64,000 bases of DNA, from positions 896,313-960,312 of the forward strand of contig NZ_JARKMS010000001.1 in the NCBI RefSeq assembly GCF_029350945.1. The letters are read 5' to 3'. The notes under the pieces were generated by a model. The model had not been told where the DNA came from and searched no databases. It saw only the letters and a list, made by a program, of their open reading frames with translations. Positions 1 through 64,000 of the stretch are shown here, piece by piece. Position numbers and translations under genes: made by a program. Origin of the DNA: Maribacter huludaoensis (GTDB lineage Bacteria > Bacteroidota > Bacteroidia > Flavobacteriales > Flavobacteriaceae). The number at the start of each line of letters is the position of its first letter. Positions within the stretch are counted from its first letter, which is position 1.

Positions 1-620
1 TCTCTGTTGAATCTATCTTTTTGTATATACTGAACACCCTTTCTTCCTCGTAATAAATCTTCATAATATCTTTCTACGCCGGTTCTGCCTTTCAGTTCAC
101 CTTGAACGTAATACTTATTGACCGCCAAATCACCTTCGTTAACTTCACTAATGTACCCTAGAACATTTGCCGCACTAGGTGTGTCATAATAACGCAAAGA
201 TCTTTTTTGAATGTAGAAACCTTTATACTTGCGCATTTTCTCCTGTAGTTTGGCATAATCTTGTTTAGAAAGTTGGGGTACCAATACCGACGGAAGGCGA
301 GGGGAATATACTCTAGCTTTTTTTAATTTCTCAATAAATTTTTCTTTGTCTATTCCTAGAAGTCCACAAAATTCCAAGGTATCTAATGGTTTTACTTCCC
401 GTGGAATTACCATGACGTCATATGCAGGATCGTTACCTACTAAAAGATGACCGTTTCTATCATAGATATAACCTCTTTCAGGATAGTCATAAATTGCTTT
501 GATCGCTGGATCTTCTAAAACTTGCTCTGCAGAAAAACTAAAAATTTGCAAATAGGATAGCCTTCCCAAAAAGGTAATTGCGATAACGACTATAATTAAT
601 GATAAAAGAATTTTTCTCAT
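1..620 (-). CDS. mrdA: Penicillin-binding protein 2 (peptidoglycan transpeptidase), partial
   Basis: The reading frame is open from the ATG at 620 to the window edge, so only about 206 N-terminal residues are present and the catalytic transpeptidase domain lies outside. It begins MRKILLSLIIVV with a membrane anchor at about residues 5-25. It then shows the PBP dimerisation-domain signature: a YPERGYIYDRNG stretch, a YYDTPSAANVLGY stretch and GRTGVERYYEDLL. This is the class B PBP of the elongasome, which crosslinks peptidoglycan during side-wall growth in the periplasm. Its start overlaps the mreD stop in an ATGA arrangement, so it is translationally coupled as the fourth gene of mreB-mreC-mreD-mrdA. 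Identity is inferred from the N-terminal domain and the operon position. Confidence 0.9.
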   Translation of the reverse strand, partial: MRKILLSLIIVVIAITFLGRLSYLQIFSFSAEQVLEDPAIKAIYDYPERGYIYDRNGHLLVGNDPAYDVMVIPREVKPLDTLEFCGLLGIDKEKFIEKLKKARVYSPRLPSVLVPQLSKQDYAKLQEKMRKYKGFYIQKRSLRYYDTPSAANVLGYISEVNEGDLAVNKYYVQGELKGRTGVERYYEDLLRGRKGVQYIQKDRFNR

Positions 621-1126
621 TCTTTTTTGCTACTGAATAACGTACTGAACAACATTCCTAAAATCAAGGTGGCAATACCAACGATAATCGTTTTTTGCAA
701 AATTAACAGGCTATTGGAAAAACTGAAAATTTCTAACGTAAAGTATACCAAATGATGTATTATAATCAATAACGCTAAAAATGTGAATTGTTGTGCCTTG
801 GTACTGTTGTTTAACTTAAAACTTTGAAATTCATAATTGACACCAAAAACAAAGTGCATAATGGTTGGTCGTAAATAAGCTATGGTAACGGTAGCGGCCG
901 CATTGATTGCTAAGGTATCAGAAAAAATATCTACACAAAGACCTAAGAAAAAGCATAGAATTATAAAGGTAGTTCTATTTTGTTTGATAGGATACCAATA
1001 CAGGTAAAGAATATATACAAGCGGATTTATGTAACCAAAGAAATTTAGTTTATTGAATACCAACACCTGTAGTAATACCAATAAAATAAATCTGAGCACC
1101 AGTAAAAATGAAGTATTGTTAATCAT
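617..1126 (-). CDS. mreD: Rod shape-determining protein MreD
   Basis: A 169-residue, very hydrophobic protein with about five predicted membrane helices, the usual size and character of MreD. It is recognised mainly from order: mreB, mreC, this gene, then PBP2. MreD is an inner-membrane partner of MreC in the elongasome, which positions peptidoglycan synthesis. The start overlaps the end of mreC by 8 bp and the stop overlaps the PBP2 start by 4 bp, which indicates tight translational coupling. MreD sequences diverge quickly, so the call rests on topology and context more than on motifs. Confidence 0.88.
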   Translation of the reverse strand: MINNTSFLLVLRFILLVLLQVLVFNKLNFFGYINPLVYILYLYWYPIKQNRTTFIILCFFLGLCVDIFSDTLAINAAATVTIAYLRPTIMHFVFGVNYEFQSFKLNNSTKAQQFTFLALLIIIHHLVYFTLEIFSFSNSLLILQKTIIVGIATLILGMLFSTLFSSKKE

Positions 1127-1940
1127 TGGCTTCTGTTTCTGCTTCTAATTCTAAAACTTCTTTTCGGTTTAAATTTTTAATAATATAAATAGTGCCAATA
1201 TTGGTCATATCGTTAAAGAGCTCTACATCAATAAAATAGAAACTTTTAGAGTTGTCCAGATCAAACCTCTTAATGGTGCCAATAGGAATATTTTCTGGAA
1301 ATATACTACTCATGGCGCCGGTAACAATAGTGTCACCAATAGTAAGGGGAACCAACCTTGGTATGTCAATTAATTGTACAACATTGTAATCTGTAGTATT
1401 CTCCCAAACCAAAGAACCAAAATGATTGGAGTTTTTAATTTTTGCATTGATGTTAGATTTGTCGCTTAAGATACTTTGTACGGTAGAAAAGTTGTCTGAG
1501 GTGTTTTCTACGATACCAAGAATACCCTTGTCGGTAATAACGCCCATGTCTTGCACAATGCTGTCACTTTCTCCTTTGTTGATAGTAATATAGTTACGTT
1601 GGTCTGCATAGCTATTGTTGATAACACGCCCCCTGATAACTTCGTAATTTACAGAGGTAGAATCTATAAGTGAAGGGGAAAGAACCAGATTGTTGAATAA
1701 CTTGTCTCTAAGCCTTTTGTTTTCTTCAACAAGCTTTTCGTTTTCTTCTCTTAATCCAAAATAGGAAGTTATATTATCTGAAAAAGTGTAGATGCTCCCC
1801 GTAATATAGTTAGAAGAATTTAGGAATTTAGATTGGTGGTACGAGTGCGATTGAAACGTAAATATGCAAGAAATCAATAACAGAAAAAGGTAAAGTAAGA
1901 ATATCTTGTACCTAATTAGAAAATTTATGATCTGTTGCAT
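1119..1940 (-). CDS. mreC: Rod shape-determining protein MreC
   Basis: A 273-residue protein with one N-terminal membrane helix (about residues 9-28), a short coiled-coil (about 62-82, rich in E/N/K/L), then a beta-rich periplasmic domain. That domain includes the GVITDKGILGIV segment and a later TGAMSSIFPENIPIGTI loop, both typical of MreC. MreC spans the periplasm and links cytoplasmic MreB to PBP2. It lies 170 bp downstream of mreB and overlaps mreD by 8 bp. The acidic tail (EAETEAND) is a usual low-complexity end. Confidence 0.93.
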   Translation of the reverse strand: MQQIINFLIRYKIFLLYLFLLLISCIFTFQSHSYHQSKFLNSSNYITGSIYTFSDNITSYFGLREENEKLVEENKRLRDKLFNNLVLSPSLIDSTSVNYEVIRGRVINNSYADQRNYITINKGESDSIVQDMGVITDKGILGIVENTSDNFSTVQSILSDKSNINAKIKNSNHFGSLVWENTTDYNVVQLIDIPRLVPLTIGDTIVTGAMSSIFPENIPIGTIKRFDLDNSKSFYFIDVELFNDMTNIGTIYIIKNLNRKEVLELEAETEAND

Positions 1941-2076
1941 TCACCCCTATATTTTTACTCGATAATAGAATTTTTGACTAAACGGCCTGCACGTAAATTG
2001 ATTGGGACCTTGGTCTACTAATTCTACCGATAATCATTAATTAATGGCACTTGATTTTTTTTTCAAGGTTATCAGT

Positions 2077-2119
2077 ATTAAGTAAGAAGTTGTTTTTTTC
2101 AACAAGCTTCTTACTTAAT
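2077..2119 (-). promoter_or_regulatory. Long hairpin overlapping the mreB stop codon, before mreC
   Basis: A 13-base inverted repeat pairs 2077-2089 with 2107-2119 around a T-rich loop. It includes the mreB stop codon at 2111-2113. On the minus (transcribed) strand no clear U-run follows directly, so it is a poor classical terminator. It may be a partial terminator, a processing site or a 3' stabiliser that sets mreB above mreC-mreD-PBP2. A second small hairpin with an oligo-T loop lies at about 2050-2066. Confidence 0.5.
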
Positions 2120-3139
2120 TAAAATGCTCTTGTATCGTTCTAAATTCTTAAGTGCAATACCTGTACCACGTACTACGGCACGCAACGGATCTTCGGCTAT
2201 GTAAACCGGTAAATCGGTTTTTTGGGATAACCTTCTGTCCAGGCCACGTAACATAGAACCACCACCTGCAAGGTAGATGCCTGTATTGTAAATATCCGCA
2301 GCTAATTCTGGGGGAGTTTGAGATAGTGTTTCCATAACCGCGTCTTCAACTCGCAGAATAGATTTATCTAAAGCCTTTGCTATTTCTCTGTAAGATATTT
2401 GAACTTGTTTTGGTTTTCCTGTTAACAGATCACGCCCTTGTACAGATTTTTCATCTGGTGGAGATTGTAAATCTTCTGTTGCGGAACCAATTTCAATTTT
2501 AATTGCCTCTGCTGTACTTTCACCAACATATAAATTATGTTGTGTACGCATATAATAAATGATGTCATTAGTAAATACATCACCCGCAATTTTTACCGAT
2601 TTATCACAAACAATACCACCTAGGGCAATAACCGCAATTTCAGTAGTACCACCTCCTATATCAACGATCATGTTTCCTTTTGGTTGCATAATATCCAAGC
2701 CAATACCAATAGCTGCGGCCATAGGCTCATGAATAAGATATACTTCTTTACCGTTTACACGTTCTGCGGACTCTTTTACCGCACGCATTTCAACCTCCGT
2801 AATGCCAGAAGGTATACAGATGACCAAACGCAATGCAGGTGGAAACCATTTTTTCTTTAATGCAGGAATATTCTTGATGAACATCATCAACATCTTTTCA
2901 GATGCATCAAAATCTGCAATTACACCATCTTTCAATGGTCTAATCGTTTTTATGTTCTCATGGGTTTTACCTTGCATCATATTGGCTTCTTTACCAACTG
3001 CAATGATTTTTCCACTAATTCTATCTCTGGCAACGATGGAAGGGCTATCGACAACTACCTTGTCATTATGAATGATAAGAGTGTTGGCTGTACCTAAATC
3101 TATAGCTATTTCCTCGGTCAAGAAATCAAAAAATCCCAT
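2111..3139 (-). CDS. mreB: Rod shape-determining protein MreB (actin-like)
   Basis: A 342-residue protein of the size and sequence of bacterial actin MreB. It has the phosphate-1 loop DLGTANTLI (residues 14-22), the phosphate-2 loop DIGGGTTEIAV, the adenosine-binding region GGGSMLRGLD near the C-terminus, and the conserved HEPMAAAIG. MreB forms membrane-associated filaments that organise side-wall synthesis with MreC, MreD and PBP2 encoded just downstream. The start follows purH by 56 bp, so the operon may be co-transcribed with purH or have its own promoter in that gap. Confidence 0.97.
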   Translation of the reverse strand: MGFFDFLTEEIAIDLGTANTLIIHNDKVVVDSPSIVARDRISGKIIAVGKEANMMQGKTHENIKTIRPLKDGVIADFDASEKMLMMFIKNIPALKKKWFPPALRLVICIPSGITEVEMRAVKESAERVNGKEVYLIHEPMAAAIGIGLDIMQPKGNMIVDIGGGTTEIAVIALGGIVCDKSVKIAGDVFTNDIIYYMRTQHNLYVGESTAEAIKIEIGSATEDLQSPPDEKSVQGRDLLTGKPKQVQISYREIAKALDKSILRVEDAVMETLSQTPPELAADIYNTGIYLAGGGSMLRGLDRRLSQKTDLPVYIAEDPLRAVVRGTGIALKNLERYKSILIK

Positions 3140-3195
3140 ATGTGATATTTAAATTTTAGATAAAAGGGTGTATTTCATCGACAAAAGTAATGAAA

Positions 3196-4728
3196 TTAAT
3201 GCTTGAAATGACGTGTGCCCGTCATCACCATTGAAATTTTGTGTTCGTTGCAATAATCTATGCTTAATTGGTCTTTTATAGATCCGCCTGGTTGTATTAC
3301 ACTGGTGATTCCTGCCTTATCGGCAATTTCAACACAGTCAGGGAACGGGAAGAAAGCATCACTTGCCATAACCGCACCTTTAAGGTCAAAATTAAAAGAC
3401 TCTGCTTTGTGTATGGCTTGGTTCAAGGCATCTACTCTACTGGTTTGACCGGTACCACTTGCGCAAAGTTGTTTGTTTTTGGCTAAAACAATGGTATTGG
3501 ATTTTGTATGCTTACAAAGTTTTGATGCAAAAATTAAATCCTCTAATTCTTGATCTGTAGGTTTAGTGGTAGTTGCATTTGTAAGGTCTGCAATAGCATC
3601 TGTTTTATGATCTTTTTCTTGAAGAAGCATACCGTTTAAACAAGTTCTTACTTGCATTTCTGGCATGTCAACTTCATTTTGGATTAAGATGATTCTGTTT
3701 TTCTTTCCTTTTAAAATTTCCAATGCTTCGGCATTATAGCTAGGAGCTATAACTACCTCACAGAACAATTTATGAATTTCTTCTGCGGTAGCCTTGTCAA
3801 TTTCTTTGTTGCTAATTAGAACTCCGCCAAAAGCTGAAACAGGATCACCTGCCAAAGCGTCTACATAGGCTTGGTGTAAAGTTTCTCTTTGTGCTAGTCC
3901 GCAAGCATTATTATGTTTTAGAATAGCAAAAGTAGGAGCATCATTTTTAAATTCCAGCATCAAATTAACGGCGGCATCAACATCTAATAGATTATTGTAT
4001 GATAGTTCTTTACCGTGAAGCTTAGAGAACATTGCATCAAAATCACCGAAGAAAAATCCTTTTTGGTGAGGGTTTTCTCCGTAACGTAAAACCTTACCGT
4101 TAGTTTCGCTAACTTTTAATGCAGCGATATCATGGTTTTGGTTAAAGTAGTTGAATATGGCAGTATCATAATGAGAAGAAACGTTAAAGGATTTTGCAGC
4201 AAAACGCTTTCTGTCTTCAAGGCTAATATTTCCGTTGTCAGCAGAAATCACTTCAAGAAAATCAGCATAATCTTCCATTGAGGAAACGCAAGTAACATCT
4301 TTAAAGTTCTTGGCTGCGGCACGTATAAGCGAAATACCACCTATATCTATTTTTTCAATGATATCTTGTTCAGAAGCACCGCTTGCAACGGTTTTTTCGA
4401 ACGGATATAGGTCAACAATAACAATATCTATTTGTGGAATTTCAAATTCGGCCAATTGGGCAACATCGCTTTCGTTGTCCTGTCTGTTTAAAATACCGCC
4501 AAATACTTTTGGGTGTAAAGTTTTTACTCTTCCTCCTAAAATAGAAGGGTAGCTTGTTACATCTTCTACGGGAACAACGTCAATTCCTAAATCAGTTATA
4601 AATTTTTCGGTTCCTCCGGTAGAGTAAATTGTGATTCCTAATTCTTGAAATTTTCTTACTATGGGCTCTAATCCGTCTTTATGAAAAACTGAAATTAAGG
4701 CTGAAGATGCTTTTTTTACACTGCTCAT
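3196..4728 (-). CDS. purH: Bifunctional AICAR formyltransferase / IMP cyclohydrolase PurH
   Basis: A 510-residue protein with the two PurH domains. The N-terminal MGS-like IMP cyclohydrolase domain starts with ALISVFHKDGL and contains YSTGGT and LGGRVKTLHPKVFGGIL. The C-terminal AICAR transformylase domain has the catalytic KHNNACG motif, DPVSAFGGV, SKLCKHTKSN and the terminal MTGTRHFKH. It carries out the last two steps of de novo purine synthesis in the cytoplasm: transfer of a formyl group from 10-formyl-THF to AICAR, then ring closure to IMP. The length matches the family. No purine riboswitch-like structure was seen in the 92-bp upstream gap. Confidence 0.97.
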   Translation of the reverse strand: MSSVKKASSALISVFHKDGLEPIVRKFQELGITIYSTGGTEKFITDLGIDVVPVEDVTSYPSILGGRVKTLHPKVFGGILNRQDNESDVAQLAEFEIPQIDIVIVDLYPFEKTVASGASEQDIIEKIDIGGISLIRAAAKNFKDVTCVSSMEDYADFLEVISADNGNISLEDRKRFAAKSFNVSSHYDTAIFNYFNQNHDIAALKVSETNGKVLRYGENPHQKGFFFGDFDAMFSKLHGKELSYNNLLDVDAAVNLMLEFKNDAPTFAILKHNNACGLAQRETLHQAYVDALAGDPVSAFGGVLISNKEIDKATAEEIHKLFCEVVIAPSYNAEALEILKGKKNRIILIQNEVDMPEMQVRTCLNGMLLQEKDHKTDAIADLTNATTTKPTDQELEDLIFASKLCKHTKSNTIVLAKNKQLCASGTGQTSRVDALNQAIHKAESFNFDLKGAVMASDAFFPFPDCVEIADKAGITSVIQPGGSIKDQLSIDYCNEHKISMVMTGTRHFKH

Positions 4729-4820
4729 TTTATGATGCTTAAATGTTTTTAATAAGCAAGCAAAAGTAATTTTTTTGCAGTTATAAAATGAGCTAGTTTA
4801 TCAACAAAAAGCCTAAAGTT

Positions 4821-5270
4821 TTAAAGAATTTTGGCTACTTCAAAATTTACGAATTCCAAAAAGGTCTCATCTGCCTTGGTAAAAGGATCTGGAGTGTTAG
4901 AATCTATATCTATTTGACCAATATTTTCACCATTTACAAATAAGGGAATTACTATTTCTGATTTAACGGTTATACTACAAGCTATATAGTTGTCTTGTGC
5001 TTGAACGTCAGGAACCACAAAATTTTCGTTGCTTTCGGCTACTTGACCGCAAATTCCTTTTCCAAAAGGAATTATGGTGTGATCTGTAGGTGCACCTGCA
5101 TAAGGGCCTAATTTAAGTTCTCGCTTGTCACCGTTCTTAAAATAAAATCCTACCCAGTCATAATGTGGTACGTTGGCTTTTAAAAGCTCACATATATCCT
5201 GCATTTTGGCATCCGGTGTTTTGTTAGAATCAACAATGGAGCTTACTTGAGGTCTTAGCGTATCGAACAT
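4821..5270 (-). CDS. GAF-domain protein, free methionine-(R)-sulfoxide reductase-like
   Basis: A 149-residue single GAF domain with the fRMsr pattern: WVGFYF, then FGKGICGQVA (Cys74), then YIACSITVKSEIVIPL (Cys98) and GQIDIDS. In E. coli fRMsr three cysteines (84, 94, 118) matter. Here the residues matching Cys94 and Cys118 are present with the same spacing of 24, but the Cys84 position is His64. The family reduces free methionine-R-sulfoxide with thioredoxin as reductant. Loss of one cysteine means a changed recycling mechanism or loss of activity is possible. It is cytoplasmic, with no signal peptide, and appears monocistronic. Confidence 0.75.
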   Translation of the reverse strand: MFDTLRPQVSSIVDSNKTPDAKMQDICELLKANVPHYDWVGFYFKNGDKRELKLGPYAGAPTDHTIIPFGKGICGQVAESNENFVVPDVQAQDNYIACSITVKSEIVIPLFVNGENIGQIDIDSNTPDPFTKADETFLEFVNFEVAKIL

Positions 5271-5321
5271 AACTTTTTTTTACAAAAATACATATTGTTG
5301 CAATGTAACCGTGTGCGCTAA

Positions 5322-5356
5322 AACAAAAAAAGAGGATGTTTTTCAACATCCTCTTT
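5322..5356 (-). terminator. Rho-independent terminator of the lipoprotein gene
   Basis: A perfect stem (agaggatgtt / aacatcctct with a short T loop, 5331-5352). On the minus strand it is followed by a T-run, seen as the A-run at 5322-5330 on plus. It lies directly downstream of the lipoprotein stop at 5383. Confidence 0.85.
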
Positions 5357-5382
5357 ATAATTATACGAAATATAAATTTAGA

Positions 5383-6483
5383 TTATGGTTGAATCTTAAC
5401 ATCGAATTCAATAAAGTCGTTATTGTTGAAACCAGCTTCTATAGCGGTAATTTTAATAAGGCCTTTTTTGCCATAGTTGTCTACGAACTCTATTACGTCA
5501 CCTACACTTAGGTTGGTAATTTTTTGAGCGCTAGAACTAGCTATAAAATTTAGTTCACTATTTAGGGCTATCGCATCAAATGCAGCAACGTCAATTGTTG
5601 CAGAAGTAGCAAAGAACATTTGGTTCAACGTTTCCGTAGCGGCATTTTCTTCGTCTGCACCAGGCTTAAGTCCTTCAACGTCAAAACCAAAAGAAGCGTC
5701 ATATTGCTCTGTTGAGGCAAAAGAAGCATTGTCGCCGGCAGAAGGGCCAGAAGCACCATAGTAATATCCAAAATCCCAGAAAGCTCTAAATTCAGGACCT
5801 ACATCAATTCTATAAACGGTTTCGTTCAATAAAGAAAAGAAAGATTCCGTTGATCCATCTTGTGCCGGGGCAAAAAGTTTAACATCTGTAAATTCCCTTA
5901 CGGCAGCGGTAGGGTTGGTACCATTACCAACTGTTACCGTAATTTGACCAACACCTAAAGCCAATCTTTTTGAGCTGTCTCTAAAATCACCTTTTCCTGT
6001 AGTTGTCCAAAAAGAGTAAACAATTTCTCCATTTTCAATATCCGGAACCGGTAACGGAAAAGAAAAATCGATTTCTTTCTTTGTAGCACCATCCAAATCA
6101 ATAGAGCCATCGGCCTTTAATGCTTTGTCCAAATCATCACTTACCAAATCAAAAGAACTAAAAGGCATTTCTCCTTGTCCCAAATAGTTTTGGGTAATGT
6201 ACATTCTACGTTGTGTTGTAGCGTCTGATGTAAAAATAACTCTACCTGTAACGTTGGTACCTGCTTCACCACTAGCAGATGCCGTAGTTATATTTGAGGA
6301 AGGAACAGCTTCGTTGAAAACAATTGTTGCCACTTCTGGCTCATTGGTGTCATCACCGCTATCATCCCCTGTAGTGTCATCTGGTAATGGGGTATCAAAA
6401 ATTGACCCGTCGTCAGAGCTACAACTGCCTATGAACAGGGCAATAGTGCATATTAGGAAAATCTGTTTAACTTGTTTTTTCAT
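5383..6483 (-). CDS. Putative lipoprotein of unknown function
   Basis: A 366-residue protein that starts MKKQVKQIFLI and has a lipobox FIGSC (Cys21), followed by an Asp/Thr/Glu-rich linker (about 22-50). Acidic residues after the lipid cysteine are typical of surface-exposed Bacteroidota lipoproteins. The remainder looks beta-rich, with repeated VTV and FTDVKLF segments. I do not recognise a catalytic domain. It is monocistronic, with a strong terminator downstream and a 188-bp divergent gap to the copper genes. A link with the copper island is possible, but nothing in the sequence shows it. Confidence 0.8.
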   Translation of the reverse strand: MKKQVKQIFLICTIALFIGSCSSDDGSIFDTPLPDDTTGDDSGDDTNEPEVATIVFNEAVPSSNITTASASGEAGTNVTGRVIFTSDATTQRRMYITQNYLGQGEMPFSSFDLVSDDLDKALKADGSIDLDGATKKEIDFSFPLPVPDIENGEIVYSFWTTTGKGDFRDSSKRLALGVGQITVTVGNGTNPTAAVREFTDVKLFAPAQDGSTESFFSLLNETVYRIDVGPEFRAFWDFGYYYGASGPSAGDNASFASTEQYDASFGFDVEGLKPGADEENAATETLNQMFFATSATIDVAAFDAIALNSELNFIASSSAQKITNLSVGDVIEFVDNYGKKGLIKITAIEAGFNNNDFIEFDVKIQP

Positions 6484-6671
6484 AATTTTTAATTTTGATG
6501 ATTAGTGTTTACTGATTACTGTTTGTTAATGTGTTAACTCTTTTAACTTAAAATTTCTTAGAATCGTATATTCGGCACATTGTTTATTTTATAGGAGAAT
6601 TCTTAAGTAAAAGTTTCGTTAAAGAAATCTGGTATAAGTACTTTGCTATTAATATTTTGTAATTTTGAAGT

Positions 6672-7085
6672 GTGAAACAATTGCTACATAAACTATTTTC
6701 CGTTTTCATGGCAATGCTATTGTTGTTGTCCACAATATCGTGGACGGTAGAAAAGCATTTGTGTATGGGGCGTGTTATGGATGTTGCACTGTTTGATCAT
6801 GCCGAAGATTGCGGAATGAAGGCTGGTTTGGCTTTGTTGGAAGATGCACCTTCGGTTAAAAAACATTGTTGTGCTGATGAGGCTTTTACCATGCAGGGTC
6901 AAGATGATTTGACGCGTGATTTTTCAAAATTCGATTTTTCACAACAGGTATTTCTAGTTTCCTTTACAAATGCATACTTAGATTTATTTAAGGATTCAGT
7001 TGAAAATAACATTTCTTTTAATTCATATCCGCCACCAACATTGGCTGAGGATTTGAATATTCTACACCAAGTTTTCTTGATTTGA
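6672..7085 (+). CDS. HYC_CC_PP-like small secreted cysteine protein
   Basis: A 137-residue protein with an N-terminal signal or membrane segment (about 6-25). It has the pattern I associate with the Bacteroidota HYC_CC_PP family: an HLCMG motif, DCGMK, a KKHCC motif and a late PPP. The start is a GTG at 6672. The Cys/His/Met content suits a periplasmic metal-binding role, but the family's function is not established as far as I know. It is the first gene of a plus-strand copper island, 197 bp before the CopA-like ATPase. Family call medium, copper link inferred. Confidence 0.7.
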   Translation: MKQLLHKLFSVFMAMLLLLSTISWTVEKHLCMGRVMDVALFDHAEDCGMKAGLALLEDAPSVKKHCCADEAFTMQGQDDLTRDFSKFDFSQQVFLVSFTNAYLDLFKDSVENNISFNSYPPPTLAEDLNILHQVFLI

Positions 7086-7282
7086 TTTTAGCACTGTCTA
7101 CCGGCTTTAGTTCGTAAATGCAGTTTAATCAAAAACTACTTTTATTTAGTATCCCTTTTCTTTAATTCTATTGTAAAATGTAAATAGCTTTTTAAAAGCT
7201 TTAGTTGCAATTATAGATTTTTGAAAAAATAACAAGAAAGTAGAGACGGTTCTGAGTAACTGTTAGAAATTATTATCTTATA

Positions 7283-9775
7283 ATGAAACATACATATACT
7301 ATAAGTGGCATGACCTGTAATGGATGTAGGTCTCACGTAGAGCACACTTTATCTACCGTAGAAGGAGTTTCTAAGGCTACAGTGAATTTAGAGAAAGCAG
7401 AAGCGGTTTTGGAGATGGACAAAGAATTGTCATTGAAAAAGTTGCAAAATGCCATGAAAAAAGATGGCGGTCATTATGCTATTCATGAATTAGGAGCGCA
7501 TCATCATAAAGAAGTGAAGCCTAAGAAAGTAGAAAATGGCAATGGTACTTTTTATTGCCCCATGCATTGCGAGGGAGATAAAACCTATACAGAGCCTGGT
7601 GATTGCCCGGTTTGTGGTATGGATTTGGTAGAAGAGGCGAGTGTCAGTAGTCATAAAGGTCAGGAATATACGTGCCCAATGCACCCTGAAGTGGTTCGTG
7701 ATGAACCGGGTGATTGCCCTATTTGTGGTATGGATTTAGTGCCAAAGCAAGCTGATGTTTCTGCTGAAGAGAAAAGTTATAATAAGCTTTTAAAAAAGTT
7801 TAAAATAGCGGTGGCTTTTACGTTGCCCATTTTTATTGTAGCAATGTCAGAAATGATACCGAACAATCCGCTTCACAATATTTTGAGTTTAAGAAATTGG
7901 AATTGGGTGCAGTTTGCATTATCAATCCCTGTTGTGTTTTATGCAACTTGGATGTTTTTTGAGAGAGCCTATCGTTCTGTAAAAACATGGAACTTGAATA
8001 TGTTTACATTGATTGGTATTGGGGCAGGTGTAGCGTGGTTATTTAGTGTATTGGCTATTTTGGCACCTGATTTTTTTCCTCCGCAGTTTAAGACAGACCA
8101 AGGTACGGTTCATGTATATTTTGAGGCAGCTACGGTAATATTGACTCTAGTTTTGTTCGGACAGCTATTAGAGGCTCGTGCGCATAGTAAAACTAATTCT
8201 GCGGTTAAAGAACTTCTTAAGCTAGCTCCAAATAAGGCAATTCGCATTGTTGATGGTAAAGAGGAGACAATTGCAATAGATAACATAGTAAAAGGAGATT
8301 TGCTTAGGGTGAAACCAGGGGATAAAATACCTGTTGATGGTAGTGTACATGAAGGCGAAAGCACGGTAGATGAATCTATGATAACGGGCGAGCCTGTTCC
8401 GGTTCAAAAAGTAGAGGGTGATCATGTAAGTTCTGGGACAATTAATGGTAAGCGTTCTTTTGTGATGATAGCAGAGAAGGTTGGTTCGGATACGTTGCTA
8501 TCCCAGATTATTGACATGGTGAACAAGGCAAGTCGTAGTCAGGCACCAATTCAAAAATTAGCGGATAAAATCTCTAGTTATTTTGTACCTGCTGTGGTGT
8601 TCATTTCTGTAATCACCTTTATTGTTTGGGTCATTTTTGGTCCAGAACCTGCTTATGTATATGCTTTGGTCAATGCTATTGCTGTATTGATAATAGCTTG
8701 TCCATGCGCCCTAGGTTTGGCTACGCCAATGTCCGTTATGGTGGGTGTAGGTAAAGGAGCGCAATCTGGCGTGCTGATAAAGAATGCAGAAGCTTTAGAG
8801 CGAATGGATAAAATTGACACGCTAATTGTAGATAAGACCGGTACAATTACGGAAGGGAAACCATCTGTAGAAAAGGTGGGTAGTATTTCTGAGATTAACC
8901 AAGAAAAGGTATTGCAATATATTGTTTCATTAAATCAGCAAAGTGAGCACCCATTGGCAGATGCAACTGTAAAGTATGGCAAGGCAAATAATGTAAACGT
9001 TTTAAAGGTTGAAGATTTTAATTCGGTTACAGGTATGGGCGTCACTGGTAAAATAAATGGGGAGTTTATTGCCTTGGGTAACGAAAAGATGATGAATGAG
9101 GCTCAAGTATCCATTTTAGATAGTTTAAAGGCAGATGTAGTTTCTCATCAAAAACTTGGAAAAACAGTTTCTTACTTGGCAATTGGTGATAAGGCAGTTG
9201 GTTTTGTTGCAATCGGAGATAAAATTAAAAAGACGAGTAAAAAAGCTATTGAAGAGTTGCAGAAAGCCGGTATTGCGGTGATAATGCTTACCGGAGATAA
9301 TCATGATACGGCAAAAGCGGTAGCGGAACAATTAAGCCTGGCAGATTTTAAAGCAGGTATGTTACCACAGGATAAATTGGCGGAGGTTGAGCGTTTACAA
9401 TCTGAAGGAAGAAAGGTAGCTGTTGCAGGAGACGGTATTAATGATGCGCCTGCTTTGGCTAAAAGCGATGTAGGTATTGCCATGGGTACGGGAACAGATG
9501 TCGCCATTGAAAGTGCTGCAATTACTTTGGTAAAAGGAGATTTACATGGAATTGTAAAAGCATATAACCTTAGTAATGCGGTTATGAAGAATATAAAACA
9601 AAATTTATTTTTCGCATTAATATATAATTCGGTAGGTATACCAATTGCGGCGGGAGTGCTTTATCCTGTTTTCGGGATGTTGCTTTCGCCTATGATAGCC
9701 GCTTTGGCTATGAGTTTTAGTTCTGTTTCGGTCATTGCAAATGCATTACGACTACGAACAGTAAAAATTGATTAA
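7283..9775 (+). CDS. copA: Copper-translocating P1B-type ATPase
   Basis: An 830-residue P1B ATPase. In order: an HMA domain with GMTCNGC (Cys12, Cys15); two heavy-metal-binding YCPMH...CPVCGMDL modules (about 91-116 and 130-154); about eight membrane helices; the TGE phosphatase loop; the CPC metal-transport motif (Cys473-Pro-Cys475); the phosphorylated Asp517 in DKTGT; the HP dipeptide in SEHPLA; and [14 protein letters not shown] indicates Cu(I) export. The two CPMH/CGMDL modules are the type found in Cu/Ag efflux systems. It precedes a TonB receptor by 16 bp and a secreted HMA protein, so one copper operon is likely. Confidence 0.95.
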
Positions 9776-9791
9776 TCAAATTGAATATTAA

Positions 9792-12080
9792 ATGAACAAA
9801 TATATAATAGTAATACTAATGACTTTGCTGTCTGGACTTGTTTTTTCGCAAGAGAAAGTAGAAGGTGTAGTGCTGGATTCTGAAGGCGCAAATGCCTTGG
9901 GTCTCTCAGGGGCAAATGTTTACTGGCAAGATTCTCAAACGGGAGTAGTGACAGATTTCGATGGTAATTTTTCCATTCCATATCTGAAAGAGTTCAATAA
10001 ATTGATCATTAGTTATGTTGGTTTTGAGTCTGATACGTTAACCATTAACGAACCTAAAACAATACGGGTTAGTCTAAAGCCATCTAATGAATTAGATGAG
10101 GTTGTTGTTCAGCAGCAAAGAGATGCTATACAAAAAACGTATTTCAATCCGCAGAACGTGATTACGGTAAACAGTGATGAGTTGTTAAAAGCCGCTTGCT
10201 GTAATCTGGCGGAAAGTTTTGAAACCAATCCGGCAATTGATGTAAATCTTTCTGATGGATTAACGGGAACCAAGCAAATTCAAATGTTAGGATTAACGAG
10301 TCCGTATTTATTAATAACTCAAGAAAACATTCCTATGGTTCGTGGGGCATCACAGGCATACGGATTAACATTTACACCTGGTACTTGGATAGAGAGTATT
10401 CAAATTACCAAAGGTGCAGGTAGTGTGGTCAATGGTTACGAAAGTATTTCAGGTCAAATTAATACCGAGTTGGTAAAGCCGTTAACCGATAATGCAGTTT
10501 TTGTAAATGGTTATGCCAACCAAAACGGGCGTTATGAGTTGAATACACATTTCAACAGAAAGCTAACGGATAAGTGGAGTACAGGTTTATATATACATGG
10601 AAATAAGCGTACTCAAAAAGAAGATGGTAATGATGACGGTTTTTTAGATGCACCTTTAGCAGATCAGATTAATGTCATGAACCGTTGGCAATATCAAGAT
10701 GCGGAAAAAGGATTTGTCAGCTTTTTTAACGTTCGTTTTTTAAATGATGAAAAACAAGTGGGGCAAGTAGATTTTAATCCTGATACAGATAGAGTAGATG
10801 GAGGTAATAGGTCACGGAGCGGAGCCGAAGTTCCTGCACTGAGCGGAGCCGAAGTGTGGGGAAGCGAAATTAACACCCGTCGTTTTGATACTTCTTTAAA
10901 ACTCGGCTATGTTTTTCCAGAATTGCCCTTTCAAAGTTTAGGGTTTCAAACGTCTTATAGCTTACATAAGCAGGACTCTTATTTCGGATTTAGAACCTAT
11001 GATATCAATCACGAGAGCCTTTATAGCAACTTAATATTTAATTCCATTATTGGAGATACCAGAAATAAATTTAAAACCGGAATCACCTTTGCTTATGATG
11101 GTTATGATGAAATGGTGACAACTACAGATTATTCTCGTGTAGATAATTCCGTTGGTGCTTTTTTTGAATACAGCTATGAAAATCTGGAAAAAGTGAGTCT
11201 CACCGCTGGTTTACGGGTAGATAATCATAATAGATTGGGAACTTTTGTAACACCAAGATTCCATATTAGATATACCCCTTGGGAAAAGGGAAGCTTACGA
11301 GGTTCGTTTGGTAGAGGTAAAAGAGCTGCCAATATTTTTGCCGAAAATCAGCAATCGTTCGCCTCTGCTAGGCAAATTAATATTGCAGGTTCGGGTGGTG
11401 ATGTGTATGGTTTAGAGCCAGAAGATGCATGGAATTATGGAGTTAGCTTTCTACAAGGATTTAATTTCTTCAACAGAAAGGGAGATATTTCTTTAGATTA
11501 TTACATCACTGATTTTGAAAACCAAGTGGTGGTGGATTGGGAAAATCCGCAAGAAGTTTCTTTTTATAATTTGGAAGGAGAGAGTAGTGCTAAAAGTTTT
11601 CAAGTAGAATTAAATTATGAGCTTTTGACCCGTCTTAATTTTAGAACATCGTATAAGTTTTATGATGTATCTACGGATTATAAAAGCGGAAATCTACAGA
11701 AACCATTACAAGCACAACATCGATTTTTTGTTAATTTAGGGTATGAGACCGAGGCTAAGGATAATGGTGCGCAATGGAAATTTGATTATACCCTTCATAG
11801 TTTTGGAGAAGCGCGGTTGCCAGACACTAGTGCTAACCCGGTGGAATACCAATTACCTGCTTTTTCCCCAACATATAATCTAATGAATGCTCAAGTGACA
11901 AAAGTATTCTCTAATTCATTTGAAGTGTATTTGGGTGGTGAAAACCTTTCGGATGTGCAGCAAATTAATCCTGTATTGGGCGCTGATAACCCTTTTGGTC
12001 CCAATTTTGATACAACAATAGTGTATGCGCCAATAATGGGTAGAATGTTCTATGGCGGATTCCGATTTAAAATTTTATAA
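9792..12080 (+). CDS. TonB-dependent outer-membrane receptor, copper-island member
   Basis: A 762-residue protein with signal peptide (to about VFSQ, 19), a carboxypeptidase-regulatory-like beta domain (about 23-95), a plug domain (about 110-230) and a 22-strand-type barrel ending in FYGGFRFKIL with an aromatic-rich final strand. It begins 16 bp after copA and is followed after 21 bp by an HMA protein. A substrate that is a copper or other metal complex is inferred from context only. Its barrel contains an in-frame 24-bp-period insertion (10813-10855) encoding SGAEVPAL/SGAEVWGS, derived from a Flavobacteria-type intergenic repeat. The frame is intact. Confidence 0.9.
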   Translation: MNKYIIVILMTLLSGLVFSQEKVEGVVLDSEGANALGLSGANVYWQDSQTGVVTDFDGNFSIPYLKEFNKLIISYVGFESDTLTINEPKTIRVSLKPSNELDEVVVQQQRDAIQKTYFNPQNVITVNSDELLKAACCNLAESFETNPAIDVNLSDGLTGTKQIQMLGLTSPYLLITQENIPMVRGASQAYGLTFTPGTWIESIQITKGAGSVVNGYESISGQINTELVKPLTDNAVFVNGYANQNGRYELNTHFNRKLTDKWSTGLYIHGNKRTQKEDGNDDGFLDAPLADQINVMNRWQYQDAEKGFVSFFNVRFLNDEKQVGQVDFNPDTDRVDGGNRSRSGAEVPALSGAEVWGSEINTRRFDTSLKLGYVFPELPFQSLGFQTSYSLHKQDSYFGFRTYDINHESLYSNLIFNSIIGDTRNKFKTGITFAYDGYDEMVTTTDYSRVDNSVGAFFEYSYENLEKVSLTAGLRVDNHNRLGTFVTPRFHIRYTPWEKGSLRGSFGRGKRAANIFAENQQSFASARQINIAGSGGDVYGLEPEDAWNYGVSFLQGFNFFNRKGDISLDYYITDFENQVVVDWENPQEVSFYNLEGESSAKSFQVELNYELLTRLNFRTSYKFYDVSTDYKSGNLQKPLQAQHRFFVNLGYETEAKDNGAQWKFDYTLHSFGEARLPDTSANPVEYQLPAFSPTYNLMNAQVTKVFSNSFEVYLGGENLSDVQQINPVLGADNPFGPNFDTTIVYAPIMGRMFYGGFRFKIL
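10813..10855 (+). repeat. Two in-frame copies of a 19-bp repeat inside the TonB receptor
   Basis: cacggagcggagccgaagt (10813-10831) and cactgagcggagccgaagt (10837-10855) differ at one base and are 24 bp apart. They resemble the ctgagcggagtcgaag motif that I recall as a frequent intergenic repeat in Flavobacteria. Being a multiple of three, they add SGAEV-type peptides without breaking the frame. Confidence 0.8.
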
Positions 12081-12101
12081 ATAACAAATACAATAATACC
12101 T

Positions 12102-12464
12102 ATGAAAACAACAATTTTATCAGTGGCAATAATGTTGATTGCAGTATTGACCTATGCTCAAGACAAGAACAAAAAAATGACTTTTGACGTAAATGGTAGA
12201 TGTGCCATGTGTAAAGAGCGCATAGAGGAAGCTGCATTAAATGTAAAAGGCGTGAAATATGCCAATTGGAGTATACCTACACATCAGTTAGATGTAATTA
12301 TGGATGAACGTAAAACCGATGCTATGAAAATAAAAACAGCAATTGTAGCCGTAGGTCATGATACCAAAGAATTAAAAGCTACAGAAGAAGCTTATAATAG
12401 TGTGCACCCTTGTTGTAGATATAGGGAAGATAATTCTGATGACGGTCAACATCATGATAATTAA
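12102..12464 (+). CDS. Secreted heavy-metal-associated (HMA) domain protein
   Basis: A 120-residue protein with a signal peptide (about 1-20, LTYAQ) and an HMA fold with the metal-binding pair CAMC (Cys34, Cys37) in FDVNGRCAMCKERIE. It has a His/Asp-rich tail including HPCCRY and GQHHDN. It likely binds Cu(I) in the periplasm and may hand it to, or take it from, the neighbouring ATPase and receptor. It is the last gene of the copper island, 21 bp after the TonB receptor. Confidence 0.9.
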   Translation: MKTTILSVAIMLIAVLTYAQDKNKKMTFDVNGRCAMCKERIEEAALNVKGVKYANWSIPTHQLDVIMDERKTDAMKIKTAIVAVGHDTKELKATEEAYNSVHPCCRYREDNSDDGQHHDN

Positions 12465-12596
12465 TTAAGTGTTGGTGCAGCGTGTAATTCTAAAAAAGAA
12501 GAAGATCGTGTTTTAGTTAATCTTTTGCCAACAAAATATTCACGGATCAAAATCTGAAATACATTAGCTATAGATTTATTTTAAAATTCTATACCA

Positions 12597-12695
12597 ATGG
12601 CACAAGCAAAATCAGCAGGGAAACCAGCTGCAAAGCCTGCACCGGCAAAAGCTGGTAAAAAGGCCGCCCCAAAAGCTGCTCCTAGAAAGAAGTAG
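12597..12695 (+). CDS. 32-residue Lys/Ala/Pro-rich basic peptide
   Basis: An ATG at 12597 opens a 33-codon frame ending in TAG: MAQAKSAGKPAAKPAP followed by AKAGKKAAPKAAPRKK. It has about ten Lys/Arg, no acidic residues and no hydrophobic core. The composition resembles histone H1-like or AlgP-like tails that bind DNA or RNA. Support for a real gene: an isolated ORF with highly biased composition, a 132-bp leader and a good terminator 42 bp downstream. It could instead be the visible part of an sRNA. Confidence 0.6.
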   Translation: MAQAKSAGKPAAKPAPAKAGKKAAPKAAPRKK

Positions 12696-12736
12696 TCTAG
12701 TTATTGCCTTTAGAAGGCGATACTGTTTGGACGATA

Positions 12737-12772
12737 AAACCACCTTTTGTAAATAAAGAAGGTGGTTTTTTT
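12737..12772 (+). terminator. Terminator of the 32-residue peptide gene
   Basis: Stem aaaccacctt / aaggtggttt with an AT loop, followed by a T-run (12764-12772). It faces the groEL terminator 12 bp further on. Confidence 0.85.
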
Positions 12773-12780
12773 ATTGATAT

Positions 12781-12823
12781 AAGTATAAAAAAAGCTGCAC
12801 TTGAAATTTTCAAGTGCAGCTTT
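12781..12823 (-). terminator. Terminator of groES-groEL
   Basis: Stem aaagctgcacttgaa / ttcaagtgcagcttt (12791-12823), about 15 bp. On the minus strand it runs into a T-run, read as the A-run 12787-12793 on plus. It lies downstream of the groEL stop at 12877. Confidence 0.88.
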
Positions 12824-12876
12824 AAATTTAATGTACGTCCGCAAACAAGCTAATAATTGCTTGTGGCGGCTCGCCA

Positions 12877-14574
<1,698 letters not shown>

Positions 14575-14627
14575 TTAAATAAAAATTTAAGGGCCAATAG
14601 CTTAAAGCCAATAGCCGATTGCTAGTT

Positions 14628-14906
14628 TTAGATAATAGCAAGAATATCACTTTCTCTCATCATCAAGTAATCTGTACCTTCCAATTTCAGTTCAGTACCG
14701 GCATACTTTCCATAAAGAACCGTATCGCCAACTTTAACGGTAACACTGTCATCTTTTGTACCAGGACCCACGGCAACAACTTTGCCCTTCTGTGGTTTCT
14801 CTTTTGCGGTATCAGGAATGTAAAGTCCGGATGCAGTTTTAGTTTCAGCTGCCATTGGCTCGATAAGAACTCGGTCTGCCAATGGTTTGATGTTAACTTT
14901 AGCCAT
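14628..14906 (-). CDS. groS: Co-chaperonin GroES
   Basis: A 92-residue protein with the GroES pattern [16 protein letters not shown], the mobile loop ([12 protein letters not shown]) and the roof-loop region GPGTKDD, ending MRESDILAI. It caps the GroEL chamber and comes first in the groES-groEL operon, transcribed leftward to the terminator near 12.8 kb. Confidence 0.98.
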
Positions 14907-14955
14907 AATTATTAATTTTTAAAATTGATTTTTAGTTTCGTGGATTAACTAAAGG

Positions 14956-14988
14956 CAGAAATTATGCCATTGCCTATTTACTGACAAA
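14956..14988 (-). promoter_or_regulatory. Candidate groES promoter
   Basis: Read on the minus strand, TTTG (14985-14988) is followed after 20 bases by TAATTTCTG (14956-14964). This is close to the Bacteroidota sigma-A consensus TTTG-N19-TAnnTTTG, with mismatches in the -7 element. It sits 50 bp upstream of the groES ATG. No CIRCE element was seen. Confidence 0.35.
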
Positions 14989-14994
14989 TTGTAA

Positions 14995-15027
14995 ACAAAA
15001 AATGCCAGCTTATGACAAGCTGGCATT
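14995..15027 (-). terminator. Terminator of the secG operon
   Basis: An 11-bp perfect stem (aatgccagctt / aagctggcatt, 15001-15027) with a 5-base loop. On the minus strand it is followed by a T-rich tail. It comes 23 bp after the secG stop. Confidence 0.88.
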
Positions 15028-15050
15028 TAAAATATTTTGTGGTCGTAATG

Positions 15051-15410
15051 TTATAAACTATCAGACGGTGTAGTCTCATTGGTTACAGGTGGCGTAACTG
15101 TTTCTGGCAGTGCTTCTGGCACTACGGTCTCAATATCGTCCCCTTGTAATAATTTAGAATCCGTATCGCCAAAGTTACCTTTAAGGGCAACGTTAGAAGC
15201 TAAGATTAAAACTATTAGCAATCCTGCCAAAGTCCATGTACTTTTATCTAAAAAGTCACCTGTTTTTTTTACTCCTCCAACAACTTGGTTGCCTCCTCCG
15301 CCAAAAGAAGAAGAAAGTCCGCCACCTTTTGGGTTCTGTACCATGATCACTAATACTAACAATAAGCAAACAACAATGATAAGTATTAGGAAAATTGAAA
15401 ATGTACTCAT
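15051..15410 (-). CDS. secG: Preprotein translocase subunit SecG
   Basis: A 119-residue protein with two membrane helices (about 5-23 and 55-75) and the SecG signature VIMVQNPKGGGLSSSFGGGG between them, followed by a Thr/Pro/Glu-rich tail. SecG assists SecYE in protein export. It is the last gene of a five-gene minus-strand operon and starts 6 bp after the preceding gene. Confidence 0.95.
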   Translation of the reverse strand: MSTFSIFLILIIVVCLLLVLVIMVQNPKGGGLSSSFGGGGNQVVGGVKKTGDFLDKSTWTLAGLLIVLILASNVALKGNFGDTDSKLLQGDDIETVVPEALPETVTPPVTNETTPSDSL

Positions 15411-15416
15411 TCTAAA

Positions 15417-16538
15417 TTATTTATTATCTTTTCGTAATTTTTCTACCGTCTTAATTCGGTCTGCAAAGAAACTACTTTTTTCTGGATATTTCAAACTTAA
15501 AATTTTGTAAGCTTGAATTGCATTTTTATACTTTTTTTGTTCTAGGTAAACCCTTGCTAAAGTCTCTGTCATAAGCTCATTATGGTCAATTTTAGAAGAG
15601 CTGGAAATATCTATGGTCGTACTCTGTTCGGTAGGGACAATTTTTGGGTTTGAAGCTATGAACTTGTCTATACGATCGTATTTCTTTTTAATGGCTTCGC
15701 TTTTGACCTTGGGTTTTCTTATAGGTTTTGGGGTAACTTTTTGTTTCTCTACCTTTTGTATAGTCTTTTCAATTTTGCTTTCTTTTACCTCTACTTGCGC
15801 TTCGGTAATTTCATCTGGGTTATTCTCAGCTACAACTTCTTCAGATTTTTCTAATGGTTTTTTTGAAGCTAGGCTTAACCATTCAGAAAAAGAATATTTT
15901 TCTTTGGCATCGAAAGTTAGCGGTTTGCCTATATCCAAAGCATCTTCCTCTTCGGTATTGTCAGGATTTTTAGATTGAAAAAGTGCTGGGTCTAAAATTT
16001 TATCGGCATCTTCTTCATTTTGTGGCAATGGTTTATCTTCAGAAGTAATAATTAATGAGGCAGTGGACGCTGCGGCAATAATTTCAGGTGCATTGGTTTC
16101 TGTAGCTTCAATTTCGACTTCAACTTCTTCTGTAGCTTCGTCAGGTATATGTGACTCTTCTATTGTGTTGGGAGCATCCTCGTTTACAACAGTTTCAATT
16201 TCCTCTGTAGCAAGTGCGTTTTCTACCTCTTCTATTGGTTCTACTTTTTTATTTTCTTCTATTTCTGAAATAATAGTTTCCGAAACATTGGATTGTAGAA
16301 AGTCTTTAGAGGTAATAAATTCAAAAAGGACATCTCTATCGGTAGTATATGCCGCAGTTACCTTAAGTGCTTTGTTATACTTGTAGCTGTTTAAATTTTT
16401 TAATCCTTTTAAGTGTAGCGCTCGTGCAGCTTGAAAGTAAGGATACTCATCAATAATATCTTCTAAATGTTTGGTATGTATAGGTTCTACCACTTTGGTA
16501 GGGTGTTCTAGAAAATATGTAAAGTCCTTAACGTTCAT
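15417..16538 (-). CDS. Repeat (TPR-like) protein of unknown function
   Basis: A 373-residue protein with no signal peptide. The N-terminal 100 residues are helical and conserved-looking (EYPYFQAARALHLKGL). The middle (about 105-290) is highly acidic, low-complexity and Glu/Ser/Lys-rich. The C-terminal 60 residues form a TPR-like helix pair (ETLARVYLEQKKYKNAIQAY then LSLKYPEKSSFFADRI). I do not recognise a named family. It lies between lptE and secG with 4- and 6-bp gaps, so an envelope-related role is possible; the sequence does not show which. Confidence 0.8.
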   Translation of the reverse strand: MNVKDFTYFLEHPTKVVEPIHTKHLEDIIDEYPYFQAARALHLKGLKNLNSYKYNKALKVTAAYTTDRDVLFEFITSKDFLQSNVSETIISEIEENKKVEPIEEVENALATEEIETVVNEDAPNTIEESHIPDEATEEVEVEIEATETNAPEIIAAASTASLIITSEDKPLPQNEEDADKILDPALFQSKNPDNTEEEDALDIGKPLTFDAKEKYSFSEWLSLASKKPLEKSEEVVAENNPDEITEAQVEVKESKIEKTIQKVEKQKVTPKPIRKPKVKSEAIKKKYDRIDKFIASNPKIVPTEQSTTIDISSSSKIDHNELMTETLARVYLEQKKYKNAIQAYKILSLKYPEKSSFFADRIKTVEKLRKDNK

Positions 16539-16542
16539 GTTC

Positions 16543-17064
16543 TTACCAATCTGCTAATGAGGCGTTAAAAATATCTTGTGTCAATCGTTCAAAAATGATT
16601 TCGTGGGCTTCGCTCTTAATACTGGCTAATTGCGTGTCTGCCGGGTAATCATAAAAAAAAGAAAAACTTTGGTCAAAAGCGGCATCTTCTTTTAATTGAT
16701 TATAAAAACGCACTTTAACCCTCACGGAAAGTCTGTTTTGAGCGGCCGTTTGGGCTGCTGTTGCAGACATTGGGGAAATTTTATATTCGGTAATTTCACC
16801 TTCGTACAATAAATCTGGGTTGCCGGTACTGATCAGGTCTAAACTGGTTTGGTTTTGAATCCTATCTTGTAACGCCAACGTAAAGTCTCTATCTACACCA
16901 GGTTCAAATGTTGAGCCTGGACTTTGGGTTGCGTAATTTTGAAAATAATTTACTTTAAAAGTTTTTGCCTCACCTACATTGCCACCGGTAAAATTGTACA
17001 CACCGCAACTAAATAAAAGAATTACGGGTAGTATATAAAGAATAGTTTTTTTTAGGTATTTCAT
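16543..17064 (-). CDS. lptE: LPS-assembly lipoprotein LptE
   Basis: A 173-residue lipoprotein: MKYLKKTILYILPVILLFSC with the lipid cysteine at 20, then GVYNFTGG and a domain with VNYFQNYA, LALQDRIQNQTSL and YEGEITEYKISP, as in Bacteroidota LptE. LptE plugs the LptD barrel that places LPS in the outer membrane. A start at 17079 (MNLISM-) is also possible; 17064 gives the cleaner signal peptide. It sits between the sigma-54 activator and the repeat protein in the operon. Confidence 0.88.
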   Translation of the reverse strand: MKYLKKTILYILPVILLFSCGVYNFTGGNVGEAKTFKVNYFQNYATQSPGSTFEPGVDRDFTLALQDRIQNQTSLDLISTGNPDLLYEGEITEYKISPMSATAAQTAAQNRLSVRVKVRFYNQLKEDAAFDQSFSFFYDYPADTQLASIKSEAHEIIFERLTQDIFNASLADW

Positions 17065-17085
17065 GGAAATGAGATTCATTTTGTA

Positions 17086-18378
17086 TTAAAGATCGTACTG
17101 CTTAATTTTTCGGTATAGTGTTCGTTCGGAAATGCCTAGCTCTGTTGCTGCGGCCTTTCTTTTTCCACGGTTACGTTCTAAAGATTTTTTGATCAATTCT
17201 ACTTCTTTCTCTTGTAAAGATAGGGTTTCTTCCTCTTGAATTTCTTCGGCAAAATGATACTTGTCTTCGTAGGATTCTTGAATTACAGAAGGTTCTTCCT
17301 GTTTTGGTTCTGGCAGGTGTAAAAGGCTAAGTGAAGATTCTTCTTGAGTATCATGTTCAATATCAACGTCTTCTTCGTCATCGTTACCGTAAATTTTACG
17401 AATCAGGTTTTCATTGTCTTTTTGAACCTTTTCAGAATCGTTGTTTTTTAAAAGCTCCATCGTCAACTTTTTAAGGTCGTTGAGGTCGCCTTTCATATCA
17501 AAAAGTACTTTGTACAGTATTTCTCTTTCGTTACTAAAATCGCTTTCAGATTTTGTGTTAGAGACTACCGCAGGTAAGTTACTTGTAGTGTTGTGGGGCA
17601 AGTAGCCATTTAAAGTAGCAGCGTTAATTGCTCTGTTTTCTTCCAGTACGGAAACCTGTTCAGCTATATTTCTTAACTGACGTATGTTGCCAGGCCATCT
17701 GTATTTTGTCAATAAAGACACGGCATGCTCATCTAATCTTATAGTTGGCATCTTGTATTTCTGACTAAAGTCAGATGCAAATTTTCTGAACAATAAATGA
17801 ATATCTCCTTGACGTTCGCGTAGTGGTGGTATGTTGATTTCAACCGTACTTAATCGATAGTACAGGTCTTCTCGAAAACGTTCTTTCTTTATCGCTTCGA
17901 ACATATTTACATTTGTTGCCGCAACAATACGTACATCTGTTTTTTGAACTTGAGAAGAACCAACTTTTAAGAATTCACCATTCTCCAATACACGTAGTAA
18001 ACGAACCTGTGTGGTTAAAGGTAGCTCGCCAACCTCATCTAAAAAAATGGTACCACCATCGGCAACTTCAAAATAGCCGCTTCTGGTTTGCGTAGCACCT
18101 GTAAAAGCGCCCTTTTCATGGCCAAATAGTTCACTGTCAATGGTGCCTTCCGGTATGGCGCCACAGTTTACCGCAATATATTTTGCATGTTTTCTATGGG
18201 AAAGCGAATGAATAATTTTTGGGATCGATTCTTTACCTACACCACTTTCACCTGTTACCAAAACAGAAATATCTGTTGCGGCAACCTGCATTGCTTTTTC
18301 CAGTGCACGATTCAGTTTGGGGTCTTGCCCAATAATTTCAAAACGTTGTTTTATGCTTTGTATGCTTTCCATATACAA
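17086..18378 (-). CDS. Sigma-54-dependent activator without a receiver domain
   Basis: A 430-residue AAA+ enhancer-binding protein. It has Walker A GESGVGKE (43-50), the sigma-54-contacting GAFTGA loop, Walker B IFLDEVGEL and the arginine-finger region FREDLYYRLS. A Fis-type helix-turn-helix ends the protein (LERNRGKRKAAATELGISER). There is no N-terminal receiver or GAF domain, so control must come from elsewhere. An acidic linker (about 330-395) separates the ATPase from the HTH. It begins 13 bp after miaB and is followed closely by lptE. A second start at Met3 is equally possible. Confidence 0.93.
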   Translation of the reverse strand: MYMESIQSIKQRFEIIGQDPKLNRALEKAMQVAATDISVLVTGESGVGKESIPKIIHSLSHRKHAKYIAVNCGAIPEGTIDSELFGHEKGAFTGATQTRSGYFEVADGGTIFLDEVGELPLTTQVRLLRVLENGEFLKVGSSQVQKTDVRIVAATNVNMFEAIKKERFREDLYYRLSTVEINIPPLRERQGDIHLLFRKFASDFSQKYKMPTIRLDEHAVSLLTKYRWPGNIRQLRNIAEQVSVLEENRAINAATLNGYLPHNTTSNLPAVVSNTKSESDFSNEREILYKVLFDMKGDLNDLKKLTMELLKNNDSEKVQKDNENLIRKIYGNDDEEDVDIEHDTQEESSLSLLHLPEPKQEEPSVIQESYEDKYHFAEEIQEEETLSLQEKEVELIKKSLERNRGKRKAAATELGISERTLYRKIKQYDL

Positions 18379-18391
18379 TGGCTACTAAAAG

Positions 18392-19837
18392 TTAATTGTT
18401 GTCAGAATACCCAACAGCAACACCTTTTAAGGTTGCTGAAGTGCAATCATTGATTTGAACATTTACAAAATCCCCAATTTTGTAGTTTTCCTTAGGGAAA
18501 ACAACCACGGTGCTTTGAGAGTTTCTGCCCATCCACTCGTTTTCAGATTTTTTAGAAGTTCCTTCGATCAAAACTTCTTGGATTTTGCCTACGTGCTTTT
18601 CCGTTCTAAATTGACAGTGGCTTCTTTGTAGGGCTATAATTTCAGAAAGACGTCTCTTTTTTATAGGTTCAGGAACATCGTCTTCCATTTTTCTGCCGGC
18701 CAAGGTCCCTGGTCTTTCAGAGTAGGCGTACATGTAACCAAAATCATATTTTACATATTCAAGTGCTTTTAAGGTATCTGCATGGTCTTCTTCTGTTTCC
18801 GTTGGAAAACCGCTAATGATATCTTGAGAAATAGCACAATCAGGAATAATTTTTCTAATATTATCTATGAGTTCAAAATACTCTTCAATGGTGTGTAAGC
18901 GGTTCATTTCCTTTAAAATACGGTTGCTACCGCTTTGTACGGGTAAATGAATATGGTTGCAGATGTTTTTATGTTCTGCCATGGTCCTGATTACGTCCAG
19001 GGTCATGTCCTGAGGGTTCGAAGTAGAAAAACGAATGCGCATCTTTGGGTTTGCCAATGCCACCATGTCCAACAGTTTAGAGAAATTGGTAGCGGTAGCT
19101 TTTTGCATTTCAGATGCGTTTTCAAAATTTTTCTTGAGCCCGCCGCCATACCATAAATAACTATCTACATTTTGGCCAAGTAACGTAATTTCTTTAAAGC
19201 CCTTTTGCGAAAGCTCTTGTATTTCGGCAAGAATAGATTGTGGGTCTCTACTTCTTTCCCTACCTCTGGTAAATGGTACTACGCAAAAGGTACACATATT
19301 GTCGCATCCTCTGGTAATGGATACAAAAGCCGTTACACCGTTGGTGTTTAATCTAACCGGTGCAATATCGCCATAAGTTTCATCTTTGGATAGAATTACG
19401 TTTACGGCATCTCTTCCTGAATCTACTTCTTTAATTAGGTTGGGTAAGTCTTTGTAAGCATCTGGCCCAACGACCATGTCTACAATTTTTTCCTCATCTA
19501 AAAGTTTGTCTTTTAATCTTTCTGCCATACAGCCAAGAACACCTACTTTTAAATGCGGTCTAGATTTTTTTACCTTATTATATTCGGTCAATCTTTTACG
19601 AATGGTCTGTTCCGCTTTATCTCTAATAGAACAGGTGTTTACAAGTACTAAATCTGCATTTTCTAATGTTTGGGTGGTGTTAAAACCTTCGGTTGCCAAG
19701 ATAGAGGCAACAATTTCACTATCGGCAAAATTCATTGCGCAACCATAGCTTTCTATAAAGAGGTTACGCTTGTTCGTTTCTTTTCCTTCAACTACCAAAG
19801 TTGTGCCCTGCACATTTTCGTCTATGGTTTTCTCCAT
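18392..19837 (-). CDS. miaB: tRNA-2-methylthio-N6-isopentenyladenosine synthase MiaB
   Basis: A 481-residue methylthiotransferase. The N-terminal UPF0004 domain has SYGCAMNFADSE (first auxiliary-cluster Cys33). A radical-SAM domain with GCDNMCTFCVVPFTRGRERS (CxxxCxxC) follows, then a TRAM domain at the C-terminus. It adds the methylthio group to i6A37 of tRNAs reading UNN codons, using two 4Fe-4S clusters and SAM. The start at 19837 (MEKTIDEN) is preferred; an upstream ATG at 19894 adds 19 unlikely residues. It is first in the miaB-activator-lptE-repeat protein-secG operon. Confidence 0.95.
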   Translation of the reverse strand: MEKTIDENVQGTTLVVEGKETNKRNLFIESYGCAMNFADSEIVASILATEGFNTTQTLENADLVLVNTCSIRDKAEQTIRKRLTEYNKVKKSRPHLKVGVLGCMAERLKDKLLDEEKIVDMVVGPDAYKDLPNLIKEVDSGRDAVNVILSKDETYGDIAPVRLNTNGVTAFVSITRGCDNMCTFCVVPFTRGRERSRDPQSILAEIQELSQKGFKEITLLGQNVDSYLWYGGGLKKNFENASEMQKATATNFSKLLDMVALANPKMRIRFSTSNPQDMTLDVIRTMAEHKNICNHIHLPVQSGSNRILKEMNRLHTIEEYFELIDNIRKIIPDCAISQDIISGFPTETEEDHADTLKALEYVKYDFGYMYAYSERPGTLAGRKMEDDVPEPIKKRRLSEIIALQRSHCQFRTEKHVGKIQEVLIEGTSKKSENEWMGRNSQSTVVVFPKENYKIGDFVNVQINDCTSATLKGVAVGYSDNN

Positions 19838-19988
19838 TTTTGTAATACGTTGCGTATAAAATATTTTGGAAGGCAAAGATACTATTATAATCAAAAATAT
19901 GACAAGATGACATGAATATTTAGGGTTTGTTTAGGCTTTGCACACGAAAATTATTTAGTGTTAGTACCAATTATAACCACCTCTATAC

Positions 19989-20732
19989 ATGAATTTAGAA
20001 AACTTGACTCAGCACATTAACACGAAACCAGATTTAGAATTCGGTACCATTTTCAGTAGGTCTATTGAACTATTTAAGAAAGTTTGGTTGCAAGGCTTTA
20101 TCATTTTGCTCTTGACATTTGTTGTTATACTACCGTTTTATATTGTTTTGTATATCCCAATGTTCGCTTTGGGTATAACCGATCCAGAAGCATTGCAGCA
20201 TGGTGAGTTACCGCCTATGGCAGCTATTGCATTAGCTATTCTTATGCCTGTTTTTTCAATAGGGGTGACCACATTTGCTTTAGCTTTAAATGCGTCATTT
20301 TTGAAAATTTGTAAAGAAAAAGATTTAGAGGATTTTACTAGTGATGATTACTTCTATTATTTTAAAGAAGGGCGTTTAGGTAAAGTGTTCATACTTGCAT
20401 TATATACTTTTGGCCTATCGATTTTAGGGGTACTTGCCTGTGGTGTTGGCGTATTTTATGTCATGGTGCCAATTTCGTTGATACCTGCTTTTTTGGCGTT
20501 TTCAAATCATTTGTCTCCTTTAGAAATGGTAAAGGCGAGTTTTACGTTGGGCAACAAAAACTGGTTGGTCATATTCGGTTTGGTGATTATTTCGGCATTT
20601 GTGGCGCAACTTGGCTTTATTTTATGTTGTGTGGGCGTGCTGTTCACTGCAATGTTAGGTAAAGTGCCGGTGTATTACATGTACAAGGATGGTGTAGGTT
20701 TTGGTGAGGTAAAGAAAATTTCAAATCATTGA
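19989..20732 (+). CDS. Integral membrane protein of unknown function
   Basis: A 247-residue protein with about five or six membrane helices and a short cytoplasmic N-terminus (TQHINTKPDLEFGTIFSRSIELFKKVW). The pattern, an amphipathic start, long hydrophobic helices and an FLAFSNHLSPLEMVKASFTL segment, matches unnamed Flavobacteria membrane proteins. No catalytic motif is visible. It is followed by the LVIVD lipoprotein gene after 58 bp on the same strand. Confidence 0.75.
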   Translation: MNLENLTQHINTKPDLEFGTIFSRSIELFKKVWLQGFIILLLTFVVILPFYIVLYIPMFALGITDPEALQHGELPPMAAIALAILMPVFSIGVTTFALALNASFLKICKEKDLEDFTSDDYFYYFKEGRLGKVFILALYTFGLSILGVLACGVGVFYVMVPISLIPAFLAFSNHLSPLEMVKASFTLGNKNWLVIFGLVIISAFVAQLGFILCCVGVLFTAMLGKVPVYYMYKDGVGFGEVKKISNH

Positions 20733-20790
20733 TAACGCAACTATTAGGTGTTTTTTCATCTAATGATTACAAACAGCTAAATTATTGTCA

Positions 20791-22056
20791 ATGAAGAATT
20801 TTGTTTTTCTATTTTGTGCCATCGCATTATCTGTATTTGTTTCTTGTGACGATGACGGACCTTACCAAGATTACCAAGTTGCAAGACCTATTTTGCAAGA
20901 TGCAATTACGTTTAAGGCAGAGGCCGTATCGGTTACCGAACCTGTGCCAGTGGTATCATCGGGCAAAATTTATGCTTATGGTAATTATATTTTTGTCAAT
21001 GATGTAAATAAGGGTTTTCATGTAATCGATAATCAAAACCCTTCATCTCCGGAAAGTATCGCGTTTATAAAATTAGAAGGTAATAATGATATTTCTATAA
21101 AAGATGATAAAATATATGCCGATAGTTATGGGGATTTGGTCATTTTTGATATATCGGATATTAATAATATTTCAATAGCCGGGCGTATTGAAAATGCCAT
21201 ATATAATAATGGTGTTTGGGCTACGGATGTTGAATATCCGCAGGCAGATTTTTATGAATTCGGCGATATTGATTATGATAGGGATATTGTTATTGGCTGG
21301 GAAGTTGTAACGGAAAGAAGATCGGTAGAGGAGTATGAGTCTAGGTATAACTGTGATGGTTGTGTGGTAGATTCTCTTGAAAGTTTCAATGATAGTCCGC
21401 AGCCAAGTACCGGTCAAGGCGGTTCTTTGGTCCGTTTTAAGATAATTGGGAATTATTTATATGTCGTAGATTATAGTGATATAAATATTTTTGACATTAC
21501 AGATGTAGAGGATGTACAGGTTTTGGACGATGTTCAGGTAGCCTGGGATATTGAGACCATATATAATCAAGGCGATATTTTATTTATAGGGGGCTCGCAG
21601 GGCATGTACATTTATGGAATTAAAAATCCGGAAAAACCAAAATTTATCTCAGAATTCAGGCATGGTACCGCTTGTGATCCTGTTGTGGTCGATGGCGGTT
21701 ATGCATATGTAACCTTAAAAGGTGGTAATTTTTGCGGAAATACGGAAAGTGGTCTTTATGTCATAGATATTTCTAACCTTGAAAATCCTGAACTAAAGGT
21801 TATCTACCCTATGGACGGTCCAAACGGATTGGGGATAAAAGATGATACGCTCTTTGTCTGTGATGGAGATTCTGGTTTAAAGGTTTATGATAAGACCAAC
21901 GCTCCAAATCTTAAGTTGATCAACACTTTTAAAAATATTGTAGCTTATGATGTTATTCCCTTGCCGTCATCTTTACTGATGATAGGTGACCGAATATTAT
22001 ACCAATATGAATATGTAGATAATGATATAAAATTACTCAGTACTCTACAGTTATAA
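20791..22056 (+). CDS. LVIVD-repeat lipoprotein (beta-propeller)
   Basis: A 421-residue lipoprotein with signal and lipobox (SVFVSC, then DDDG). The rest carries repeated LVIFDISD-, NIFDITDVED- and LYVIDISNLENPEL-type units with NP-turns between blades. LVIVD repeats are thought to form beta-propellers at the cell surface; binding partners are unknown. The ATG at 20791 is used; a TTG two codons earlier is less likely. A terminator follows at 22072. Confidence 0.85.
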   Translation: MKNFVFLFCAIALSVFVSCDDDGPYQDYQVARPILQDAITFKAEAVSVTEPVPVVSSGKIYAYGNYIFVNDVNKGFHVIDNQNPSSPESIAFIKLEGNNDISIKDDKIYADSYGDLVIFDISDINNISIAGRIENAIYNNGVWATDVEYPQADFYEFGDIDYDRDIVIGWEVVTERRSVEEYESRYNCDGCVVDSLESFNDSPQPSTGQGGSLVRFKIIGNYLYVVDYSDINIFDITDVEDVQVLDDVQVAWDIETIYNQGDILFIGGSQGMYIYGIKNPEKPKFISEFRHGTACDPVVVDGGYAYVTLKGGNFCGNTESGLYVIDISNLENPELKVIYPMDGPNGLGIKDDTLFVCDGDSGLKVYDKTNAPNLKLINTFKNIVAYDVIPLPSSLLMIGDRILYQYEYVDNDIKLLSTLQL

Positions 22057-22071
22057 AATTATTATTAGGTT

Positions 22072-22108
22072 AAAAAAAAGGAAGCTCGATCGGCTTCCTT
22101 TTTTTTAG
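22072..22108 (+). terminator. Terminator after the LVIVD lipoprotein
   Basis: Stem ggaagc / gcttcc (22080-22098) around tcgatcg, flanked by an A-run and a T-run, so it may work in both directions. Confidence 0.88.
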
Positions 22109-22270
22109 TTTAAGCCACTAATTGGTTTATGCGTTGTAATATACAGGTGATAATATGCGTTAATTTCATGATTTTATTTGGTTGAACTCTGTTGAAATAT
22201 GAGGAAAAATAAAATCTGGAAATTCCAAAGTTTAATTTTTAGTATACATTTGTAAGTATAAACAAGGTTG

Positions 22271-24775
22271 ATGGCGAAAAATTTAGTAATTGTTGAGTCT
22301 CCTGCAAAGGCAAAAACTATAGAGAAGTTTTTGGGAAAAGATTATAAGGTAGAATCTAGCTTTGGTCACATAGCGGATTTACCTTCAAAGGAGCTGGGAG
22401 TAGATGTTGAAGGCGATTTTACACCTAAATATATAGTTGATAAAGACAAGCAAGCTTTAGTGAAAAAACTTAAGAGTTTGGCGGATAAGGCAGAAACTAT
22501 ATGGCTAGCAAGTGATGAGGATCGAGAGGGAGAGGCTATATCTTGGCACCTTGCAGAAGAACTGGGCTTGGACAAGAAGAAAACAAAGCGAATTGTTTTC
22601 AACTCGGTTACAAAAGCAGCTATTCAAAAAGCGATCGAGAACCCAAGAGAGATCAATTTTAACCTTGTAAATGCACAACAAGCTAGGCGTGTTTTGGACC
22701 GTTTGGTTGGGTACCAGTTATCTCCCGTACTATGGAAAAAAATTAAGCCAGGTCTTTCTGCCGGTCGTGTTCAGTCTGTAGCCGTAAGGCTCATTGTAGA
22801 ACGAGAAAGGGATATTGAAGGTTTCGAGCCACAGGCATCGTTTAAGATTGCAGCGGAATTTCAAACAGAATCCGGAAGTGTATTTTCTGCAAAACTGAAC
22901 AAAACTTTTTCTACCGAGGAAGAAGCGAAGGCATTTTTAGAAAAAAATAAGGCAGCTGATTTTTCTATAAGTAAATTAGATAAAAAACCGGCTAAGAAAT
23001 CGCCATCTGCACCGTTTACCACATCTACATTACAACAAGAAGCATCAAGAAAATTATATTTTTCTGTAGGTAGAACCATGCAGGTAGCCCAACGTTTGTA
23101 TGAAGCAGGTTTAATAACCTACATGAGAACAGATAGTGTCAACCTTTCTAATGAAGCATTGGCATCTGCCAAAGAAGCTATTGAAAAGAACTACGGTAAG
23201 GAATATAGCGAAACAAGAAATTTTAAAGGAAAGTCTAAAGGGGCCCAAGAGGCACACGAAGCCATTAGACCTACGGATATGGGAAATCAATCTCCGTCAT
23301 TGGAGCGTGATCAATCTAAACTATATGATTTAATTTGGAAACGTACCGTTGCATCTCAAATGAGCGATGCTCAATTGGAACGTACCAATGTTAGGATAAA
23401 GGCAAACAAACATTCAGAAGAATTTACGGCAAACGGTGAAGTTATAAAGTTTGACGGTTTCTTGAAAGTTTACATGGAAGGTGTAGATGATGAGGACGTT
23501 GCCGAAGAGCAAGAAGGTATGTTGCCGGCAATGAAGCAGGGAGAGCGTTTGTTGAACAATTTCATATCTGCCACAGAACGTTTTACAAGGGCGCCATACA
23601 GATTTACGGAAGCATCTTTAGTTAAGAAATTAGAAGAGTTGGGAATTGGTAGACCGTCTACATATGCACCCACGATATCTACGATACTCAACCGAGGTTA
23701 TGTGGAGAAAGGTACTATAGAAGGTACTGAGCGTAAGTATCAGCAATTGATATTGAAGTCTGATGAAATAGAAACAAAGAACCTTACCGAAAATGTAGGT
23801 TCGGACAAAGGTAAAATGGTACCAACGGATATTGGTATGATCGTAACCGATTTCTTGGTGAGTAATTTTGCCAATATATTAGATTACAATTTTACCGCCC
23901 AGGTGGAAGAAGATTTTGATGAGATAGCTTCAGGTGATGAAGACTGGAAGAAAATGATGAAAGAGTTCTATAAAGACTTTCATCCAAATGTAGTAGATGT
24001 AGAAGAAAATGCAGACCGCGCAAGTGGAGAAAGAATATTAGGTAAAGATCCTAAATCTGGCAAACAAGTATCTGTCCGTTTAGGTAGATTTGGACCTATG
24101 GTACAAATAGGTACCGTAGATGATGAAGAGAAACCAACATTTGCAAGTCTGCTGCCAGAGCAATCTTTAAATACTATTACTTACGAAGAGGCAATGGATC
24201 TTTTTAAGCTTCCTAGAAAATTAGGGGTATATGAAGGAGAGGAAGTATTGGCCAATGTAGGTAGATTTGGCCCATACGTAAAATTTGGAGATAAGTTTAT
24301 TTCAATGGACAAAGGTGAAAGCGCCTTTGAAATTGAAATGGATAGGGCTATAGAACTTATTGTAGCCAAGCAGAAGGCCGATGCCCCAATTGCCATGTAC
24401 GAGGATTTAGAAGTTACCAAGGGCACCGGTAGGTTTGGACCGTTCATTAAATGGAACGGCATGTTCATCAACGTAAACAAAAAGTATGATTTTGATAACC
24501 TATCAAATGATGACATAATAGAACTTATCGAAATTAAAAAGCAAAAAGAGATCGATAAGGTTATTCATAACTGGGAAGAAGAAGGTATACGTATAGAAAA
24601 AGCCAGATGGGGTCGTCATAATGTAATTAAAGGTAAGATCAAAGTAGAATTGGCTAAAACGGTAGATGTAGTAAATATGTCCTTAGAGGAAGCCCAAAAG
24701 TTGATCGAAGCGAAGACACCCAAGAAAAAAGCTCCAAAGAAAAAGGCAAAAGCTAAACCTAAAACAAAAAAGTAA
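22271..24775 (+). CDS. topA: DNA topoisomerase I
   Basis: An 834-residue type IA topoisomerase. A TOPRIM domain starts LVIVESPAKAKTIEKFLG and has the acidic DEDREGEAISWHL. The catalytic tyrosine is Tyr284 in LITYMRTDSV. The C-terminal half lacks Cys4 zinc fingers and instead has three GRFGP repeats (RLGRFGPMVQIG, VGRFGPYVKFG, TGRFGPFIKWNG), as in Bacteroidota topA, and ends in a Lys-rich tail. It relaxes negative supercoils. A TACATTTG box at 22245-22252, 19 bp before the start, could be a -7 element, but no good -33 element was found. Confidence 0.96.
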   Translation: MAKNLVIVESPAKAKTIEKFLGKDYKVESSFGHIADLPSKELGVDVEGDFTPKYIVDKDKQALVKKLKSLADKAETIWLASDEDREGEAISWHLAEELGLDKKKTKRIVFNSVTKAAIQKAIENPREINFNLVNAQQARRVLDRLVGYQLSPVLWKKIKPGLSAGRVQSVAVRLIVERERDIEGFEPQASFKIAAEFQTESGSVFSAKLNKTFSTEEEAKAFLEKNKAADFSISKLDKKPAKKSPSAPFTTSTLQQEASRKLYFSVGRTMQVAQRLYEAGLITYMRTDSVNLSNEALASAKEAIEKNYGKEYSETRNFKGKSKGAQEAHEAIRPTDMGNQSPSLERDQSKLYDLIWKRTVASQMSDAQLERTNVRIKANKHSEEFTANGEVIKFDGFLKVYMEGVDDEDVAEEQEGMLPAMKQGERLLNNFISATERFTRAPYRFTEASLVKKLEELGIGRPSTYAPTISTILNRGYVEKGTIEGTERKYQQLILKSDEIETKNLTENVGSDKGKMVPTDIGMIVTDFLVSNFANILDYNFTAQVEEDFDEIASGDEDWKKMMKEFYKDFHPNVVDVEENADRASGERILGKDPKSGKQVSVRLGRFGPMVQIGTVDDEEKPTFASLLPEQSLNTITYEEAMDLFKLPRKLGVYEGEEVLANVGRFGPYVKFGDKFISMDKGESAFEIEMDRAIELIVAKQKADAPIAMYEDLEVTKGTGRFGPFIKWNGMFINVNKKYDFDNLSNDDIIELIEIKKQKEIDKVIHNWEEEGIRIEKARWGRHNVIKGKIKVELAKTVDVVNMSLEEAQKLIEAKTPKKKAPKKKAKAKPKTKK

Positions 24776-24836
24776 TTTAATTTTAGGTCAAAATATTAGT
24801 ACAGTATTTTTTATGATTTCTAAAAACCTTTAATAG

Positions 24837-25994
24837 ATGGCCTTTGATTTTCTAGTTCCGGTATCGGATAAAGTTTTAGCCCATAATGAGTTGTTGCCCA
24901 GCCAGGCAATAGGTAAAAATGCCCACATACATACAGAAAAAGATGGTTTGCCGGTTCTGGCAAACGTTACAGTTGCAATTGTGGGGGTAAGAGAGTCAAG
25001 AAACGCCTATGAAAAGAAACATGAAAAATTAGATGTTTCTGCTATAAGATTACAGTTTTACAAACTTTTAATAGGTAATTGGAATGCTACTATAGTAGAT
25101 TTAGGGGATATAGAGGAAGGTGCTACGGTAAATGACACTTATTTTGTAGTGAAAGAAGTAGTGGCCGGTTTACTGGAAGAAGATATTATACCAATAATTT
25201 TAGGGGCTACACAAGATATTACCTATCCTGCCTATAGGGCTTTTGATGGTATTAGGGATATGATCAACCTGGTAGCGATTGATAGTAGATTTGATTTTGG
25301 TATAGAAGATGAGCTTATATCTTCACATTCTTACATGAGTAAAATCATTACCGATAAACCAAACAACCTTTTCAATTTTTCAAACATTGGCTATCAAAGC
25401 TATTTCAACGCTCAAGAAGAAATAGATTTAATGGAGCGATTGTTTTTTGATGCATACAGGCTAGGGGAGGTCGCCAATGATATTTCTTTGGCGGAACCTG
25501 TGCTTAGAAACGCTCATATGGTAAGTCTGGATATGCGATCTGTAAAGGCAAGCGAAATTTCTTTGTCAGCTAATTTTTCTCCTAACGGGTTTAATGGTAG
25601 AGAAATCTGCGCTATTTCTAGATATGCCGGTATTAGCGATAAAGTATCTGTATTCGGCTTGTATGAAATGGAGAACACCGTACAGTCGCAACAGCTTATA
25701 GCTCAAATAATATGGTACTTTATAGAAGGTATCAATTTTAGAATCAAAGAATCTCCATATACCAAAACAGATGACTTTGTAAAGTACAATGTACCAAGCG
25801 AAGATGAAGAATTGGTGTTCTACAAAAGTTTATTGACCGAAAGATGGTGGACAGAAGTTCCATCTATTTTCTCTTCACATACTAAAGGCCATACACCTGC
25901 GTTATTACCTTGCACCGAGAAGGATTATTTAGATGCATGTAATCAACAAATTCCTGAAAGGTGGTTTAAGGCCTACAAGAAAGGCTTTAATTAA
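24837..25994 (+). CDS. Arginase/formimidoylglutamase-fold protein with degenerate metal site
   Basis: A 385-residue ureohydrolase-fold protein. The three metal motifs of the family can be aligned but are changed: GGDHS is GATQD (123-127, His to Gln126); DAHxD is DSRFD (149-153, His to Arg151); and SxDxD is SLDMR (230-234, Asp to Arg234). Three metal ligands are therefore lost, and binuclear Mn hydrolysis of arginine or formimidoylglutamate is unlikely. It starts 61 bp after topA and ends 121 bp before gldK. A structural or regulatory role near gliding and secretion is possible but not shown. Confidence 0.8.
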   Translation: MAFDFLVPVSDKVLAHNELLPSQAIGKNAHIHTEKDGLPVLANVTVAIVGVRESRNAYEKKHEKLDVSAIRLQFYKLLIGNWNATIVDLGDIEEGATVNDTYFVVKEVVAGLLEEDIIPIILGATQDITYPAYRAFDGIRDMINLVAIDSRFDFGIEDELISSHSYMSKIITDKPNNLFNFSNIGYQSYFNAQEEIDLMERLFFDAYRLGEVANDISLAEPVLRNAHMVSLDMRSVKASEISLSANFSPNGFNGREICAISRYAGISDKVSVFGLYEMENTVQSQQLIAQIIWYFIEGINFRIKESPYTKTDDFVKYNVPSEDEELVFYKSLLTERWWTEVPSIFSSHTKGHTPALLPCTEKDYLDACNQQIPERWFKAYKKGFN

Positions 25995-26115
25995 CATAAT
26001 TATTTTTAAAGTATAAAAAGACTTTAATACAATATTTTATATAAAACCTAGTTTTAGTTGTTAGAATAAATTATTGTATTCTGAGTTTAACCATAATCGA
26101 AATTTAACCTAAAGT

Positions 26116-27480
26116 ATGAAGAAGCTATTGTTATCCTCTATAGCGTTTGTTTTTTTACTCACAAGTTGTGGGTCTAAACAGAAAGGTGAGCTAACTGGAG
26201 TCCAGGGAAAAAAATGGTATCCGGAAAAACCATATGGAATGGAACTTATCCCAAGGGGTTCTTTCATAATGGGTAAGAGTGAAGAAGACCAAGGAAAATT
26301 ATTGAATGCGCCTACCAAGACGGTTACGGTACGTTCTTTTTACATGGATGATACTGAAATCACAAATAGTGAGTATCGTCAGTTTGTAGAATGGGTAAAG
26401 GATTCTATCGTTAGAACCAAGCTTGCCATTTTAGCTGATGAATTAGGTATTGGTCCGGAAGAAGGAGGTATTGGCGATTATGCTTTTAAAGACGCAGATA
26501 CTACAAGAGCTTCTGTATATGATAAGTATATGTTGGACAATTACTCAGGTATGGGTGAAACGGGTTACGAAGGTAGGGCGTTGAGCAAAGATGAAGACCT
26601 TATATGGAACACTGCAGATTACCCGGACGAGTATTATACCGAGATTATGGATTCTATCTATCTATCTGAAGAAGAATCTTATAACGGTCAACGTACAATT
26701 GATGTTAAAACATTAAAGTATAAGTATAGCTGGATGGATATAGAGGCTGCCGCACGTGCTTCTGTTAAAGGAAACAAGAGCCGTAAAGACTTTATCCGTA
26801 CAGAAGAAGTTGAGATATACCCAGATACAACAGTTTGGATCAGGGATTTTTCATACTCTTATAATGAACCAATGCACAATGATTATTTCTGGCACGATGC
26901 TTACAGTGAGTATCCTGTTGTAGGTATTAGCTGGAAACAGGCAAAAGCATTCTGTAACTGGAGAACAAAGTTTAAAAACGATGATAACAAGAGTCGTGGT
27001 AGACAGTTTGTAAATCAATTTAGATTACCTACGGAAGCTGAATGGGAATACGCTGCAAGAGGTGGTATAGAAGGTGGTACGTACCCATGGGGTGGACCAT
27101 ATGTAATCAGTGACACTGGTTGTTTTATGGCAAACTTTAAGCCACAACGTGGAGATTATGCTGCAGATGCTGCTTTATATACAGTAGAAGCGAAATCTTA
27201 TGAGCCTAATGACTTTAATATGTACAATATGGCCGGTAACGTTTCTGAGTGGACAAATTCCAGTTACGATCCAAGTGCATATGATTATGTATCAACGATG
27301 AACCCTAACGGTGGTGATCAATCTAATACAAGAAAAGTTATTAGAGGTGGTTCCTGGAAAGATGTAGCATACTTCTTACAAGTAAGTACAAGAGATTACG
27401 AATATGCAGATTCTGCCCGTAGTTACATAGGTTTCAGAACGGTACAGGATTATATGGGTGAGGAAGATTCCACACAATAA
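26116..27480 (+). CDS. gldK: Gliding motility / T9SS lipoprotein GldK
   Basis: A 454-residue lipoprotein (lipobox FLLTSC, then GSKQKG) with a formylglycine-generating-enzyme-like (sulfatase-modifying) fold: GMELIPRGSFIMG, FYMDDTEITNSEYRQFV, RLPTEAEWEYAARGG, NMAGNVSEW, RKVIRGGSWKD and GFRTV. GldK forms with GldN a periplasmic ring of the type IX secretion system. It is first in the gldK-L-M-N cluster; spacings of 84, 56 and 64 bp suggest one transcript. Confidence 0.96.
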   Translation: MKKLLLSSIAFVFLLTSCGSKQKGELTGVQGKKWYPEKPYGMELIPRGSFIMGKSEEDQGKLLNAPTKTVTVRSFYMDDTEITNSEYRQFVEWVKDSIVRTKLAILADELGIGPEEGGIGDYAFKDADTTRASVYDKYMLDNYSGMGETGYEGRALSKDEDLIWNTADYPDEYYTEIMDSIYLSEEESYNGQRTIDVKTLKYKYSWMDIEAAARASVKGNKSRKDFIRTEEVEIYPDTTVWIRDFSYSYNEPMHNDYFWHDAYSEYPVVGISWKQAKAFCNWRTKFKNDDNKSRGRQFVNQFRLPTEAEWEYAARGGIEGGTYPWGGPYVISDTGCFMANFKPQRGDYAADAALYTVEAKSYEPNDFNMYNMAGNVSEWTNSSYDPSAYDYVSTMNPNGGDQSNTRKVIRGGSWKDVAYFLQVSTRDYEYADSARSYIGFRTVQDYMGEEDSTQ

Positions 27481-27563
27481 ATAATAACATTAACAGTTTT
27501 AATATAAATTCAAATTCATTTTTTAACCAAATCTTTTTTTTTAAACCTTAAATTAAATTAAAC

Positions 27564-28220
27564 ATGGCACAGTCAAAATCCACAAAAAAATTATTTAACA
27601 TGGCCTACGGGCTTGGAGCATCAGTCGTTATTATTGGTGCATTATTCAAAATTCTTCACTGGGAGTTAGGACCATTAAATGGTGGTATTCTTTTAGCGAT
27701 AGGTCTTATTACAGAAGCATTAATTTTTGCGATCAGTGCATTTGAACCGGTAGATGACGATTTAGATTGGTCATTGGTATATCCAGAATTAGCTGGTGGT
27801 GAAAGTAAAGCACCTAAGAAAGCTCAAGCTGCAACTGAAGTAAAAGAAGCTGAAGCATCATTATCTAAAAAATTAGATGATTTATTAAAAGAAGCTGGTG
27901 TAGACGCAAGTCTTATGGAGAGCTTGGGATCTAGCATTAAAAACTTTGAAGGTGCTGCTAAAGGTATCGCTCCAACAGTTGATGCAATGGAATCTACTAA
28001 GAAATATTCAAGTGAAATGGTTCAGGCTGCCGCTCAAATGGAGTCTTTGAACAGTCTTTATAAAGTACAATTAGAAAGTGCTAGCAAGCAAGCTTCAGTT
28101 AATGAAGAGGTTGTTCAAAATGCAAGTGCACTTAAAGATCAAATGGCATCTTTGTCTACAAACCTTTCTTCATTGAATGGTGTATATGGTGGTATGTTAT
28201 CTGCAATGAGCAAAAACTAG
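27564..28220 (+). CDS. gldL: T9SS motor protein GldL
   Basis: A 218-residue protein with two N-terminal membrane helices (about 14-32 and 38-56) around the conserved ILHWELGPLNGG turn. A helical cytoplasmic tail follows, rich in Ala/Ser/Lys. GldL is the proton-driven ring around GldM that powers type IX secretion and gliding. Size and order (K, L, M, N) match. Confidence 0.96.
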   Translation: MAQSKSTKKLFNMAYGLGASVVIIGALFKILHWELGPLNGGILLAIGLITEALIFAISAFEPVDDDLDWSLVYPELAGGESKAPKKAQAATEVKEAEASLSKKLDDLLKEAGVDASLMESLGSSIKNFEGAAKGIAPTVDAMESTKKYSSEMVQAAAQMESLNSLYKVQLESASKQASVNEEVVQNASALKDQMASLSTNLSSLNGVYGGMLSAMSKN

Positions 28221-28275
28221 TTTGGATTTTTACCAACCCGAATCAATTATTAATAAAAATCTAAATTAAAAATCC

Positions 28276-29835
28276 ATGGCAGGAGGAAAACAATCACCAC
28301 GTCAGAAGATGGTCAACTTAATGTATTTGATCTTCATCGCAATGTTGGCGTTAAACATGAGTAAAGAGGTGCTAGCGGCATTCGGTATAATGAATGAAAA
28401 GCTAGAGACTTCTAACGAAAAGACAACCGCAAGTAACGATGCGTTCTTGGAAAGTCTTGGAACTAAAGCATCTGAAGATGCTGCAAAGTATGATAAGTTA
28501 TATAAAAATGCTCAGCAGATCAAAGCTATGTCTCAAGAGTATTATGATTACTTAGAAGGACTTAAGAAAGGTATGATGGAAGGGATCGAAGATCCTAAGG
28601 ATTATGCCCGTATGGACATGTCAGATTACTTGGACCAAAAATTATTTCAAGGTGAAAATTTATCTGAAGATGGTAAAAAGTTCATGAGTAACCTTACAGG
28701 TTATAGAGATCAAGTTGCTGCAATTGTACCAGCTGCTCTAAAGCAATCTGTTATCGATCGTTTCCAAACAGGAGATGAGAACGGTAAAGTTGAAAAGAGA
28801 GACGGTACAAAGCAAGATTGGATCAACTACCACTATGAAGGGTATCCTTTGGTAGCATCTTTGGCAAAATTAACACAGTTACAGGCTGATGTTAAGATAA
28901 CTGAAGAAGCAGCTTTGAAATCAATGTTGGCTGGTGAGTTAACTGAGCAAGTTTCTTTAAAGAACTTTGCAACATCTCTTTTAGCTACAAAATCTGCATA
29001 CTATGCAGGTGAGAAGTATGATGGTAAGATCATTATCAGCAAAACTGATAATTCTTCTACTCCGGTAAGAGCTGAGTTGACTTTAGATGGTAGAAAATTA
29101 TCTGAAGGTTCTGATTATAAATTAGAAGCTGGTGGTGTTAAAATGTTGATTGGTTCTGGTTCTGCCGGTGATCATGAAGTAAAAGGTACCATCTACTTTA
29201 AGCAAGACGGTGAAGAAATTCCTGTTGAGGTTAAAAATTCTTTCGCAACAATATCTAAGCCTAATGCTGCTTTGATCGCTGCAGATAAAATGAACGTTGT
29301 ATATAGAGGTGTTGCTAACCCAATGTCTATCTCTATACCAGGTATACCTAACAATAAGGTTAGAGCATCTGCTCCAGGTCTTAAAGCGGTAAGTGGTAGT
29401 AAGTATGTGATGACACCAGGTACTGGTAGAAATGTAACTATTACAGCTTCTGGTACATTGCCAGATGGTCAGTCTGTATCTTCTAAGTCTGAATTTAGAA
29501 TTAAGGATATTCCAAGACCAGAAGGTAGCATAAGCAAGCAAACAGGTAGTCTTAAACTTCCAAAGAGAAATGTTGAGATCGCTACTATAGGTGCTGGTTT
29601 AGAAGATTTCGATTTTGACTTGAACTTAGCTGTAAGCGGTTTCAAATTCAAAGTTCCAGGTCAACCAACAGTTTCTGTAAGAGGAAACAAAATGAATGCT
29701 AAGGCTAAACAAGCTTTAGGTCGTGCTAAAAGAGGAGATATTGTACAAATATTCGATATCGAAGCTTATATCACAAATAACAAAAGTTACAAGTTGAAGA
29801 AAGTATCTCCGGTAGTTGTGGAGATTACAAACTAA
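28276..29835 (+). CDS. gldM: T9SS motor shaft protein GldM
   Basis: A 519-residue protein with one N-terminal membrane helix (NLMYLIFIAMLALNMSKEVL, about 13-32). A long helical region (to about 220) follows, then several Ig-like beta domains. GldM dimers cross the periplasm from the GldL ring to GldK/GldN and transmit torque. The start MAGGKQSPRQKMVNLMYLI is typical of the family. Confidence 0.96.
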   Translation: MAGGKQSPRQKMVNLMYLIFIAMLALNMSKEVLAAFGIMNEKLETSNEKTTASNDAFLESLGTKASEDAAKYDKLYKNAQQIKAMSQEYYDYLEGLKKGMMEGIEDPKDYARMDMSDYLDQKLFQGENLSEDGKKFMSNLTGYRDQVAAIVPAALKQSVIDRFQTGDENGKVEKRDGTKQDWINYHYEGYPLVASLAKLTQLQADVKITEEAALKSMLAGELTEQVSLKNFATSLLATKSAYYAGEKYDGKIIISKTDNSSTPVRAELTLDGRKLSEGSDYKLEAGGVKMLIGSGSAGDHEVKGTIYFKQDGEEIPVEVKNSFATISKPNAALIAADKMNVVYRGVANPMSISIPGIPNNKVRASAPGLKAVSGSKYVMTPGTGRNVTITASGTLPDGQSVSSKSEFRIKDIPRPEGSISKQTGSLKLPKRNVEIATIGAGLEDFDFDLNLAVSGFKFKVPGQPTVSVRGNKMNAKAKQALGRAKRGDIVQIFDIEAYITNNKSYKLKKVSPVVVEITN

Positions 29836-29898
29836 TAAATGGAATGATACCGGGTAGGTCCTAAGGACTTGCCCGGTTAATTTTAAAGTGAAGTAAAC

Positions 29899-30786
29899 AT
29901 GAATTGGAAAAATGTTTTAGTAATGGGGGCGGTAACAATGTTACCTTTATCAATGATGGCCCAAGCAAATGTATTGAATGCAAAGAAACCAAGTGAGGTT
30001 GGTATTCGTACAGAAGCTCAAAAGGCTGTTGATAATGATGCTCCGTTAGAATATGGTTATGTAGATGATAGGGATATCCTTTGGTCTAAAACCTTATGGG
30101 AAACCATTGATTTAGATGAGAGAGTTAATTTCCCCTTATATTACCCAACAGATACTATGGATATTGGACCGGATAGAAGGTCTTTGTACCATGTACTGGT
30201 TAAAAATTTAAAAAGTGGAAAATTAGATACTTACACAGATTCTTATTTTACACAAAAAAGGACTTTTGACGATTTAAAAGATGCTTTACAAATGGTTGAT
30301 ACCCTAGATTACGGGTATGAGCAAATGAATGCAGGTGAAGCAGTTTCTGAGGAGTATATTACTCGAAGAACGATTTCTGCGGCAGACATTGAAGAATACC
30401 ACATTAAAGGAATTTGGTATTTTGATAAAAGGCAGGGAGAATTAAAATACCGTCTTTTAGGTATTGCTCCTGTTGCACCAGATGTAAACTTTATGGATGA
30501 TGACAATCCAGATATGGTAGAGCTTTTTTGGGTATGGTACCCAGATGCACGTGAAATGTTACACGAAGCAAAAGTTTTCAACCAACAAAATTCAGCACAG
30601 CCTATCTCCTTTGACATGCTTTTAAATGCACGAAGATTCGATGCTGTTATCTATAAAGAAGATAACGTACAGGGCGACAGAAAAGTAGATGATTACATTT
30701 CTGATAATGCTTTGTTCCAATTATTGGAAGCAAAACGAATTAAAGAAACAATTAGAGATAAGGAACAAGACATGTGGGCTTACTAA
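29899..30786 (+). CDS. gldN: T9SS ring protein GldN
   Basis: A 295-residue secreted protein with signal peptide (about 1-22, MMAQ) and the GldN/PorN pattern: ILWSKTLWETIDLDERVNFPLYYP, DRRSLYHVLVKNL, then DIEEYHIKGIWYFDKRQGEL and FDMLLNARRFDAVIYKEDN. It forms the periplasmic ring with GldK. It is last in the cluster and is followed by a strong terminator. Confidence 0.96.
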   Translation: MNWKNVLVMGAVTMLPLSMMAQANVLNAKKPSEVGIRTEAQKAVDNDAPLEYGYVDDRDILWSKTLWETIDLDERVNFPLYYPTDTMDIGPDRRSLYHVLVKNLKSGKLDTYTDSYFTQKRTFDDLKDALQMVDTLDYGYEQMNAGEAVSEEYITRRTISAADIEEYHIKGIWYFDKRQGELKYRLLGIAPVAPDVNFMDDDNPDMVELFWVWYPDAREMLHEAKVFNQQNSAQPISFDMLLNARRFDAVIYKEDNVQGDRKVDDYISDNALFQLLEAKRIKETIRDKEQDMWAY

Positions 30787-30810
30787 GCTTACTGAAAATC
30801 CAATTCACAT

Positions 30811-30850
30811 AAAAAAAAGACCCGATCGAAAGATCGGGTCTTTTGTTTTT
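30811..30850 (+). terminator. Terminator of gldKLMN with GAAA tetraloop
   Basis: A 12-bp perfect stem (aaagacccgatc / gatcgggtcttt, 30816-30843) capped by GAAA, a stable GNRA loop, and followed by a T-rich tail. The A-run in front could also let it work on the other strand. Confidence 0.92.
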
Positions 30851-30887
30851 ATATAACGTTTTATGCAATTGTCGTTACCTTTGTGTC

Positions 30888-31931
30888 ATGGTAGATTATA
30901 TAGTGGTAGGGTTAGGATTGGCGGGTACTGCATTTTGCGAAACCTTGCGTAAAAACGATAAAACTTTTGTTGTTTTTAATGACCGATCGCAGACATCCTC
31001 TCGTGTTGCGGGCGGTTTGTATAATCCCGTTATTTTAAAACGCTTTACCCTTTCTTGGCGGGCAGATGAACAATTACCTGTTGCTACCGAGTTTTACACG
31101 CAATTAGAGCAATTTTTGAATGTAAAGTTTGATAAAAAGCTGAACGTGCTACGAAAATTTGCCTCAATTGAAGAGCAGAATCTGTGGTTTGAAGCCGCAG
31201 ATAAAAATAAGCTTAAGCCATATTTAGCTACAAAGCTGGTGAATAATGAAAATGCCGGACTAAATATTCCTTTTCAATTGGGTAAAGTTTTAGAGACAGG
31301 TAGGTTAGAGACCCTAACACTTTTTAATAATTATGAGAATTGGCTAAAAGAAGAAAGTAAATTATATACTCAGACCTTTACTTATAACGACCTTCAAATA
31401 AAACAAGACTACGTAATTTACAAAGATATAAAGGCAAAGAATGTCGTATTTGCCGAAGGATACGGAATGATGCAGAATCCGTTTTTCAATTATCTACCTA
31501 TGCAAGGTTCAAAAGGGGAGTATATTGTTATTGAGTCTAAAGGTTTAAATGAATTAAATGTGATTAAATCCTCTATATTTTTAATTCCTCTTGGTAATGA
31601 TCTGTATAAAGTAGGCGCCACGTACCATAGAAACGATAAAAATAATATAACTACGGAAGAAGCTAAAAGCGAGCTTTTAAATAAATTGGATACCTTACTG
31701 AATCATCCATATAAGGTAGTTGATCACGTGGCAGGTATGAGGCCTACGGTCAAAGATAGAAGACCTTTGGTAGGTCAACATCCAAAGTATATTAATTTAT
31801 GGTTGTTGAACGGTTTTGGGTCTCATGGAATTACAATAGCTCCTTGGGCGGCAAAAGCGCTATATAATCGTGTAGAAAAAGAATTGCCTCTGCTTGAAGA
31901 AATGGATATAGCTCGTTTTAATAGGAATTAG
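30888..31931 (+). CDS. FAD-dependent oxidoreductase (DAO family)
   Basis: A 347-residue flavoprotein starting MVDYIVVGLGLAGTAFCE with the Rossmann GxGxxG for FAD, followed by SSRVAGGLYNPVILKR. Near the C-terminus is GMRPTVKDRRPLVGQHP and NGFGSHGITIAPW, the usual second FAD-contact region of D-amino-acid-oxidase-like enzymes. The substrate is unknown; sarcosine, glycine or tRNA-modification oxidases share this fold. The ATG at 30888 is chosen because upstream in-frame sequence overlaps the terminator. Its stop overlaps the convergent DUF983 gene by 4 bp. Confidence 0.85.
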   Translation: MVDYIVVGLGLAGTAFCETLRKNDKTFVVFNDRSQTSSRVAGGLYNPVILKRFTLSWRADEQLPVATEFYTQLEQFLNVKFDKKLNVLRKFASIEEQNLWFEAADKNKLKPYLATKLVNNENAGLNIPFQLGKVLETGRLETLTLFNNYENWLKEESKLYTQTFTYNDLQIKQDYVIYKDIKAKNVVFAEGYGMMQNPFFNYLPMQGSKGEYIVIESKGLNELNVIKSSIFLIPLGNDLYKVGATYHRNDKNNITTEEAKSELLNKLDTLLNHPYKVVDHVAGMRPTVKDRRPLVGQHPKYINLWLLNGFGSHGITIAPWAAKALYNRVEKELPLLEEMDIARFNRN

Positions 31932-32323
31932 GAATTTTTAAAATTATTTGTTGCGTTAGGGTCATAGGTTATGAACATGTTGATCCAAATATTACGGGAT
32001 AACCTCATAATTACCGGCATAAACATAACAAGTGTCGCAATAATAGCTATAAATGTTTCTATAAGGTCTGCACCAACAAACAAATATGCAATAACAAAGG
32101 CCGCAACTGCAAAAGCAATTCCTACTCCATAACTAACATACATGGCGCCATAAAAGAAAGAGGGTTCTATTTTATATTTTAAATCGCAATGGCTACATCT
32201 TTCGTGCATTTTAAAGATTTTGCCCATATGGTACGGGTTTTTGTCCAAATACATACTTTCTTTATGACATCTAGGACAACTTCCTGTTAAAATGCTGTAG
32301 AGTTTGTTTCCTTTTTTTAACAT
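31928..32323 (-). CDS. DUF983 membrane protein with zinc-ribbon-like start
   Basis: A 131-residue protein with CPRCHKESMY and CSHCDLKY, two CxxC pairs that could form a zinc ribbon (about 14-48). Two or three membrane helices follow (about 55-110, GAMYVSYGVGIAFAVAAFVIA). This is the layout of DUF983. Function unknown. The ATG at 32323 is preferred over a TTG two codons upstream. It ends inside the stop of the convergent FAD oxidoreductase gene. Confidence 0.85.
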   Translation of the reverse strand: MLKKGNKLYSILTGSCPRCHKESMYLDKNPYHMGKIFKMHERCSHCDLKYKIEPSFFYGAMYVSYGVGIAFAVAAFVIAYLFVGADLIETFIAIIATLVMFMPVIMRLSRNIWINMFITYDPNATNNFKNS

Positions 32324-32460
32324 TTGCAAAACTTTGCACTAAGGTACGATTTTGAGATATTTCTCATATTGCTCTACTGTAGTTATAATGATAAAATTAG
32401 CTTAAAACTCATCAAATTTTATATGGGATTTTTAAGTAATCAATAGAAGAATTAGAATTT

Positions 32461-34371
32461 ATGTTAAACGTTCACAACCTATCAGTCTCTTTTGGAGGAG
32501 AATATTTATTTGAAGAAATTTCATTTCGTTTAAATGCCGGTAACAGAGTGGGGCTAGTAGGTAAAAATGGAGCAGGAAAATCTACTTTGCTGAAGTTGTT
32601 AAATAAAGATATGCCTTTGGATACCGGTGTAATAGCGGTAGAAAAAGATATTAAGATCGGATTTCTGCGTCAAGATATAGATTTTGTTGAAGGAAGATCA
32701 GTATTGGAAGAAGCGTATCAAGCTTTTGAAGAGATCAAGGCTTTGGAATTAAAATTGGATGAAATAAATCATCAACTTGCAGAACGAACGGATTATGAAT
32801 CGGATTCCTATAGTCAGCTCATTGTAGACTTGAGTGATATAACGCATCATTATGAAATTTTAGGGGGTTATAACTATCAGGGGGAGACAGAAAAAATACT
32901 ACAAGGTCTAGGTTTTAGAAGAGAGGATTTTGATAAAAAAACAGAAACATTTTCCGGGGGATGGAGAATGCGTATAGAGCTTGCCAAATTGTTATTGCAA
33001 ACTAACGATGTTTTATTGCTGGATGAGCCTACCAACCATTTAGATATAGAATCTATCATTTGGTTTGAGCAGTTTTTGAACAACTATACCGGCGCCGTAG
33101 TTATTGTTTCACACGATAAAATGTTCCTGGATAATGTAACGAACAGGACTATTGAAATCTCATTGGGGCGTATTTACGACTACAATAAACCTTACACTGA
33201 GTATTTGGTGTTAAGAAATGAAATAAAGCAACAACAGGTAAATGCCCAAAAGAACCAAGAAAAAGAAATTCAACAGGCAGAACGCTTAATAGAGAAGTTT
33301 AGGGCCAAGTCTACCAAGGCCTCTATGGCGCAGTCATTGATCAAAAAGTTGGATAAGATTGAACGTATAGAAGTTGATGAGGATGATAACAGTGTTATGA
33401 GCCTTCGTTTCCCAATTTCGGTTACGCCGGGCAAGGTTGTGGTAGAAATAGAGGAACTTTCAAAAGCGTATGGTAATAACTTAGTGTTAAATGACATTAA
33501 CCTGTTAATTGAAAGGGATAGCAAAACTGCTTTTGTTGGGCAGAACGGACAAGGAAAATCTACCTTGGCAAAGATTATTGTTGGCGATTTGGAACATGAG
33601 GGTCACTTAAAACTGGGGCATAACGTGCAAATAGGCTATTTTGCACAGAACCAGGCGGAATATTTAGATGGTAACAAAACCATTTTAGATACCATGATAG
33701 ATGCGGCCAACGAAAAAAATAGAAGTAAAGTAAGAGATATTTTAGGGTCGTTTTTATTTAGGGGAGATGAAGTGGATAAATATGTGAAAGTTCTTTCCGG
33801 TGGTGAACGTAATCGTTTGGCTTTGGCCAAAATGTTATTACAGCCTTTTAATGTTCTTGTAATGGATGAGCCCACCAACCACTTGGATATAAAATCTAAA
33901 AATGTATTGAAGCAGGCCTGTTTAAATTTTGAGGGAACTTTGATATTGGTATCCCATGATAGGGATTTTCTTCAAGGACTTACTAATAAAGTTTATGAAT
34001 TTAAAGATCAAAAGATAAGAGAGTATTTAGGCGATGTGGACTACTACTTGGAACAACGTAAAGTAGAAGATTTTAGGGCTATTGAAAAAAAGCAGGCAGT
34101 AGCTACATCAAAAGAAAAACCTAAAGCATCCAATTCTTTTCAAGACCAAAAAAAATTAAAGAGTTTAAAGAACCAATTGAGCTCGGTTGAAAGTAAGATC
34201 GGAACACTTGAGAATGAAATTAAGAATATAGATCATGAGTTGTTGGTAGATTATGACGCCACTATAGCCAAGCCCAATTTCTTTGATGGTTACCAAGCTA
34301 AAAAGAAGGAATTAGAAACATTAATGCAGAAATGGGAAACACTTACAATGGAAATTGAGGAGTTGGGTTAA
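32461..34371 (+). CDS. ABC-F family ATP-binding protein
   Basis: A 636-residue protein with two ABC domains and no membrane segments. Walker A motifs are GKNGAGKSTLLKLL and GQNGQGKSTLAKII, signatures FSGGWRMRIELAKLLL and LSGGERNRLALAKMLL, and Walker B motifs LLLDEPTNHLD and LVMDEPTNHLD. The ABC-F linker (about 235-310) and a C-terminal coiled-coil (about 555-636) place it nearest the Uup/YdiF-like members, which act at the ribosome or on DNA intermediates. It is a single gene. Confidence 0.92.
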   Translation: MLNVHNLSVSFGGEYLFEEISFRLNAGNRVGLVGKNGAGKSTLLKLLNKDMPLDTGVIAVEKDIKIGFLRQDIDFVEGRSVLEEAYQAFEEIKALELKLDEINHQLAERTDYESDSYSQLIVDLSDITHHYEILGGYNYQGETEKILQGLGFRREDFDKKTETFSGGWRMRIELAKLLLQTNDVLLLDEPTNHLDIESIIWFEQFLNNYTGAVVIVSHDKMFLDNVTNRTIEISLGRIYDYNKPYTEYLVLRNEIKQQQVNAQKNQEKEIQQAERLIEKFRAKSTKASMAQSLIKKLDKIERIEVDEDDNSVMSLRFPISVTPGKVVVEIEELSKAYGNNLVLNDINLLIERDSKTAFVGQNGQGKSTLAKIIVGDLEHEGHLKLGHNVQIGYFAQNQAEYLDGNKTILDTMIDAANEKNRSKVRDILGSFLFRGDEVDKYVKVLSGGERNRLALAKMLLQPFNVLVMDEPTNHLDIKSKNVLKQACLNFEGTLILVSHDRDFLQGLTNKVYEFKDQKIREYLGDVDYYLEQRKVEDFRAIEKKQAVATSKEKPKASNSFQDQKKLKSLKNQLSSVESKIGTLENEIKNIDHELLVDYDATIAKPNFFDGYQAKKKELETLMQKWETLTMEIEELG

Positions 34372-34393
34372 ACAAATAATACCAAACCTACAG

Positions 34394-34433
34394 TTTTGCT
34401 ACTTTCACAACATATTTTGCTACTTTCACAACA
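34394..34433 (+). repeat. Tandem 21-bp direct repeat upstream of the first LRR gene
   Basis: ttttgctactttcacaaca occurs at 34394-34412 and again at 34415-34433, a 21-bp period with 19 identical bases. It lies about 100 bp before the LRR start. Two copies on the same face of the helix suggest a direct-repeat operator, but local duplication is also possible. Confidence 0.7.
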
Positions 34434-34531
34434 AACAGAGGTCACTCAACGATAAAATTTCAGTTTTCAGCGTTATTAGTTCAAATTTGTAGGAGAATTC
34501 TTAGTGTGAGAATTTTCCAAACCACCATCTT

Positions 34532-35407
34532 ATGAAAAAATTATATTATTTAAGTTTCAGCCTATTTTTTCTGACAACGATTTGTTTTGCAGAAGTTTCC
34601 AAAAAGGAGAAGAAAGCGTTAATTGATTTATATGAAACCGCAAATGGTAATCACTGGGTAAAAAAATGGGATTTAAAGACTCCTGTTTCCCAATGGCATG
34701 GTATTACGGTAGAAAATGATCAAGTAGTAGAGATTAATTTATTCCATAATAATCTTATGGGTGCAATTTCTTCTGAAATAGGTAATTTACAGAATCTTAG
34801 AGTGTTGAATTTAGCATTCAATTCTTTAACTGGTGCTTTGCCTTCAGAAATAGCGAATCTTGCCAACTTAAAAGTGTTGAAATTAGAAATGAACAGGCTT
34901 AATGGTAAGCTGCCAGAAGGTATTGGTAGTTTGGTTCAATTAGAAGAGCTTTCTGCGTTCAACAATTTTTTTACAGGAGAAATTCCGGCTACGTTGGGTA
35001 ATCTAACCAGTTTAAAAGTATTGAATCTTTCTAGTAATGAGTTTTATGGCGATATGCCAAGTTCATTGGGCGCACTATCGCAATTAGAAACTTTAGGTCT
35101 TTTTGAAAATAGATTGGAAGGCGCAATACCAAGAGATATGGGCAAACTTAGTAAGTTAAAGGAACTGGTCTTGGCCAATAATAGATTTATAGGAGATATA
35201 CCAAATGAGTTTGCGGAATTGGCAAGTTTAGAAGTATTTCAAATTCAGAATAATAATTTTAGTTCTTTTAAGGCATTAGAGTTATTGGAAACAAAAGAAT
35301 ACTTGGTTTTTGATTATGATAAAGAAGATAAAAAGTTAGAATTTAAAGATATAAACTTCAGTAAGACCAGAATGGCGGATACGAAGTTTGAGGATATAGA
35401 AGAGTAA
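34532..35407 (+). CDS. Secreted leucine-rich-repeat protein
   Basis: A 291-residue protein with signal peptide (about 1-20) and an LRR N-terminal cap of the ALIDLYETANGNHW type with QWHGITV. About six plant-type LRRs follow (LxxLxxLNLxxNxLxGxLPxxIxxLxxL, about 75-240). No C-terminal T9SS CTD or LPXTG anchor is evident. It resembles the next gene closely in length and order. Plant-type LRRs in Bacteroidota usually bind proteins or glycans at the surface; the ligand is not known. A terminator follows. Confidence 0.88.
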   Translation: MKKLYYLSFSLFFLTTICFAEVSKKEKKALIDLYETANGNHWVKKWDLKTPVSQWHGITVENDQVVEINLFHNNLMGAISSEIGNLQNLRVLNLAFNSLTGALPSEIANLANLKVLKLEMNRLNGKLPEGIGSLVQLEELSAFNNFFTGEIPATLGNLTSLKVLNLSSNEFYGDMPSSLGALSQLETLGLFENRLEGAIPRDMGKLSKLKELVLANNRFIGDIPNEFAELASLEVFQIQNNNFSSFKALELLETKEYLVFDYDKEDKKLEFKDINFSKTRMADTKFEDIEE

Positions 35408-35437
35408 GAGTAGTTTACACTTTTAGTTAGTTTGGTG

Positions 35438-35470
35438 AAAAAAAGAGATGTTGAACAGCATCTCTTTTTT
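35438..35470 (+). terminator. Terminator of the first LRR gene
   Basis: Stem agagatgtt / agcatctct with loop gaac (35444-35465, including a G-U pair), A-run before and T-run after. Confidence 0.85.
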
Positions 35471-35618
35471 GTTATAAGTACATTAATATCAATGGCGTAT
35501 CATAAATGTATTTTTTGCACGTTATAATAAAAGTACTTTTTACACTAGTACCGTTTTTATATGGTATAACTAAGTAAATGGTATACGTAAAGTCCCCCAA
35601 ACAATTAATTTTTTCAAT

Positions 35619-36503
35619 ATGAAAAATTTTATAACCTATGCCTGCTTAATTTTTATTTTGTCTTGTAGTTTCTCTGTTCATGCTCAAATACCTTCAAGCG
35701 AAAAACAATATTTATTAGATTTTAACAAGAGAACCATTGGCGAACAATGGCAAAACAAATGGGATCTACAGGATGATCCTTCTACATGGTATGGTGTAGA
35801 AATTACGGATGGCCATGTAACGGCATTAAAACTTTATCGCAATAATCTTAAGGGTGCTATTCCAGAGGGAATATCAAAATTATCGCATTTAAAGACATTG
35901 AATCTGGCTTTTAATATCATAGAAGGCAAATTACCTAATGATATATTCCAGTTAGAAGAGTTGAAGGAGATACGTTTAGAAATGAATAAACTATCAGGTA
36001 ATCTACCTCAAGATTATTCAAAAATGAAACAGTTGGAAGAACTGTCCGTTTTCAATAATTTATTGCAAGGAACAATTCCTGAAGGAATAGGGGAGATGTC
36101 AAATTTAAAGTCGCTGAACCTATCAAGTAATTATTTGGAAGGTAGTTTGCCAAAATCAATTGAAAAATTGGCTAAACTGGAAAGGCTGGAACTTTTTGGT
36201 AACAAACTGGCAGGCGCCATAGAAGTAGATCTAGGACGTTTGGTGAACTTAAAGGAACTGATACTTTCATATAATAAGTTTGAAGGTGATCTGCCAAGTG
36301 GTATGGCAACTTTGAGCAATTTGGAATTTGTACAATTACAGGGCAATGATTTTAGATCGCTGAATTCACTGTTAAGGATGCAAAGTTCTAAATTGGCCGT
36401 TTTTGATAGCGATGACGAATTTTTAAACATGAAGTTTGGTTCAACAGATGCGGACAGAACAAGAATTGTTGATACTAAGTATGAAGATGCAAAAAGAAAC
36501 TAG
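35619..36503 (+). CDS. Secreted leucine-rich-repeat protein, paralogue of the preceding gene
   Basis: A 294-residue protein with signal peptide (about 1-22, VHAQ) and the same architecture as the gene at 34532: a cap (YLLDFNKRTIGEQWQNKWDL, WYGVEI), about six LRRs (GNLPQDYSKMKQLEEL and similar) and a closing TRIVDTKYEDA that matches TRMADTKFEDI in the first. This points to a tandem duplication. Each copy has its own terminator, so the pair is not one operon. Confidence 0.88.
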   Translation: MKNFITYACLIFILSCSFSVHAQIPSSEKQYLLDFNKRTIGEQWQNKWDLQDDPSTWYGVEITDGHVTALKLYRNNLKGAIPEGISKLSHLKTLNLAFNIIEGKLPNDIFQLEELKEIRLEMNKLSGNLPQDYSKMKQLEELSVFNNLLQGTIPEGIGEMSNLKSLNLSSNYLEGSLPKSIEKLAKLERLELFGNKLAGAIEVDLGRLVNLKELILSYNKFEGDLPSGMATLSNLEFVQLQGNDFRSLNSLLRMQSSKLAVFDSDDEFLNMKFGSTDADRTRIVDTKYEDAKRN

Positions 36504-36520
36504 ACGAGTATAATATTGAT

Positions 36521-36552
36521 AAAAAAAGGGATGCTTTGGCATCCCTTTTTTT
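36521..36552 (+). terminator. Terminator of the second LRR gene
   Basis: Stem aagggatgc / gcatccctt around ttt-g, with A-run and T-run (36521-36552). The rest of the 409-bp gap up to the efflux operon (36553-36912) is AT-rich and shows no ORF, repeat or clear promoter. Confidence 0.88.
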
Positions 36553-36912
36553 GTTTTTAATCTTCACGCCCAACGCCTATTTTATGATTACTTTAACCAT
36601 AAAAGCGCTCCATGCCAGATAGGTTTTTTTGTAGTTTCGCCAATGATATATTGATATCCAAAAGTTTTACGTTAAAATCTCATTAAAACAAGTGCCACGT
36701 TTTAACAATAAATTTATTGTTTCTTCAAATGGTTTTAGGGTTTGGGACGAATACACAAAACTTTTGAACAATGGTGAATAAAGCTGAAATAGGATCAAAG
36801 TCGGTTCACTACCAAATTTGGTCGTTTCATTTAATTGCCATAATCATAAGGGATATTAAAAAGTATTTTTGATACCAAGTTTTTTGGAAATACGCTTATA
36901 AATTAAAATAAA

Positions 36913-38043
36913 ATGCGAAAAATTATTTTTACCGTTCTAGGTTTGTTACTAATTGTAGTATCCTTTTTTTTAGCAGGGATTATTATAGATAGTAAGAAAA
37001 CATTTAAACCGAAATCTGAAAAAGTAGTAAAAACTGTTTTTACGGAGGTTGTTAAGAATGGTACGGTACCTATCGTAGTATCTGCCAATGGTAATTTAAC
37101 GGCCAAGCAGCGGGTAGAGCTATATGCTGAGGTTCAGGGAGTATTCAAAAAAGGTAGTAAGTTGTTTAAGGAAGGTCAGGCTTTTCGTCAAGGTGAAACC
37201 ATTATCAGTATAGATGCCAATGAATATGCCGCAAGTGTACAATCTGCAAAAAGTAATCTTTTCAATCAACTAACGGCGGTAATGCCAGATTTAAGATTGG
37301 ACTACCCTGACATTTATTCTAAGTGGCAAGAGTATCTTTCTAATTTTGATATGTCTAAAAGTACCCCGGCACTTCCGGAGTTGGCAACGGAAAAAGAAAA
37401 GTTTTTTATATCCGGTAGAGGAATTTTAACCAGTTACTACAATGTTAAGAATTTGGAGCAAAGATTGTCCAAGTATCGTATAACCGCGCCATTTTCGGGC
37501 GTTCTAACAGAGGCTTTGGTTACTGAGGGTACTTTGGTAAGATCAGGCCAAAAATTAGGTGAATTCATCAATACCGAAGTATATGAACTTGAAGTTGCCA
37601 TTAGCAAAAGATACACGGATCTTTTAAAGGTAGGGGAATCTGTAGAATTGACCAATTTAGATGATAACACTACCTATAAAGGAAAGGTTACCAGAATCAA
37701 TGGTAGTATAGATCAATTAACGCAATCGGTAAATGCATATATAGAGGTTGCGGATAAAAACCTTAGGGAGGGTATGTACCTAGAGGCAGACCTAGATGCC
37801 AAAAAGGAAGAAAATGCCATTGAAGTTGACAGAGGGTTGTTGTTAGATGGCAATCAAATATTTGTAGTAAAAGACTCTGTGCTTGATAAGATAGATGTAG
37901 AACCCGTTTATTTTTCCGATAAGCGCGTAGTGTTAAAAAATGTACCGGATGGTGTTACTATAGTTTCTAAACCAATTAGTGGTGCATTTACAGGGATGTC
38001 CGTAAAAATTTACTCTGAACAACCAGAAAAAACAAAAGAATAA
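36913..38043 (+). CDS. RND efflux periplasmic adaptor (membrane fusion protein)
   Basis: A 376-residue HlyD/AcrA-family adaptor. An N-terminal membrane anchor (about 3-24) is followed by a barrel-sandwich half-motif (VELYAEVQGVFKKG), a short helical hairpin (about 95-175), the second half (RITAPFSGVLTEALV), and a beta-barrel with ATIEV-type strands. It links the inner-membrane pump to the TolC-like channel. Its TAA stop overlaps the ATG of the RND pump by 1 bp. Confidence 0.93.
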   Translation: MRKIIFTVLGLLLIVVSFFLAGIIIDSKKTFKPKSEKVVKTVFTEVVKNGTVPIVVSANGNLTAKQRVELYAEVQGVFKKGSKLFKEGQAFRQGETIISIDANEYAASVQSAKSNLFNQLTAVMPDLRLDYPDIYSKWQEYLSNFDMSKSTPALPELATEKEKFFISGRGILTSYYNVKNLEQRLSKYRITAPFSGVLTEALVTEGTLVRSGQKLGEFINTEVYELEVAISKRYTDLLKVGESVELTNLDDNTTYKGKVTRINGSIDQLTQSVNAYIEVADKNLREGMYLEADLDAKKEENAIEVDRGLLLDGNQIFVVKDSVLDKIDVEPVYFSDKRVVLKNVPDGVTIVSKPISGAFTGMSVKIYSEQPEKTKE

Positions 38044-41000
38044 TGCGTAAACTGATAGAGTATTTTATTCGGTACCATGTTGCGGTCAATGTGGTCGTAA
38101 TTTCTTTTGCCTTATTTGGTATCGTTGGTGCCAAGGCGCTGAAGTCTTCTTTCTTTCCGCTAACAGATTCAAAGAATATTGCCATAACCATTACATACCC
38201 GGGGGCATCTCCACAAGAGGTTGAGGAAGGTATTGTTCTTAAAATTGAAGATAACCTAAAAGGGCTAGAAGGTGTTGATCGTGTTACCTCTACGTCTAGG
38301 GAGAATAGTGGTACTATAAACGTTGAGATCGAAAAAGGCGAAAATATAGATTTCATGCTTTTAGAAGTCAAGAATGCCGTAGATAGGGTGCCTACGTTTC
38401 CTACAGGTATGGAGCCATTGATTGTTTCTAAACTAGAGACCGTACGCCAAACAATATCATTTGCTATTAGCGGGGAGGATATTCCGTTAGCGACTTTAAA
38501 AAGTGTAGGCAGGGATATTGAAAATGACTTAAGGGCAATGGATGGTATTTCTCAAATAGAAATATCGGGCTTTCCAGATGAGGAGATTGAAATAGCCGTT
38601 AATGAAAATGACCTTTTGGCCTATGGTTTATCTTTTGCGGAAGTAGCCAGCTCGGTTTCAAGTGCCAATATTTTAGTAACGGGCGGTAATATTAAGACCG
38701 ATGCGGAAGAATATTTAATACGTGCCAATAACCGTTCATACTATGGTAGTGAATTGGGTAACCTAGTTGTGCGCGCAGATCAATCCGGTAATGTAATTCG
38801 TTTAAAGGATGTAGCTGTAGTTAGGGATAGATTTGCGGAGAGTCCTAATGCAACGTTTTTCAATGGTAATCTATCGGTTAGCACAACGATAACGAGTACC
38901 AATAATGAAGATTTAATTGCTGCAGCGGACCAGGTAAATGCCTATGTAGACGAGTTTAACGAAAAGTATAACAATATTAAATTGGACGTTGTATCCGATC
39001 AGTCCACTACGCTTAACCAAAGAACCCAATTACTTACGGAAAATGCCATTATGGGTATGGTTTTGGTACTCATATTTTTATCCCTGTTCCTGAATACCAG
39101 ATTGGCGTTCTGGGTTGCCTTTGGTCTACCTGTTGCATTCTTAGGTATGTTCGTTTTTGCAGGTTTCTTTGATGTGACCATTAATGTACTTTCACTTTTC
39201 GGTATGATCATCGTTATCGGTATTTTAGTAGATGATGGTATCGTAATTGCCGAGAATATCTATCAGCATTATGAAAAAGGAAAGTCTCCTGTTCAAGCGG
39301 CGGTAGATGGTACTATGGAGGTTTTACCACCAATCATATCTGCAATTATTACCACAATATTGGCCTTTTCTATCTTTTTGTTCTTAGATAGTAGAATAGG
39401 GGAGTTTTTTGGTGAGGTTTCGGTTATCGTAATTTTAACTTTGGTAGTGTCATTGGTAGAGGCTTTGGTAATTTTACCCGCTCACTTGGCACATTCAAAA
39501 GCATTACAGCCTATAGATGATAAGCCAAAAAGCGGATTTGCAAATGCCTTTGCAAAGCTTAGGGTGATCAATGAGTTTGGCGACAGGCTAATGGTATGGA
39601 TGCGCGATAAATTGTATACGCCGGTATTGAGCTTTTCAATGAACCATAAAATATTCATGTTTGCGGTATTTGCATCTGCATTCATTCAAACATTAGGTTC
39701 TGTAGGCGGTGGTATTATTAGAACGGCATTCTTCCCTAGAATAGCCAGTGACCGGGTTGGTATAGAATTAGAGATGCCAAACGGTACCAATGAAAAAATT
39801 ACAGATTCTATTATATCATTGATCGAAGAGAAAGCTGTGATCGTCAATAAAGAATTGACTGAGGAATATCTTGATGGATCGGATAAACAAGTTTTTGAAA
39901 ACGTGATCAAAAGATTAGGTCCTGGGTCATCTTCTGCGGTATTGACAATTAACCTGCTGCCAGGAGAGGAGAGACCAAATGATATTTCAGCAGATTTGGT
40001 TACTAGAAGATTAGAAGAGCTTGTGGGGCCTGTTGTGGGTGTAGAAAGCTTAATTTATGGGTCTGGTGGAAACTTTGGTGGGTCTCCGGTCTCGGTTTCC
40101 CTGTTAGGGAATAATATTGAGCAACTGAAAGCTGCAAAGGCAGAGCTAAAAAGCATATTGACCAAAAATCCAAGGTTAAAGGATATTTCGGACAATGACC
40201 CGGCAGGTATCAAGGAAATTAGGTTGACATTAAAGGAGAATGCCTATTTATTAGGATTAGATCTTCAAACATTGATGACGCAGGTTCGTGCAGGTTTCTT
40301 TGGGGTACAGGCACAACGTTTTCAAAGATCGCAAGATGAGATTAGGGTATGGGTCCGTTATGATAGAAAAGAGCGTTCGTCAATTTCCAATTTAGATGAT
40401 ATGCGTATCGTAACTCCGTCAGGTGATCGCGTTCCATTGAGTGAAATTGCCGATTATACCATTGAACGTGGTGATGTTGCCATCAATCGTTTGGAAGGTA
40501 GAAGGGAAATTCAAGTGTCTGCCGATATGAAAGACGTAAAGGATAGTCCTACGGAGATTATGACAGAAATCCAAAATGTACATATGCCGGAGATACAATC
40601 TAAGTATCCTACGGTAAGTGCATCTTATGAAGGGCAGAACAGGGAGTTGGAGAAATTAACAGGCTCGCTAAAGTTAGTGGGTTTCACGGTAATTCTTTTA
40701 ATCTATATCACAATTGCATTTACGTTTAGGAGTTTCAGTCAGCCGTTAATGCTACTATTATTGGTGCCGTTTAGCTTTACGGCTGTAGCATGGGGACATT
40801 GGATTCATGATTTCCCAATTAACGTACTTTCTATTTTAGGTATCATTGCCTTGATCGGTATTATGGTGAACGATGGTCTGGTGCTTATTGGTAAGTTCAA
40901 TTCTAATTTGCGTGAAGGTATGACCTTCGACAACGCCATATTTGAAGCTGGTAAATCTAGGTTCAGGGCTATTTTCTTGACATCTATAACTACCATTGCA

Positions 41001-41306
41001 GGATTGGCCCCTTTAATGTTAGAAACAAGTAGACAGGCCCAGTTCTTAAAACCAATGGCCATATCTATTGCCTATGGTATTGGTATTGCTACGGTACTGA
41101 CATTATTGATGTTGCCATTGTTCCTATCGTTCAGTAATAATCTAAAAGCTCAGAACTTATCTTTTGCTTCTGGCCATAAGATTACGAAAGAAGAGGTGGA
41201 AAGAGCTATAAAGGAAAGAAAAGAAGCCAATCATTTAGAAGGCCATTCACAAGAAGGTATAGAAGGTAGCAAGCATCAAGAACAAATTGAAGCAGGTTCA
41301 CATTGA
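38043..41306 (+). CDS. RND-family efflux permease
   Basis: A 1087-residue AcrB-type pump with 12 membrane helices and two large periplasmic loops. It has YPGASPQEVEEGI near the start, LVDDGIVIAENI in helix 4 (proton relay Asp), and the second-half equivalent GIMVNDGLVLIGKF where the second Asp of the pair is Asn/Asp. Substrates cannot be read from the sequence; multidrug/HAE-type export is likely. The C-terminal tail is His/Glu-rich (EGHSQEGIEGSKHQEQ). It is second in the adaptor-permease-TolC operon. Confidence 0.93.
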   Translation: MRKLIEYFIRYHVAVNVVVISFALFGIVGAKALKSSFFPLTDSKNIAITITYPGASPQEVEEGIVLKIEDNLKGLEGVDRVTSTSRENSGTINVEIEKGENIDFMLLEVKNAVDRVPTFPTGMEPLIVSKLETVRQTISFAISGEDIPLATLKSVGRDIENDLRAMDGISQIEISGFPDEEIEIAVNENDLLAYGLSFAEVASSVSSANILVTGGNIKTDAEEYLIRANNRSYYGSELGNLVVRADQSGNVIRLKDVAVVRDRFAESPNATFFNGNLSVSTTITSTNNEDLIAAADQVNAYVDEFNEKYNNIKLDVVSDQSTTLNQRTQLLTENAIMGMVLVLIFLSLFLNTRLAFWVAFGLPVAFLGMFVFAGFFDVTINVLSLFGMIIVIGILVDDGIVIAENIYQHYEKGKSPVQAAVDGTMEVLPPIISAIITTILAFSIFLFLDSRIGEFFGEVSVIVILTLVVSLVEALVILPAHLAHSKALQPIDDKPKSGFANAFAKLRVINEFGDRLMVWMRDKLYTPVLSFSMNHKIFMFAVFASAFIQTLGSVGGGIIRTAFFPRIASDRVGIELEMPNGTNEKITDSIISLIEEKAVIVNKELTEEYLDGSDKQVFENVIKRLGPGSSSAVLTINLLPGEERPNDISADLVTRRLEELVGPVVGVESLIYGSGGNFGGSPVSVSLLGNNIEQLKAAKAELKSILTKNPRLKDISDNDPAGIKEIRLTLKENAYLLGLDLQTLMTQVRAGFFGVQAQRFQRSQDEIRVWVRYDRKERSSISNLDDMRIVTPSGDRVPLSEIADYTIERGDVAINRLEGRREIQVSADMKDVKDSPTEIMTEIQNVHMPEIQSKYPTVSASYEGQNRELEKLTGSLKLVGFTVILLIYITIAFTFRSFSQPLMLLLLVPFSFTAVAWGHWIHDFPINVLSILGIIALIGIMVNDGLVLIGKFNSNLREGMTFDNAIFEAGKSRFRAIFLTSITTIAGLAPLMLETSRQAQFLKPMAISIAYGIGIATVLTLLMLPLFLSFSNNLKAQNLSFASGHKITKEEVERAIKERKEANHLEGHSQEGIEGSKHQEQIEAGSH

Positions 41307-41329
41307 TATAAGAATATAGATAAGTTATA

Positions 41330-42694
41330 ATGAGTAAAGTAAAATTCATCATATTATTGGTATTTCTGCCCATGTGCACAGTTTTCGCGCAAGAGAAAAC
41401 ACTCTCTAAAGAAGAAGCTGTAATCAAGGCGTTAGAGAGCAATTACGGTATAGAGATTGCCAGAGGTCAAGTTGATATTGCAGAGAATAATACCAGTATT
41501 TTAAATTCAGGCTATTTGCCAACGTTGACCGGAACGGCAGCTGCTACATATAACAACAATAATACGACTACTGAGTTTCCTGGTCAGTTTAACGAGGATG
41601 GTAGCCAAAGAGACGATATCTCTATAGACGGTGCAGAAAGTCAACGGTATAGTACGGCATTGAACCTAAATTATACCTTGTTTGATGGTTTGGGCAGGTT
41701 TTATAATTATAAAAGATTAAAAGAGCAATATCAGTTGAGCACGTTACAGGCTCGGGAAACTATAGAAAATACCATGATCCAAATGTTCACGGTCTATTTT
41801 GAAATTGCAAGACTTACGGAAAATAAGAATGTACAAAAGCAGGCATTGGAAATCTCTAGGGATAGAATAACGAGATCAGAATACTCTTTTGAATATGGTC
41901 AAAATACTAGATTGGATATATTGAACGCCCAAGTAGATATGACCAATGATAGCATTAATCTATTGAATACGGAACAGCAATTGGCCAATGCGAAGCGTGA
42001 TTTGAATGTAGTGCTTAATCAAGATTTAAATACCCAATATGAGGTAGATACCACCATTGTTTTTATACCGAAGTTTCAAATAATGGAATTTATGGATAAG
42101 GCAATTGCCAATAACGTAGCAGTGCTACAGACCGAAACTAACTTAAATATCAATGCATATGATATTAAAGTAAGCAAGTCCGGCTATTTACCAACAATCG
42201 GTCTGTCAGGTTCTTATGGTTGGAACCGAAACCAGAACGCACCATCGGCATTTTTAACGGGTGCTGTTTTTCCGGGTACCAATTCTAATGTTGGCAATTA
42301 TTCATTAGGTGCAAGCCTTACATGGAACTTATTTGATGGTGGTAGCACTACTGTAAGTGTTAAGAATGCGAAAATTACATATGCCAATCAAGAATTATTG
42401 AGAAAGCAGGTAGAACTAGAGGTAAATCGTGATATGCAAAATGCTATGGCCTTGTATGAGAATCTATTGAAAATATATCAAATTCAAGAACAGAATGTAT
42501 TTACCAACCAGAATAACTTTGAGCGTTCTAAAGAGCAATTTCAATTGGGGAGTATTACATCAATCGAGTTTAGGCAGGCACAGATCAATTTGTTGAATGC
42601 ACAGACCAATAAGAATTTAGCGAAGTATGATGCAAAGTTGGCAGAGCTTCAATTACTGCAACTTACAGGACAATTACTAAATATAGAACTATAA
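41330..42694 (+). CDS. TolC-family outer-membrane efflux protein
   Basis: A 454-residue protein with signal peptide (about 1-21, VFAQ) and the two-repeat TolC layout: long helices, and beta segments NLNYTLFDGLGR and GASLTWNLFDGGST, each with the conserved LFDG turn. It forms the trimeric outer-membrane channel for the RND pump 23 bp upstream. It is third in the operon. Confidence 0.93.
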   Translation: MSKVKFIILLVFLPMCTVFAQEKTLSKEEAVIKALESNYGIEIARGQVDIAENNTSILNSGYLPTLTGTAAATYNNNNTTTEFPGQFNEDGSQRDDISIDGAESQRYSTALNLNYTLFDGLGRFYNYKRLKEQYQLSTLQARETIENTMIQMFTVYFEIARLTENKNVQKQALEISRDRITRSEYSFEYGQNTRLDILNAQVDMTNDSINLLNTEQQLANAKRDLNVVLNQDLNTQYEVDTTIVFIPKFQIMEFMDKAIANNVAVLQTETNLNINAYDIKVSKSGYLPTIGLSGSYGWNRNQNAPSAFLTGAVFPGTNSNVGNYSLGASLTWNLFDGGSTTVSVKNAKITYANQELLRKQVELEVNRDMQNAMALYENLLKIYQIQEQNVFTNQNNFERSKEQFQLGSITSIEFRQAQINLLNAQTNKNLAKYDAKLAELQLLQLTGQLLNIEL

Positions 42695-42746
42695 GTAAAC
42701 CTTAAAGTTTTAATCTCGAATAACGAGCAAATAAATTAGGGAAAAA

Positions 42747-43415
42747 ATGTATAGCGATAGAACAAATAGCGAGCTCATAGAGATAATGAACCAACATTCA
42801 TTGCTCACTTTTGAAGCACAGTTAAGTTTACATGAAGAGCTGGAAAAACGCGCTGTTGTTGTAGATTTAAGTGATTTGGAAAATACCATTGCCCATAAGC
42901 GTGCTGAAATAAATAACTTGGATTATTTAAAAGATTTTGGCTTTAGGGCAGATAAAACTGCAGAAGGTTTGGTTGTGACCAGAACCACAAAAGCATTGCT
43001 TACAGATGTATTGGCCGTTGTAGTTGGCCTATTGGTATTCATGTTAGGTATTTACGGTTGTATAAACTTAGTGTATACTTTTATTAACGGTGATGAGCTA
43101 GATGTATTTACATTGGCATATAAGTTTGCCATGGCTGCTTTGATATACATAGGATTCAGCTTTTTCAGCGGGTTACAACGTTTGTTCGATTTTTACGGGT
43201 TTGAATTAAGTAAGATCAATGGTTCCATTACCCTAAAAAAGCGTTTTGATGTTAAGCTGGAGGAGATTAAGGTAAATCCGTCAGACATTCATTTAGATGT
43301 AGATGAAGATGTGCTTTCTTTGAAATTGGGGCATGATACCATTTTCACATCCAACGGAGGCAATTTAATACAGTCCCTGACTTTAAAGGAACTTGCCAAA
43401 GAGTTAAAAGCATAA
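42747..43415 (+). CDS. Membrane protein of unknown function
   Basis: A 222-residue protein: a helical N-terminus (about 1-70), two membrane helices (about 90-112 and 125-145), then a mostly beta C-terminal domain like a PH-type membrane domain. No named family is recognised. It starts 52 bp after the TolC gene and runs into a small cysteine-rich protein after 8 bp, so it may share the efflux transcript. Confidence 0.75.
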   Translation: MYSDRTNSELIEIMNQHSLLTFEAQLSLHEELEKRAVVVDLSDLENTIAHKRAEINNLDYLKDFGFRADKTAEGLVVTRTTKALLTDVLAVVVGLLVFMLGIYGCINLVYTFINGDELDVFTLAYKFAMAALIYIGFSFFSGLQRLFDFYGFELSKINGSITLKKRFDVKLEEIKVNPSDIHLDVDEDVLSLKLGHDTIFTSNGGNLIQSLTLKELAKELKA

Positions 43416-43423
43416 AAAATATT

Positions 43424-43606
43424 ATGTTCGAGCATTATTTTCAATGTCCGTATTGCTGGGAAGAAGTTTCTATGTTATTAGACCCATCGGTGTCATTGCA
43501 AACTTATGTAGAAGATTGTGAAGTGTGTTGTAACCCAATTGAAGTTACGCCGCAATTTCAAGAAAATGAGTTGATCGGTTTTGATGTTCAAAGTATAGAG
43601 CAATAA
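43424..43606 (+). CDS. CPXCG-motif cysteine-rich small protein
   Basis: A 60-residue protein with CPYCWEEVSM and CEVCCNPIEV, the two CxxC pairs of the CPXCG family (likely one zinc site). It is a common small protein of unknown function. It starts 8 bp after the preceding gene and its stop directly abuts the stop of the convergent GIN-domain gene. Confidence 0.85.
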   Translation: MFEHYFQCPYCWEEVSMLLDPSVSLQTYVEDCEVCCNPIEVTPQFQENELIGFDVQSIEQ

Positions 43607-44287
43607 TTATTCTACTATTGCAATTTTACCGCCAAAGGTATCATCCTTGTCCACGGTTTTTGGGTTGCCGTAAACGGTAATGGCCCCACCGGCCTTTACT
43701 TTTGCAATGACCGACTCACTGGCGTATACTTCCGCACTACCGCCAGATAGAACTATTACGGTACTGTTTTTAGTCTTTAAGCCCTTGTTCAAGAGTTTAC
43801 CACCGGTATTGATCATTATTTCTTGGTCATTACTTGTTCCAGATAGTTTTATTTCGCTACCGCTAGTACTTTTTGCGGACACATTGTTGTAGGCAATATT
43901 CAAAGTTATGGTACTGGCATCTTGTGCCTCAATTTTTAGGTCGGTGCCAATAACCAGTCCCGTTGAAATAATTCTAGAATTTTTGTTGGCATCTAAAACG
44001 GATAGTGCTTCGGTATAGAAAAGAGTAAGGCTTAAAATGGTACTCAAATTAGATTCGCCAGAGCACATTTTTAGCCTTAAACGCCCATCGTTTTCGGTAA
44101 TGCTTAGTTCTTTCTTATCGGCAGCGCTTATTTCAATTTTATTTTCCTCACCTTTTACCAGGGTAACACTTATTCTGTCATATACGCTTAGCTCGGTATA
44201 TTTTTCTAGAGGTATCGTGGCTCGGTGTTGTGCAAGAGTGTTTAAGGTAGAAAACAGGATAAACGTTAAGAACAAAAATGGCTTCAT
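43607..44287 (-). CDS. Secreted GIN-domain (DUF2807) protein
   Basis: A 226-residue protein with signal peptide (MKPFLFLTFILFSTLNTLAQ) followed by a right-handed beta-helix-like domain with short repeats (SASTITLNIAYNNVSAKSTSGSEIKLSG, split here by description only). That is the pattern of the putative auto-transporter adhesin head GIN. Function unknown, probably surface or periplasmic. The ATG at 44287 is chosen since it starts a clean signal peptide; the upstream extension to 44341 does not. Confidence 0.82.
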   Translation of the reverse strand: MKPFLFLTFILFSTLNTLAQHRATIPLEKYTELSVYDRISVTLVKGEENKIEISAADKKELSITENDGRLRLKMCSGESNLSTILSLTLFYTEALSVLDANKNSRIISTGLVIGTDLKIEAQDASTITLNIAYNNVSAKSTSGSEIKLSGTSNDQEIMINTGGKLLNKGLKTKNSTVIVLSGGSAEVYASESVIAKVKAGGAITVYGNPKTVDKDDTFGGKIAIVE

Positions 44288-44547
44288 GTAAAATTGGTTG
44301 TTGTGTAATACAAAGTTAAGGTACAAATGGGCTCTTATCACAATGGCTATTGTTTCAAAACCTTTTTTTGTTTAAAATGTCAGTTCGAGTGTTTTAAAAG
44401 AAGCGTAGTGAATTTTAAAAATATAATAGAAACATATTACTGGCAAATCACCACACAAACTCCTTTTTAAAAGTTAAATAATGGTGCAAACAGACATAGG
44501 TTTTGCAGTTTTGCTATCTTAAACAAGCGTTTGCTGTTAACTGGTCT

Positions 44548-46866
44548 ATGAAGAAAAAATATCTTTTTATTGTTTTGATTGTTATTGGTGGTATTGTAGG
44601 TTTTGCCGGTGTACAATACTTGCCAACGGCAGAACAAGAGATAATGTCCAAAGAATTGGATTCTATAGCTTCGCGAAGAGATCTGCGTAGAAGTTTTTTT
44701 GATAAACGGGAAATTTTGGTCGTATACGGGGCAAAAGATACCGCTTTGCAAAAGCAATATAAAAATATTCTTCATGAGCTTTCATTAGTAGAAGTATCTC
44801 GATCATGGCGCAGTGTCAAAGTCAACTTCAAAAGTGTTGATGAGGTAACCCATGAAGTGTTGAACAATAGCATTGTGTATTTAGTGGGGACCATAGCTGA
44901 TAATCCACTCATTAAGGAATACATAGGTAACACCCCTTTTAAAATATCGCCATTAAAAATAAAATTGGGAGCTAAGGTAGTACCCAATAATAATTCGGTT
45001 TTAGGAGTATGCTTTTATCCCAGTCCCAAAAATCCAAAAATTCCTTTTGCCATCTTAACAGGTACAGATGCTCAAGAAGTGTTTTCCTTATTTGCGGAGA
45101 AAATAGAAAATCGGGGACAATCGTTTTACCGCCAGAATTTAGAATATGAGGTGTATGAGAGCAAAGAGCGATTGGTCATGGGCGATTTTAATGCAAACTG
45201 GGGAATAGATGAATCTACCTTTTTTAATTTTGCCCAAGGTTCTAGGGTGTTGTTAGATACTGATGATGTTAAGTTTGTAGACCACCAGAAAGCCGTTCAA
45301 GAAGCAGATGTAGCCAAGTGGCAAGCATTGATTTCCACATCAAAAGCAGAGATCATAAATTTTGTAGGAGGCAAGAACGTACCAAAGATCACGTATAATT
45401 TTTATACCTGTACAGAAGAAAAAGGTTTAATGACGGGCAATACGGACCACGCAACGTTTGATACCGTTACAAATTCCGTACACAACATAGTCAATAATAT
45501 TTATGCAGATAATAACATTGGCAGGGACAATGCGCTGTTATTGCACCACCTGATCGGTAAGAGCAATAAAAATATCATGACCTTGGGCTTGCCAATTTAT
45601 TTTACCAAAACTTGGCAAATGAAGGGATACAAGTATTGGGCCGCAAGATTGGTAGAATCTGAAAATACGTTTACGGTAGCAGAGCTGTTGAACAACTCAT
45701 TCTTGGAGATGGAATCTTCGTTGATTAGAGATTGTATGGCAGGTGCGTTCACTGATTTTTTGATTGATACCTGGGGCAAAGAGACATATCTAAACCGTTA
45801 TCATAAGCTGTCGCTTACCCAACAAGAGGTAAGAACACTTGAAGCGAAATGGCAGGACTATTTGGCGGAATTACCAAAAACACACCCCAAGAAAGATACG
45901 GTAAAGAAAAAAATGCCCTATTTAAAAGGCTTTAATTTTGCACATGAGGGCTATAGTATTTACAACGGTTACGGTTCAAAAAAAGCAACGGAATCTTTGT
46001 TGAAGCAAATGAATATGGGTAGTAATGCCATGGCAATTGTTCCGTATACGGGTATTAATGATATCAATACACCAACCCCATTACATTTTAGTGATAATGC
46101 CGGAAGCGAGAATGATGATGCCGTGGTACATGCCGTTTCTATGGCAAGTGATATGGGTATGTATACCTTATTGAAACCTCAAATTTATGTGGGCGGTAGT
46201 TGGCCTGGTGGTATAGACATGCCTACAGATGCCCAATGGGACAAATTTCATGACTATTATTATCGGTGGATTCGCCATTACGCTTTTTTGGCGGAGATTC
46301 ATGAGATGGATGCGTTGTGTATTGGTGTAGAATTTACCAAAGCAACATTGTCCCAACCCCATGCATGGCGCCAGATGATCAAAAAGACACGCGCATTATA
46401 TTCCGGTCAACTGACCTATGCCGCTAATTGGGGCGATGAGTTCGAGAAAATCGACTTTTGGGACGATCTGGATTTCATTGGGTTAAACTCCTACTATCCG
46501 TTAAGTAAAAAAGACAACCCTACAGATGAGGAAATGAGCTTAAGGTTCGATACCGTGAAGACCAAAATTAAAAAAGTATATGACCGTTTTAAAAAAACCA
46601 TTGTATTTACGGAAATAGGTTTTAGGAGTGTAGCTACTCCGTGGAAGAATCCGCATGCAGAGGCAGACGATACTATAAATGAAGAAGCACAGCGCAGATC
46701 TTACGAAATTATCTTTAAGGGTATTGAGAATGAACCCTGGTGCCAAGGTATCTTGTGGTGGAAATTCCCAAGTTATTTAGAATACCGTGGAGAACATAAC
46801 AATGCCTTTACGCCAAACAATAAATTGGCAGAAGAAACGGTACGTCATTGGTTCGGTCAACACTAG
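44548..46866 (+). CDS. Large membrane-anchored protein with C-terminal GH113-like TIM barrel
   Basis: A 772-residue protein with an N-terminal anchor (about 5-24). The C-terminal domain (about 458-772) resembles glycoside hydrolase family 113: FNFAHEGYSIYNGYGS, LLKPQIYVGGSWPG, probable acid/base Glu595 in CIGVEFTKA, FIGLNSYYPLS and nucleophile Glu689 in VFTEIGFRS, ending ILWWKFPSYLEYRGEHNNAF. GH113 members act on mannan-type glycans. The first 430 residues are unassigned. A segment about 290-430 (TDHATFDTVTNSVHNIVNNIY, GLPIYFTKTWQMKGYKYW) recalls a degenerate metallopeptidase-like fold. The start at 44548 is chosen for the lysine-led anchor. Confidence 0.8.
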   Translation: MKKKYLFIVLIVIGGIVGFAGVQYLPTAEQEIMSKELDSIASRRDLRRSFFDKREILVVYGAKDTALQKQYKNILHELSLVEVSRSWRSVKVNFKSVDEVTHEVLNNSIVYLVGTIADNPLIKEYIGNTPFKISPLKIKLGAKVVPNNNSVLGVCFYPSPKNPKIPFAILTGTDAQEVFSLFAEKIENRGQSFYRQNLEYEVYESKERLVMGDFNANWGIDESTFFNFAQGSRVLLDTDDVKFVDHQKAVQEADVAKWQALISTSKAEIINFVGGKNVPKITYNFYTCTEEKGLMTGNTDHATFDTVTNSVHNIVNNIYADNNIGRDNALLLHHLIGKSNKNIMTLGLPIYFTKTWQMKGYKYWAARLVESENTFTVAELLNNSFLEMESSLIRDCMAGAFTDFLIDTWGKETYLNRYHKLSLTQQEVRTLEAKWQDYLAELPKTHPKKDTVKKKMPYLKGFNFAHEGYSIYNGYGSKKATESLLKQMNMGSNAMAIVPYTGINDINTPTPLHFSDNAGSENDDAVVHAVSMASDMGMYTLLKPQIYVGGSWPGGIDMPTDAQWDKFHDYYYRWIRHYAFLAEIHEMDALCIGVEFTKATLSQPHAWRQMIKKTRALYSGQLTYAANWGDEFEKIDFWDDLDFIGLNSYYPLSKKDNPTDEEMSLRFDTVKTKIKKVYDRFKKTIVFTEIGFRSVATPWKNPHAEADDTINEEAQRRSYEIIFKGIENEPWCQGILWWKFPSYLEYRGEHNNAFTPNNKLAEETVRHWFGQH

Positions 46867-47125
46867 GTATAAAGTGCTATAGTACGTAGCTATTCTGCTT
46901 ACATCTCATAGTATTCAATTTTTCATTAGGTACTGTTTGTTTTTATTTTTTCCATGTTTTTTGCCCTTCCCTAAAATTTCATAATTGGCTAAGGTTGTTT
47001 TAGGTGTAATTATAGACGTTTGGGTCATAAATACCATCGGTTAGCCATATTCCACGTTATTTTTGTGCATAAACTACATAGGTTTATTACGGTATATTTG
47101 AGAAATACCATTAGAGATAAATTAA

Positions 47126-48160
47126 ATGGCAATAACAAAAGTTAAGCAGGGCGAAGTAATTAAGACAGCTCTTCTCTTAGGAATATTGGTGTCGTTACCA
47201 AAAACCATCTACTTATACAATGGTATAATGGAGGGTAATTTAAATTTTTCCATGTCATGGGTGGTCGATTTTATGTATCGTTACCTGTTTTTCTTTTGCT
47301 ATTCATGGTCTGTTATTCAGCTTAACGCGAATATTGATTACGATGAATTTAAGTGGCCGTCATTTTTTAGATGGATCGTTATTCTATTGGTCAATATTGT
47401 GTTGGCAATTACGGTGGTTAAAATTTTTAAGATCTGTTATCCTTTGGTCAATGGTAGGTCGTTGAGGTCCAATGAAATGGGTTGGGTCAATTTCACCTTC
47501 ATCAATCTATCTATTGTTTTGTTTTTTATAGCACGTTTGTTACGGGTAAGTACGGATAAACAAGAAAGTAGAATAGAGAACGAACAATTAAAACAGCAAA
47601 ACCTTGAGAATGAGTTAGCGGCATTAAAGAACCAGATAGATCCTCATTTCCTGTTCAATTCGTTAAATTCCTTATCATCGTTAATTCGTGAAAATGAGAA
47701 TGCCACCAAGTTCGTAAACAAGCTTTCTTATATGTATCGTTATATTTTACAGAGCGGTGAAACCAATTTGGTACCGGTAAAAGATGAGCTAAAGTTTTTG
47801 GACAGTTATATTTTTTTAATGAAGACCCGGTATCGTGATCGTATAGAAATTCAGGTCAATATAAATGAGCGTTTTTTTGATCGTGAGATACCGCCTTTGG
47901 CTTTGCAATCCTTAGTAGAGAACTCTGTAAAGCATAATGAAATATCATCTACCAATCCTTTAATCGTAAAGGTTTATGCAGGTAAGGATTCATTAATTGT
48001 AGAAAACCCCATTCGCTCAAGAAGTACATTGGCAGAAGGCATGGGCACAGGATTGTACAATCTTAAAAAGCGATATTTACTTTTATTAAAAAAAGAAGTT
48101 CTGGTAAGTACCGTTAATGATATATTTAAAGTAGAATTACCTTTAAAGGAAGTGGCATGA
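47126..48160 (+). CDS. LytS-type sensor histidine kinase
   Basis: A 344-residue protein with four membrane helices (about 12-30, 42-65, 80-102, 115-140), a coiled-coil (about 142-170) and a His_kinase domain with the phosphoacceptor His174 in QIDPHFLFNSLNSL. A short ATPase follows (LQSLVENSVKH, GTGLYNLKKRY). It is typical of LytS/AlgZ kinases with no extracellular sensor domain. Its stop overlaps the response-regulator start by 4 bp (ATGA). A TATATTTG box at 47093-47100 could be the -7 element. Confidence 0.9.
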   Translation: MAITKVKQGEVIKTALLLGILVSLPKTIYLYNGIMEGNLNFSMSWVVDFMYRYLFFFCYSWSVIQLNANIDYDEFKWPSFFRWIVILLVNIVLAITVVKIFKICYPLVNGRSLRSNEMGWVNFTFINLSIVLFFIARLLRVSTDKQESRIENEQLKQQNLENELAALKNQIDPHFLFNSLNSLSSLIRENENATKFVNKLSYMYRYILQSGETNLVPVKDELKFLDSYIFLMKTRYRDRIEIQVNINERFFDREIPPLALQSLVENSVKHNEISSTNPLIVKVYAGKDSLIVENPIRSRSTLAEGMGTGLYNLKKRYLLLLKKEVLVSTVNDIFKVELPLKEVA

Positions 48161-48918
48161 AAGTAATATTGGTTGAAGACGAACTTGCTGCAAGTGATAA
48201 CCTAACCTATTTGTTGACGAAGATCAACCCGGGTATTGAGGTCATTGCGGTATTGGACACCGTAAAGAGCGCCGTTGATTATTTTTCAAATTCGCATGAA
48301 GGTGTGCTGGTTTTTATGGATATTCATTTGGCGGACGGTATTTCTTTTGAGATTTTTGACCAGGTTACCATCAATATTCCCATCATATTTACAACCGCAT
48401 ATGACCAATATGCGTTAAAAGCTTTTAAGGTCAACAGTATAGATTATTTATTAAAACCAATAGACCAAGAAGAGCTGTCTGATGCTTTAGGTCGTTTTGA
48501 AGTTCAGAACCAACAAAAGGGTATCAATGAGCGGCAAATGCAAAGTCTATTGCATTTAATACAGAACAAACCCGCTAATTATAAACAAACATTTTTAGTA
48601 GGTGTCGGCGATCAGTTGTTGCCTATTAAAACTGCGGACATTGCCTATTTTTATATAGATACGGGGCTCGTTAAAGCAGTAACGGTACAGGAGCGATCCT
48701 ATGTATTGGATATTAAACTGGAAGATGTTGAAGATGCACTTGATCCTCAGCTGTTTTATAGGGCAAACAGACAGTTTATAGTACGTAGAGAAGCCATTAC
48801 CGCCATTAAATTTCATTTCAACAGCAAGTTATTGGTAGATGTTCATCCGCCGTGTAGCGAGCGTATTGTAGTAAGCAAGGCAAAAGCGTCGGACTTCAAA
48901 AATTGGATGGGCGCCTAA
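48157..48918 (+). CDS. LytTR-family response regulator
   Basis: A 253-residue protein with receiver domain (acidic pair Glu7-Asp8-Glu9, phosphoacceptor Asp55 in VFMDIHLADG, Lys near KPIDQEE) and C-terminal LytTR DNA-binding domain (about 145-250, FYRANRQFIVRREAI). It is translationally coupled to the kinase upstream. Targets are unknown; no matching direct-repeat site was found nearby. Confidence 0.92.
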   Translation: MKVILVEDELAASDNLTYLLTKINPGIEVIAVLDTVKSAVDYFSNSHEGVLVFMDIHLADGISFEIFDQVTINIPIIFTTAYDQYALKAFKVNSIDYLLKPIDQEELSDALGRFEVQNQQKGINERQMQSLLHLIQNKPANYKQTFLVGVGDQLLPIKTADIAYFYIDTGLVKAVTVQERSYVLDIKLEDVEDALDPQLFYRANRQFIVRREAITAIKFHFNSKLLVDVHPPCSERIVVSKAKASDFKNWMGA

Positions 48919-48927
48919 CTTATATGT

Positions 48928-49449
48928 TTACGGTACGGTACTTATCTCATTCAGTTTCCATACGCCCTCTTCATGTTTTCTAAAAGAAAAGATATGTTGC
49001 CCGCCTTCAAAATATGCAGTGGGTAGGGTAGTGGTCACTAATATGTGGGCGAATGCCACCCCATTCTTATCTTCGTTTGAAATAATCGTTTCATTTTCCC
49101 TGAGAATGCGTATGAATTTTTGACTGAAAAGGATGTCATAGTCATTGGCAATAAAGCTATCTATGGGAATATAAATGAAATCATCATAAATTTTGTCGTA
49201 CCAGAGAGCGTCATTTTCCCTTAAAAGGTTCATTTGTTGTACTTCGGATGGAGTATTCTCTAAACAATCGTAACAGCGAATGGTCTTGTCCGATGATTGT
49301 TTAAAAGCTACTTTATCCTTAGCCTCTAAATCGGACAAAAAGGACGTCCACATAACAGTTACATCATCACCTGATGCTTTCTTTTTTTGTTGGCAAGACA
49401 TGAAGGTGACAACCAGTAGAGGAATGCATAATAATCGTTTTATTTCCAT
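48928..49449 (-). CDS. Putative lipoprotein of unknown function
   Basis: A 173-residue lipoprotein (MEIKRLLCIPLLVVTFMSCQQ, lipid Cys19) with a soluble domain containing CYDCLENTPSE and a C-terminal GVWKLNEISTVP, the form of SnoaL/NTF2-like or similar small secreted domains. No family is recognised with confidence. Its start is 4 bp after the final stop of the pseudogene upstream, so they were probably one transcript. Confidence 0.72.
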   Translation of the reverse strand: MEIKRLLCIPLLVVTFMSCQQKKKASGDDVTVMWTSFLSDLEAKDKVAFKQSSDKTIRCYDCLENTPSEVQQMNLLRENDALWYDKIYDDFIYIPIDSFIANDYDILFSQKFIRILRENETIISNEDKNGVAFAHILVTTTLPTAYFEGGQHIFSFRKHEEGVWKLNEISTVP

Positions 49450-49453
49450 AGTG

Positions 49454-49954
49454 TTATTCTAATGAGGCTTCCCTTGGGCTTTTAGGGTTTTGCTTAGGAA
49501 TGATTTCTACGGTAAGTTGTTTGTTCTCCATACCGATAACCCTGAATTTTAGTTGTTCAAATTTTTCAGGTGATCCCTAACTGGCATATTCTTCAGGGTC
49601 AAGTTATTTAAACTCTTTTAACCATTCATGACCTGAGTATAAACTCGCTATTCTTGTGTTCTCATCAAATTCCCAAGTGCCTTTTTCGGTAAATGTAGTA
49701 AAGCATGCTTGATGATTCGTGCTTTCATGTTCACTTACATTAAATGCGAGGAGGGATATTTTAGATCCAAATTTTACGTTTTTATTGTCGACATCTTCAC
49801 AAGGTTTATATATAACGATGTTGTTGGAAGATTTTGTTTCCTCGTCCAGAACCCAACATCCATACAAGTCATATTCAGAAATTGTAGCTTCTTGGGCATT
49901 ACAACCTATGGCTATAAGGATAAAAAATAGGGTAAAAAGTACAGGTCTCTTCAT
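49454..49954 (-). pseudogene. Secreted-protein gene broken by two in-frame stops
   Basis: The intact part (49604-49954) encodes 116 residues: a signal peptide or lipobox (IAIGC at 14-18), then a small beta-rich lipocalin-like domain with DLYGCWVLDEE and GTWEFDENTRIASLYSGHEW. After TAA at 49604-49606 the same frame continues as LDPEEYAS, TAG at 49577-49579, then GSPEKFEQLKFRVIGMENKQ and LTVEIIPKQNPKSPREASLE, ending at 49454. The coding-like tail in the same frame indicates two nonsense mutations in a gene of about 166 codons. Alternatives: a truncated working protein, or readthrough. Confidence 0.75.
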
Positions 49955-50090
49955 AGGTAAATTAGCATCAATAATTGAACCATTAAAATAATTTGGTTAT
50001 TTATAAGCCCTCTATTTTCATCAAAACATGTAACAATTTGCACAAAAATGCTACATATAGGCGTAGTTAATTATCAAAATCGTCCAAAAC

Positions 50091-50312
50091 ATGCAAAAGT
50101 ACCTTCAGCCCCTTACCATAAAAATTATAAAATACTTTATTCTTTTTGTTGGTGTTTTAGGGTTAGCGGCAACACTTTTAAATGTGTTTTATTTTAAAGA
50201 TACATCAAGTAGCAATATCGGTAGTTTTATGAGCTGTATATATTTAATATTCATCTCTTTTAGATTTGAAAAGATGATCACCTGGCTAAATTCCAAACTA
50301 AAAAGAGCTTAG
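50091..50312 (+). CDS. Small two-helix membrane protein
   Basis: A 73-residue protein with two predicted membrane helices (about 12-32 and 44-58) and a basic C-terminus (WLNSKLKRA). No family is recognised. It is divergent from the pseudogene, with a 136-bp gap. Confidence 0.6.
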   Translation: MQKYLQPLTIKIIKYFILFVGVLGLAATLLNVFYFKDTSSSNIGSFMSCIYLIFISFRFEKMITWLNSKLKRA

Positions 50313-50400
50313 CGCCCAACGCTAAACGCAATGCGTGGCACGCTTGGCGCATAATTTATTAAGGGCTTTGTGCTTAGCGCAAAGTGAAATTCATTATTTT

Positions 50401-50436
50401 ACCAACAACCAACAACCAACAACCAACAACCAACTA
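50401..50436. repeat. Short tandem repeat, 7-bp unit
   Basis: About five copies of aaccaac / ccaacaa in a row, directly after the DUF2130 gene (minus). Such a tract is prone to slippage but is non-coding here. The 50313-50400 part holds an imperfect inverted repeat around 50309-50355 (ttagcgcc / ggcgc-taa). Confidence 0.7.
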
Positions 50437-50448
50437 ACACACTAACAA

Positions 50449-51687
50449 CTAATCATCAATCTCCGCATCCGGAAGGTCAAGAATCGTTGAGGTAGATAAG
50501 GAGTTACCGGCAATACCTTTAATAGAACCAAACAGCACGTTAATATTCTCTTGAACGCCCCAAATTTGCTTTTCCCTAACCGCAAAATTCTTGTAGGCAG
50601 CTTTTTTCTCGTAGTTCAGTTGCTTGATCATAGAATCATAGTTTTCAATAATTCTATTAATGTTCTGTACAAACTCGTTACTGGTAAGGTAAGAGTATAA
50701 AAGTTCCATTTTATCGCCCTTGTTCTCGTCAGATGATTTGATCGATTGTGTTTTTAGCAGCAACTCGCGCAGCACCAGCGATACACTTTTTACCTCATTG
50801 AACCCACAGATCCATACACCGTTCTTCTCACCAAAGCGATCCATGTCTGGTGGAAAGGTCTCCGTAACGATCACCGCAATATCTGCCTTGCAATTGATCT
50901 GGTCTTGCTTTAGCTTATTGATCCAATCATTACTGAAGTTTTTGGTGCGCTTGCTCTCATATACGATAGAACCACAGGTCTGCTGAAGGGAGTTAATCAC
51001 CGTTTGTATACAATCTGCACCACGAATACCTTTACCAACCTCGTCTATATTATCAAAAGGGTAGGTGTTACGTAGCAACTCTTCTAGGGCAAGTTCTTGT
51101 ATTTCGCCCTGCATTTGCATAGAACCTTGTTCGGCCTTACGCTTCATTTCATCAATAAGTTTCTTTTGGTCGTCCAGTTGCTTTTGGTATTCCTTCTCTT
51201 TCAGCGCCATGGCCTCACGCTCTTTTGCCTTGGCTTTTTCTTCTATGATAGATTGCTTCTCCAATAGCTCTTTTTGCACGTTCATCTTCAGTTCCTCGGC
51301 TTTCTCCTTTAATTCGTTCTCACGTTTTAAAAGATCGATCTCTTGGGCACGCAAAGCTCTGTTCTCCTCTTTCTTTTTTTCGTTCTCTTGTTGTAGGGCA
51401 CGGAGTTGCTGCTCAAAAGATTCGTTGGTCTGCTTTTGTATTTTTTCAGATTCCTTGGCAAGACGTTGCGCCAGCTTCTCTTTAAAAAGCTCGTTCTCTT
51501 TTTCTTTCTTTTTCTCGAACTCTTCTACCTCAAGTTCAAGCTTTCTACGTTCTTTATTGAATTTCTCTGCCTGCTCTGCTACTTTACGTTCGTATTCAGC
51601 CTTAAAATGAGCCTGCATTTTGCCAGAAAGTGCCTCTTCAACATCAAACTCATGCGCACAATTCGGACATTTAATTTTATCTACCAT
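50449..51687 (-). CDS. DUF2130 domain protein
   Basis: A 412-residue protein. The N-terminus has a half zinc-ribbon motif (KIKCPNCAHEF). A very long charged coiled-coil follows (about 20-190, rich in K/E/Q), then the DUF2130 domain with LEELLRNTYPFDNIDEVGKG, CGSIVYESKRTKNF and a late coiled helix. DUF2130 has features of PD-(D/E)XK-like restriction nucleases (the D...YESK pattern is visible), but the function is uncertain. The ATG at 51687 is used; a TTG two codons upstream is possible. Confidence 0.85.
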   Translation of the reverse strand: MVDKIKCPNCAHEFDVEEALSGKMQAHFKAEYERKVAEQAEKFNKERRKLELEVEEFEKKKEKENELFKEKLAQRLAKESEKIQKQTNESFEQQLRALQQENEKKKEENRALRAQEIDLLKRENELKEKAEELKMNVQKELLEKQSIIEEKAKAKEREAMALKEKEYQKQLDDQKKLIDEMKRKAEQGSMQMQGEIQELALEELLRNTYPFDNIDEVGKGIRGADCIQTVINSLQQTCGSIVYESKRTKNFSNDWINKLKQDQINCKADIAVIVTETFPPDMDRFGEKNGVWICGFNEVKSVSLVLRELLLKTQSIKSSDENKGDKMELLYSYLTSNEFVQNINRIIENYDSMIKQLNYEKKAAYKNFAVREKQIWGVQENINVLFGSIKGIAGNSLSTSTILDLPDAEIDD

Positions 51688-51855
51688 GTTCAAATATCAT
51701 TTGTAACTATAAAAATACAGAACCCAAATTAGGCATACAATCTTTAGGCGATAATCCAAGCAGAAATACATCATGTTATTGTTGGCGGACTGACAATTGT
51801 CATAGAATACACAGCCGTTAGAGATTACATTTACCGCAATTAAAATGACCAAACT

Positions 51856-51990
51856 ATGATAACAATGAATCTTCCGTTGGTGAACTGGAGCAATGGTGTA
51901 GTAATGATCGCCATATTTGCCGGCGTCTGCATTGCCCTGGTAGGGATTGTGCTTTCTATTATGAATACCGATAAAAAGAAGCAGGAGTAA
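51856..51990 (+). CDS. 44-residue single-pass membrane peptide
   Basis: An ATG at 51856 gives a 44-residue frame with one membrane helix (VVMIAIFAGVCIALVGIVL) and a basic/acidic tail NTDKKKQE. The clean N-out, positively charged-in layout supports a real gene. Its stop is 2 bp from the stop of the convergent DinB-like gene. Confidence 0.6.
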   Translation: MITMNLPLVNWSNGVVMIAIFAGVCIALVGIVLSIMNTDKKKQE

Positions 51991-51992
51991 TA

Positions 51993-52529
51993 TTATTGAT
52001 ACAAAACGTACCGTGGTGGCGTAAGACCGTTCAAGCGCATGGCAACCAACATTTGCCCTCTATGGTGGGTAATATGGTCTGCCAACAGCATACATATTTG
52101 TCTTTTAGAGCGATCCAGCCCAAAATAGTCCAAATGATCGTTCAATGCTTTGGGGTCAAAATCCTTTAACAAGGCAATGGCTTCCGTAAAGGTTTGGTCT
52201 ATACGTGCCATCATTTCCGCCTTGGTCTTATGGGCAGGTTTAAAAATGGTATCGGTTTGGTATACACGGGCTTCACGACCACCTAAGAGCGACTGGCTAT
52301 GCCAATCTAGCGCAAAACCAATGTGCATTAGATTCTCGGAGAAGCTCAAAGATTCTGCTGTGGCTTTGTAACCATATTTTTCTTCGGGCATCATTTCTGC
52401 GACTAAGAGCAAATACTTGCGGGAGTTCTCTAAACGTTCAATACTATCTTCTAGAAATTGATTTTGCTGGGCAACCAACGTTGTTGTGGTACATAGGATG
52501 AAAGAGATAAGTAGAATCATTTTTTTCAT
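51993..52529 (-). CDS. Secreted DinB-family protein
   Basis: A 178-residue protein with signal peptide (MKKMILLISFILCTTTTLVAQ) and a DinB-like four-helix bundle: ENLMHIGFALDWHSQSL and a C-terminal LADHITHHRGQMLVAMRLNGL with the HxxxHRGQ metal motif. The family usually binds a metal through three histidines; this one is exported. Substrate unknown. The start at 52529 gives the best signal peptide; an ATG at 52553 is also in frame. Confidence 0.85.
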   Translation of the reverse strand: MKKMILLISFILCTTTTLVAQQNQFLEDSIERLENSRKYLLLVAEMMPEEKYGYKATAESLSFSENLMHIGFALDWHSQSLLGGREARVYQTDTIFKPAHKTKAEMMARIDQTFTEAIALLKDFDPKALNDHLDYFGLDRSKRQICMLLADHITHHRGQMLVAMRLNGLTPPRYVLYQ

Positions 52530-52558
52530 GATGAGCGATGATGAGGTGAGCAACTAAT

Positions 52559-53062
52559 TTACTCCATTTGTTGCAGTGAACAGCCATTTTTACGCTCTTC
52601 TTGGGAGATTATCCAAACATTGATGACTTTTTGGTCTAAGTCATTTTCTTCATTTGGCATTACAAGGTCTATGGTCGCAATACTTTCTGTTGCAATGGTA
52701 TAGGTGTCATGCTCTAATAGATAGCCGTTTACATATACCGGGTTGTTCTCTTCCAAATTAAAAAAGGCATTGAGTTGTGTTTGCGTTTTAAAGGGTATCT
52801 TCTTTTTTAGTTTCGCAAACAAAATACCGTTTGCCGTGAGATTGTGAAAATGCGCTTTGCGGCTAGGTTTATCCTTTATCACTCCTATTTCTTCAATATC
52901 TTCCTTTGAAGTGATGATGTTTTTATTGGCGATAATATGCTCGTCTACCAAGAGTATTGGGCAACTGGTATTAGCTGCCTGGGGAAGTTTTTTAAAACTG
53001 TCTTGGGCAAAGCTGTTTACATGCAACAGGATGAAAATAATGGTGGAGAAGGTGGTTTTCAT
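52559..53062 (-). CDS. Small secreted protein of unknown function
   Basis: A 167-residue protein with signal peptide (about 1-19, NSFAQ). The rest has charged loops and an FFNLEENNPVYVNGYLLEHDTY stretch (described only) without a family I recognise. It precedes the DinB-like gene by 29 bp on the same strand. Confidence 0.7.
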   Translation of the reverse strand: MKTTFSTIIFILLHVNSFAQDSFKKLPQAANTSCPILLVDEHIIANKNIITSKEDIEEIGVIKDKPSRKAHFHNLTANGILFAKLKKKIPFKTQTQLNAFFNLEENNPVYVNGYLLEHDTYTIATESIATIDLVMPNEENDLDQKVINVWIISQEERKNGCSLQQME

Positions 53063-53310
53063 AGGGAATCATAGATTTCATTAATTATTATTCACCTTGG
53101 CATTTGGTACGTTTTAGTTATTTTCTTCTCTTTTAAAGATTTTCTTGTTCAAAATTGGATAGGGATTTGTGGCGGCTTCTTATATGGAAAGTAGCGGATT
53201 TTTTAGGCGACTACTTTTCGGTTTAAGGTTGATAATAAATTTACAAAACTCGTTTTGTTCAAGCATGTAAACCGCTATTTTTTATATGCCGTATTGGCAG
53301 TAGTATTTTT
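53063..53310. other. Intergenic with an inverted repeat, no gene
   Basis: AT-rich gap. It contains a 7-bp inverted repeat (aaagtag 53188-53194, ctacttt 53211-53217) with a GC-rich interior. It stands where a downstream repeat would be expected if the genes at 53.3-54.4 kb were another cassette, but it does not align with the two attC-like copies. Confidence 0.4.
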
Positions 53311-54072
53311 TCAGTTTATAGGTTCTTTATACAATTGCTTTCCCCAATATTGAATATCTCTTTCTGGTAAATTTGAGTGGTTCAATAATTGGTGGAGTTC
53401 ATTTTTGATTTCCTTAATTGCTTTTGGGTCTGTTGTTCTTATTCGCGTTTCGTAGTTGTGTTTAGTCCCGCTTGCTGTGAAGTTTAACGAACCTAAATAT
53501 GCAATACGGTCGTCAATCAAATAAATTTTTCCGTGAATGAAAGTATCACTCAGTTCTGTAGTGTCAGGCGACATATAAACTTTGAAAGGGAATAATTGAG
53601 AATACCAATAAGAGTAAATTCTTTTGTTTCTGATTTTATTTTTATAGAGTTTTATAATTAAAAGTATAACGCCTATTGGTATTAGTCCAAAAGCAACTTT
53701 TATATCTCTTAAGAAATAGGCTAGACCTATTATTAGTAGTAATAGTCCAATATCGATATAAAGTAATATTTTGTTAATATCCTTCCATTTTTCACGTTGC
53801 GCAACAGCTTCATTGTCTGTTTTTCTATTCTGTATAATTATTTTATGAATATTTTTCTTGTAACTCCCATAAAAATCTTCAATATTATCGGTAGTAATTA
53901 ATTCTACCCGTAGATTTCGTTTTCGAAAGTTTATTAATTCGGAAATCAAAAATGGTGATAGATAAGGTGAAACGATTTTAATGGATGTTTTTGCATTACG
54001 AATGTCATTCAACAATTTTTTCCCTGCACCTTTACCAATGTATATGTCGCAATTAGCCCCGTTGTAAAACAT
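53311..54072 (-). CDS. Phospholipase-D-like (HKD) protein with two membrane helices
   Basis: A 253-residue protein with a single clear HKD motif: HGKIYLIDDRIAYLGSLNFTASG (H-x-K-x4-D, residues split by the description). Two membrane helices lie in the middle (about 108-130 and 132-150). The N-terminal half (KTSIKIVSPYLSP, VELITTDN) is the first PLD half, but its HKD is lost. Dimers of such half-PLDs are known. The start overlaps the stop of the DUF413-like gene (TAATG). It may be a nuclease or phosphodiesterase at the membrane. Confidence 0.75.
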   Translation of the reverse strand: MFYNGANCDIYIGKGAGKKLLNDIRNAKTSIKIVSPYLSPFLISELINFRKRNLRVELITTDNIEDFYGSYKKNIHKIIIQNRKTDNEAVAQREKWKDINKILLYIDIGLLLLIIGLAYFLRDIKVAFGLIPIGVILLIIKLYKNKIRNKRIYSYWYSQLFPFKVYMSPDTTELSDTFIHGKIYLIDDRIAYLGSLNFTASGTKHNYETRIRTTDPKAIKEIKNELHQLLNHSNLPERDIQYWGKQLYKEPIN

Positions 54073-54410
54073 TAAAATCTCATTTTTCTAATTTTTTTCC
54101 AATCTTCTCTATCATCTTTTGAAGTTTTACGCACATTGTTTAGCTCAATGGTATTTGCTAATTCATTCCTTTTAAGATATTTCCAAAAAATATTGGCAAA
54201 TTTTTCTTCAGGTGGTTTATCAAGCAGTAGTTGCCGACAAAACTCAGCTTGCTTTTCGTTTAGGGGTTCAATTTTTTTTAAAAAAAGAGCTTCCATCCAA
54301 GTTCCATATTCTTTTAAAATTTCCAAATCCTCCTTGGATAAAATGGGATTCATAATAACACATTCAAATTTTATTTGTCTATACTTGATATGTTCTTCTC
54401 TTGTGCTCAT
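54072..54410 (-). CDS. DUF413-like small protein
   Basis: A 112-residue cytoplasmic protein. LSKEDLEILKEYGTWMEALFLKKIEPLNEKQAEF resembles DUF413/MaoP proteins (sequence given in two parts: LSKEDLEILKEYG and TWMEALFLKKIEPLNEK). It is overlapped by the PLD-like gene downstream, so the two are coupled. An internal start at 54353 (MNPILSKED) is possible. Family call tentative. Confidence 0.5.
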   Translation of the reverse strand: MSTREEHIKYRQIKFECVIMNPILSKEDLEILKEYGTWMEALFLKKIEPLNEKQAEFCRQLLLDKPPEEKFANIFWKYLKRNELANTIELNNVRKTSKDDREDWKKIRKMRF

Positions 54411-54418
54411 ATTACTAC

Positions 54419-54553
54419 CAACGGTCTCATATAACCGTCAATTACGGGTTAAATTAGCTATTTTTTGGGTTTAGCACAGACGTTAGCAATTCCGAGTGAA
54501 TTCGGACGTAGTCGAATCCGCCGTAATTTCGGTTATACATTGTTGTGCATAGC
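54419..54553 (-). repeat. attC-like foldable repeat, copy 1
   Basis: An outer inverted repeat, tataaccgtcaattacgg (54430-54447) against ccgtaatttcggttata (54521-54537), has a one-base bulge. The core agacgttagcaattccgag is shared with copy 2. The right end is GTTGTGC, near but not equal to the attC core GTTRRRY. It lies 3 bp after the stop of the gene at 54557. Confidence 0.55.
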
Positions 54554-54556
54554 GTT

Positions 54557-55156
54557 TTATTCAGCTTTTATTTCATAAGGTTTTTCTGGAAATCCGAATA
54601 ATATTGCTTTTTTCTCATCTATTTCCTTAATTCCGATTAAGGTTTCTCGTTCATCATTTTCGAAAATTGACGCAAAATAAGTTCCTTGCAAATTTTCTAA
54701 TATTAATTTCCGTCCATTTCTTTTCATTTTTTTATTTAGTTCTTGGATTACTGGACTATCCAAAAGTTTGTTAAACGTTAATGGTATTTTCTCGTTATTC
54801 CACTGTGCTTTGAATTCGAGCGTCTCAATTTTTTTAAATTCAAGTTCCGTTTTCGTTAGTTCAATTCTTTCATAGTCAGTCGCAAATTCAGTATCCTCCG
54901 TTTTAGATTCAGTTTCGCTCAAAACCGTAAGAGTTTTTCCCGTTCTAAATATTCTTATTCGGTTTTTATTTACGAATTCATACTTTGATTCGGAAAGTTT
55001 CTCGCTCCATTCAGTTCGGATTTTTGATAATTCATATCCGTGTTTTAATTCAAGTTCAAAATGGATAATTTGGTTGTTAGTGAATTCAATAAATTCTGGT
55101 CGACAATAGTCGTCTCCTGTTTTAATCTTTAGCCAAGTACCATTCAGGTTTTTCAT
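54557..55156 (-). CDS. Hypothetical cassette-like gene product
   Basis: A 199-residue soluble protein with no signal peptide and many charged residues. It begins MKNLNGTWLKIKTGDDYCRP. No family recognised. It sits alone between two near-identical foldable repeats, with only 26 bp before its ATG and 3 bp after its stop, the packing expected of a promoterless gene cassette. Base composition is more AT-rich than in the core genes. Confidence 0.65.
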   Translation of the reverse strand: MKNLNGTWLKIKTGDDYCRPEFIEFTNNQIIHFELELKHGYELSKIRTEWSEKLSESKYEFVNKNRIRIFRTGKTLTVLSETESKTEDTEFATDYERIELTKTELEFKKIETLEFKAQWNNEKIPLTFNKLLDSPVIQELNKKMKRNGRKLILENLQGTYFASIFENDERETLIGIKEIDEKKAILFGFPEKPYEIKAE

Positions 55157-55182
55157 ATTTTCTATGGTTTTGGAATATTATG

Positions 55183-55319
55183 CATAACGGTCCCGTATTA
55201 CCGTCAGTTACGGGATTATATGCGTTAATTTTCGGTTTAGCACAGACGTTAGCAATTCCGAGTGGATTCGGACGTTTTCGAATCCACCGTAATTGCGGTT
55301 ATACATTGTTACATGCTGG
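55183..55319 (-). repeat. attC-like foldable repeat, copy 2
   Basis: Perfect inner stem gtggattcg / cgaatccac (55262-55270, 55279-55287) with an 8-base loop. The outer arms (attaccgtcagttacgg / ccgtaattgcggttat) and the ends GCATAAC and GTTACATGC are complementary with bulges. The core agacgttagcaattccgag is identical to copy 1. It lies 3 bp after the stop of the next gene (55323). Confidence 0.55.
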
Positions 55320-55322
55320 CTT

Positions 55323-56003
55323 CTATTCAATTTTATATAATTTGGGTTCTGTAATTCCTTTCTTAATGTAGCCTTCTTTGTTCATTTCAAAATGCATTTC
55401 AGACATTCCATTTAAATATTCTTCTATCGGTTCAAGTCCGATTGATTTTCTTTTTTTGTTTACTTCTGAGCTGTCTTTCAAATTTCTCGGGAATGCTTGT
55501 CCTGTCTCCATATTGTAGTCCACTTGAGTTCCATACACTTGTTGTTTCCCAATATTAAGCATTACTCGGTCAACTAATAAACCATAATTGCTAGGTTTTG
55601 CATTTCCTTTGTCAACTTCGATTTTCATTTTTTCCAATACTTCTTTTTGGAAATCAGGATTGTGGTCAGAATGTTGAATCATTAGCCAAAAGTTTTGTGA
55701 GCCTTCTTTTCCAGCCAAGTCAAACCCTACAAATCCATATTGCTTAAAAATTTGTTTTAATCTCATTTCGTGAGTAGTAAAAACACTATCCTTGTAAGAA
55801 TTCCATTGCATATCAGTCATTTTTTTATATTCTCCCTGTGGAATATATGCGGCGATTTGGTCAATCTCAGCCATTTTTTTTAGTTCATTCGCTAATTCCT
55901 GATTGAACTCTAATTTTTCTTTTATTTCTCTTTTTTCAGATGTTTTTTCTTTACACCCAAAAAGTAATAATCCAACAATTAAAATTCCTATTATTTTTTT
56001 CAT
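55323..56003 (-). CDS. DUF6624-like lipoprotein
   Basis: A 226-residue lipoprotein (lipobox LLLFGC, Cys17; then KEKTSEKR). The soluble domain has the DUF6624 pattern: LKKMAEIDQIA, KQYGFVGFDLAGKEGSQNFWL, then IQHSDHNPDFQKEVLEKM, LLVDRVMLN and QQVYGTQVDYN. Function unknown. It precedes attC-like copy 2 in the same orientation, so together they have a cassette layout. Confidence 0.75.
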   Translation of the reverse strand: MKKIIGILIVGLLLFGCKEKTSEKREIKEKLEFNQELANELKKMAEIDQIAAYIPQGEYKKMTDMQWNSYKDSVFTTHEMRLKQIFKQYGFVGFDLAGKEGSQNFWLMIQHSDHNPDFQKEVLEKMKIEVDKGNAKPSNYGLLVDRVMLNIGKQQVYGTQVDYNMETGQAFPRNLKDSSEVNKKRKSIGLEPIEEYLNGMSEMHFEMNKEGYIKKGITEPKLYKIE

Positions 56004-56247
56004 TTACATTTGTTCAGCTTGCAGGTAACTATGGTGCATTTGTACAATTACACATATTCGCAAATATTAAAATATATATGTAATAGTTTCAGCTAAAGTG
56101 CTAGAGGGAGTATACTTTGCTTGCTAATGCAATATAAAGAAGTTTTCGGTATATTTTCTTATGGCTTTCCGTAAAACTGTCAGAAAAATAAATGGGTTGC
56201 CTACTATGGGGCGGGGAGGTTTATAATTGAGATTAGAACTCCTAAGA
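56004..56247. other. Gap before the GC-rich repeat array
   Basis: AT-rich DNA without ORF or clear promoter. A degenerate GC-rich stretch at about 56207-56221 (tggggcggggaggtt) may be the remains of a repeat half-site. Confidence 0.4.
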
Positions 56248-56281
56248 ACCCACCCCTTTGGTCCCCTCCTAAGAGGGGAGG
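56248..56281 (+). repeat. GC-rich repeat half-site A, unpaired
   Basis: acccacccctttggt followed by a hairpin cccctc / gaggggagg. It is the first A half of the array, with no good B half 43 bp before it. Confidence 0.85.
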
Positions 56282-56384
56282 TTTTTGTCTTTGTTTTGGG
56301 TTTGTTGGTTATTGGGGAGTTATGTTTTCAAAAGATAACCACCACTTTTTTGTCTAAAAAGTGTAATAAAAGTCACAAACTATT

Positions 56385-56489
56385 CCCCTCCTCGGAGGGG
56401 CTAGGGGTGGGTCCTTACGGGTTAACATATTCCGTGAAATCTAAAGTACCCGATTACCCACCCCATTGGTCCCCTCCCTAGAGGGGAGG
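56385..56489 (+). repeat. REPIN-like element 1 (B half, 43-bp spacer, A half)
   Basis: B (56385-56412) is a cccctc-ctcg-gagggg hairpin followed by ctaggggtgggt. A (56456-56489) is acccacccc followed by a second cccctc / gagggg hairpin. The two 9-base arms (ggggtgggt, acccacccc) are complementary across an exact 43-bp spacer. Confidence 0.9.
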
Positions 56490-56594
56490 TTTTCGTCTTT
56501 GTTTTGGGGTTTGTTGATTGTTGGGGAGCTACGTTTTCAAAAAGGTTACCACTACTTTTTTATCTAAAATGTATAATAATAGTCACCAACTATT

Positions 56595-56699
56595 CCCCTC
56601 CTCGGAGGGGCTAGGGGTGGGTTCTACCGGGTTAGCATGTTCCATATAATCTACAGCACCCGATTACCCACCCCTTTGGTCCCCTCCCAAGAGGGGAGG
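56595..56699 (+). repeat. REPIN-like element 2 (B half, 43-bp spacer, A half)
   Basis: Same structure as element 1, B 56595-56622 and A 56666-56699, spacer again 43 bp and mostly conserved (gggttagcatgttcc, acccgatt). Elements 1 and 2 and the DNA between them repeat with a period of about 208-210 bp, as in a tandem duplication. Confidence 0.9.
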
Positions 56700-56802
56700 T
56701 TTTCGTCTTTGTTTTGGGGTTTGTTGATTGTTGGGGAGCTACGTTTTCAAAAAGGTTACTACCATTTTTTATCTAAAAAGTGAATAATAGTTAAAAACTA
56801 TT

Positions 56803-57240
56803 CCCCTCCACGGAGGGGCTAGGGGTGGGTTCTTCCTTGTTCCAATTCTTCAATATACTCTTTAATTTCTCCCAAAACGGTAGATAGATTATTCTTCACA
56901 TCACTATCTGAAAACCTAATCATGTTTACTCCTAAAGATGCTAAACGAGCTTGCCGTTTCTTATCTTTTTCTTCATGTCCTTCTTTAAAGTGGATACTGC
57001 CATCTACTTCTATGGCAAGTTGAAGATCTTTACAATAAAAGTCTACTATATACTGGTCTATAGGTATTTGCCTGCTAAATTTGTAACCCAATTTTTTACC
57101 CTTGATTTCTCGCCATAGGGCAATTTCACCTAAGGTCATATTGTTCCTTAGCTTTTTAGCCAGTTCTACTAAATATGGGTGGTATGGTATTATTTTTCTC
57201 ATGATAGCACCCACCCCTTAGTCCCCTCCCAAGAGGGGAG
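56803..57240 (-). mobile_element. REPIN-like element 3 carrying the DUF559 gene
   Basis: B half at 56803-56830 and A half at 57209-57240 have the same arms as elements 1, 2 and 4, but the 43-bp spacer is replaced by a complete DUF559 gene read toward B. The B half supplies the last three codons (Thr-His-Pro) and the TAG stop of the gene. The A half ends 6 bp before its ATG. It is a candidate autonomous member of the repeat family. Confidence 0.7.
56819..57202 (-). CDS. DUF559 (Vsr-like) endonuclease-domain protein in the repeat element
   Basis: A 127-residue DUF559 protein of the very-short-patch-repair/restriction-endonuclease-like fold: TLGEIALWREIKGKKLGYKF (with Glu26), RQIPIDQYIVDFYC (Asp54) and LAIEVDGSIHF (Glu65, Asp67), the spaced acidic residues of a PD-(D/E)XK site. 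The last residues, EQGRTHP, are read from the B half-site and the stop is the CTAG of that repeat. The start at 57202 is preferred; a GTG at 57214 within the A half is in frame. No partner methylase lies nearby. A role in spreading or resolving the repeats is inferred from their linkage. Confidence 0.85.
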   Translation of the reverse strand: MRKIIPYHPYLVELAKKLRNNMTLGEIALWREIKGKKLGYKFSRQIPIDQYIVDFYCKDLQLAIEVDGSIHFKEGHEEKDKKRQARLASLGVNMIRFSDSDVKNNLSTVLGEIKEYIEELEQGRTHP

Positions 57241-57333
57241 AATTGCGTTTTTGATGGTAAAGTTAGCGTTGGTTGAAAATTCTATTGTCATGTAAATCAT
57301 TTGCTGAAAGTTAAATTACGGTCTCAATTTTTT

Positions 57334-57361
57334 CCCCTCCATAGAGGGGCTAGGTGTGGGT
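57334..57361 (+). repeat. GC-rich repeat half-site B, unpaired
   Basis: cccctccatagagggg followed by ctaggtgtgggt, a slightly diverged B half, ending 3 bp before the stop of the serine hydrolase gene (57365). No A half follows at 43 bp. Confidence 0.85.
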
Positions 57362-57364
57362 ATT

Positions 57365-59125
57365 TTACTCCACCTTGATACCGTTCATTTCCTGTCCGTT
57401 TTGAAATAGGGTCAAACTTTCTGTATTTCCGTTTTCGTCTTTTATGAACTGAATTTGTGCGGCAACTTCTTTTAAGTAAAAAGTATCTTTCGATTTGGCG
57501 AAAATATTGAACGATGGCTGCCCCGTTGCCTGTGCTTTTAATTGTTTACCATCTTTGGTAATCGTAATTTTAAAAGTGGGCATTAATTCGTAGACGCCTA
57601 GGTAACTTTCCAGTAGTGCTTCTGGTACTTCAAACTCTTTAGTGAAGTTACTGGTATCAACACCTAATTTTTTAAGCATATCTATCGCATTTATATTTCC
57701 AGGATTCATTTCTACCGTTTTGGTATAGTTTTCAATAGCACCATTATTATCACCTGATTTCATTAACGCTTCGGCATAACTATCATATACATTGGCAGAA
57801 TTTGGATACGCGTCTACATTTAACTTAAAGACTTGAATAGCTTCACTGGTTTTGTTAGACCTTAATAATTTATATCCCGCTTGGTTCATCTCATTTTCAT
57901 TGACATCAAAATCTTGATTGTCTTTATTTTTCTCATAAAAGGCTACTCCTGCATCAATACCTTCTATCTCTATAACTTCTAAAACTTTAGATGCCAAGGA
58001 AGCTTTTGGGAGGTCATAGCTCTTATTGTTTATAATACCGAGAATAGCTTGCGTAATTTGACCTAAGGGAGCGCCGCCTGTATTATTTAAAAGCACGATC
58101 AATGATCGGTCCGATGGCGCTCTGGAAATTTGTGTGTTAAATCCGTTAATTCCGCCACCATGGCTAATTATGGCAATACTATCTGTTGTATTTCCAAGGG
58201 CTTCATTACCGGTCATCCATCCGTAGGCATAGTGAAAACTGCCAAATGCAGGTATGTATGGTTTAAAATACATATCCATATATTTTTGAGGTAACAATTT
58301 GTTGGTATATAGCGCTTGATCCCACAGATATAAATCTTCTACGGTAGAATAGAGAGATCCTGCCGCATACGGAATGGACATATCTAGGTAAGGAGCATTG
58401 ATGAATTCGCTCCCATTTTTTTCATAGCCTGTAGCTCTATTTTTAAGGATGTTGGAGTGATGGTCAAATCCGGAATCTTTCATTCCTAGTGGAGAAAATA
58501 TATGTTCCGTTAGCATTTTTTCATACGTTTTGCCGGATAGTTTTTCAACGAGCAAACCCAAAAGAAAGTACCCCGAATTGCTATAATTGAATCTTTCCCC
58601 AGGGGTAAACTCCAATTCCATATCCTGAAACTTTTTAGTGAACTCTTCTGGCGAATATGGGTCGCGACTATCTTCTTCAAAAAACTTAGGAAATGAGGTG
58701 TAGTTGGGTATACCGGCGGTATGGGTCAATAAATGGTGGGTGGTAATCTGGTCTCCGGTAGTTTTTGGATATGCTGGTAAGTATGTAGTTATGGGAGCTT
58801 GAAGATCTAACTTTCCATCCGCTGCCAATTGAAGAATAAGCATGGCGGTAAATTGCTTAGTGATCGATCCTAAACGATGTTTGGTGTTGGGACTGTTAGG
58901 GATATCCCACTCCATATTCGCCATACCATAACCCTTTTTAAGAATAACCTCACCATCTTTGGCAACTAGGGCAGAACCATTGAATTTGCCATATGAGAGA
59001 TATTGATCTAGGAGTGCATCTATTTCTTCTGATTTTGATTGCCCGATCGCTGAGGTACTTATAAAAAGCACAACAGATAGACAAGTAAGTAACGTATTGC
59101 TAATACTGCGATGTAATGATTTCAT
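57365..59125 (-). CDS. Class C beta-lactamase-fold serine hydrolase with C-terminal TPR region
   Basis: A 586-residue secreted protein (signal about 1-29, AIGQS). It has the serine-hydrolase motifs: Ser87-x-x-Lys90 in GSITKQF, Tyr181-Ser-Asn183 in FNYSNSGYF, and HGGGINGF in place of KTG. A region of TPR-like helices follows (about 380-500, SGDNNGAIENYTKTVEMN), and a C-terminal beta domain. Such enzymes are often peptidases or esterases; antibiotic resistance is not implied. It runs with the amidohydrolase gene 38 bp upstream. Confidence 0.9.
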   Translation of the reverse strand: MKSLHRSISNTLLTCLSVVLFISTSAIGQSKSEEIDALLDQYLSYGKFNGSALVAKDGEVILKKGYGMANMEWDIPNSPNTKHRLGSITKQFTAMLILQLAADGKLDLQAPITTYLPAYPKTTGDQITTHHLLTHTAGIPNYTSFPKFFEEDSRDPYSPEEFTKKFQDMELEFTPGERFNYSNSGYFLLGLLVEKLSGKTYEKMLTEHIFSPLGMKDSGFDHHSNILKNRATGYEKNGSEFINAPYLDMSIPYAAGSLYSTVEDLYLWDQALYTNKLLPQKYMDMYFKPYIPAFGSFHYAYGWMTGNEALGNTTDSIAIISHGGGINGFNTQISRAPSDRSLIVLLNNTGGAPLGQITQAILGIINNKSYDLPKASLASKVLEVIEIEGIDAGVAFYEKNKDNQDFDVNENEMNQAGYKLLRSNKTSEAIQVFKLNVDAYPNSANVYDSYAEALMKSGDNNGAIENYTKTVEMNPGNINAIDMLKKLGVDTSNFTKEFEVPEALLESYLGVYELMPTFKITITKDGKQLKAQATGQPSFNIFAKSKDTFYLKEVAAQIQFIKDENGNTESLTLFQNGQEMNGIKVE

Positions 59126-59163
59126 AATTTGTTTTTTTGATTGATTGAATTCTAAAAGGTTAT

Positions 59164-60438
59164 TTATTTTTCATTCTTATAAACTGTACCGTTTTTCATC
59201 ACGAATTTTACGTGTTCCAAAGTGGAGATATCTTCAATTGGATTTGTGTCTACAGCAATAATATCTGCGAGCATACCTTCTTTTAATTCACCACGATCCG
59301 TGAGCCCTAGCATTTCTGCACTATTGGTAGTAGCGGTTTTGATGGCTTCTTTAGTACTCATACCACAATCTATTAATGCCGCAAATTCAATGGCGTTTTT
59401 TCCATGGGGAATAATAGGCGTGTCCGTCCCAAAAGCAATTTTGACATCTGCTTTTATAGCTTTTGTAATGTTTTGTTTGGCAATGGGCATTACATATTCT
59501 GCCTTACCGGCCATAACGGGATCCATTTTATCTATCATGGGTTCTATTATAGTGGCCAGCCCCCTGGTAGGTACTAGATAAACACCATTTTCTTTCATTA
59601 GTTGAATACCTTCATCATCTATAATAGACCCATGTTCAATAGAGTACACGCCAGCCTTTATGGCCTCTTTAATACCTTCTGTACCATGTGCGTGGGCGGC
59701 AACTTTAATATGGTGCCTAGCAGCTTCGTCAACAATGGTTTTCATTTCCTCATTGCTTAGTTGTTGGGCGCCAATGGCATCTTCCATAGAGAGCACACCT
59801 GCGGTGGCGTGCATTTTTATGAATTTGGCACCATGCTTAATTTGATATCTTACCGCTTCTATGGCATCATACTTACCATTGATCACTCCGTCATTGGGAC
59901 CTACGGTAACCAATCCTTCCGCCAGTCCTAAAGAAATATCCCCGTGTCCGCCGCTAATGGTGATCATATGTCCCGATGGAATAATTCGTGGTGCAGCTAT
60001 GGTACCTTGTTCAGAAGCCTCTGAAACGGCAACATCTATTAATTCTGGAGTAATATGTAATTGCCCTATACTTCTTATGGTGGTAAAGCCTGCCATCAGT
60101 GTTTTTTCAGCATTTGTAACAGCCCTTATGGTACCTTGACTGGCACTTTCCTTATATACATAGTCCCAACTACCTTTAAATTCCCCATCTAAATGCACGT
60201 GCATGTCCATAAGCCCGGGTAACAATATTTTACCCGTTAAGTCAATTGTTTCCAAACCTTCAGGCAATGCCTTTGGATTAATAGATTTGATACTTCCGTT
60301 TTCAATGAGCAGGTTGGCAGGTGAAATTAACTTACCGGTTCTAACATCTAAAAAAGAAGCTGCTTTTATGAGTTTTGATTGAGCTAAAACGGATGATGTA
60401 GTTGCTAAAAGGATAAGAAGGGTTAAAACTTTTTTCAT
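59164..60438 (-). CDS. Secreted amidohydrolase (imidazolonepropionase-like)
   Basis: A 424-residue protein with signal peptide (about 1-19, VLAQ) and an amidohydrolase TIM barrel: LLPGLMDMHVHLDG (HxH metal ligands), carbamylated-Lys region KFIKMHATAG, HHIKVAAHAHG, SIEHGSII and FGTDTPIIPHG with the Asp ligand. It is close to imidazolonepropionase-like or dipeptidase enzymes; being exported argues for a peptide or xenobiotic substrate. It shares an operon with the serine hydrolase, so both may work on peptides. Confidence 0.9.
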   Translation of the reverse strand: MKKVLTLLILLATTSSVLAQSKLIKAASFLDVRTGKLISPANLLIENGSIKSINPKALPEGLETIDLTGKILLPGLMDMHVHLDGEFKGSWDYVYKESASQGTIRAVTNAEKTLMAGFTTIRSIGQLHITPELIDVAVSEASEQGTIAAPRIIPSGHMITISGGHGDISLGLAEGLVTVGPNDGVINGKYDAIEAVRYQIKHGAKFIKMHATAGVLSMEDAIGAQQLSNEEMKTIVDEAARHHIKVAAHAHGTEGIKEAIKAGVYSIEHGSIIDDEGIQLMKENGVYLVPTRGLATIIEPMIDKMDPVMAGKAEYVMPIAKQNITKAIKADVKIAFGTDTPIIPHGKNAIEFAALIDCGMSTKEAIKTATTNSAEMLGLTDRGELKEGMLADIIAVDTNPIEDISTLEHVKFVMKNGTVYKNEK

Positions 60439-60605
60439 TTGGTCAGATATTTATTTTACGGTTTTTTTAAAAAATCCTATGGTTATGGATTTACTATAAA
60501 GATAATATTATAAAGTGTTAGGGGAGAGTACTTTGCTTATTGAAAGATACAGAAGTTTGATTAATTAAAGGTTAATGGATGGAGATTAAACAGTCACAAA
60601 CTATT
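60439..60605. other. Gap left of REPIN-like element 4
   Basis: No gene. The 20 bp before the repeat (cagtcacaaactattcc) match the sequence before B in the array at 56.3-56.8 kb, so the conserved unit extends to the left of the hairpin. Confidence 0.5.
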
Positions 60606-60709
60606 CCCCTCCTCGGAGGGGCTAGGGGTGGGTTCTTGAAGGTTAGCATGTTCCATGAAATCTACAGTACCCGATTACCCACCCCTCAATCCCCTCCCAA
60701 GAAGGGAGG
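60606..60709 (+). repeat. REPIN-like element 4 (B half, 43-bp spacer, A half)
   Basis: B 60606-60633, A 60677-60709, spacer 43 bp, closely matching elements 1 and 2 at 56.4-56.7 kb in order, orientation and spacer sequence. The A hairpin has one change (gaaggg). It is separated from the array by the serine hydrolase and amidohydrolase genes. Confidence 0.9.
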
Positions 60710-60742
60710 TTTTTGTTTTGTCGCTATACTGATAGCTACTAA

Positions 60743-60785
60743 AGCAAAAAAAACCGCTGTAAGGAAAGTTCCTTACAACGGTTTA
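60743..60785 (-). terminator. Terminator of the PepSY gene
   Basis: Stem aaaccgctgtaagga / ttccttacaacggttt with a bulge (60751-60785). On the minus strand it is followed by a T-run. Confidence 0.85.
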
Positions 60786-60808
60786 GGTTTGAATTAGTCG
60801 AGTTTATA

Positions 60809-61321
60809 CTAAACGAATAGCAGTATAATGGTCAACACCATACCTGCCAAAGAAAAATACAGTCCTTTTTTAAAAACTGAAGTTTTGGGTAAAAACATCC
60901 AAAATGATGAAACCACGAAAAACAGTAACGATAGCCCAAAGAAAATATTCAAGAAATAAACAGGGCTATTGGTCGTGGCTTTATGTAAGTGCTCCATCTT
61001 ATCTAAGATAAATGGAAGTTCCATCTTTTTTATAATTGCCATACCTGTAACTTTATTGTATTGCCCTTGCTTAAAATAGACGACGTCACCTTCTGTTTTT
61101 TGGGGCTTTACGCCGCCTTTAATACGTAATGCTCCACCAAGTTCTGCAGCTTTTAAATTCGGTTTTAACTGGCGTTCCACTATTTTTTCACTTTTAAGAA
61201 AATCGGTATTTCTATAGATCATGATAATTCCGCTAATAGCATACATAGCCATGATACCGGCTAAAAAGAAACCTAAATAACGGTGAATAATTCTCATGCG
61301 TAAACTTGTGGTCATTTTCAT
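60809..61321 (-). CDS. PepSY-domain membrane protein
   Basis: A 170-residue protein with N-terminal helix (HRYLGFFLAGIMAMYAISGIIMIY, after a RIIHRYLG start), a small periplasmic PepSY-like segment, and two C-terminal helices (about 112-132 and 140-168). This is the HRYxG...SG pattern of PepSY-TM proteins, which are often linked to metal or siderophore reduction. Monocistronic, with terminator. Confidence 0.82.
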   Translation of the reverse strand: MKMTTSLRMRIIHRYLGFFLAGIMAMYAISGIIMIYRNTDFLKSEKIVERQLKPNLKAAELGGALRIKGGVKPQKTEGDVVYFKQGQYNKVTGMAIIKKMELPFILDKMEHLHKATTNSPVYFLNIFFGLSLLFFVVSSFWMFLPKTSVFKKGLYFSLAGMVLTIILLFV

Positions 61322-61424
61322 TCTTTACTTTTTAATCGTTGGTTTTGGTGCGCAAAAATAGGGACATATTTTAATGTAATGGTTAAGACAGCCTTAATGA
61401 TAAAAGGTTTAATGAGAAGAAGCT

Positions 61425-61464
61425 AAAAAAAAAGAAAACCCCAAAGAGAAAAATCTCTTCGGGG
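61425..61464 (-). terminator. Terminator of the sugar isomerase-like gene
   Basis: Stem ccccaaagaga / tctcttcgggg (one mismatch, 61439-61464). On the minus strand a T-run follows. It is 26 bp after the stop at 61491. Confidence 0.82.
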
Positions 61465-61490
61465 CCTTCTCCGTTGTTTGGTGTTCTTTA

Positions 61491-62366
61491 TTATTTGAAG
61501 CCAATTTCTTTAATACCCTTGTGACTAATTTTAATGGCATCTAAAGGTTTAAGACCATCAAAGGTCATGTCTTGCTCAACCATATAATATTTCATACCAG
61601 AAAGAGCTTTATTGGCCAATATGTTTTTAAAACCGATGGATCCGGTGCCAACAGGGGCAAATCTACCTTGCTCATCCATGTCTTTTACATGCCATATTTT
61701 AAAACGACCTGGGTACTTGTTAAAATATGCTATAGGATTGGCGCCCGCTTTGGTGACCCAATATAGATCCATTTGAAAATCCAATAATTTGGAATCTACA
61801 TTTTCCAAAAGATAGTTAATAGGTACTATGCCGTTTTCGTTCTTTTTAAATTCAAAATCGTGATTGTGGTAAAGTAGTTTTAATCCTGCTTTGTTGGCTT
61901 TTTCACCTAATGTCGTCAGAATTTCAGCCAGGTCTTTTACCGTGCCGGTCATACCCATTTGCTTTGTTTCCTGATCAAAGGTAAACATGCCCATTGGTGG
62001 TATAGGTACTACAAAATACTTAAACCCCGCAGCTTTGGCATCTGCCATCATTTTATCGGCATTGTCAAGGGTAACCGCGCTTTGGTGCGTACTGATCGAT
62101 TTCAATTTTAAAGATTTTAATAAACCTTTAAAATCAGATGGTGTCATACCATAATATTTTCCATCTTCATAACCGGCGGCTTCAATATTTTTGTAGCCGG
62201 CATCTGCTACAGCCTGTAGCGTAGCTTTGGCGTCTTTACCCATGTCATCTCTGACCGTATAAAGGGCAAGGCCACCAAATTTCTTTTGGGCATAGGTGGT
62301 TACCGTGCCTAGCATAAAAATGGCAATAGCCATGCATTTAAATAAGTTGTTTGTTGAATTTTTCAT
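61491..62366 (-). CDS. Secreted sugar phosphate isomerase/epimerase-like protein (xylose isomerase-like TIM barrel)
   Basis: A 291-residue protein with signal peptide (about 1-27, TYAQ) and an AP-endonuclease-2/xylose-isomerase-like TIM barrel: LALYTVRDDMG, GYKNIEAAGYEDGKYYGMT, LLYHNHDFEF (His for metal), LDFQMDLYWVTKAGANP, IWHVKDMDEQG and YYMVEQDMTF. Enzymes of this fold isomerise or oxidise sugars; an exported one in Bacteroidota often takes part in glycan use. It lies 30 bp after the Nudix-like regulator gene, likely in one transcript. Confidence 0.88.
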   Translation of the reverse strand: MKNSTNNLFKCMAIAIFMLGTVTTYAQKKFGGLALYTVRDDMGKDAKATLQAVADAGYKNIEAAGYEDGKYYGMTPSDFKGLLKSLKLKSISTHQSAVTLDNADKMMADAKAAGFKYFVVPIPPMGMFTFDQETKQMGMTGTVKDLAEILTTLGEKANKAGLKLLYHNHDFEFKKNENGIVPINYLLENVDSKLLDFQMDLYWVTKAGANPIAYFNKYPGRFKIWHVKDMDEQGRFAPVGTGSIGFKNILANKALSGMKYYMVEQDMTFDGLKPLDAIKISHKGIKEIGFK

Positions 62367-62395
62367 TGTTGTTGTATAAAGTGTGAATATTATTT

Positions 62396-63097
62396 TTATT
62401 GTTTAAAGCTATATAGATAAGGAGCTTTGTGTGCCTTGCCCTCAAAAAGTTTTTCATGTCGCTCTAAAATATCAAGAGACAGCATTTTACGTTGAAAACT
62501 GGTTCGTCTTAAGGTTTCGCCCAAAATAGCCTCAAAAACTTGTTGTAACTGTTTCATTGTAAATTTTTGGGGTAGTAGGTTCATACCTATCAATTTCTCG
62601 CTAATGTTGTTACGAAGTACTTCCAGGGCCTTTTCAACAATTTCGTTATGGTCCATCATTAACTTGGGTACCTTGTTTATATCATGCCAACCAATACTAT
62701 CTGAAAGGTGATCCGGTTTAGGGTTTACATCTTCATAATTAATAAGGGCGTAATGGCCAACGGTAACAAAGCGTTCCATCATCCATTTATTTTTTTCCAA
62801 ATTCTTATTGTTTGCCTCTAAAATGCGACGCGTGGCCTCAGGATCGGTTCTATCTAATTTTCCGAAAATCTGAAATTGATCTAAATACACATTTTTGAGT
62901 CCGGTACGTTCTTCTACTCCCTTGTTTACGGCATCCTGTAAACTTTGGTTTTTTTTGACATAGCCTCCCGGAAGTGCAAACAAGCCCGTATTGTGATATT
63001 CTAAAATGAGTATTTTTAACGTCTTTCCATTAAACCCGAATATTACACAGTCATAAGAAAGGTGAGGAATGAATTTCATATTTTTAGCGCCTTTCAT
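62396..63097 (-). CDS. NrtR/AraR-type Nudix transcription regulator
   Basis: A 233-residue protein: an N-terminal Nudix domain (LSYDCVIFGFNGKTLKILIL, LPGGYVKKNQSLQDAV) and a C-terminal winged-helix domain (about 150-225, LLPQKFTMKQLQQVFEAIL and FQRKML). The Nudix box is degenerate: the REUxEE core reads KGVEER and the first Glu is Gln, so hydrolysis is unlikely. This is the layout of NrtR/AraR regulators, which bind nucleotide-sugar-type effectors. It precedes the secreted isomerase gene, a possible target. A start at 63079 is also possible. Confidence 0.85.
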   Translation of the reverse strand: MKGAKNMKFIPHLSYDCVIFGFNGKTLKILILEYHNTGLFALPGGYVKKNQSLQDAVNKGVEERTGLKNVYLDQFQIFGKLDRTDPEATRRILEANNKNLEKNKWMMERFVTVGHYALINYEDVNPKPDHLSDSIGWHDINKVPKLMMDHNEIVEKALEVLRNNISEKLIGMNLLPQKFTMKQLQQVFEAILGETLRRTSFQRKMLSLDILERHEKLFEGKAHKAPYLYSFKQ

Positions 63098-63298
63098 TAA
63101 TGAATTTGATAATTCTAGCTTGCATTTTTCAAATAAAGCACAAAATATAGTCTTATCAAAGTATTAATGTTATTAAATGAGACAATAGGTAGAGGGGTAC
63201 CATTGTCAATTAAATTTACTGGAATCTGTATGTTCCGCTAGGCAACAATATAGTGTTATTTTAAAATAAAACGGATCGGCAATTTAGGGAGATGTAAT

Positions 63299-64000
63299 TT
63301 AATGTTCACCGACTTTTTCTTTTCCAAGTTCTACTGCACGCTCAAAGGCTGCAAAGGCCGCATCCTTGATCAATTCACCTACATTATTGTTTTCCATAGA
63401 ATCTAGGGCCGCACGGGTTGTACCGCCTTTGCTGGCAACTTTGTCCATCCAGGAATTTGGCGAAAGTTCATTTTGGTTGAATAATTCAATAGCTCCCGTA
63501 AAGGTCTGTGCAACCAATATTTTAGAGACATTGGGCGTAAAGCCCATTTTTAAAGCAGCTTCCATCATGCTTTGCATAAAGTAGAATACGTAGGCAGGTC
63601 CGCTACCGGAAATACCCGTAGAGGCATCTATAAAATTCTCATCGCTCACCAAAACGGATTTACCTGTGGTATCCAACAGGCTTTCTATGGTCAACAGTTC
63701 AATTCTAGTGACATCTTCTGCGGCAACGAAAGAAGTTAGTCCCTTACCGATCTGTGCCGGCAAGTTGGGCATGGCACGTACTATTTTTGTGAGTCCCGTT
63801 AAGCTTTTAATGGTTTCCATGGTCACGCCTGCCATTATGGAAATAAGAATTTGACCAGGTTTAACCAGGGGTTTCAATTTTAGAAATACACTTTCTGCAT
63901 GATAAGGTTTTACGGCTATAAAAATAATATCGGCCTGGGGAGCACAATTTTTTAGATCGTCAAAAGCATCAAATTGGGGATTTTCCCGTAATGCCTCCAA
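63299..64000 (-). CDS. proC: Pyrroline-5-carboxylate reductase, 5' end cut off
   Basis: The frame is open to the window edge, so the N-terminal NADPH-binding start (about 35 residues) lies outside; 233 residues remain. Seen: IIFIAVKPYH, ILISIMAGVTME, KIVRAMPNLPAQIGKG, GISGSGPAYVFYFMQSM and GGTTRAALDSMENNNVGELI, all strong ProC motifs. It makes proline from P5C in the cytoplasm. Neighbouring gap 63098-63298 holds nothing I can support. Confidence 0.95.
   Translation of the reverse strand: MEALRENPQFDAFDDLKNCAPQADIIFIAVKPYHAESVFLKLKPLVKPGQILISIMAGVTMETIKSLTGLTKIVRAMPNLPAQIGKGLTSFVAAEDVTRIELLTIESLLDTTGKSVLVSDENFIDASTGISGSGPAYVFYFMQSMMEAALKMGFTPNVSKILVAQTFTGAIELFNQNELSPNSWMDKVASKGGTTRAALDSMENNNVGELIKDAAFAAFERAVELGKEKVGEH

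Follow-up and report, generated by a model that had tools for sequence, protein, structure and literature searches.

A DUF559 nuclease gene set between inverted REP-like hairpins in Maribacter huludaoensis, and its possible homing-like spread

Related systems and the element in the window

A REPtron consists of two REPs in inverse orientation together with an enzyme; the spread of REP-like and in-frame palindromic repeats is described as poorly understood, and an HUH enzyme is proposed for REPs (PMC8266576). Repeats tagged with CGTC are also known, as are the Rickettsia palindromic elements (RPE), palindromes that lie in frame in protein-coding genes (PMC3733652). Two described nucleases resemble the one reported here in fold. 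The homing endonuclease I-Bth0305I has extended DNA-binding regions and is associated with a group I intron (PMC3943268), and Caulobacter VsrA (CCNA_02930), a protein with a DUF559 domain, has a functional link to a methylase (PMC12907096). No description of DUF559 in palindromic repeats was found in the open-access papers searched.

We analysed a window of 64,000 nucleotides, the whole stretch of M. huludaoensis DNA under study, in which a DUF559 gene is enclosed by two repeat halves, A and B (Table 1). Read along the minus strand, the order is hairpin CCCCTCTTGGGAGGGG, a foot ending in GGGGTGGGT, 6 bases, the ATG, 127 codons, the B foot and hairpin CCCCTCCGTGGAGGGG. The B foot supplies the final three codons and the stop of the gene (ACC CAC CCC TAG), and the gene occupies the place of the 43-nt spacer of three short elements. 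Direct reading confirmed this layout, which the sequence-only reading had proposed for the fourth element of the cluster. The feet in the window are G-rich (CTAGGGGTGGG or AAGGGGTGGG) and, as judged by eye, similarity runs on for about 10-15 nt beyond the outer hairpins.

Table 1. Repeat halves, short elements and genes of the cluster, in window positions
Feature	Position	Strand	Remark
Solitary A half	56248..56281	+	Within the stretch (56328 downward) where similarity to G306 resumes
210-nt unit in two tandem copies	56325..56744		Bears short elements 1 and 2
Short element 1	56385..56489		B - 43 nt - A; gene-less
Short element 2	56595..56699		B - 43 nt - A; tandem copy of element 1
B half, 3' of the DUF559 gene	56803..56829	+	Hairpin CCCCTCCACGGAGGGG and foot; overlaps the gene end
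DUF559 (PF04480) nuclease gene	56819..57202	-	127 aa; ATG at 57202
A half, 5' of the DUF559 gene	57209..57240	-	Hairpin CCCCTCTTGGGAGGGG and foot with end GGGGTGGGT
Degenerate B half	57334..57360	+	2 mismatches; beside the beta-lactamase-family gene
Beta-lactamase-family gene	57365..59125	-	Neighbour and synteny anchor; matched in relatives
Short element 3	60606..60709		B - 43 nt - A; about 3.4 kb off

Three elements with halves 43 bp apart had also been claimed. The pattern TAGGGGTGGGT-N(30-60)-ACCCACCCC gave 3 matches, all with a 43-nt spacer, and 0 in each of 100 shuffles, which upholds that claim. B halves start at 56385, 56595, 56803 and 60606, and A feet at 56456, 56666, 57209 and 60677. 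When up to 3 mismatches were allowed, the B half was found 5 times and the A half 3 times in the window, with 0 expected for either from shuffles; the whole 4.24-Mb genome has 6 B halves (5 in the cluster) and 3 A halves (all in the cluster). A looser motif, GAGGGGN{1,6}AGGGGTGGG (the first motif below), has 11 genome copies, 8 of them in one 4.4-kb cluster; of the other three, 1 is at another place on C7 and 2 are on C10. The tandem copies of the 210-nt unit (56325-56534 and 56535-56744) are 90% identical, and because of this duplication short elements 1 and 2 are no independent insertions. What stands of the proposed REPIN-like family is that the 43-nt short elements are real, but the repeats are here mostly local (8/11) and owe something to tandem duplication. 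When two of the three short elements were folded as single-stranded DNA, each gave a single long, imperfect hairpin (z -5.0 and -3.3); the A half at 57209-57240 was folded with 4 additional bases. The short elements, with a 43-nt spacer in place of the gene, are relatives of the DUF559 element that lack the nuclease.

Other explanations of the hairpins were considered. A reading of them as plain terminators was set aside, since inverted feet stand on both sides and copies lie within coding frames. Intron families were not found by Rfam around the window copy (E up to 1, 55900-61000), and the two Rfam matches returned from that region were under the gathering score and were judged to be chance.

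The gene matches the PF04480 profile with E 4.9e-30 and 104.1 bits, against a curated cut-off of 20.6. The predicted DUF559 fold matches I-Bth0305I and Vsr, and a profile match to I-Bth0305I was obtained too; the predicted fold and the conserved acidic and His residues are those of EDxHD/Vsr nucleases. The strict catalytic-residue pattern was present in 80/90 domains, and most of the other 10 look like variants of it; exceptions include L117, without the usual Glu, and L073, without the usual His. No DNA-binding part was evident beside the nuclease fold in the 127-aa protein. PADLOC gave a mixed set of matches, weak to moderate in strength (mREase_II 5.5e-8, HEase 4e-4), and we did not file the gene as a defence system. 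The sole other PF04480 match in the window's genome is partial and Vsr-like (L002, G000:C7:181038-181166), a gene that matches the C-terminal part of the profile only.

The locus shares with REP/BIME repeats and REPtrons (TnpA-REP, RAYT) a hairpin with a short foot, inverted units, a nuclease gene beside or between them, and gene-less short elements. The sequence-only reading had drawn an analogy with REPINs and RAYT; the inverted flanks, the co-occurrence and the nuclease-less elements agree with it, but the enzyme is Vsr/EDxHD-like and not an HUH Y1 enzyme, and relatives have in-frame copies of the gene. Unlike REPs, the window's units have no GTAG tetranucleotide before the palindrome, and no CGTC tag was seen in their feet either. 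Relatives have palindromes in frame in conserved ORFs, as in RPE, but here the insert can carry a nuclease; to our knowledge, no nuclease is encoded within RPEs. The likeness to I-Bth0305I lies in nuclease fold and profile and, in relatives, in recurrent sites in conserved genes and in empty alleles; unlike it, the DUF559 protein is one small domain, with no splicing module found. VsrA, alike in fold and in its DUF559 domain, differs in that it is hypothesised to act in mismatch repair with a methylase, and the accessible part of its description mentions no palindromic element (PMC12907096). By analogy, the element may be likened to a cross of REPtrons, Rickettsia in-frame palindromes and homing genes.

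In-frame copies and the LeuRS site

In 40 of the best 90 DUF559 genes, the nuclease was found in frame within open frames of at least 340 aa, at recurrent sites. The hosts, assigned through short motifs, are LeuRS (17), HemD (9), MetH (8), RecG (4), IleRS (1) and one unassigned frame; in the HemD frames the nuclease is on the N-terminal side, and the 8 of MetH include two in one protein. One example per host was confirmed by Pfam (LeuRS, MetH, RecG, class I synthetase, HemD), and five from other phyla had DNA methylases, an M50 peptidase and an aldolase-II protein as hosts. A search of long proteins with a LeuRS-type query gave 434 with the domain (E up to 1e-10), and the proteins among the 120 matches listed were LeuRS- or MetH-like by their Pfam lists. 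Repeat-encoded peptides, for example PLAPSEGGG and LPSGEGPGG, border the in-frame copies. The window's own copy is intergenic; in relatives, palindromes lie in frame in LeuRS, RecG, MetH and IleRS-like frames, and G125 has a complete nuclease-less element in frame in an IleRS-like protein, which we take to be IleRS.

Three further observations concern hosts. DUF559 lies in frame in DNA methylase genes at L040, L045 and L047, which come from two Chloroflexota MAGs and one Syntrophaceae MAG. One MetH frame of G215 has two DUF559 domains at two sites (L114, L055), which are sisters in the domain tree. Among the his genes of G144 (L262), half elements stand near the N-termini of two proteins (GVPPLGARG, TPPSGAGR), presumably HisB-like and HisH-like.

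The LeuRS inserts are 131-201 residues long, about 105 of them DUF559, and the frame is open throughout; since the nuclease nearly fills the insert, little room is left for a splicing domain. No intein domain was found by Pfam in ten host proteins (E up to 1e-5). Inteins are alike in being in-frame nucleases in conserved enzymes with a patchy distribution, but the composition of the LeuRS insert and the Pfam result for these ten proteins set the present copies apart. With no splicing module found, the nuclease is apparently kept as an additional domain of the host protein.

On a tree of 92 domains, 7 changes suffice for the insertion-site label, where shuffled labels take 36.6. The MetH inserts form one clade (100/97), the RecG inserts one (98/69) and 15/17 LeuRS inserts one (96/83), a comparison that points to site-specific lineages. 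L113, the LeuRS insert of G144, groups with the MetH clade (92/85), which suggests a jump between host genes. In 17 hand-picked nuclease pairs, two of them with saturated dS, dN is far below dS, and this comparison indicates that the nuclease is under purifying selection.

LeuRS was detected in 290/299 Flavobacteriaceae genomes. Among 30 loci read from that search, DUF559 is present in 3, the site is empty in 13, and other residues add length in 14; in Maribacter, where 35/36 genomes matched, the corresponding numbers are 5, 14 and 10 for 29 readable of 30 loci, the classes being by length only and two loci being common to both sets. The LeuRS of the window's genome is itself empty. Occupied and empty alleles are thus found at one site in Maribacter, as expected of homing. 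The longer alleles include the unrelated palindrome peptides VIASETKQS and TVTERSRS; that of G314 is read as a nuclease-less remnant, and some of the others may be plain length variation. The search for empty sites advised by the sequence-only reading yielded both empty and nuclease-less alleles, some between close relatives. As judged by reading, the cassette stands in for about 6-8 codons, and neither a clean junction nor a target duplication was visible at the LeuRS junctions. Palindrome peptides without the nuclease were observed at this site in L181, L183, L188, L175, L236 and L243 (VIASETKQS-like, CHAEPVEAS, TVTERSRS), and the site may be a hot spot that several palindrome families share.

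Close relatives can be compared directly. At the LeuRS site G313 has DUF559, where the related G305 and G320 have another palindrome, with 82-97% identity over 500 bases on each side. The inserts of G321 and G304 are 93% identical to each other. Downstream, G321 is closer to the empty G328 (90.8%) than to G304 (83.8%), the upstream comparisons being about equal and the G321 assembly being 68% complete, so that its contig may be chimeric; with this reservation, the mismatch between insert and flank is an indirect sign of transfer. For the G321/G304 pair, dS is 0.34 in the insert and 0.90 in the host. In the remaining three LeuRS pairs, too, the insert has a lower synonymous difference than the host, though the gap is less clear or not clear; only one of the four is markedly below, and in one pair dN is higher in the insert. 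Presence needs 10 changes on the LeuRS tree, of which well-supported branches force only 2, in a host tree of low resolution, where 10 of the 43 inner branches are starred, with 47 rows, three genomes appearing twice and the 20 insert rows representing 17 genomes. Distances of LeuRS host and insert show a weak positive correlation (rho 0.30, n=17), and therefore part of the LeuRS pattern may be vertical.

Based on these comparisons we infer that the element is mobile. Our preferred reading, to which we give a probability of roughly 0.55, is that the window contains a single copy of a mobile element in which two inverted REP-like units, each a GC-rich hairpin with a G-rich foot, enclose the gene of the small Vsr/EDxHD-like (PD-(D/E)XK-type) nuclease, and which spreads much as homing genes do. 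The nuclease would cut DNA that lacks the element, or would cut at related palindromes; during repair, the cassette would be copied in from the sister chromosome or from an incoming one, giving a spread like that of homing endonucleases. Partial copying or deletion would leave miniature elements. In-gene copies would persist where the frame is kept and the site is tolerant; at LeuRS, the tolerant site would be a short piece of variable sequence bordering the editing domain.

Repeats and nuclease in related genomes, and other explanations

The beta-lactamase-family neighbour was found in 14/36 Maribacter genomes (E up to 1e-100). In G306, whose protein is 97% identical to that of the window, and in G326 it is followed by another DUF559 gene (42% identical) with different hairpins; in G306 about 0.5 kb replaces about 1 kb of the window, and similarity is back at 56328, just before the solitary A half. 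G319 has no element after this gene, G331 has short elements and no DUF559 in the 1.5 kb examined, and in G322 DUF559 begins about 1.2 kb past it. For the window's own copy, the allelic difference consists of replacement and absence in relatives. The gene is accompanied in Maribacter by arrays of halves, with up to 27 pattern matches per 12-kb stretch, a count in which one place may score as A on one strand and as B on the other.

PF04480 was matched in 143/299 Flavobacteriaceae genomes, and in 112 of them as the full-length type (E below 1e-9); counting weak Vsr-like matches, it was found in 222/395 Bacteroidota genomes. The first motif occurs in 16/299 Flavobacteriaceae genomes and a second, CCCCCTTCGGGGGCTAGGGGG (up to 2 mismatches), in 36/299, with full DUF559 in 14/16 and 30/36 of these. 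Full DUF559 is present in 42 of the 50 genomes with either motif versus 70/249 with neither (odds ratio 13, p 1.6e-13), and in 37/45 versus 75/254 after dropping 5 genomes whose copies, as judged by eye, lie solely beside DUF559. As controls, the second motif read backward matched 0 of 299 genomes and the first gave one match in each of two. A first-motif copy lies within about 100 bp of DUF559 in 9/16 genomes (by eye), and nuclease-less elements apart from the DUF559 gene, as supposed from the window, exist in related genomes. All 7 genomes with at least 8 second-motif copies have DUF559, with up to 32-34 dispersed copies per genome; abundant repeats in the absence of DUF559, which the sequence-only reading had named as evidence against its proposal, were not encountered among these high-copy genomes. 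The 8 repeat carriers that lack full DUF559 have 1-4 copies each, and at least 4 of the 8 assemblies are under 90% complete. Among repeat carriers, copy number was not significantly higher where DUF559 is present (p 0.26).

Among the loci listed, spacer length in first-motif short elements is either 42-44 or 85-88 nt, with one 44-nt case in another genus, in a tally that takes the first ten loci per length, lists elements on both strands and includes non-independent tandem copies. The two classes are close to four and eight helical turns. Four second-motif inverted pairs that were read are less regular, at 52, 53, 87 and 96 nt apart.

The regular first-motif spacers would suit a RAYT-like action, in which DUF559 would act on single-stranded hairpin-foot units, for example at the replication fork, and excise or copy them, so that spread would be by transposition and not by gene conversion. 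So would the arrangement of inverted units, which is found both at the gene and at short spacers and resembles that of BIMEs and REPtrons (PMC8266576), the dispersed second-motif copies in genomes that have DUF559, and the lack of a visible target duplication. However, the predicted Vsr/EDxHD-like fold is that of a hydrolytic nuclease, for which a covalent intermediate is not expected; nuclease lineage and insertion site go together, most repeats of the window's genome are local, and the second-motif pairs lack the regularity of the first. As for the earlier idea of RAYT-driven spread, the site-specific lineages, empty alleles and in-frame essential-gene sites look at least as homing-like. We regard a RAYT-like action as unlikely, though it is the best placed of the alternatives, and homing and RAYT-like action could each be valid for different lineages.

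We read 41 further loci in named genomes of Flavobacteriaceae, Zixibacteria, Cloacimonadales, Chloroflexota, Nitrospirales, Omnitrophota and Clostridia, and many have hairpin-foot flanks whose sequence differs locally. A flank score, the complementarity of upstream and downstream flank, was determined for 109 DUF559 genes: the best 90 PF04480 matches by E-value in the 299 Flavobacteriaceae genomes, the window gene, and 18 of the 19 loci L034-L052 (L052, with a short flank, and the 22 close relatives L012-L033 were omitted). A score of at least 14 was reached by 32/109 genes and by 37/4360 random placements; outside the Flavobacteriaceae set it was reached by 7/18 loci, with different repeats. 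For free-standing DUF559 the proportion was 23/64 versus 4/229 control ORFs of the same loci, an excess of inverted flanks that speaks for an association. Scores were below 12 in 65/109 genes and a visible inverted pair is far from universal, so many of the low-scoring genes lie outside such elements, or their repeats have decayed.

Y1 genes (PF01797) are tied to the motifs too, less strongly (35/50 versus 81/249), and co-occur with DUF559 (68/112 versus 48/187 genomes). The repeats might then be made by another agent or by replication slippage, with DUF559 merely trapped among them or moved by recombination there; the unrelated nuclease-less palindromes at the LeuRS site and the tandem duplication that explains part of the window's cluster are consistent with this. 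Against such hitchhiking, the DUF559 association holds in genomes without a Y1 match (12/15 motif genomes versus 32/168 others), other ORFs of the same loci are not so flanked, and the pairing recurs with different repeats outside Flavobacteriaceae, which leaves it improbable. The window's genome gave no PF01797 match at E up to 0.001.

That DUF559 is a Vsr-like repair or defence nuclease of the host, with regulatory hairpins and functional in-frame fusions, would suit the purifying selection on the nuclease and the DUF559 domain and methylase link of Caulobacter VsrA (CCNA_02930; PMC12907096), but is very improbable in view of patchy alleles within one genus, unrelated palindromes that alternate at the LeuRS site, and hosts as different as LeuRS, MetH, RecG and HemD.

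Implications for mobile palindromes and the PF04480 family

The homing-like element may belong to a separate class of mobile elements, in which a Vsr/EDxHD nuclease lies between inverted REP-like units, with miniatures, in several phyla, and occupies essential-gene sites in frame without splicing; we advance this tentatively, at a little under even odds. If it is true, the host enzyme holds its parasite nuclease as a domain. Beside HUH enzymes, DUF559 would be a second, unrelated nuclease type tied to REP-like repeats, and the element may also provide the so far missing agent that moves palindromic repeats lying in frame. Since occupied, empty and miniature forms of one LeuRS site exist naturally in a single genus, the question of spread can be tested directly. 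Essential enzymes apparently tolerate an inserted nuclease, and the reading, if true, would give a role to the widespread and unexplained PF04480 family.
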